A stretch of 20,849 nucleotides of DNA from a virus, in the IMG/VR virus record IMGVR_UViG_3300031223_000049, positions 1 through 20,849 of that record. One strand, given 5' to 3'. How positions within the stretch are numbered: the stretch's first letter is position 1; every line of letters starts with the position of its first letter. Under the pieces are notes generated by a model that was given only the letters and a program-made list of their open reading frames with translations, searched no databases and was not told the DNA's origin. The translations under genes and the position numbers were made by a program. Below are positions 1 to 20,849 of the stretch, piece by piece.

Positions 1-45
1 TCTTCTTCGATACCTTCTTCTTCGATACCTTCTTCTTCGATACCA
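1..45. repeat. 15-bp tandem repeat, three copies
   Basis: Three copies of the unit TCTTCTTCGATACC(T/A) run in tandem from the window edge, at 1-15, 16-30 and 31-45. The array may continue to the left. On the minus strand the unit adds five residues (Glu-Glu-Glu-Gly-Ile) per copy to the C-terminal tail of the terminase small subunit. Because the unit is a multiple of three, copy number can change without shifting frame. Confidence 0.85.
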
Positions 46-722
46 CCTTCTCGATCTTCGGCTCCGGTAGCTCCATCAAGATCGCCGATTTCGGCTCCGA
101 TTCTAATGTCAGCTTCGGGGACATAGTCTCCAACAGATACTGATCCATCTCGATCAAGCGTCCGTCGTCCGTCTTCACTAAATTCTTCATTGGGTATTTG
201 CTCATGATTATTTCCCTCAACTTGGATGACCTCTTTTCGCGCGATCCCCGTGTTTATAACAATAGTCGTAGCACCCTGAAAGCCCGCTGCAGGACTCTTC
301 TGACCAAACTCATCAGGCGCGTTCCTCTCCGCAAGCTTCATGAAACCATCGAAACGAAACTTCTCCCGAGCCACTTCTTCCTTGTCAAGCGTTCCACTAT
401 CCTTCAATACTTGCACAGCTTCATCATGAAACCAAGTAGCTCGATCCTTCTTGGCTCGATCCAACTTATCACTGAAATCCGGGTGATACCTCTTCCAATT
501 ATATATAAGATACAACTCAGGCATCCCGCTCAAGGCCGCTATCTCCTTGAGCGTATGACCCTCTGTAATCATATTAGCAATAGCATCGCCAATCTCTACA
601 GAGTACTGGAACCTAGATGCCTGAGTCCCTTCCTGAGCGACCATTTCCCCAGTTCTTTGGTCGTAGGTTACGAGTTTTCCGGTTTTTTTGTCCAGAATCG
701 TCATTGCATACTTGCTTTCCAT
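1..722 (-). CDS. terS: Terminase small subunit, 3' end cut by the window edge
   Basis: The small terminase subunit recognises phage DNA and hands it to the large subunit for packaging. The frame is open from the ATG at 722 to the left edge (240 codons visible). The start is fixed: a stop codon lies in frame 18 nt upstream, and AGAAGGA sits 8 nt before the ATG. Residues 52-72 (ITEGHTLKEIAALSGMPEL) fit the helix-turn-helix of small terminases. A basic, aromatic helical stretch follows (NWKRYHPDF, about 76-83), then a long charged helix and a short hydrophobic TTIVINTGI strand (152-160), a layout common in this family. The tail is acidic and ends in Glu/Gly/Ile repeats. The gene reads away from the early genes and is the likely first gene of a leftward late operon. 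The family call comes from motif pattern only. A second open frame overlaps the last 205 nt. Confidence 0.75.
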   Translation of the reverse strand, partial: MESKYAMTILDKKTGKLVTYDQRTGEMVAQEGTQASRFQYSVEIGDAIANMITEGHTLKEIAALSGMPELYLIYNWKRYHPDFSDKLDRAKKDRATWFHDEAVQVLKDSGTLDKEEVAREKFRFDGFMKLAERNAPDEFGQKSPAAGFQGATTIVINTGIARKEVIQVEGNNHEQIPNEEFSEDGRRTLDRDGSVSVGDYVPEADIRIGAEIGDLDGATGAEDREGGIEEEGIEEEGIEE

Positions 723-867
723 CGGATTGTCCTTCTTTCAGGGTCCGGATTTTACGAGTCAGGTAGCCATTACGCTTCTTCTCACGCGCCAGCTTTGACT
801 TTAAATCCTGATTCTCGCTCCAGAGGTCACTTATTATGTGCTCCTCGCGACTTTTTTCGCGGTCCAT
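613..867 (-). CDS. Small coiled-coil protein overlapping terS
   Basis: This 84-aa frame starts at ATG 867. The first 47 residues are charged and heptad-like (SENQDLKSKLAREKKR), as in a short coiled coil, and lie upstream of terS. The last 37 residues overlap the terS start in another frame for 110 nt and are basic and Asn/Gly/Arg-rich, which looks like read-on rather than selected sequence. No convincing ribosome binding site precedes the start. Small helical proteins just before the terminase gene are common in phages, so the N-terminal part may be real and the overlap tolerated. I do not recognise a family. Confidence 0.42.
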   Translation of the reverse strand: MDREKSREEHIISDLWSENQDLKSKLAREKKRNGYLTRKIRTLKEGQSDGKQVCNDDSGQKNRKTRNLRPKNWGNGRSGRDSGI

Positions 868-992
868 GTCAAAAGAATACAGGAGTTAGGAACTCGGAGC
901 AAGGAGTTTGATACAGATACCCGAGTCAGGGGGTCGGTTATAGATAGAGAAGTCGGCGCGAGATACAGGAGGCACCTAACGACCTACACTGT

Positions 993-1019
993 GGCGTGCT
1001 TGGGGGGACACGCCCCCCC
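993..1019. repeat. G6/C6 hairpin
   Basis: GGGGGG at 1002-1007 can pair with CCCCCC at 1013-1018 across the loop ACACG. An alternative pairing joins GGCGTG (993-998) to CACGCC (1009-1014). The structure lies about 130 bp upstream of the small ORF that precedes terS. It has no T-run, so it is not a typical terminator. Confidence 0.5.
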
Positions 1020-1166
1020 GCGCCTGTGTCTTATAGCCGAGGAGCCTCGCCGCCTTATACGCGCGACGTTCGGCTGTGTACGCGCGTAATGGACTCTTGA
1101 TGCTGGTGGTAGGGTATCGTGGGTAGGATGTACGAGAGGCATGATTGTGTGTCTGTGTGTGCGTGT

Positions 1167-1280
1167 CCTTGTCGCGCGTGACGTGTGTCCCGTGCCTGCG
1201 TGTCCCGTGCCTGCGTGTCCACGTCACGCGATGCACGCATCAGGTGCGCGATGCACGCATCCCCCGCTCGCGCGACAAGG
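1167..1280. repeat. Nested inverted and direct repeats
   Basis: CCTTGTCGCGCG (1167-1178) is the exact reverse complement of CGCGCGACAAGG (1269-1280). Inside it, CGCGTGACGTG (1175-1185) is the exact reverse complement of CACGTCACGCG (1220-1230). The loop between the inner arms carries a 15-bp unit GTGTCCCGTGCCTGC twice in tandem (1185-1199, 1200-1214). After the inner right arm come two copies of GCGATGCACGCATC (1228-1241, 1248-1261), each with a GATGC-AC-GCATC dyad. The two large hairpins share bases 1175-1178, so they are alternative structures. The position next to terS suggests a packaging or replication site; the sequence alone does not decide this. Confidence 0.6.
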
Positions 1281-1295
1281 TGCGCGAGGCTAGGT

Positions 1296-1374
1296 GGTGT
1301 CACATTGGCACTGAGGTGTCACATTGGCACCGAGGTTTGGTGTCACATTGGCTCCATGGAGCCACATTGACCCT
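1296..1374. promoter_or_regulatory. Cluster A of 17-bp operator-like dyads
   Basis: Four copies of a dyad close to GGTGTCACATTGGCACC lie at 1296-1312, 1315-1331, 1339-1355 and 1358-1374. The copy at 1315 has symmetric arms of form GGTGnCA / TGnCACC around a 3-bp centre; the last copy is degenerate. Centre spacing is 19, 24 and 19 bp, about two helical turns. The same dyad type recurs in cluster B (2593-2675). Both clusters lie just upstream of a -24/-12-type promoter at matching distances, as expected for binding sites of an activator or a phage regulator. Confidence 0.65.
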
Positions 1375-1407
1375 ACCCTTGGGACGTGATTCCGGTGACT
1401 TAGCACT

Positions 1408-1423
1408 TGGCACGGCAAATGCA
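1408..1423 (+). promoter_or_regulatory. Sigma-54-like (-24/-12) promoter
   Basis: TGGCACGGCAAATGCA matches the sigma-54 consensus TGGCACG-N4-TTGCA with one mismatch (A for the first T of the -12 element), and GG and GC are at the required spacing. Transcription would begin near 1434, leaving a leader of about 60 nt before the ATG at 1497. Four dyads lie upstream. A second, similarly placed site lies at 2728-2743. This is a motif match only. Confidence 0.5.
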
Positions 1424-1468
1424 CGGTGGTTTGCAGCAATCGAAATTGTTTGATTGTGTTTACTTACC

Positions 1469-1496
1469 GTAGCTACAAGCTACACAGGAGATTATT
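1469..1496 (+). promoter_or_regulatory. Leader hairpin and ribosome binding site
   Basis: GTAGCT-ACA-AGCTAC (1469-1483) is a perfect dyad directly before the Shine-Dalgarno AGGAG (1486-1490). The 17 nt CACAGGAGATTATTATG, start codon included (1483-1499), are identical to those before the ubiquitin-like gene at 3601, where a small hairpin (GTGC-TTAG-GCAC) occupies the same place. The shared layout suggests common translational or mRNA-stability control. Confidence 0.55.
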
Positions 1497-1823
1497 ATGA
1501 ACGCAAGTACCCTTATGTCAAAGTATGCAAAGTTTGAAGTCAAAGTTAAGACTACAGAAGCCACGAATCCGCACCGCGTAACATTAGGCAATCTATTTAT
1601 GCAACCAACAGGAGGCAAGGCTAGTAAACCTTTTAACTTTAGCTACTGTTACTTAGGTATGATAGGTAAGACTGGCAAGTTTATCGGAGGATTCTCGATG
1701 AGTAACATGGCTTTACTTGAGGCTATCGAAGCGGGGCATCTTGACAAGAGCTTCTATGCTTTGTTTGAAGCCTATGCCGAGACACATGTAGCCCAAGAGC
1801 GTGAAGTTCTGAAGGCTAAATAA
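1497..1823 (+). CDS. Early protein of unknown function, 108 aa
   Basis: This is the first rightward gene, with a strong AGGAG ribosome binding site and the sigma-54-like promoter about 75 bp upstream. The product is small, mixed alpha/beta in appearance and soluble, with no signal peptide or membrane segment. The N-terminal half carries basic and Thr-rich strands (FEVKVKTTEATNPHRVTLGN), the middle is rich in Gly and Phe/Tyr, and the C-terminal half (residues 70-105) looks helical. I do not recognise a family. Its place as the first early gene would fit a host-takeover protein, but that is inference. A 24-residue hydrophobic peptide gene starts right after its stop codon. Confidence 0.8.
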   Translation: MNASTLMSKYAKFEVKVKTTEATNPHRVTLGNLFMQPTGGKASKPFNFSYCYLGMIGKTGKFIGGFSMSNMALLEAIEAGHLDKSFYALFEAYAETHVAQEREVLKAK

Positions 1824-1898
1824 ATGGAATGGATCAACGATGTAGCATTGCACCTGATCCTGTTACTTGGATTCATGTGTCTAATGTCTAGAGTCTAG
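1824..1898 (+). CDS. Possible 24-residue membrane peptide
   Basis: An ATG directly abuts the TAA of the 108-aa gene, and the frame runs for 24 codons to a TAG at 1896. The peptide contains a hydrophobic core (VALHLILLLGFMCLM) long enough to cross a membrane. It is followed six bases later by a terminator-like hairpin, so it would be the last gene of a short transcript. There is no separate ribosome binding site; translation would rely on coupling to the gene upstream. The short length makes chance possible. Confidence 0.35.
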   Translation: MEWINDVALHLILLLGFMCLMSRV

Positions 1899-1903
1899 AT
1901 TTT

Positions 1904-1929
1904 CGCCCTGAGGCTACGGCTTCGGGGCG
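1904..1929 (+). terminator. Rho-independent-type terminator
   Basis: CGCCCTGAGGC pairs with GCTTCGGGGCG (11 bp with two G-T pairs) across the tetraloop TACG, followed by TTCTTACTT. The T-run is modest but the stem is strong. It would end the first early transcript just after the small membrane peptide. Confidence 0.7.
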
Positions 1930-1967
1930 TTCTTACTTACACCAAGAAATAATAATGAAATCAATTT

Positions 1968-2363
1968 TGTTACCGTGTTACCGCTTCAAGCCCCAAGAGT
2001 TTATATATATTTTATACTATAAATAATATCTATTTATACTATATTAATATCTCTTTTTAAAGAATATAGAATAACAGTAACAAATACCCCTAAAAAGCCA
2101 ACGATTCCGGCTACTTGCTGCGCTGTCCGAGCAAAGTAACAAACAGTAACAGCTATGTTTCAGTTCCGCGTTAACACTATGTTTTCATTGGAGCTTGTTA
2201 CCGCTAAACAAATACTCTGTGCGACTAAACAATAAACACCTAACAAACAATAGTCCTAACCTCGTACCAATTGCGCGTTGTTCTCCTCAAAATGCACCGT
2301 GTTGTGATACCGTGCATCGCGTTTTGTTACCGCTTGAAAAAGCTAAGTAACAAGTCGGTAACA
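1968..2363. other. Candidate replication origin: GTTAC repeats and AT-rich stretch
   Basis: TGTTACCG occurs at 1968, 1976, 2196 and 2325 on the plus strand. The reverse form GTAACA occurs near 2077, 2136, 2146, 2347 and 2358, the last as the full CGGTAACA. Nine copies in 400 bp of non-coding DNA is far above chance. Positions 1999-2076 are almost purely A/T, and the decamer TTTATACTAT is repeated 22 bp apart (2011, 2033), which fits a DNA-unwinding element. Short iterons beside an AT-rich stretch are typical of phage and plasmid origins. They could instead be regulator binding sites. No gene is visible in 1930-2592. Confidence 0.5.
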
Positions 2364-2406
2364 GCCAAAAATCCTGTTTCTTACATCTACTACCCACCGC
2401 ATCACG

Positions 2407-2468
2407 CCCCCCTTATTCCCCATTCCCTATTCGCGCGTCCCCCATTCCCTACCTATCCCCCCATTCCC
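2407..2468 (-). repeat. C-rich tracts; G-quadruplex motif on minus strand
   Basis: C-tracts at 2439-2443, 2447-2449, 2457-2462 and 2466-2468 are separated by loops of 3, 7 and 3 nt, so the minus strand fits the canonical four-tract G-quadruplex pattern. Further C-tracts lie at 2407-2412, 2418-2421 and 2425-2427. The decamer CGCGCGTCCC recurs at 2432, 2472 and 2517. The frames open here are low-complexity Pro/Tyr strings and are not called as genes. Confidence 0.55.
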
Positions 2469-2592
2469 TATCGCGCGTCCCCCTACCTATTCGCTAGTAT
2501 CCCTAACCCATTAATCCGCGCGTCCCTAACCCCTTGGTGATACGCGCGCGCCTGTTTCTTTTTATGTTTTTTTAAATTTGTAAATTTTTCAT

Positions 2593-2675
2593 GGTCATTT
2601 TGACCCCACTTGGTGTCATTTTGACTCCAGTCTCGGTGCCATTTTGACTCCATTTTCGGTGTCATTTTGACTCCA
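2593..2675. promoter_or_regulatory. Cluster B of operator-like dyads
   Basis: Three copies of GGTGTCATTTTGACTCC or a one-base variant start at 2612, 2635 and 2658, exactly 23 bp apart. A fourth, shortened copy GGTCATTTTGACC at 2593-2605 is a perfect dyad with 5-bp arms. The core GTCA-TTT-TGAC is symmetric and shares the outline GGTGnCA-N3-TGnC(a/t)CC with cluster A. The last two centres lie 63 and 86 bp before the GG of the downstream -24 element, against 62 and 86 bp in cluster A. Confidence 0.65.
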
Positions 2676-2727
2676 GATGCAAGTTTAATGCCATTTCTGT
2701 TTCAACAATTTCAACAACTTAGAACCT

Positions 2728-2743
2728 TGGCACGATTTTCGCA
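2728..2743 (+). promoter_or_regulatory. Second sigma-54-like (-24/-12) promoter
   Basis: TGGCACGATTTTCGCA matches TGGCACG-N4-TTGCA at all but one position (C for the second T of the -12 element). Transcription would start near 2755, about 55 nt before the ATG at 2811. With the dyads at 2593-2675 it repeats the arrangement seen at 1296-1423. It would drive the small membrane protein and the helix-turn-helix gene. Confidence 0.5.
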
Positions 2744-2810
2744 AAGTGAATTTGGAATTTCAAATTTGTTTCACACACACACTGACACACGTCACTAGGA
2801 GATTGCGAGT

Positions 2811-2975
2811 ATGATCGATAACGAGACCCTGCACATTGCTTATAGTAATTACGCAGCGGCGTACCAAGCAACGGCAACCATGAATAAAACAATAGAGATA
2901 GGCATGGGAATGATCCTATGTTCCTTAGCACTTATAACCGTGAGTATAATGCTCGCACATTTTAGGAGATTATAA
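2811..2975 (+). CDS. Small single-pass membrane protein, 54 aa
   Basis: The frame starts at an ATG with AGGAGA 9 nt upstream and ends with a TAA whose last base is the first base of the next ATG, so it is translationally coupled to the helix-turn-helix gene. The N-terminal 30 residues are polar and Ala/Thr/Tyr-rich. A hydrophobic helix (GMILCSLALITVSIMLA, about 33-49) follows and the end is basic (HFRRL), which fits a membrane peptide with a cytoplasmic C-terminus. No family is recognised. Small early membrane proteins of phages often act in superinfection exclusion or host inhibition, but nothing here shows that. Confidence 0.65.
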   Translation: MIDNETLHIAYSNYAAAYQATATMNKTIEIGMGMILCSLALITVSIMLAHFRRL

Positions 2976-3457
2976 TGGCAACCGAGAGATTAAGTGTTGA
3001 CTTACAGAAGAGACTCGACAAAGTATGCATGACACAGACTAGCTTAAGCAAGGTACTAGGAGTCACCGCTTCAACCGTGAGCTTCTGGTGTAAAAATAAG
3101 ACAGTACCTCATTACAGACGCAAAGCCGTTTCTGCTGCACTAGCAGACGCTTCTTTGAAGCTGAAACCTAAAACAATTATCCGGCGTGGAGCTACTAAGC
3201 CATCAGTTGAACGCATTGGTAGTGTGGAAGTTACAAAGGATTCCGCTACCAGCGCCAAGAGTGAAGAAGGAGTGAAGCGGGAAGAAGTAGTGAAGCGGGA
3301 ACAGTCGTACAGTAAGATAGAACTAACATTTGCTTATAATAACGGATATGAAGAAGCACTTAAGACTATCAAAGGCTTGTTGACTGTTCCGACGGATGAT
3401 TCTACTAAACTTTCAATGATTCAAGATTTCCAGCTTCGCTTCAACGAGGCTAGATAA
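2975..3457 (+). CDS. Helix-turn-helix DNA-binding protein, 160 aa
   Basis: Residues 18-50 form a clear helix-turn-helix of Cro/CI type, with TQTSLSKVLGVTASTVSFW containing both helices. A lysine-rich, low-complexity linker (about 60-110) follows, with a short internal repeat VKREEVVKREQ. The C-terminal helical part (112-160) may serve for dimerisation. The protein is a likely phage transcriptional regulator and a candidate binder of the 17-bp dyads upstream, though that link is inference. It lacks the peptidase domain of LexA/CI-type repressors and any AAA+ domain, so it is not itself a sigma-54 activator. The ribosome binding site AGGAG lies 6 nt before the ATG, and the start overlaps the preceding stop. 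Confidence 0.8.
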   Translation: MATERLSVDLQKRLDKVCMTQTSLSKVLGVTASTVSFWCKNKTVPHYRRKAVSAALADASLKLKPKTIIRRGATKPSVERIGSVEVTKDSATSAKSEEGVKREEVVKREQSYSKIELTFAYNNGYEEALKTIKGLLTVPTDDSTKLSMIQDFQLRFNEAR

Positions 3458-3458
3458 G

Positions 3459-3471
3459 ATAATCTCCTAAA
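3459..3471. repeat. Inverted copy of the leader of the HTH gene
   Basis: ATAATCTCCTAAA just after the stop of the helix-turn-helix gene is the exact reverse complement of TTTAGGAGATTAT at 2961-2973, which contains that gene's ribosome binding site. In the mRNA the 3' copy could pair with and block the site. It may be chance, because AGGAGATTAT is a repeated leader motif in this region. Confidence 0.5.
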
Positions 3472-3498
3472 GTTTATTCTTTTTTACTGTTGAAGTTT

Positions 3499-3531
3499 CG
3501 CCGTCACCTGCTCCCAAGGAATGTGGCGGCG
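3499..3531 (+). terminator. Terminator-like hairpin after the HTH gene
   Basis: CGCCGTCAC pairs with GTGGCGGCG (9 bp, one G-T pair) around a 15-nt loop, followed by TTACTTGAA. The T-run is poor but a TTCTTTTTTACT run precedes the stem. The hairpin separates the regulator gene from the ubiquitin-like gene. Confidence 0.5.
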
Positions 3532-3577
3532 TTACTTGAATACTAAAACAGTTTGTCACGATTCAGTGGCATTTATC

Positions 3578-3600
3578 GTGCTTAGGCACAGGAGATTATT
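3578..3600 (+). promoter_or_regulatory. Leader of the ubiquitin-like gene
   Basis: A small hairpin GTGC-TTAG-GCAC (3578-3589) ends directly before AGGAG (3590-3594) and a 6-nt spacer to the ATG at 3601. CACAGGAGATTATT before the ATG is identical to the leader of the 108-aa early gene at 1497. The strong site suggests high expression, which fits a protein used up in conjugation. Confidence 0.5.
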
Positions 3601-3801
3601 ATGGCATCAAACGTAACAGTACAGGTAACAGGCGGATCACCAAAAGTAGTTGAAGCGGCAACGGTTCGTGAAGCTATGGAATTGATTGCAATTACTGGTA
3701 ACTACTCAGCAATGGTTAATGGCAACCCTGCTTCTTTAGACGATAGTCTCTCGAATTATTCATTCGTAACATTGTCACCAGCCATCAAGGGCGGACTTTA
3801 A
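3601..3801 (+). CDS. Ubiquitin-like beta-grasp protein (ThiS/MoaD-like), Gly-Gly-Leu C-terminus
   Basis: This 66-aa protein has the compact layout of ThiS/MoaD-type beta-grasp folds: strand (NVTVQVTGG), strand, helix starting TVREAMELI (21-29), strand with YSAMVNG (35-41), the loop PASLDDSLSNY (43-53) and a last strand FVTLSP (55-60). The C-terminus is AIKGGL, so the di-glycine needed for adenylation and isopeptide or thioester chemistry is Gly64-Gly65 with one extra leucine. A JAB protease would have to remove Leu66, and one is encoded three genes on. The genes that follow encode E2, JAB and E1 proteins, which makes a role as a protein modifier much more likely than sulfur carriage. It has its own leader, and a hairpin separates it from the E2 gene, so it may be made in excess. 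The fold call rests on pattern and context. Confidence 0.8.
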   Translation: MASNVTVQVTGGSPKVVEAATVREAMELIAITGNYSAMVNGNPASLDDSLSNYSFVTLSPAIKGGL

Positions 3802-3822
3802 TCCGAACCTTGTAACATTCTT

Positions 3823-3847
3823 GCCGCTTCACGCCTCGTGGGGCGGC
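3823..3847 (+). terminator. Strong hairpin between Ubl and E2 genes
   Basis: GCCGCTTCAC pairs with GTGGGGCGGC (10 bp, two G-T pairs) around the loop GCCTC. Only a weak T-run (CCTTTAACC) follows. It ends 19 nt before the E2 start. It may act as a partial terminator or as a 3' stabiliser that keeps the short ubiquitin-like mRNA more abundant than the enzyme mRNAs. Confidence 0.6.
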
Positions 3848-3866
3848 ACCTTTAACCGGAGTATTT

Positions 3867-5510
3867 ATGAATGTAGCGGAATACGTTTCACAGAATCCTT
3901 CACATAACTTTTCGTCCTATATGTCAACCATTGCTGGGACGATGAACCTTGATCTTCAGAGACTAGATATGGAGGATTTTACTTCCTGTATCGAGAGTCC
4001 TGATCCAAGTATTGTGAATCCAATTTTATTTAAAAAGCTCAACGAAGCAGCAGTTACTGTCGCCATGGAAACTGAGCCTAGCAACTTTTTAAGCGAGTTT
4101 ACCTTTCCAGTTTTGAAGCTAAATCTTGGTAATGAGATTTCTAGACTTACTAGAGAGGCGCAATCATCGAGTCGAGATGCTCAAAATCGGTATGATCAAT
4201 TTAATACCGCCATGGAGCTTACGACGAAGACTAGGATGCGCTTAGCTTTATACGAGAAGATGGAACTCGAAGGGAAGAATATTGATAGCATAGAGACACA
4301 GATCACTAAGATTGAGTCAGACGGCTGGTGGCGATTTGTAAGCTACACAAACGGCGACCTATACTTTCAGACAGGGCCTATACTTATGCGTGAATATAAT
4401 CCCGCAGCTGGTATCGACTTAAGCGTTGACTTTGGGCAGTTCCTGATACGCTTTCCTATTGACGGTAGCTATTCAAACATGAAGGCTTACCCCTTATTTA
4501 TGAATCCGATTAAATACGGAAAAGATGCTATGCATCCTCATGTTTCAATCACCGGAACTTTTTGCTGGGGCGATGCTGCGGAAATAGTGGCGCAAGCCAT
4601 GAGTCAACAGGACTTGGTGACGGCAGCGGATATGCTTCGAGCCTTACTCATAACGTATGAGCCTTCAAACCCATACACAGCACTATCTACGTTTGCGAGA
4701 AATAAAGAGAGAATCCCGTTTCAGAGGATTGCCCATTTAGGCCATAGAGATGCAAGACGGAGAGCTGTTCCTAATCCACGTTACGGAGAGATTGATCTTA
4801 CTAATCCTGAAGATAGGTATAAAGACCTTACGATTCTAAAGAGCTTAGAGTCTAATGGTAAGACTTACTACTATGTGATTCTAGGACAAGGTAAAACAGG
4901 ATTTACTTACTATAGTATAGGTTATGTAAATCCAATCAGAGGATGCTGTGCTTATGGTTTTACTCACTCACGATCTACAATAGATTACACTCACGAAGTA
5001 CTTGGCACGGCTGATGGTTTTCAAATAGTAGAGAAGCACGAGATTCCCAACGGCTTATGGGAAGCCCATCTTCAGAAATGTAACGAAGGAAGACCGAGCT
5101 TTAACGAAGAGTTTTACCTAAAACCCAACATGATAGTGTATGGACTTACGGGCCCAGATATAGTCTTCAATGGAGAAAAAGTAATTTACCTTACGAATGA
5201 TACGTTTATGTATAAAGGAGCTTTAATCGAATCAAATAGTTCTCCTAAGTGGATTGACCTAGCTTTAGAGGAACCTTTAAGGGACACATGTTTTTGGGTA
5301 GACGGAGGAGATAACCCTACTGAATTCTCCGATATTCAGAGTCTAATCTTTGAAGACATAGAAATAGGGTGGGAGTATGTCTGTAATGAGTGTGGCGAAT
5401 CTAATTCGATAGAAGAGCCTGATGAAGTGCTTATACAAAGAGAACGTAGAACAGAATTTATTCACGAGTGTCATAATTGTGGACACATGACAGAAGGAGA
5501 GGACTTATGA
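3867..5510 (+). CDS. E2-like ubiquitin-conjugating enzyme with C-terminal zinc ribbon, 547 aa
   Basis: The protein probably accepts the ubiquitin-like protein from the E1 on a cysteine and transfers it to a target. Residues about 150-275 match the E2 (UBC) core: strands around 155-200, then MHPHVSITGTFCWG (222-235) with His223 ten residues before Cys233, exactly the His-to-Cys spacing of the eukaryotic HPN motif and catalytic Cys. The E2-typical helix and Pro motif follow (DMLRALLITYEPSNPY, 255-270). The HPN asparagine is His here, as is common for divergent bacterial E2s. The N-terminal 150 residues look helical and have no recognised family. Residues 290-500 are an unrecognised beta-rich region. 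The end carries CNEC (506-509) and CHNC (535-538), a zinc ribbon or treble clef. GGAG lies upstream of the ATG. The gene overlaps the JAB gene by four bases (ATGA). Whether the tail acts as an E3-like module is unknown. Confidence 0.75.
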   Translation: MNVAEYVSQNPSHNFSSYMSTIAGTMNLDLQRLDMEDFTSCIESPDPSIVNPILFKKLNEAAVTVAMETEPSNFLSEFTFPVLKLNLGNEISRLTREAQSSSRDAQNRYDQFNTAMELTTKTRMRLALYEKMELEGKNIDSIETQITKIESDGWWRFVSYTNGDLYFQTGPILMREYNPAAGIDLSVDFGQFLIRFPIDGSYSNMKAYPLFMNPIKYGKDAMHPHVSITGTFCWGDAAEIVAQAMSQQDLVTAADMLRALLITYEPSNPYTALSTFARNKERIPFQRIAHLGHRDARRRAVPNPRYGEIDLTNPEDRYKDLTILKSLESNGKTYYYVILGQGKTGFTYYSIGYVNPIRGCCAYGFTHSRSTIDYTHEVLGTADGFQIVEKHEIPNGLWEAHLQKCNEGRPSFNEEFYLKPNMIVYGLTGPDIVFNGEKVIYLTNDTFMYKGALIESNSSPKWIDLALEEPLRDTCFWVDGGDNPTEFSDIQSLIFEDIEIGWEYVCNECGESNSIEEPDEVLIQRERRTEFIHECHNCGHMTEGEDL

Positions 5511-6673
5511 GTATGGATAAAAGTTTAAAAGTTTTAATAAGCCCGTTAGCTCTCACAAAGATAAATTACTGGGTTCAAGTTTCGACAGTCGAAATCAGCG
5601 GCCTTGGTAAGTGTAAGTATGACGCTAACAAACATGCTTACGTTGTATCTGATGCGTGGTTACTGGAACAAGAAAATGGCCCAACGACTACTGATATCGA
5701 GGCAACTGCGGCTGCTAAGTTATTATATGAAACGAGGGAGACAGAGGGTGACTTAAATTTCTGGTGGCATAGTCATGTAAACATGGGCGTGTACTGGAGT
5801 GGTACTGACACCGACACCATTAAAGAGTTTGGCGATAACGGTTATTGCTTGGCTACGGTCTTCAACAAGAAGAATGAAATGCGATCGGCTTTCTACCAAG
5901 GGGCTAACGGGTTTTTACCTGCGGTGTTCCTTGACAAACTAGAGACTGATACTTTTTACAGTATTGATGAAGCTGTCCTTATAGAATGTCAGTCTGAATT
6001 TGAGTTAAAATGCAGAACTAAGACGTACAAACAGCCTAAGTTTAAGAGTCAGATACCTAACCATTTATATACTGGTAAACATATTGCCAAGAAGTCTAAT
6101 GATTATGATTTCTCTAACTACTATGATGAGTATGATGAGTATGCTCAGGAGTATGTCGGATTACTGCCAGCGGATGAGAATGAGGAAAATTCTATTTACT
6201 TGGGTTTCGACTTTAACGGCAGCACAGCTCACCTAGAGCAGATCATTAGCGGTACTAAGAGTTACGCCAACTACCCTCATTATAACCCTTTGACTGATGT
6301 TGAGCGGCGTGGACATGGCGATTTGAATCCCTTCTCTCATCTACTATGGGACGAGGTTACAGAAACATGGAAAGGCTACCCAAAGTTCATTGCAGATAAT
6401 AAAGATGAACACGCTCCGACTTACATGAGTATGGCTCCGTTTACAATAAGAGATTGGTCAGACATTTGCAGACTGTATAAGAAAATACTTTTAAACGATG
6501 CTGTAGGTATTGAAGACATTAATGACTTTGTTACTGACTTCATGGATCTTTCATGGGGGGAAATTTGGGAAGTAGGAACAGATCATAACAATGAGAACTT
6601 CTATGCAGATTACAAATTAGAACTAAACAGATTAAACATTCTTCATAATTACGACAAAAAGGTAACAAAATGA
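5507..6673 (+). CDS. JAB/JAMM metalloprotease (deubiquitinase-like), 388 aa
   Basis: JAB/JAMM enzymes are zinc isopeptidases that cut ubiquitin-like proteins from targets or mature their C-termini. The signature is complete: Glu29 in VEISGLG, then His88-Ser-His90, seven residues, Ser98 and Asp101 (HSHVNMGVYWSGTD). The JAB domain covers about residues 5-165. The C-terminal 220 residues are unrecognised and contain a Tyr/Asp/Glu-rich stretch (YYDEYDEYAQEY, 205-216). I chose ATG 5507 over an in-frame ATG at 5477 because GGAGAGG precedes it and it forms an ATGA overlap with the E2 stop. Likely jobs are removing Leu66 of the ubiquitin-like protein and reversing conjugation. The 3' end of the gene lies in an 85-bp tandem duplication. 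Confidence 0.85.
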   Translation: MSMDKSLKVLISPLALTKINYWVQVSTVEISGLGKCKYDANKHAYVVSDAWLLEQENGPTTTDIEATAAAKLLYETRETEGDLNFWWHSHVNMGVYWSGTDTDTIKEFGDNGYCLATVFNKKNEMRSAFYQGANGFLPAVFLDKLETDTFYSIDEAVLIECQSEFELKCRTKTYKQPKFKSQIPNHLYTGKHIAKKSNDYDFSNYYDEYDEYAQEYVGLLPADENEENSIYLGFDFNGSTAHLEQIISGTKSYANYPHYNPLTDVERRGHGDLNPFSHLLWDEVTETWKGYPKFIADNKDEHAPTYMSMAPFTIRDWSDICRLYKKILLNDAVGIEDINDFVTDFMDLSWGEIWEVGTDHNNENFYADYKLELNRLNILHNYDKKVTK

Positions 6674-6766
6674 CAATAAGAACTTCTATGCAGATTACAA
6701 ATTAGAACTAAACAGATTAAACATTCTTCACAACTACAACAAAAAGGTAACAAAATGACAACAAGA
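6588..6766. repeat. 85-bp tandem duplication at the JAB/E1 junction
   Basis: Bases from about 6588 to 6681 recur 85 bp downstream with few changes, mostly transitions. Each copy includes the run of the JAB 3' end, the AAGG ribosome binding site and an ATGACAA start. In copy 1 the ATG at 6670 overlaps the JAB stop (ATGA) and opens only an 11-codon frame ending at 6705. In copy 2 the matching ATG at 6755 starts the E1 gene. The 85-bp period shifts frame. ACAAT(G/A)AGAA at both edges suggests duplication through a short homology. Confidence 0.9.
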
Positions 6767-7465
6767 TACACTTATAAAGATTCTCTACTCAGACAGAGTG
6801 ACCTCATTCCGCTTGAGGTTCTTGGTACTCCGATTACCATTATTGGGGCGGGGGCAGTTGGTTCATGGACTGCTCTCGCTCTCGTAAAGATGGGATTCGC
6901 CAACTTAACGATTCAAGATATGGATACAATTGACACCGTTAACATGAACAGCCAGTTCTATCCACACAAAATGGTGGGCAACAAGAAAGCAACAGCGTTG
7001 CATGAAATGATCTACGACTTTACAGGCATCTCGATTAATGTGAAGAACTCCCGATTTAATAAAGGAGATAAACTAAACACAAGCATCGTGATATCGGCAG
7101 TAGATTCAATGGACGTTAGACGGAACATATTTGACGGATGCACTAGCGCAGTAGATTGGTTTATTGACCCTAGAATGGGAGCCGAAAGCATGGCCATGTA
7201 CACTATGCAGCCTCATGATCTTGAAGATATGGCAGGATACATAAAATCGTGGCACAGTGACGAGGACTCGGTACATGAAGCATGTACCGCGAAGTCTACT
7301 ATCTACTGTGCAAACATTCTGGCAGGGTTAGTTGCAATGAACGTCAAGAAACTTGCTACAAAGCAAGCCTACACAAGAGTAATGACTTTCGACCTTCCAA
7401 CTATGTCACTAAATTCATGGAGTAAGAACGATGATTCACAAGAAAAAACACAGAACCAGCTTTAA
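6755..7465 (+). CDS. ThiF/E1-like ubiquitin-activating enzyme, 236 aa
   Basis: E1-like enzymes adenylate the C-terminal glycine of a ubiquitin-like protein and often pass it to a catalytic cysteine. The Rossmann nucleotide motif is ITIIGAGAVGSW (27-38), followed by the conserved Asp57 (QDMDTIDTVNMNSQF, 54-68) and Lys77-Lys78 (GNKKATAL). SAVDSMDVRR (114-123) matches the family's conserved Asp motif. Cys177 in HEACTAKS is placed as the candidate catalytic cysteine. The protein is a minimal single-domain E1 without ubiquitin-fold or E2 domains; the E2 is separate, upstream. The ribosome binding site AAGG and start lie in the second copy of the 85-bp duplication. The end overlaps the next gene by 35 nt. 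Confidence 0.85.
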   Translation: MTTRYTYKDSLLRQSDLIPLEVLGTPITIIGAGAVGSWTALALVKMGFANLTIQDMDTIDTVNMNSQFYPHKMVGNKKATALHEMIYDFTGISINVKNSRFNKGDKLNTSIVISAVDSMDVRRNIFDGCTSAVDWFIDPRMGAESMAMYTMQPHDLEDMAGYIKSWHSDEDSVHEACTAKSTIYCANILAGLVAMNVKKLATKQAYTRVMTFDLPTMSLNSWSKNDDSQEKTQNQL

Positions 7466-7655
7466 CGATAAGACGAAAGAAACAACCTACGCAACATGGT
7501 GCGGAGAAGAGGTAGACTTCTTCTCCTCATCAGGACGCTGGGACAAGACCAGTTGTGTAGATTGTTTCATGGGGAAAGCGAAGACCAAACAACCTTCAAA
7601 GGTGAGATACACACGTAGCACTCAGCTATATAGCAAAGGAGTTAAGAAGTTATGA
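7431..7655 (+). CDS. Small basic protein with possible zinc-binding cysteines, 74 aa
   Basis: The start overlaps the end of the E1 gene, with GGAG eight nt upstream inside the E1 frame. The protein is strongly basic. Cys24 (TWCG) and Cys42-Val-Asp-Cys45 could form a small zinc-binding site with one more ligand, perhaps one of the N-terminal histidines. No family is recognised. The overlaps on both sides (E1 upstream, ATGA with the next gene) tie it to the conjugation operon. Confidence 0.65.
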   Translation: MIHKKKHRTSFNDKTKETTYATWCGEEVDFFSSSGRWDKTSCVDCFMGKAKTKQPSKVRYTRSTQLYSKGVKKL

Positions 7656-7918
7656 AAAAGCTAGTACAAGTGATTGAAACAAACGAAAGCGCACTAGAGT
7701 CATTGATGGGAAAGCGGGTTACGTTTTTATGTCTTAATTATATCTATGTCGGTGAGTTAGTTGGAGTAAACGAGACAAGCGTATGTCTAAAAAATCCTGC
7801 AATAGTTTACGAAACAGGTAAGTTTTCAGATAAGAGCTACAAGGACGAGCAAAGTCTTTGCGTTGAAGAGTTCTTTATCTCTATGAACTGTATTGAGAGT
7901 TTTGGAGAGTTAAAATGA
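7652..7918 (+). CDS. Small beta-rich phage protein of unknown function, 88 aa
   Basis: Residues 20-55 read as alternating short strands (KRVTFLCLNYIYVGELVGVN), with a pattern like an Sm-type small beta barrel. YETGKFSDK follows, a motif I associate from memory with an uncharacterised phage family that travels with Ser/Gly/Trp repeat proteins; I cannot verify the family name. The gene overlaps its neighbours by ATGA on both sides, so it is translated as part of the operon. AAAGGAG lies upstream of the start. Confidence 0.7.
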   Translation: MKKLVQVIETNESALESLMGKRVTFLCLNYIYVGELVGVNETSVCLKNPAIVYETGKFSDKSYKDEQSLCVEEFFISMNCIESFGELK

Positions 7919-8124
7919 CTAGAGGGAAGAGACAGAAGTGGTCTAGATCTTGGTCTGGGTATAAGTCTGGGTATGGGACTTGGTCTAAATCTAGATCGGG
8001 GTCTTGGCATTATTCTTATTCTTATTCTTATTCTTATTCTGGGTCTTGGGCTGGGTCTTGGTCTGGGTCTAGGCCTGGGTATTGGGCCTGGGCTTGGTCT
8101 AAATTAGGAGAACGAAATGATTAG
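7915..8124 (+). CDS. Ser/Gly/Trp/Tyr repeat peptide 1, 69 aa
   Basis: After a basic start (MTRGKRQK) almost every second residue is serine, alternating with Trp, Gly, Tyr, Arg or Lys (YSYSYSYSYSGSW in the middle). The end is SKLGERND. No globular domain is expected; the composition fits a disordered, aromatic-rich peptide. The DNA repeats TCTTGG, TCTGGG and TATTCT hexamers, so length can vary by slippage. It overlaps the upstream gene by ATGA and the next gene by 8 nt. A second copy with the same start and end motifs follows. Confidence 0.65.
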   Translation: MTRGKRQKWSRSWSGYKSGYGTWSKSRSGSWHYSYSYSYSYSGSWAGSWSGSRPGYWAWAWSKLGERND

Positions 8125-8275
8125 AGGGAAAAGACAGAAGGGCTCTTGGTCTTGGTCTTGGTCTAGGTCTGGTTCTAGGTCTGTGCCCTGGTCTGGGTCT
8201 GGCTCTGGGTCTTGGTCTTGGCCTGTCTCTAGGCTTAGGTCTAAACTAGGGGAACGAAATGATAAAGGAGAATAA
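8117..8275 (+). CDS. Ser/Gly/Trp repeat peptide 2, 52 aa
   Basis: The frame starts at ATG 8117 with AGGAG six nt upstream and ends at TAA 8273. It repeats the design of the peptide before it: MIRGKRQK, a Ser-X dipeptide core (SWSWSWSRSGSRS), then SKLGERND and two extra residues. The conserved flanks around a variable core point to tandem duplication of one gene. It overlaps the first peptide by 8 nt in another frame and lies 3 nt before the next gene. Confidence 0.6.
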   Translation: MIRGKRQKGSWSWSWSRSGSRSVPWSGSGSGSWSWPVSRLRSKLGERNDKGE

Positions 8276-8278
8276 AAG

Positions 8279-8857
8279 ATGAGTTTTTTTGATAAGTACG
8301 GAAACATTTTACCGAACAATAATCAACCTACTAGCGAGAATCCAAGCACGTTTAATGCGGCATACTTCTTTAGTAAAGTAGCGAGAGGTATTGAGATGGA
8401 TAACCGTATCGAGGCTATTAAATTTAAGAGCAAGTATCTCACAAACGGGAAGACTTGGAGGACGATGGAAAACGATGCGAACCCTGACTGGTCACTTGAT
8501 GAGAAAATATCAACATGTGCCTTCTTTTCTTTTAACAACGACAAAAAATGGCTCAAGAAGATTCCTTTATTTACTAAAGATATTAGTCATTATAGGCCTG
8601 ACGTTTTTGCTTTTGTTTTAGGGAGCAAATACAAGTGGTTACGATTCTTTCTCTATCCTCTTGTTAAATTTAAAATGACTACCTCGATGTATGCGTTCTC
8701 TGTTAATCCAGTAGGCGAGTCTAGCGGGGCTCAACTAGCCTTCATCAAGGCAAGTGGATGGGGGGACACCGAATTCATAGATAAAAACGAATGGCGAGCA
8801 GTTTTTGCCAGCTACTACCCTCAAGTGGGCCAACCTACTAGGAGATTATGGGAATAA
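8279..8857 (+). CDS. Phage protein of unknown function, 192 aa
   Basis: AAAGGAG precedes the ATG by about 8 nt and the gene follows the repeat peptides by 3 nt, so it closes the operon that begins at the E2 gene. The protein has a polar Asn/Ser/Pro-rich start, a basic helical segment, then aromatic-rich beta segments (WLRFFLYPLVKFKM around 127-140, ASGWGDTEF near 164). The hydrophobic stretch near 120-140 is broken by Lys/Arg, so I do not call it a membrane helix. I do not recognise the family. A promoter for the replication module begins right after its stop codon. Confidence 0.75.
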   Translation: MSFFDKYGNILPNNNQPTSENPSTFNAAYFFSKVARGIEMDNRIEAIKFKSKYLTNGKTWRTMENDANPDWSLDEKISTCAFFSFNNDKKWLKKIPLFTKDISHYRPDVFAFVLGSKYKWLRFFLYPLVKFKMTTSMYAFSVNPVGESSGAQLAFIKASGWGDTEFIDKNEWRAVFASYYPQVGQPTRRLWE

Positions 8858-8858
8858 T

Positions 8859-8889
8859 TTGACAAGCCCTAATGATGGCGGCTTATAAT
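8859..8889 (+). promoter_or_regulatory. Sigma-70-type promoter of the replication genes
   Basis: TTGACA (8859-8864) and TATAAT (8884-8889) both match the consensus perfectly. The 19-bp spacer is longer than the usual 17. Between them AAGCC and GGCTT form a short inverted repeat that could be an operator. Transcription would start near 8896, about 26 nt before the primase start. It is the only match of this quality I noticed in the intergenic DNA. Confidence 0.6.
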
Positions 8890-8921
8890 GGAAAACTAAC
8901 AACGAAACACAGGTCTTGCGA

Positions 8922-11312
8922 ATGTCACAGAACAGTTTAATCCAGATTCTCGGATTGAGAGAATACTTTGACCAAAAAGAGCAGCGTTTAAAAAAGAAAC
9001 ACGCCTTCTTTGATAAAGAATGGAGAGCTAGGTCGGTGGGCGACCTTTTTGCTAACGTGGATGAGTATCTTAAAGATATACCAGAGGATGAACGATGGAA
9101 TCTTTATTATACTGCTGCCAATTGCTTTGAAAGAGCGGGGCGAGTCCTTGATTACCAACACATCTTACCAATAGATATTGATGGCATCGTCCGTGAAGAC
9201 TATCAGAGTTACATACCCGTGATACTTGAATCGTTGGGTCTGCAACTTGATCAGACAGGAGTCGTGTTCACAGGAAACGGGCTACAGTTTATCATAGGAC
9301 TGGAAGATCCTATCTCCCATGATTCATACTTCGATGAGCATCGTGTCTACTATAAAGCACTATGCGACAAGCTGCAAAACTCCTTAAATGAGTCCGGTTT
9401 AGTGGGGGAAGTTGATGCTTCTGTGTTCTCTCCAGCAAGATTACTCAGACTCCCTAATACGCTAAACATTAAACCTGAAAAGGGGGAACATAAAGCCTTC
9501 CTCATCAATGGAAACATAGAGCTTGTAGATTTCGACCTTGTTACTCGAAGTGGGATTCCGATAGTCGATATGACTGAACAGATAAGCCCTTCGATGCTAG
9601 TCCATCTTCCTCCAGCTGATGCGAAAGGCGTGACAGAAGGCTGCGATTTCTTGAAGCATTGCTACGAGAATCAAGAAGCAATCTCCGAGCCTCAATGGTA
9701 CGCCATGCTATCTGTGTTAGGTAGGGTAGAAGGAGGCGCTGATCTGGTACACGAATATAGTATCGGGCATCCAAGCTACAACGAGACGGCTACCAACTCC
9801 AAGATGCAACAGTCACTACAAACAGCAGGGCCTCGGACTTGCGATAATATCAATACGCTGTGGGATGGCTGCTCATCCTGCCAAAACTGGGGGAAATGTA
9901 AGTCACCCATCACATTACAATCAGCCTTGTATATAAAGACCAAGGATACAGGATTCTATAACGTAGTAACGGATGCAAATGGCATGGTTAAGAAAGGCAA
10001 GCCCGAGTACAACGATCTTAGGATGCACTTTGAAAACACCCATCCCTATATCACGGTAAGTGATTCGGGTAACGTGTATCTCTGGGAAGATAACTATTGG
10101 CAAGATATAGGGATCAAGTATCTCGATTCATTTGCTGAAAGTAACTTCGACCCTTCGCCTACCAACGCTATATGTAATGAGTTCCGTGGCAAGATACAGC
10201 GTACCAATCTACGTGACCATGATTGGTTTGAGATTGAACACATGATTAACTTCAAGAATGGTGTACTGAACATAGACACCATGGAAATGGTACCTACGAG
10301 TAAAGACTTTGGGTTTAAATATTCACTTCCCTTTGAGTACGATCCTACGCAGAAAGCCCCACGCTTCGAGCAGTTCATGGATGAGATCACTATAGGCGAC
10401 AAGAAGACGCAACAGGTTCTACTGGAATACATGGGCTATAGTTTATCTGGTATGGATGCAGCTCTAGGAAGTAAGGCTCTGATCTTATCTGGTGACGGAA
10501 GTAACGGGAAGTCTGTATTCATGGATACATTAAAGTTTTTAGCGGGTGACGGGAACTACACTACCCTATCGATGGGGCGTGAGATAAATAAACCAGAAAA
10601 TAGATACCAATTAGATGGAAAGTTATTTAATATCTCAGAAGAAACTCCAACCAACGCCATGGTAGATAACTCTATCTTTAAAGCATTGGTAACAGGCGGT
10701 GAGGTGCAAGCGCGGAAGCTGTATTGTGATGCTTATTCTATGAAGAACAAAGCAAAGATCATTATGGCGTGTAACGAGTTACCATCTACGCAAGACCTTA
10801 GCTTCGGTATGATGCGCAGGCTCCTCATCGTCCCCTTCAATGCCCGCTTTACTAGACACGTTACTGGGTTTGATCCCATGATTCGTGATAAGCTTAACGA
10901 AGAAGCAAGTGGAATATATAATTTAGTAATCTCGGCACTCCTAGAGTTCAAAAAGAATCGAGGTTTTAGTGAATCAGAAACGATAGACAGGGCGATAGAT
11001 AGTTACAAGTATCAGAATGATAGTGTCATGGAATTTGTAGATACAAGAATCATAAGAGACAACAGAGCCATCACCCCCTTCTCAAAAATCTATCAAATCT
11101 ACCGCATCGATTGTGATTCATCAGGACAGAAACCCAATACTAAACAGAAAGTAGGAGGGCGACTGAAAGAAATACTTAAAGATGTAGAGATAAAGAAAGC
11201 TCGCATAGATGGAAAGATAGAAACAGTTTACGTTGGTTACAGAGTAGCCACCAAGGAGGATGACGATGCAATACAAGCTCAAACCTTATCCCCATCAGAT
11301 CACGGCGATTAA
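8922..11312 (+). CDS. Primase-helicase: AEP-type primase plus SF3 (D5-like) helicase, 796 aa
   Basis: The protein likely makes primers and unwinds DNA at the phage fork. Residues about 60-200 fit an archaeo-eukaryotic-type primase/polymerase domain: Asp85-x-Asp87 (ILPIDIDG) as metal ligands and SPARLLRLPNTLNIK (170-184) as the conserved Arg/Leu/Pro motif. A Cys cluster (Cys307, 317, 320, 326) may bind zinc. Residues about 380-500 fit the D5 N-terminal region. The SF3 helicase follows with Walker A GDGSNGKS (524-531), an acidic Walker B-like FNISEET and motif C IIMACNE, and an arginine-finger-like MRRLLIVPF. A C-terminal extension (about 690-796) is probably a winged-helix part. I chose ATG 8922 over a TTG six nt upstream because AGG lies at a better distance. 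Confidence 0.85.
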   Translation: MSQNSLIQILGLREYFDQKEQRLKKKHAFFDKEWRARSVGDLFANVDEYLKDIPEDERWNLYYTAANCFERAGRVLDYQHILPIDIDGIVREDYQSYIPVILESLGLQLDQTGVVFTGNGLQFIIGLEDPISHDSYFDEHRVYYKALCDKLQNSLNESGLVGEVDASVFSPARLLRLPNTLNIKPEKGEHKAFLINGNIELVDFDLVTRSGIPIVDMTEQISPSMLVHLPPADAKGVTEGCDFLKHCYENQEAISEPQWYAMLSVLGRVEGGADLVHEYSIGHPSYNETATNSKMQQSLQTAGPRTCDNINTLWDGCSSCQNWGKCKSPITLQSALYIKTKDTGFYNVVTDANGMVKKGKPEYNDLRMHFENTHPYITVSDSGNVYLWEDNYWQDIGIKYLDSFAESNFDPSPTNAICNEFRGKIQRTNLRDHDWFEIEHMINFKNGVLNIDTMEMVPTSKDFGFKYSLPFEYDPTQKAPRFEQFMDEITIGDKKTQQVLLEYMGYSLSGMDAALGSKALILSGDGSNGKSVFMDTLKFLAGDGNYTTLSMGREINKPENRYQLDGKLFNISEETPTNAMVDNSIFKALVTGGEVQARKLYCDAYSMKNKAKIIMACNELPSTQDLSFGMMRRLLIVPFNARFTRHVTGFDPMIRDKLNEEASGIYNLVISALLEFKKNRGFSESETIDRAIDSYKYQNDSVMEFVDTRIIRDNRAITPFSKIYQIYRIDCDSSGQKPNTKQKVGGRLKEILKDVEIKKARIDGKIETVYVGYRVATKEDDDAIQAQTLSPSDHGD

Positions 11313-12738
11313 ATTGTCGAACACCCACCGAGATGTGGGGTTGTTTTGGGAGATGGGATCAGGAAAGACGGGAGGAGTAATAAACATATTGCGCCAGAAA
11401 TACTCCCAGAAAGGTAGGGTAATGCGTACCCTAATACTATCACCGCTAGTCACTTTACACAACTGGAAGGACGAATTCAAGATTCACAGTTACGCTGACG
11501 AGAACCTGATCCATATACTCAAAGGCTCCAGCACCCAGAAGGTGAAGAAATTCATGGACTGGTCATGTAACAAAGAGACTGGAGAAATAGGAGGTGACTA
11601 CATATACATCACCAATTACGAATCTCTGAACAGCCAGAAGCTATTTGATTTCCTAACTGCATGGCAACCTGAGATTATTATCGCTGACGAGGCTCACTTC
11701 CTCAAGAATCCTAGTGCTAAAAGAACGAAGGCAGCAATAAAACTAGGAGACAAGAGTCTCCATAACTTTATCCTAACAGGAACCCCGATTCTAAATAGCG
11801 TGAAAGACGTGTTCGGTATGTTCCGATTCTTGGATCGAGGGGAAACATTCGGTAAGAACTTTCATGTCTATGTCAACACGTACATGGAAGACGAGAACGC
11901 TGGATGGAAGAATAGCAGTAGTCACTTCCCGAAACTCGTAGCACGAACCGAGAAGTATGATGAGCTAACCGAAAGAATCTATACCAAGTGCCATCGTGTC
12001 TTGAAGAAGGACGTGATCAAGGATCTTCCGCCACTAGTGACTAAGGTTATAAGAGTCGAGCTAAGTAAAGAGCAGATGAAATACTACAAGGAGATGGAAC
12101 GTGACTTTGTTACATTCGTTCAAGAGAAAGAGAAACAGAAAGAAATGTCTGGTGCCGTGGTCGCACAACTGGCAGTCACTAAAGCACTTCGACTCCAGCA
12201 AATTGTCACAGGACACGTCAATACAGAAGACGGAGAGACGATCTTTATTCAGAACAATCCTAGACTGGATGAAGTCTCTCGACTCGTTGATGAGATAGTC
12301 GTAGAGAACGGACACAAGTGTATATTGTGGTGCTCGTTTCGTGCTAATTACATACAACTCTCTAAGCTGTGTGAAGAGAAGAAACTAAACTATGTGATGT
12401 TGACTGGCGAGCAGAACCTAGACCAGAAGCAAGCCTCAATGAAGGAGTTCAATGATGACCCTAATACAAAGATTATTATTGCTAACAGGAGGGCTGGCGG
12501 TATTGGTATTAATCTGGTGGCTGCTTCTTACTCTATTGTTTATTCGAGAAACTTCTCGCTTGCAGACGAGCTTCAATCTGAGGCTCGAAACCACAGGGGA
12601 GGATCACAAATCCACAAGGCGATCACCAAGATAGACTTAGCTGCTGCCAATACCATAGATGAACGTGTCCTTGAGGCATTAAAAAATAAACAAGATGTGA
12701 GTAAACGCATCATCGATCTAATAAAGGAGATCAAATGA
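11266..12738 (+). CDS. SNF2-like superfamily 2 helicase, 490 aa
   Basis: An ATP-driven DNA translocase or helicase. It shows a Q-like start (PYPHQITAI), Walker A EMGSGKT (29-35), motif II DEAH (141-144) in IIADEAHFLKN, motif III ILTGTPI, and in the second RecA domain KCILWCSFRANY, MLTGEQ, motif V RRAGGIGINLVAAS and motif VI with Arg441 and Arg444 (EARNHRGGSQ). The compact size lacks the extra domains of chromatin remodellers and fits phage DEAD/SNF2 helicases next to primases and polymerases. ATG 11266 is preferred over ATG 11260 because AAGGAGG ends right before the latter. It overlaps the primase gene by 47 nt and the endolysin gene by ATGA. Confidence 0.85.
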   Translation: MQYKLKPYPHQITAIKLSNTHRDVGLFWEMGSGKTGGVINILRQKYSQKGRVMRTLILSPLVTLHNWKDEFKIHSYADENLIHILKGSSTQKVKKFMDWSCNKETGEIGGDYIYITNYESLNSQKLFDFLTAWQPEIIIADEAHFLKNPSAKRTKAAIKLGDKSLHNFILTGTPILNSVKDVFGMFRFLDRGETFGKNFHVYVNTYMEDENAGWKNSSSHFPKLVARTEKYDELTERIYTKCHRVLKKDVIKDLPPLVTKVIRVELSKEQMKYYKEMERDFVTFVQEKEKQKEMSGAVVAQLAVTKALRLQQIVTGHVNTEDGETIFIQNNPRLDEVSRLVDEIVVENGHKCILWCSFRANYIQLSKLCEEKKLNYVMLTGEQNLDQKQASMKEFNDDPNTKIIIANRRAGGIGINLVAASYSIVYSRNFSLADELQSEARNHRGGSQIHKAITKIDLAAANTIDERVLEALKNKQDVSKRIIDLIKEIK

Positions 12739-13454
12739 GATTATGGAGAAGATTTAAAAGCTGGGTGATTGGCCTAGTCAAAGACGAGAGTTCAGGAAGT
12801 GTCAATCCGACACCAACTAGGGACATTCCGCCACCAATACCTAGTGTCACAGTGTCACCAGCAAACCCCAACCAGTTGCCTCTATTTGACGATGTGGATA
12901 ACGGTGACGTAAGAAACCCTGACTGGTTTTACATCGCATCGAACGCAAAGCTGGACAAAGATGGTCTGTATTCAACAGTTCTCTGGTATCAGAAGGAAGC
13001 GTTTAAGAACAGATCAAGGTATGAGAACGTAGGTAACTCCCTCGGAATTCCTTGGTGGTTTATTGCGGCACTACACATGAGAGAAAGTGGCATGAACTTT
13101 GCAGGTGTACTCCACAACGGAGACGAGATCCTTGGAACAGGTAGGCTAACTTATCGAGTACCAAAAGGTCGAGGCCCTTTCGACACATGGGAAGCCTCAG
13201 CGATTGATGCTCTCAAAATGAAAGGCTTTCACATGAAGAAGGCTTGGTCGCTCGGAGATGCTTGCGCCTATAGTGAGAGGTTCAACGGATTAGGTTACAG
13301 AAACAAGGGTGAGTACTCACCATACGTCTGTGCCGGAACCTCGTTCCACGATGAGACTGGCAAGTATGTTAGTGACGGTCGATATAGTAGATCAGCAGTA
13401 GAGAAACAGCCCGGAGTCTTGGCTCTGTGGATAGCGTTAGGGGTACAGCAATGA
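12735..13454 (+). CDS. Endolysin-like peptidoglycan hydrolase, 239 aa
   Basis: Residues about 60-235 resemble a lysozyme-fold family seen in phages and bacteria: LGIPWWFIAALHMRESGMNF (103-122) with Glu117 as the probable catalytic acid, then VLHNGDEI (125-132) and VPKGRGPFDTWEASAIDAL (142-160). The N-terminus is basic and amphipathic with a short hydrophobic piece (WVIGLV), followed by a Pro-rich linker (about 25-50). It is not a typical signal peptide. The gene sits in the replication block, away from the spanin-like genes at the right end, and overlaps both neighbours by ATGA, which is unusual for a lysis gene. It could also be a virion or entry lysin. The family is recalled from motif pattern. 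Confidence 0.65.
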   Translation: MRLWRRFKSWVIGLVKDESSGSVNPTPTRDIPPPIPSVTVSPANPNQLPLFDDVDNGDVRNPDWFYIASNAKLDKDGLYSTVLWYQKEAFKNRSRYENVGNSLGIPWWFIAALHMRESGMNFAGVLHNGDEILGTGRLTYRVPKGRGPFDTWEASAIDALKMKGFHMKKAWSLGDACAYSERFNGLGYRNKGEYSPYVCAGTSFHDETGKYVSDGRYSRSAVEKQPGVLALWIALGVQQ

Positions 13455-13912
13455 GTGACTTTGAAGCAGCAGACGAGACGATTACTACAGATGAACTCGA
13501 TGAGATCGTTAGTGGCATGGCTCTTGCAAAGGCAGAGTATGAATCAGCGAAGCAAGGTTCGGATATTCTTTATAAGCAGTATCAGGAATTGCGGGCCAAG
13601 TGTATTGCAACATTGCAACAGGCTGGCAAGTCTAAGTATTTCGTTGATGGTGTAGGCACTATCAGTGTAACTGAGAAGCTAAAGATTCAGACGATCAAGA
13701 ACCCTGAAGATAAGGAACAGTTTTTTGACTGGTTGAAGAGTAAGTATGGCAACGAGGGCTACCTCACCTACGCTACTGTGAACTACCAATCACTTAACAG
13801 CCTCTATAACTCAGAGTTCGAGAACGCTAAGTTAGATGGAACAGCAGACAATTTTCAAATCCCCGGTGTCGGAAATCCCGAGCACGAATACGGGTTATCT
13901 TTTAGAAAGTAA
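13451..13912 (+). CDS. Coiled-coil protein, Gp157-like layout, 153 aa
   Basis: I chose ATG 13451 (AGGGG upstream, ATGA overlap with the endolysin stop) over an in-frame ATG at 13427. Residues 1-65 form an acidic start and a coiled coil. Then come AGKSKYFVDGVGTISVTEK (about 65-83), two short strands, and a helical C-terminal part with DKEQFFDWLKSKYG. Helix plus a small beta unit is the layout of siphovirus Gp157-type proteins, which sit next to SSB and recombination genes. The neighbours (putative ssDNA-binding protein, polymerase) fit. The function is not known with any certainty. Confidence 0.6.
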   Translation: MSDFEAADETITTDELDEIVSGMALAKAEYESAKQGSDILYKQYQELRAKCIATLQQAGKSKYFVDGVGTISVTEKLKIQTIKNPEDKEQFFDWLKSKYGNEGYLTYATVNYQSLNSLYNSEFENAKLDGTADNFQIPGVGNPEHEYGLSFRK

Positions 13913-13923
13913 GGAGCAGAATC

Positions 13924-14331
13924 ATGATTAATACACTTAAAGATGTGAAAGAAATTAACGGTAAAGTAATTTGCGTAATGGATGACTTAAGAAAAGAATA
14001 TCCAGAAAAATTTAATGAGTCAGGAGCTATGGATTATAAGTGGTTTGAGTCAGAGATTAGACCTAACTTTAATATATTCCTACGCCATGACGTTGATTCT
14101 TTATCTTTTAACATGCTAACTAAGCCAGTCAGTGAGGGAGGCGACCTCAAAAAATGTCAGCTTACAGAGCTTATAACTACAGGGTTAATTATGCTTCAGT
14201 ATCTTAACGCCAAGTTCCCGTGTAGAGAAAATGCAATCACCATTACAAAGTTAGAAGAGGCGCTGATGTGGCAAAAGAAAAGAACAGAAAATAGAGTGAG
14301 TAGGAATGTAGAAGGTAAAAACGAAAAATAG
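13924..14331 (+). CDS. Protein with Acb2/Tad1-like helical hairpin, 135 aa
   Basis: The C-terminal 55 residues look like the helical hairpin of Acb2-type proteins: one helix (LTELITTGLIMLQYL, about 80-94), then FPCRENAITITKLEEALMW (98-116) and a basic end (QKKRTENR). The pattern Arg-Glu-x-Ala-x-Thr-x-Leu-Glu-Glu-Ala-x-x-Trp is what I recall from phage Acb2 proteins, which soak up cyclic nucleotides and so block CBASS immunity. Acb2 is about 90 residues; this protein has an extra N-terminal part of about 75 residues of unknown fold. AAGGAG lies upstream. Hairpins of this family also occur in phage proteins of unknown role, so sponge activity is inference. Confidence 0.6.
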   Translation: MINTLKDVKEINGKVICVMDDLRKEYPEKFNESGAMDYKWFESEIRPNFNIFLRHDVDSLSFNMLTKPVSEGGDLKKCQLTELITTGLIMLQYLNAKFPCRENAITITKLEEALMWQKKRTENRVSRNVEGKNEK

Positions 14332-14352
14332 TTTCTTTAAGGAGAGCGAATC

Positions 14353-15066
14353 ATGAGTGAAGTAACGAAGAAAGCAGAAGCAGAAGTAATGACAGTAGAC
14401 GTAGATGCGTTTGGCATGGGGCCCATGTCTTCCGACGACATTGTTATCCCTAAGATTCTAGCCATGCAGGGCCTTAGTAACTATGTAACTGAAGGCGATG
14501 CCCGCTTCGGTGACTATGTAAATAGTCTCAGTGGCGAGGTACTAGGCAGCGTAGATAAGCCCGTAGAATTCATTCCTTTCTATTTGGAGAAAGTGTGGAT
14601 TGTTTCAATTAAGAAAGGAGATCGTTTTGAGTTCGAGAGATACGAGCCAGTAACAGTCGCCAATGCAAACAAACCATGGGAAGAAGTGGTTGACGGGATT
14701 AGTATTAAGAACGAGAAGTGTTTCAACTTCTACTCTATCTTACCTAGTGACCCAGCTCTCCCGTTCGTGATTGCTTTTAAAGGCACAAGTGCTAAGGCAG
14801 GACGTGAACTAGCTACTCAAATGTATGTCAAGAATAGAGCAGCAGGGAAAGTACCTCCAGCGAAGGTGATGAAACTGTATGGAACCAAGACAGAGAAAGC
14901 AGGCAACAAGTATGTTGTAATGAAGAGTTCGGTAGACAGAGACTCAACTGTAGACGAGATAGGTAACTGCCTTAACTGGTACAAAACTATCTCAGCAGGC
15001 GGAGCAAAGATCGACACAGGTGATTCACCTGCACCAGATCAAGTCAAAGAGAAACCGCAATTCTAA
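14353..15066 (+). CDS. Putative single-stranded DNA-binding protein, 237 aa
   Basis: AAGGAGAG precedes the start. DIVIPKILAMQG (29-40), VTEGDARFGDYVNS (45-58) and PVEFIPFYLEKVWIV (70-84) match a family of phage proteins usually found beside primase, polymerase and recombination genes. The remaining body is beta-rich. The C-terminus is acidic then Pro/Lys, ending in Phe (VKEKPQF), like the terminal Phe of SSB tails that bind partner proteins. Position between the Gp157-like gene and the polymerase supports an ssDNA-binding or recombination role, but I cannot show an OB fold by eye. Confidence 0.5.
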   Translation: MSEVTKKAEAEVMTVDVDAFGMGPMSSDDIVIPKILAMQGLSNYVTEGDARFGDYVNSLSGEVLGSVDKPVEFIPFYLEKVWIVSIKKGDRFEFERYEPVTVANANKPWEEVVDGISIKNEKCFNFYSILPSDPALPFVIAFKGTSAKAGRELATQMYVKNRAAGKVPPAKVMKLYGTKTEKAGNKYVVMKSSVDRDSTVDEIGNCLNWYKTISAGGAKIDTGDSPAPDQVKEKPQF

Positions 15067-15072
15067 TTCAAT

Positions 15073-15090
15073 AGGGGGCTTCGGCCCTCT
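15073..15090 (+). terminator. Terminator-like hairpin with TTCG loop
   Basis: AGGGGGC and GCCCTCT pair around a TTCG tetraloop, followed by TTCTTTAT. The stem is 7 bp with one G-T pair. It lies between the putative SSB gene and the polymerase block and may reduce readthrough, giving more SSB than polymerase. Confidence 0.65.
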
Positions 15091-15107
15091 TTCTTTATGG
15101 AGTCACA

Positions 15108-15386
15108 ATGGAAGGACAGACAGCAGTAGAGTACACAGCACAACAGGTAGCGCAAGCGTTCCTCAACTCACTAGACTTTTGCATGGCGGATAAGCGTAGA
15201 ATCTGTGAGGTACTAGAATTAGGCTTAACCAATAAACTAACCAAGAAGTTTTCGCGATACATAATCACTGTCACAGTAGAGCCTCAAGTGTATTCAGATA
15301 CTATATACCCAAGCATGATAAGTAGTGTGACCGAAAGCCTTAAATTACTGGACAAAAATAATGAACAAATCAATAGCAATATTTGA
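15108..15386 (+). CDS. Small protein of unknown function, 92 aa
   Basis: TGGAG lies upstream of the ATG. The protein begins with a helical part (TAQQVAQAFLNSLDFCMADK), has a Lys/Leu-rich middle, and a beta segment (RYIITVTVEP). It ends inside the start of the polymerase gene (26-nt overlap), so the polymerase is probably translated by coupling, as that gene lacks a clear ribosome binding site of its own. No family is recognised. Confidence 0.65.
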   Translation: MEGQTAVEYTAQQVAQAFLNSLDFCMADKRRICEVLELGLTNKLTKKFSRYIITVTVEPQVYSDTIYPSMISSVTESLKLLDKNNEQINSNI

Positions 15387-17100
15387 TGTAGAAACTAACG
15401 GCTTCCTAGATGCGCTAGATGTGGCACACAGTATCTGTATCACCACGCTAGATGGAGAGAAATTCAGCTGTACAGACGCTGCTCCTAGACACATGGGCTA
15501 TCTCCCCCTGTCTCGTGGGTTAGAGATATTAGAAAAGTGTGACATAATTGTTGGACATAATATCTGCGGCTTCGACGTCCCTGCTCTTCAGAAGCTTTAC
15601 CCCCAGTTCAAACCCCCGCTACAAAGAGACACGCTTATAATGTCTCGGCTCATGTTTCCAGAGGACAAGCCTCACGGTCTTGCAGCATGGGGCGATAGGC
15701 TCCGAGTTCCTAAGGGAGACTTCGGTAAGCAAAGCGATTGGAAGTACTGGTCGAAACCTATGCAGGATTACTGTGAACAAGATGTGAAGGTTACGGTAGC
15801 ACTGTGGCACCACCTGATGAAAGAACAATACCCAGAAGAGTCAATTAAACTGGAGCACGACTTTGCTGACATTCTCCAATGGCAAATGAAAATGGGAATT
15901 CCTTTTGATGTAGAGGGCGCACAGAAATTAGTAGACGAACTCCTTGTTACAAAGGAACAGTTAGAGAAGCAGATCAAGTCCACGATCCCTGATCACAGGG
16001 AACTGTTCTACCCGAAGGTAAACAACAAGAGGTACGGCTACGTGAAGGGGCAACCTGTCACCAAGATCACTCCCTTTAATCCCGGAAGCAGGGTTCAGGT
16101 TGCAGACTATTTCATCAAGAAACATAGATGGGAACCGCTGGAACTAACTCCAACGGAACGACCCAAAGTATCAGGTGACGTGCTTCGCTCACTACCGTAC
16201 AGAGAGGCACCGTTACTTGCAGACTATTTCGATTGTAAAAAATTACTCGGACAACTACTAGAGGGCGACGTTGCGTGGCTCAAGGAAGTAAAGAATGGCA
16301 GAATTCATGGGAATATTAATCATAACGGTGCTGTTACTGGCAGGTGTACTCATTCCTCTCCTAACCTTGGTCAAGTTCCAAGGGTTACTAGCTTCAAAGG
16401 TCTTGAATGTAGAGGATTGTTTCAAGCAGAAGGAGGTAGCAGCATGGTTGGCTGCGATGCTTCTGGTATTGAGCTTAGAAATCTCGCTCATTATCTGGCT
16501 AGTTATGATGGTGGAGCGTACGCTTCTAAAATACTAGAGTCAGATATACACACAGAGAATCAGAATGATGCCGGACTCCCGACTCGGGATAACGCCAAGA
16601 CTTTTATCTATGCTCACAACTATGGAGCAGGAGATAGGAAGCTAGGTATGATCGTATCACCCGATGCTGGAGCACAGGAACAAGAGATACGAGGCAAGCA
16701 GCTACGGCAACAGTTCATGGCCAAGGTCACGGGGCTTAAGTTTCTGATTCAAGATATAAAATCCACGTCTAAGGTACGGGGGTTCTTGTATGGACTAGAC
16801 GGAAGGAAGCTTAACATTAGATCAGACCACATGGCACTGAATACCCTGCTTCAAGGGGCGGGTGCTGTTATCATGAAGAAAGCGACTGTCCTCCAATGGA
16901 GGGAGTTCGGCCGAAACCGAGGCGCATATCCGCTACTACATATACACGACGAAACACAAAACATGATACCTAAGGAGTATGTAAATGAGTTTAGCAGCAT
17001 ATCAGAACAGTCAATTAGAGATGCAGGAGTACACTACGATTTCAAGTGTCCTCTTGATGGCGAAGCAAAAAGCGGAGGAACATGGGCTGAGACTCACTGA
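15361..17100 (+). CDS. Family A DNA polymerase, T7-like, with 3'-5' exonuclease, 579 aa
   Basis: This is the replicative or repair polymerase of the phage. The exonuclease is complete: Exo I Asp9-x-Glu11 (FDVETNG), Exo II VGHNICGFD, Exo III Tyr137-x3-Asp141 (YCEQDV). Polymerase motif A is GCDASGIELR with Asp366. Motif B is RDNAKTFIYAHNYGAG with Arg409, Lys413, Tyr417 and Tyr421, nearly identical to T7 gp5. Motif C is HDE with Asp530. The spacing from Exo III to motif A is 225 residues against about 301 in T7, the size of the thioredoxin-binding insertion of T7, which thus seems absent. Glu/Asp residues for catalysis are all present. The ribosome binding site is weak; coupling to the upstream gene is likely. 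Confidence 0.93.
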   Translation: MNKSIAIFDVETNGFLDALDVAHSICITTLDGEKFSCTDAAPRHMGYLPLSRGLEILEKCDIIVGHNICGFDVPALQKLYPQFKPPLQRDTLIMSRLMFPEDKPHGLAAWGDRLRVPKGDFGKQSDWKYWSKPMQDYCEQDVKVTVALWHHLMKEQYPEESIKLEHDFADILQWQMKMGIPFDVEGAQKLVDELLVTKEQLEKQIKSTIPDHRELFYPKVNNKRYGYVKGQPVTKITPFNPGSRVQVADYFIKKHRWEPLELTPTERPKVSGDVLRSLPYREAPLLADYFDCKKLLGQLLEGDVAWLKEVKNGRIHGNINHNGAVTGRCTHSSPNLGQVPRVTSFKGLECRGLFQAEGGSSMVGCDASGIELRNLAHYLASYDGGAYASKILESDIHTENQNDAGLPTRDNAKTFIYAHNYGAGDRKLGMIVSPDAGAQEQEIRGKQLRQQFMAKVTGLKFLIQDIKSTSKVRGFLYGLDGRKLNIRSDHMALNTLLQGAGAVIMKKATVLQWREFGRNRGAYPLLHIHDETQNMIPKEYVNEFSSISEQSIRDAGVHYDFKCPLDGEAKSGGTWAETH

Positions 17101-17516
17101 TGCACACCTTAATAGGGGGGGAGTGGTGCAGGTTGGCAGATGAAGTTGAAAGCCTTAGAGGCGCGTACGCTCCTACGTTTCATGGCATCACCTTACACAT
17201 TAACAGACCCTATGCACACCAAGGGAGAATATTATGTAAACATGATGGCGTTACCGAAGCCATGAGTCAGTATATCTATTACCCCATTCCCGAACCAATT
17301 GCAACTACGGCACCTCCTGTGTCTGTAGACACACTACGTGACCTTGATTTTGATTTTGATGCAGTATATGTGAGTGAATCCTCCCGATGGTTCGACGACC
17401 GCGACAAGATACAGGAGATAATGAGCGAATGTCGCCAATGGATTGACGAAGATTTACAATCAATAAGAAGAGTACTAACCCAAGAAGGAAAGAGGAGAAA
17501 GAATGAATCCCAATAA
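17100..17516 (+). CDS. Phage protein of unknown function, 138 aa
   Basis: The ATG overlaps the polymerase stop by one base (TGATG), which implies coupled translation. The first half is mixed (LIGGEWCRLADEV, FHGITLHINRPYAHQGRIL), the middle is Pro/Ala-rich, and the second half is Asp-rich (DLDFDFDAVYV, about 83-93) then helical and basic at the end. No signal peptide or membrane segment. I do not recognise it. Position next to the polymerase suggests a DNA-metabolism role. Confidence 0.65.
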   Translation: MHTLIGGEWCRLADEVESLRGAYAPTFHGITLHINRPYAHQGRILCKHDGVTEAMSQYIYYPIPEPIATTAPPVSVDTLRDLDFDFDAVYVSESSRWFDDRDKIQEIMSECRQWIDEDLQSIRRVLTQEGKRRKNESQ

Positions 17517-17790
17517 ACTAGGCGCAGATATACCTATGGAGTTTATGTACAAGGTTATCGATACCATGCAGTTAGAGAAGATGAATATGCTGGAGATATG
17601 TCAGCGTATCTACACCAGTACATACGTTCATTATGCTGGAAAGTTCTGGGAAGAGAAGGGTATGCGAGAGAAGCTAGAGACTAAGATGCTTGAGAAGAAC
17701 AAGACGATCGAAGACTTAGAAATCAAAGTCGTACAGATGCAGGAGACTATCGACGATTACAACGAGAACTACAATAATGGAAGAACATAA
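17503..17790 (+). CDS. Small coiled-coil protein, 95 aa
   Basis: A strong AGAGGAG site lies before the ATG, inside the end of the previous gene. Residues 5-50 look globular and helical (EFMYKVIDTMQLEKMNML, EICQRIYTSTYVH), and residues 52-90 form a coiled coil (KLETKMLEKNKTIEDLEIKV). It overlaps the nuclease gene by 14 nt. No family is recognised; a partner of the nuclease or polymerase is possible. Confidence 0.65.
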   Translation: MNPNKLGADIPMEFMYKVIDTMQLEKMNMLEICQRIYTSTYVHYAGKFWEEKGMREKLETKMLEKNKTIEDLEIKVVQMQETIDDYNENYNNGRT

Positions 17791-18118
17791 GTTTCAACGC
17801 CTCGTTAAGATGAGGCTGAAATCTACCCCTGAACTATGGCACTTCACTAAGGAAGCGGCATCTCTTCGGGGGCTTCCTGATGTTGTTGGTCTATATAAAG
17901 GACGATTTTTTGCATGGGAGCTGAAAAAGTCTCGGTCAGAAGCGAACAAGAAAACTGGGCGCATAGTCCTTCAAAGATATATCCTTGAACAAGTACGAAA
18001 GGCGGGAGGTCTTGCAGAGCTAGTTCATCCAGACAACTTTGAAGAGATGTACCGTAATCTGCTATCATTTAATAACTCTCCAGTTAATTATAGCACCTTT
18101 GACGATACTGAATCTTGA
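17777..18118 (+). CDS. VRR-NUC domain nuclease, 113 aa
   Basis: Stand-alone VRR-NUC proteins are PD-(D/E)XK nucleases, and some phage members cut Holliday junctions. The motif is complete: GLPDVVGLYKGRFFAWELKK (32-51) with Asp35 as metal ligand and Glu48-x-Lys50 as catalytic pair. An upstream Glu in the first helix (Glu19 or Glu26) may add a ligand. The C-terminal helices (QRYILEQVRKAGG) match the family. It is the last gene of the rightward replication block and could resolve replication intermediates before packaging. Its last 54 nt overlap a gene on the minus strand. Confidence 0.88.
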   Translation: MEEHKFQRLVKMRLKSTPELWHFTKEAASLRGLPDVVGLYKGRFFAWELKKSRSEANKKTGRIVLQRYILEQVRKAGGLAELVHPDNFEEMYRNLLSFNNSPVNYSTFDDTES

Positions 18119-18295
18119 TTGATTGTGTTGTCTAGTATCAGGGTCGGTGTTACATAGATCCCAAGTAGCTATCGTAACGCTTACCCTGTTCTCATGAAGA
18201 ACTCTTCCCCATACTTCACAGGTAATCTCCTCGTCATGATCTTGAACGTGGTCGTAGAACTTTAAATAGACTTCCTGTCCTTCCTTGAACTTCAT
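18065..18295 (-). CDS. Small minus-strand protein of unknown function, 76 aa
   Basis: The translation is balanced and protein-like: a basic start (MKFKEGQEVYLKFY), strands with CEVWGRVLHENRVSVTI (about 26-42) and a polar end. This suggests a small beta barrel with a tudor- or SH3-like pattern. The ribosome binding site is weak (AGG close to the ATG). It is convergent with and overlaps the end of the VRR-NUC gene by 54 nt. It stands alone on this strand here, so it may be a regulator or moron-type gene. No family is recognised. Confidence 0.55.
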   Translation of the reverse strand: MKFKEGQEVYLKFYDHVQDHDEEITCEVWGRVLHENRVSVTIATWDLCNTDPDTRQHNQSRFSIVKGAIINWRVIK

Positions 18296-18339
18296 AGCCT
18301 ATATGATACCATCTAAGCACACACTCCAAAAGGATTTGG

Positions 18340-18702
18340 ATGACGTTACCTCGCTATGAAGCCTCATTTAAAGCAGTTATCCGCAAATATAAAAACAACG
18401 CGGAGCTAAGAGGTATCCCTTTTCAACTAGGCCCATCGACCTTTCGTAGTATAACAGAACAAGACTGTACATACTGCGGAGCTAAACCTACCCCATCCTC
18501 ATTGCATATAAAAAAGTTCAATGGGGCGTGGAGATGGAACGGGATAGATAGGGTAGATAGTAGCAAAGGCTATATCTATGGCAACGTAGTTCCTTGTTGT
18601 TCGCTATGCAATAAGTTAAAATCTAACCTAGAGCAGTCGGACTTTTTAGACCAGTTGTTTTTAATCGTGAATCATCTTTGGGGAAGCATCACGGAAGATT
18701 AA
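18340..18702 (+). CDS. HNH-type endonuclease, 120 aa
   Basis: Phage HNH proteins of this size are often free-standing homing endonucleases or packaging-linked nickases. Cys43-x2-Cys46 (CTYCG) and Cys87-x2-Cys90 (CCSLCN) form the zinc site around WNGIDRVDSSKGY (66-78) and NVVPCC. The pattern matches the HNH group in which the first His is replaced within an N-G-I-D-R-x-D motif. AAAAGGA precedes the ATG. It sits between convergent gene blocks, only 5 bp before the end of the leftward lysis operon, a place typical for an inserted mobile nuclease gene. Confidence 0.8.
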   Translation: MTLPRYEASFKAVIRKYKNNAELRGIPFQLGPSTFRSITEQDCTYCGAKPTPSSLHIKKFNGAWRWNGIDRVDSSKGYIYGNVVPCCSLCNKLKSNLEQSDFLDQLFLIVNHLWGSITED

Positions 18703-18707
18703 TCCCC

Positions 18708-18992
18708 TTAATGTTTTGGAAAATGCTTCGCGTATATCCTCAAAGCTTTGCCTCGCTTCTTGTCGCTCTTAATAGAATCAATAGCAGTCTTTAGTTCTAC
18801 TATGTTCTGCTCATCGAAGCAGGTGAAGCGATCAAAGATAGGCTGATCTGTTCTCACAGAAGCCCCCTCAGAATTTACAATAGATTGAGCTACATGATCT
18901 CCAAGATAGGGGCGAGGCTCCCAGTCAAAATCTCCGCAACTATTTAAGAAGGTCGCGCATCCTACGAGCACGAGCAATTGGATCTTTCTCAT
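18708..18992 (-). CDS. Small lipoprotein, outer-spanin-like, 94 aa
   Basis: The N-terminus has two basic residues, a hydrophobic stretch (IQLLVLVGCATFL) and a lipobox-like LNSC with Cys19 as the expected lipidated residue. The mature part is about 75 residues, polar. The start lies within the end of the 59-aa gene in another frame, so the two overlap by 53 nt, as in Rz/Rz1-type spanin pairs, where the outer lipoprotein is encoded inside or across the end of the inner one. It is the last gene of the leftward operon, downstream of tail fibre and membrane proteins. Classical outer spanins are Pro-rich and shorter; this one is not clearly so. Confidence 0.6.
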   Translation of the reverse strand: MRKIQLLVLVGCATFLNSCGDFDWEPRPYLGDHVAQSIVNSEGASVRTDQPIFDRFTCFDEQNIVELKTAIDSIKSDKKRGKALRIYAKHFPKH

Positions 18993-19119
18993 TAAGTGCT
19001 TCCTTTACTTCACTCGCGTCCTGTTTCTTTTTCTTTTGAAGAGCGCGGTAATCAGAGACAGCCGCTAGGACTGCCTCGATTATTTTGTCGATAAGAATTC
19101 CTACGACAAACTTTAACAT
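18940..19119 (-). CDS. Small membrane-associated protein, possible inner spanin, 59 aa
   Basis: The ATG at 19119 shares one base with the TAA of the gene before it. Residues 3-21 are largely hydrophobic with Asp/Lys/Glu interruptions (FVVGILIDKIIEAVLAAV), so the helix may be amphipathic. The rest is charged and coil-like (RALQKKKKQDASEVKEAL). The lipoprotein gene starts within its 3' end. N-terminal hydrophobic helix plus coil next to an overlapping lipoprotein is the inner-spanin design, but the short length and charged helix leave room for a holin-like or unrelated role. Confidence 0.5.
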   Translation of the reverse strand: MLKFVVGILIDKIIEAVLAAVSDYRALQKKKKQDASEVKEALNEKDPIARARRMRDLLK

Positions 19120-19337
19120 TATAAAGCTGCCTTGATAGCGCCGATAACAGCATCATCGATTGAACCCGGAATAGCTTCAGCTAACTTATCAAGAAAGTAC
19201 TCAGCCTCAAGCTCGATAAATACACCAGCATTTGCGCCCTTTCCGTCGTACTTAACTTCCAACTTAATCATCTTGTCTTCAATTTTAATGTCGTAGATCA
19301 CTTCTTTACCTACGTCCCCGCCTACTAATTCAGTCAT
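19119..19337 (-). CDS. Small acidic protein of unknown function, 72 aa
   Basis: AGGAGA lies about 6 nt before the ATG. The sequence alternates short strands (EVIYDIKIEDKMIKLEVKYD, 12-31) with a second strand (GVFIELEAEYFL) and an Ala-rich C-terminal helix. There is no signal peptide or membrane segment. It sits between the coiled-coil membrane protein and the spanin-like pair in the late operon. I do not recognise the family. Confidence 0.65.
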   Translation of the reverse strand: MTELVGGDVGKEVIYDIKIEDKMIKLEVKYDGKGANAGVFIELEAEYFLDKLAEAIPGSIDDAVIGAIKAAL

Positions 19338-19372
19338 AACTTCTCCTGTTGTTTATGTATAGATAAGCAATA

Positions 19373-19606
19373 TTATTTTTGCCCATTCCTTTCTTCAAAC
19401 TTTCTTCTGATGTACTCGACGGCTGACTTTATTTCTTTTATATCTTCCTTGAGTACCTCGCTAATATTCTGCTGGTTAATTTCTACTTTAACAAGTCTTT
19501 CTACTATTTGAGTATAGCGAGCGTTTGCTTCCAACAGCCCCCCCGAAAGCATTGTAATCAAAGTGAGTATCGCTCCACCTTTCTTAACCTTCTCGCCAAC
19601 TTCCAC
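19373..19606 (-). CDS. Membrane and coiled-coil protein of the lysis region, 77 aa
   Basis: The start is a GTG that shares one base with the TAG of the tail-fibre gene, with AAAGGT and AGGT upstream. Residues 10-26 form one hydrophobic segment (GAILTLITMLSGGLLEA). The rest is a long coiled coil (about 30-72) with basic end. One N-terminal membrane helix with a coil fits a holin/XhlA-type haemolysin-like protein or an inner spanin. Position right after the tail fibre and before the lipoprotein supports a role in lysis. The exact role is open. Confidence 0.6.
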   Translation of the reverse strand: MEVGEKVKKGGAILTLITMLSGGLLEANARYTQIVERLVKVEINQQNISEVLKEDIKEIKSAVEYIRRKFEERNGQK

Positions 19607-20849
19607 TACCTGACCTTTGTGATTTTTAACTGAGTATAGACTTCACTTACTCCAAAGTTTGAAGCAAGACCAAAGCCTGATGTTGACTGAGTTCTGCTAC
19701 ATCGGTGTTGAACTTCAAACACCTTAGCTACACTAATATTTAGTACGCCTTTGAATAGCGAGTTTGTCGACATTGCCACGGAACTACCAGCATCATCTGC
19801 TCTAGCAGAACCGCCAATAATGCTATCAGATGAGTCTGTAATATTTCTAACTTTTGTTTTATGAATGTTAACAAAATGAGCAGGTCCATATCCCTCAATG
19901 GTGTATTTGCCTGAATCTAAAGTAAGTTGATTTGAAGATAACGACAAGAAGTAGCAGTCTCCCTCTAGGGTATTTAGATCTCTAGTTCGCCACGCTCCTG
20001 ATGTAAAGGTTCCCCCTGCGCTATTGTTTGCCTTAATGTCTTTAACGTAGCAAGTAGGTTGATCAAGACCGTTAGGAAATACCATCGTTCTCTCGGTTTC
20101 TTTTATATAGTCGGTACCTTGCTTTACCAATCCTACGTTAAAGTTGAAGTCTGCATAAGCTCCATCGTTATTAACGGTCAATACATCGACCGAAGTTGCT
20201 GTGAGGTTGGTATAATTTATTGAACCCAATGCTACGGCTCCATTTGCCAATGTTAAATCTATCTTAGGCGCTTGAGAAAACAAGCCTGAATTAAAGGTAA
20301 GGGTCACCCTTCCTATAGCAGTTCTTGTGGGTGTTAAAAAAGACATAGTGTCGCTTATAATACTAGCTGTTCCATTGTTTGCAATTCTTGCGTCAAAATC
20401 ATTCTCCATGCTGCTCGAATCTGTGCGCCCCATTACCACTACGCCTTGAGCTGAGTCTGTCCAGCCTGCGATTGGTACTTCAAGCCAAAAGGTCTGAGCC
20501 TCGCCTGTACCAAAAACCGCACCACCAGTTACGGGGGAAGTTTGCACCGTTGAAACTGTCCTGTCGCTTCTCCCAAGTTCAATAAACGAGTCGCCCTTTG
20601 TAGCCAAGAAATGGAAATATGTGTTTGAGTTACTTACTCTTAATAGCCTTCCCGTAGGGACAACTAGAGCGGTTTCCCCTCCGACTGTTAAACCATTAGG
20701 TAGGCCGAGTCGGAATAAGGTGCCTGTAGTTGTGCCAGTCGTAAAAGTCCCTCTTATTTTCATATTAGAGCCACTTCTCATCCACTCGATTGCGACGAGG
20801 GAGGGGGTGCCTATACCTTGAAAGACTGGAGTATAGGACTCCCACTCCG
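19606..20849 (-). CDS. Tail fibre / receptor-binding protein, C-terminal 414 aa (5' end outside window)
   Basis: The frame is open to the right edge, so no start is visible; an internal Met at 20781 is unlikely to be the start because the translation upstream of it is clearly part of the protein. WESYTPVFQGIGTPSLVAIE and the following WMRSGSNMKIRGTFTTGT are the motif of phage fibre domains (W-x-S-Y-T-P ... G-T-F-T-x-G-T). The body is Thr/Ser/Gly/Asn-rich beta structure. The C-terminus (GFGLASNFGVSEVYTQLKI) resembles the ends of many phage fibre proteins. It precedes the lysis genes in one leftward operon. Confidence 0.8.
   Translation of the reverse strand, partial: EWESYTPVFQGIGTPSLVAIEWMRSGSNMKIRGTFTTGTTTGTLFRLGLPNGLTVGGETALVVPTGRLLRVSNSNTYFHFLATKGDSFIELGRSDRTVSTVQTSPVTGGAVFGTGEAQTFWLEVPIAGWTDSAQGVVVMGRTDSSSMENDFDARIANNGTASIISDTMSFLTPTRTAIGRVTLTFNSGLFSQAPKIDLTLANGAVALGSINYTNLTATSVDVLTVNNDGAYADFNFNVGLVKQGTDYIKETERTMVFPNGLDQPTCYVKDIKANNSAGGTFTSGAWRTRDLNTLEGDCYFLSLSSNQLTLDSGKYTIEGYGPAHFVNIHKTKVRNITDSSDSIIGGSARADDAGSSVAMSTNSLFKGVLNISVAKVFEVQHRCSRTQSTSGFGLASNFGVSEVYTQLKITKVR

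Follow-up and report, generated by a model that had tools for sequence, protein, structure and literature searches.

A predicted ubiquitin-like conjugation pathway encoded beside the replication genes of a phage

Described conjugation systems and the phage locus

In type II CBASS, Cap2 is an E2-E1 fusion that joins a CD-NTase to targets. The bacterial Bil operon (BilABCD) unites a ubiquitin-like protein (Ubl) with E2, JAB and E1; BilA has two Ubl domains, BilD is a bipartite E1 that includes a Cys domain, and BilB carries a CEHH motif (PMC11354881). PRTRC elements are class 6d of the 2006 survey of Iyer, which in its passages on this class gives the order ParB-E-C(Ubl)-F-B(E2)-A(JAB)-ThiF and an E2 in which the upstream His is absent and a downstream His is conserved (PMC1779556). 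Where the survey deals with such genes, it also covers Ubl/JAB pairs of tail assembly and E1/E2 operons of bacteria, and a phage Ubl-E2-JAB-E1 set is not described in those passages (PMC1779556). Papers on jumbo phages, crAss-phages and hankyphages describe no phage-encoded set in the passages reached by the terms checked. More generally, no description of a phage Ubl-E2-JAB-E1 set was found in the open-access literature searched, and an earlier mention is possible outside open-licence papers.

The whole stretch of DNA analysed here (the window; 20,849 bases of a virus record) contains four consecutive plus-strand genes between a helix-turn-helix (HTH) regulator and a replication block, and all four open reading frames lie where a previous sequence-only reading had placed them. 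The first (3601..3801, plus strand) is an intact frame for a Ubl of 66 residues that ends in ...AIKGGL, one residue past the di-glycine, and the second (3867..5510, plus strand) is an intact frame for an E2 of 547 residues with a UBC domain at about 133-289. The third (5507..6673, plus strand) encodes a JAMM/JAB metalloprotease, predicted to process or deconjugate the Ubl, the ATG of which lies within the E2 stop codon (ATGA, in AGGACTTATGAGT), confirming the overlap that had been noticed earlier. The fourth (6755..7465, plus strand) encodes an E1-like adenylating enzyme of 236 residues with a single adenylation domain. JAB and E1 are kept apart by an 85-bp tandem duplication (window 6594-6758) of the JAB 3' end and the E1 start, 77 of 81 bases being identical between the copies. 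Because the first copy retains an ATGA overlap, it is probable from the sequence that JAB and E1 once overlapped, as E2 and JAB do now. Further downstream, a 69-residue open reading frame at 7915-8124 has a near-repetitive Ser/Tyr/Trp/Gly composition (SYSYSYSYSGSWAGSWSGS), and a DQDQDPEPDPDQ-rich frame is found at 8104-8319 on the strand opposite to it.

The gene upstream of the set (2975..3457, plus strand) encodes a Cro/CI-type HTH regulator that matches HTH_3 with an E-value of 1.2e-4 and 22.5 bits, slightly below the curated cut-off of 23. Downstream of the set lie a D5-type DNA primase-helicase (8916..11312, plus strand; PHROG 864 DNA primase, 5e-78; DUF5906 and D5_N), a SNF2/DEAD helicase (11260..12738, plus strand; SNF2-rel_dom, 2.2e-35; PHROG 62, 1.9e-102) and a family A DNA polymerase (15361..17100, plus strand; DNA_pol_A, 1.5e-36), the last of which marks the window as phage genome. 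The position between a phage regulator and phage replication genes, as first read from the sequence, agrees with these matches. The polymerase shares 47.8% identity with its counterpart in Pseudomonas phage LUZ100 (37 kb), so the window probably represents part of the genome of a tailed phage in the LUZ100 size class. The gene set goes beyond chance, given that all four genes recur in unchanged order in a sister phage (L005), where an HTH gene is again found upstream. The protein identities between the two are 61, 30, 47 and 68% for Ubl, E2, JAB and E1, respectively, and the nucleotide differences fall mostly at the third position of codons, a pattern that is clearest in Ubl and E1.

Identity of the four proteins

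The AlphaFold2 model of the Ubl (pLDDT 84.4) has the beta-grasp order of strands and helix, and Foldseek matched it to ubiquitin, SUMO, ISG15, NEDD8, SAMP1 and TtuB, each with a probability of 1.00. In the Pfam search the protein by itself had no significant match, and a family profile built from 30 relatives matches MoaD (2.8e-4), SAMP2 (5.3e-4) and PF1061. The Gly64-Gly65-Leu66 end is present as had been claimed, so that the predicted fold and the tail together are those of a beta-grasp modifier with a C-terminal Gly-Gly. The tail differs across loci (GG, GGK, GGC, GGL, GGNQ and others), the homologue in the sister phage terminating in GGC. A small open reading frame that ends in Gly-Gly plus at most four residues lies upstream of E2 in 55 of 70 loci, versus 2 of 58 control genes. 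At one locus (L092, 5686-5934) the Ubl has ...VKGA followed by a Lys/Ala-rich tail and no Gly-Gly, with a full E2-JAB-E1 set around it.

The 547-residue protein consists of a helical N-terminal region (about 1-135), the UBC domain (about 133-289), a poorly predicted middle and a C-terminal part (506-538) with a CxxC...CxxC zinc-ribbon-like motif. The whole model has a pLDDT of 59, with the regions outside the core poorly predicted; residues 133-289 are mostly at 80-93 and form a helix, a beta-meander, an HPH...C loop and two helices, with H223-P224 and the predicted catalytic C233 in this core. The Pfam search gave no E2 match for the window protein, a search of PDB sequences with its family profile yielded nothing but coiled-coil and unrelated proteins, and the full model in Foldseek had no significant match, the best (E 0.19) being to an entry that includes an E2. 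The assignment was resolved by running VIA-align on the same candidates, where the best 50 rows are all E2 enzymes, headed by UBE2S (Z 8.6, 126 residues, rmsd 3.9). A Z near 8, taken alone, may reflect a common structural arrangement. The protein is nevertheless called an E2 because the list is uniform, Cys233 is the only invariant column in an alignment of 39 E2 relatives, and Pro224 is kept in more than 90% of them, as is Pro269. In a larger phage E2 group the Cys is invariant in 66 of 66, and one relative (L095) has a Pfam UQ_con match (0.0017) across the Cys region. The sequence-only reading had pointed to His223 and Cys233, both of which are present, and had staked its proposal beforehand on a UBC fold in this protein; the predicted model has that fold together with the active-site Cys. 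On its well-predicted core, the VIA-align list and the residue conservation, the 547-residue protein is an E2 as far as a predicted structure can assign it.

For JAB and E1, profile comparison supports the identities proposed, as structure prediction does for Ubl and E2. The window JAB alone matches Pfam Prok-JAB with an E-value of 0.0079. Its family profile finds as best match the Rpn11-like protein of C. subterraneum (Caldiarchaeum; 1.9e-10), with RPN11/PSMD14 at about 1e-5 to 1e-4. Rpn11-type enzymes remove ubiquitin. The five residues listed earlier (Glu29, His88, His90, Ser98 and Asp101) are all there and make up the full metal site of a JAMM protease (E, HxH, S, D); Glu29, which is absent from the search motif, is invariant in 13 JABs. 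The E1 matches Pfam ThiF at 2.8e-22 and has GAGAVG (the GxGxxG motif), D55, D57, K78, D117 and the candidate thioester residue C177, in agreement with the residues read before. Among 94 phage E1s, all keep the GxGxxG glycines and 93 keep Cys177, giving at the sequence level an adenylation motif together with a predicted catalytic Cys. The E1 family profile matches best UBA6 (1.1e-19) and UBA5, as well as ThiF, MoeB, Cap2 and BubCD. With all components identified by sequence and predicted structure, the claim of a complete Ubl-E2-JAB-E1 conjugation set stands.

The Ubl matches to MoaD, SAMP2 and PF1061 and the E1 matches to ThiF and MoeB would also suit a sulfur carrier, with the E1 thiocarboxylating the Ubl, the sulfur passing to tRNA, nucleotide or cofactor modification, and JAB serving as a processing protease. 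This is very improbable, given the accompanying E2 with its invariant Cys and the conserved C177 of the E1; moreover, rhodanese, thiolase or cofactor genes were not recognised nearby among the proteins scanned. It could also be proposed that the Ubl and JAB are a tail-assembly pair of the lambda TAPI/TAPK type, since the tail passages of the 2006 survey place Ubl and JAB pairs in lambdoid tail operons (PMC1779556), and that the resemblance to E1 and E2 is due to chance. The strong E1 and E2 assignments speak against this, and the neighbours in the window are a regulator and replication genes, where an NlpC/P60 domain and tail genes were not found adjoining the set. The predicted UBC fold and the E1 matches effectively refute this proposal.

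When compared with described systems, the set resembles PRTRC in having separate genes for Ubl, E2, JAB and a single-domain E1 in the same relative order (Ubl-F-E2-JAB-E1 in PRTRC) and in lying on mobile DNA, and a related Calditrichota E2-JAB-E1 set is near a ParB gene. Against the curated PRTRC models, however, the window E1 scores 39.7 bits (the TIGR03736 cut-off is 144.75), and Ubl, E2 and JAB are unmatched. The phage E2 differs from the PRTRC E2, of which PRTRC_B sequences were included in the His comparison, in having the classical upstream H223-P224 ahead of C233, and a scan of the window proteins recognised no ParB. In a 38-row E1 tree, which has long branches and was built with Bil, Bub and CBASS rows left out, the phage, KSB1, Calditrichota and Deltaproteobacteria rows form a group (support 95/86) that excludes PRTRC and ThiF-type rows.

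The likeness to Bil lies in the full set within one operon. In contrast to Bil, the phage Ubl is a single domain of 66 residues and not a tandem one, the phage E1 has 236 residues, and the phage E2 departs from CEHH in having C233 and E239 followed by V241 and S246 at the His positions. For Bub, where the comparison covers the E1 part, the phage E1 profile matches Citrobacter BubCD at 6e-10 (9ea4, 9ea5; the match is to 9ea5); the BubCD chain has 458 residues with its E1-like match C-terminal, whereas the phage E1 and JAB are separate genes. With type II CBASS the set shares the E1 profile match to Cap2 and a JAB-type deconjugase, but the phage E2 and E1 are unfused, a Ubl serves as modifier, and the scan of the window proteins did not recognise a CD-NTase. 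The set is neither Bil nor CBASS, nor PRTRC by the curated models, and on the available sequences and predicted structures it is best filed as a phage-borne variant of ubiquitin-like conjugation system.

Distribution among phages and bacteria

BLAST searches of phage records with the window E2 and JAB gave no match, and relatives were therefore gathered through E1 and motif scans. A degenerate JAB-motif scan matched at least 119 viral stretches, a lower bound, like all carrier numbers here, from one strict pattern, and E1 adjoins JAB in nearly all of them. Among the matches listed, 118 loci were analysed, 47 of which have Ubl, E2, JAB and E1 all recognised; in every one of these 47, E1 follows JAB. 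The search itself guarantees the JAB motif residues in these loci, but not Glu29, the E1, the E2 cysteine or the Ubl tail. The usual gene order is Ubl-E2-JAB-E1, with a variant in L095 (Ubl...E2-E1-JAB). The sequence-only reading assigned the known sets to hosts or plasmids, which proved too narrow, as such modules occur widely in phages. Several candidates were set aside: four matches to the E2 query (L001-L004) share a 35-residue stretch only and have no E1 or JAB match, with no set seen in L001; seven E2-motif contigs (L016-L022) have no E1 and no matching JAB and are chance or unrelated; and the plasmid ThiF matches examined are thiamine-type genes or PRTRC.

A parallel set is found in crAss001 (phiCrAss001), in which gp79 (a Ubl domain followed by an extension, ...KSGA...), gp78 (E2-like), gp77 (JAB) and gp76 (E1) have the order Ubl-E2-JAB-E1 with overlapping E2 and JAB and a replication context, between a DNA primase and a uracil-DNA glycosylase. 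Its gp79 and gp78 are annotated as hypothetical, gp77 as metalloprotease and gp76 as ThiF. The crAss-like JAB and E1 are clear homologues of the window family (5e-11 and 1e-42), while the Ubl and E2 have weak similarity to it (hhalign probability of 34% for E2) and conserve motifs among themselves (...KSG in the Ubl, MHSH...C in the E2). Within crAss-like phages, 74 records have a Ubl-like gene and 74 an E2-like gene. Equivalents of gp76, gp78 and gp79 exist in DAC15, whose host is B. thetaiotaomicron; that of crAss001 is B. intestinalis. The Xanthomonas jumbo phage PhiXhv-16 (L010, 1748-5624) encodes an E1, within which Erwinia phage Ep032 matches, an E2-like protein of 892 residues with HPHM...LCLG and Cys-rich ends, and a Ubl-like protein that terminates exactly in GG; a JAB was looked for in this genome and not found.

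Three contigs are from bacterial metagenome-assembled genomes (L144, L145 and L149, of KSB1, Calditrichota and Deltaproteobacteria). In them an E2-like HPH...CxG protein is followed by JAB and E1, as in the phages, the set near ParB being the Calditrichota one, and they may be relatives that reside on a chromosome, a plasmid or a prophage. A third JAB type (HTHPxMxAFWSGTD, about 450-474 residues) occurs in L037 (419-2548) and L098 (393-3715), followed by a GCGGIGG Rossmann protein that is unmatched by the E1 profile, and in L098 there is additionally a possible Ubl-like open reading frame.

Across phages, replication and recombination genes usually adjoin the set. Downstream of E1, the 113 proteins scanned at 41 loci include 26 AAA_24, 25 DnaB_C and 10 ERF matches; D5 primases are found in the window and L095, and topoisomerases in PhiXhv-16. 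This placement bears on the proposal that the set is a phage-carried, Bil-like defence that tags structural proteins of competing phages. Bil tags phage tails, as cited in the relevant part of PMC12135933, and the regulator upstream of the set is of the CI/Cro type, both in keeping with such exclusion between phages. It is nonetheless improbable, because carriers have the set by the replication block and not in a lysogeny or accessory locus, and because the sequence lacks the features that define Bil.

Proposed pathway and its targets

The genes, the predicted Ubl and E2 folds, the catalytic residues, their conservation and the gene order suggest, with a probability of about 0.8 that leaves the choice of targets aside, that the phage encodes a self-contained and reversible Ubl conjugation pathway, the chemical steps of which are all inferred. 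JAB would trim the KGGL precursor of the Ubl to expose Gly-Gly, and E1 would adenylate this end with ATP and hold the Ubl as a thioester on Cys177. The Ubl would then pass to Cys233 of E2, which would join it to a target amine, and JAB could take it off the target again. The N-terminal and C-terminal zinc-ribbon regions of E2 may choose the substrate, replacing a separate E3. The Ubl of PhiXhv-16 already ends in GG and no JAB was found in that genome, which fits a trimming role for JAB. Trimming cannot be its sole role, as a JAB is retained beside many Ubls that have an exact GG end.

Phage proteins that act early in DNA replication and recombination are tentatively considered the most likely targets, since the module adjoins genes of this kind in several distinct groups of phages. 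This context may merely mirror the clustering of early phage genes, and most loci share descent. Host proteins, themselves a doubtful choice, are the main alternative. One form of it is counter-defence, in which the set would act on the host, for instance by tagging or stripping its immune proteins or by disturbing conjugation through its Bil, Bub or CBASS systems; the biochemistry would be identical and the target different. Bacterial hosts turn related chemistry on phages (PMC11354881, PMC10097602), and the E1 both matches PADLOC E1-E2 models and, through its profile, Cap2 and BubCD. Against this, a decoy or a deconjugase would not require an entire Ubl together with a dedicated E1 and E2, and the downstream neighbours recognised among the proteins scanned are for replication and recombination, not defence or anti-defence, making counter-defence unlikely.

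For the preferred reading of a phage-encoded conjugation pathway, the meaning lies in who holds it. Bacterial Ubl conjugation is known mainly as a host defence against phages, and here the attacker would hold the complete pathway. Its carriers comprise the viral stretches matched by the one strict motif (at least 119) and cultured gut phages, in which the genes of the set carry the annotations hypothetical, metalloprotease and thiamine biosynthesis. The reading predicts a phage-made protein modification that is undescribed in the open-access literature searched. It is possible, although this goes well beyond what can be held with confidence, that several phage groups, crAss-like phages included, control their own replication and recombination through a dedicated Ubl-E2-JAB-E1 pathway, comparable to SUMO and ubiquitin in eukaryotes, and that Ubl conjugation is common and conserved in phages, which may have been an early home for it. 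The finding would in this way bear on the origin of the eukaryotic-type E1-E2-JAB cascade.

What the first reader, a model, noticed from the sequence alone, without database searches (positions are those of the whole stretch)
13924..14331. Possible CBASS-evasion sponge with an added N-terminal domain
The C-terminal segment with RENAITITKLEEALMW resembles the helical hairpin of Acb2-type cyclic-nucleotide sponges, but the protein carries about 75 extra N-terminal residues. Type II CBASS uses E1/E2 and JAB proteins, so its presence in the same phage as a ubiquitin-like set is suggestive of a counter-defence theme.
Basis: partly seen in the sequence, partly recalled or inferred. Interest (0 to 1): 0.72.

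Follow-up and report, generated by a model that had tools for sequence, protein, structure and literature searches.

The report
Tad1-type signal sponge with inserted helix
This phage gene most likely makes a variant of Tad1, a known phage protein that soaks up the alarm molecules of bacterial immune systems; it differs from known Tad1 by a highly conserved extra segment in its N-terminal part that may change which alarm molecule it binds.

Summary
The ORF is real: 135 codons at 13924-14331, with a ribosome-binding site, about 40 homologues and strong purifying selection. The Acb2-like hairpin is also real. The closest family, however, is Tad1 (Thoeris anti-defence 1), not Acb2. The family profile hits solved Tad1 structures (E 2e-17) and no Acb2 structure. 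It aligns to the SBSphiJ7 Tad1 family (hhalign 99.9%, E 6e-32). The AlphaFold2 model (pLDDT 91) has Tad1 chains as its 11 best PDB matches. The '75 extra residues' are therefore mostly the N-terminal part that Tad1 already has.

What is new is a net insertion of about 20 residues (FNESGAMDYKWFE..IRP) between the first two strands. It is near-invariant and partly helical in the model. I found it only in metagenomic viral contigs. In this subfamily the N-terminal part is better conserved than the hairpin (0.65 v 0.51), the reverse of canonical Tad1 (0.50 v 0.72), and several members have lost the hairpin signature.

Best explanation: a sponge for gcADPR-type and possibly CBASS signals, with a remodelled pocket. 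Ligand binding is inferred, not shown. The link to the phage's ubiquitin-like genes is not supported (E1 in 2 of 46 contigs v 0 of 50).

The parts
13912..13917 (+). Shine-Dalgarno-like AAGGAG before the start codon, overlapping the stop codon of the upstream gp33-like gene
   Evidence: read from the sequence
13924..14331 (+). Tad1-like protein, 135 aa, the whole gene
   Evidence: ORF; homologues and profile matches to Tad1
13963..13977 (+). first long strand of the N-terminal part (residues 14-18 in the model), probable counterpart of Tad1 beta1
   Evidence: AlphaFold2 model and alignment; the correspondence is inferred
13987..14064 (+). region of the extra segment (residues about 22-47), with the near-invariant motif FNESGAMDYKWFE..IRP; helix predicted at 38-45; net about 20 residues longer than in canonical Tad1
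   Evidence: alignments, models
14074..14160 (+). next two strands and the following loop (residues 51-79), counterpart of the Tad1 APHHF strand and the FQxGPIKExGVNG loop; the window branch reads NMLTKPVSEGGDLKKC
   Evidence: hhalign against the Tad1 family, alignment
14161..14301 (+). Acb2/Tad1 helical hairpin (helices at residues 80-97 and 101-126)
   Evidence: PF24729; model; VIA-align to 7uaw_A, 72 residues at 1.7 A, Z 7.4
14290..14328 (+). C-terminal tail NRVSRNVEGKNEK, conserved as RxVEG in this family and in most canonical Tad1
   Evidence: alignments

Best explanation
The gene encodes a divergent Tad1. Established Tad1 proteins form hexamers (three dimers). They bind Thoeris signals (gcADPR isomers, also called 2'/3'cADPR) and some CBASS cyclic nucleotides tightly without cutting them, so that the defence effectors are not switched on. 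I infer that this protein does the same during infection: the hairpin drives assembly, and the N-terminal sheet, hairpin ends and C-terminal RxVEG tail form the pocket. The conserved insertion between strands 1 and 2 would be expected to lie by the pocket loops and to change ligand choice or affinity. Shown here: a real gene, Tad1 homology over the C-terminal half to two thirds, a confident predicted fold that matches Tad1, the insertion and its conservation, phage-only occurrence in the collections searched, and different neighbourhoods in related phages. Inferred: oligomer, ligand, position of the insertion relative to the pocket, and biological effect.
For: Profile search of solved structures: the hits are all Tad1, E 2.4e-17 to 1.5e-9, then gp184 (8y6v) at 8e-7. 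tblastn in 50,697 phage records: top hit is SBSphiJ7 Tad1, 48.7% identity over residues 61-135. hhalign to the Tad1 family: 99.9%, E 5.7e-32, columns 21-134. The reverse search from SBSphiJ7 Tad1 recovers members of this family (L097-L102). AlphaFold2 pLDDT 91.2, pTM 0.81; Foldseek ranks 1-11 are all Tad1, probability 0.97-1.00. Purifying selection: pN 0.12-0.18 against pS 0.69-0.89 in seven comparisons. Phage-only: two chance hits in 84,980 genomes and none in plasmids. Mobile gene: absent between gp33 and gp34 in L009 and L016, which carry it elsewhere on the contig.
Against: The Pfam score is below the curated cut-off for this protein. Sequence similarity to Tad1 is weak before residue about 50. 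The N-terminal part folded alone has no PDB match. Superpositions on Tad1 that include the N-terminal part have rmsd of 6-9 A, so the sheet or its placement differs. Members L126-L128 lack the hairpin signature. Foldseek E-values are modest (2e-3). No ligand or oligomer test was possible.
Confidence: 0.7

Rival explanations
1. A Tad1 descendant that has changed its target: the conserved insertion makes a new binding site, for another ADP-ribose-type signal or for a protein, and the old Tad1 ligands are no longer bound. The hairpin remains only as an assembly scaffold and is decaying in some lineages.
For: In this family the N-terminal part is more conserved than the hairpin in 92% of pairs (0.65 v 0.51); in canonical Tad1 in 0% of pairs (0.50 v 0.72). 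The pattern holds (80% of pairs) among six members found through a hairpin pattern. The hairpin signature is lost or degraded in L016, L018, L022, L121, L123-L127 while the FNxxGxMDxxWFE motif stays. The loop FQxGPIKExGVNG is altered in the window's own branch.
Against: The RxVEG tail and the EN of the CREN motif, shared with canonical Tad1, are still near-invariant in most members. Hairpin decay also occurs in canonical-type relatives from Vibrio and Shewanella phages. The search patterns were N-terminal, which biases the set.
Confidence: 0.2
2. An Acb2-type CBASS sponge to which an unrelated N-terminal domain was added.
For: Shared hairpin motif TKLxEAxMW.
Against: The profile hits Tad1 at 2e-17 but no Acb2 entry up to E 1, although Acb2 chains 7uq2, 8h2j and 8ixz are in that library. 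Only 15 columns align with T4 Acb2, 20.6%. The strands before the hairpin, the GP loop and the RxVEG tail follow Tad1.
Confidence: 0.05
3. A Tad1-like fold used for something other than defence, such as a replication-module or virion accessory protein, since the gene lies among replication genes.
For: It lies between gp33-like and gp34-like genes, near primase, helicase and polymerase genes; the Tad1 of phiKZ is described as injected into the host (PMC13282480).
Against: Related phages have the gp33/gp34 pair without it in between, and the gene occurs in unrelated neighbourhoods, as accessory defence genes do.
Confidence: 0.05

Closest known systems
Tad1 (Thoeris anti-defence 1): SBSphiJ7 Tad1, CbTad1 (7uaw, 8smd), CmTad1 (8kbb); PHROG 2428
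   Same: Helical hairpin, two strands before it, GPxxExG loop (main branch of the family), C-terminal RxVEG tail; phage-borne; similar length
   Different: Net insertion of about 20 residues with FNESGAMDYKWFE..IRP between strands 1 and 2; conservation concentrated in the N-terminal part; the window branch has TKPxSEGGDLxxC in place of xGPIKExGVNGx
Acb2 (T4 Vs.4, p26 of 8h2j)
   Same: Shared hairpin motif TKLxEAxMW; sponge principle
   Different: Acb2 is 88-94 aa without the N-terminal sheet; no profile match beyond 15 columns
Tad2 and Acb4 sponges
   Same: Same general strategy of sequestering signals (PMC12043709, PMC11722364)
   Different: Different folds according to those papers; no match here

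Membership tests
Tad1 | Significant sequence/profile match to characterised Tad1 | tested here: met
   E 2.4e-17; hhalign 99.9%, E 6e-32; PHROG 2428, which SBSphiJ7 Tad1 matches at 8e-47, E 4e-14 for the window protein
Tad1 | C-terminal two-helix hairpin (Acb2_Tad1_hairpin, PF24729) | tested here: met
   18 of 22 members at E <= 0.01, but the window protein scores below the curated cut-off; fold: 72 residues at 1.7 A to 7uaw_A
Tad1 | N-terminal antiparallel sheet (beta1-beta4) | tested here: inconclusive
   Three strands plus helices predicted; superposition including this part is poor, rmsd 6-9 A; alone no PDB match
Tad1 | Conserved pocket loops and C-terminal tail | tested here: inconclusive
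   RxVEG tail and CREN kept; GP loop kept in the main branch but changed in the window branch; beta1-beta2 loop replaced by the insertion
Tad1 | Hexamer that binds gcADPR and cyclic nucleotides without cleaving them | not testable with these tools
   needs purified protein
Acb2 | Profile match to Acb2 proteins | tested here: not met
   No Acb2 entry at E <= 1 although present in the library; 20.6%, 15 columns against T4 Acb2
Acb2 | About 90 aa: one short N-terminal helix plus hairpin | tested here: not met
   135 aa with predicted strands and extra helices before the hairpin

The most novel reading that the evidence does not exclude
A Tad1-derived subfamily in which the inserted FNESGAMDYKWFE segment forms a new ligand site, so that the sponge captures a signal that canonical Tad1 does not (for example another TIR-made ADP-ribose product), with the hairpin relegated to scaffold and being lost in some members.
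Probability: 0.25. Interest if true: 0.65.

Novelty: new variant of a known kind. Interest (0 to 1): 0.42.

Why it matters
Tad1 helps phages survive TIR- and cGAS-like signalling defences. A subfamily with a strictly conserved insertion beside the expected pocket, found here only in metagenomic viral contigs, would be a natural test of how sponges change ligand. It could also point to immune signals that are not yet described.

Tried and rejected
Acb2 membership: rejected by profile and alignment. Genome-contig hits L103 and L104: chance matches to short motifs in unrelated proteins. N-terminal part folded alone (pLDDT 85): no convincing PDB match by Foldseek, none with Z >= 2 by VIA-align; this does not show that the fold is new. 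Association with the ubiquitin-like set: 2 of 46 contigs v 0 of 50, not significant; many contigs are fragments. PADLOC and NCBIfam gave nothing useful for the protein. Near-identical phages: none in the annotated phage collection. Promoter/terminator scan uninformative. The original Tad1 papers (DOIs 10.1038/s41586-022-05375-9 and 10.1038/s41586-024-08122-4) were not held, so published pocket residues were not mapped; from memory, CbTad1 N92 and R109 would correspond to the family's invariant N103 and R120, a lead only. The N>C conservation result carries a search bias, tested in part. A hexamer model could not be made with the tools at hand.

Full report
Observation. The ORF at 13924-14331 on the + strand codes for 135 residues, starts with an ATG preceded by AAGGAG, and lies 11 bases after the gp33-like gene and 21 bases before the gp34-like gene. 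RENAITITKLEEALMW is at residues 101-116 and lies in the match to Pfam's Acb2_Tad1_hairpin (E 8e-5, 23.1 bits, cut-off 27). About 40 further members, most of them full length, exist in IMG/VR, 39-84% identical to it, and nucleotide changes between close ones are mostly silent (pS 0.69-0.89 v pN 0.12-0.18). The gene is real.

Which family. Every sequence test favours Tad1. phmmer against PDB sequences returns only Tad1. The profile of 22 homologues gives Tad1 at 2.4e-17 and gp184 (8y6v) at 8e-7; PMC13282480 describes the Tad1 of phiKZ, and that gp184 is that protein is my reading. In annotated phages the best hit is the Tad1 gene of SBSphiJ7, 48.7% over residues 61-135. Profile against profile, the match has 99.9% probability and E 6e-32 over columns 21-134. 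Starting from SBSphiJ7 Tad1, the search finds members of this family. Acb2 structures are in the same PDB library but are not hit; T4 Acb2 aligns over 15 columns only. The tree of the C-terminal 76 residues puts canonical Tad1 (apart from one very long branch, L011b) in one supported clade, 98/95, apart from this family; the root is unknown.

Fold. AlphaFold2 with 22 sequences gives pLDDT 91 and pTM 0.81. The 11 best PDB matches are Tad1 chains. VIA-align superposes residues 63-135 on CbTad1 within 1.7 A, Z 7.4; in alignments that include the N-terminal part the rmsd is 6-9 A. The N-terminal 78 residues folded alone keep nearly the same secondary structure (pLDDT 85) but match nothing in the PDB. 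[quoted passage not shown]

What differs. Canonical Tad1 has about nine residues between strands 1 and 2, ending in APHHF or ANHxY; this family has about thirty, with FNESGAMDYKWFE..IRP near-invariant in 38 sequences. The strand correspondence is inferred from alignment and model. By segment, mean pairwise identity is 0.78 in the insertion region, 0.56 in hairpin helix 2 and 0.44 in helix 1. In this family the N-terminal part is better conserved than the C-terminal part in 92% of pairs; in canonical Tad1 in 0%. Because some searches used N-terminal patterns, I repeated the count on six members found through a hairpin pattern; the insertion is still the best conserved segment, and N>C in 80% of pairs. 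Several members have lost the TKLEEALMW signature (L016, L018, L022, L121, L123-L125), and L126-L128 lack the CREN motif altogether. This suggests, without proving it, that the insertion carries a specific function.

Context. The gene occurs in phages with different neighbours. In L009 and L016, which share the SNF2-gp33-gp34-PolA-VRR-NUC block with the window, gp33 and gp34 are adjacent and the Tad1-like gene sits elsewhere on the contig. It was not found in cellular genomes (two chance hits) or plasmids. This is the behaviour of an accessory gene. L108 carries it just downstream of a ubiquitin-like/JAB/E1 set like the window's, but only these 2 of 46 contigs hold an E1 gene, against 0 of 50 with canonical Tad1: not significant.

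Mechanism. Most likely the protein sequesters TIR-made cyclic ADP-ribose signals and perhaps CBASS cyclic nucleotides, as Tad1 does; the insertion probably alters the pocket. Homology and predicted fold are shown; assembly, ligand and effect are inferred.

Noticed in passing
window 3601-7465: Probable complete phage-encoded ubiquitin-like pathway: 66-aa protein ending GGL, 547-aa protein with an E2-like HPHVSITGTFCWGD stretch (my reading), 398-aa protein with a JAMM-like HSHx7SxxD (Prok-JAB E 0.008), ThiF/E1 (E 3e-22). A syntenic set is in L108 6358-9777.
   Followed up: partly
L011 6115-6453 and 9995-10402: One phage contig carries two Tad1-like genes, one with the insertion and one short and very divergent without it.
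   Followed up: partly
L126 257-622, L127 10001-10369, L128 736-1104: Members that keep the N-terminal motif but have lost the hairpin signature and the RxVEG tail.
   Followed up: partly
window 13427-13912 and 14353-15066: Genes similar to Pam3 phage gp33 and gp34 (PF23984, PF23977) flank the Tad1-like gene; function unknown.
   Followed up: no
window 7915-8124: 69-aa ORF of low complexity, rich in S, G, Y and W (GSWHYSYSYSYSYSGSWAGSWSGS).
   Followed up: no
window 12735-13454: 239-aa protein with no family match, 44% identical to a protein of L108; the sequence looks lysozyme-like around WWFIAALHMRESG (my reading).
   Followed up: no
L131 899-1210, L132 887-1204: Cultured Vibrio and Shewanella phages carry short Tad1-like proteins with a degraded hairpin signature but a conserved RGVEG tail, annotated as hypothetical.
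   Followed up: partly
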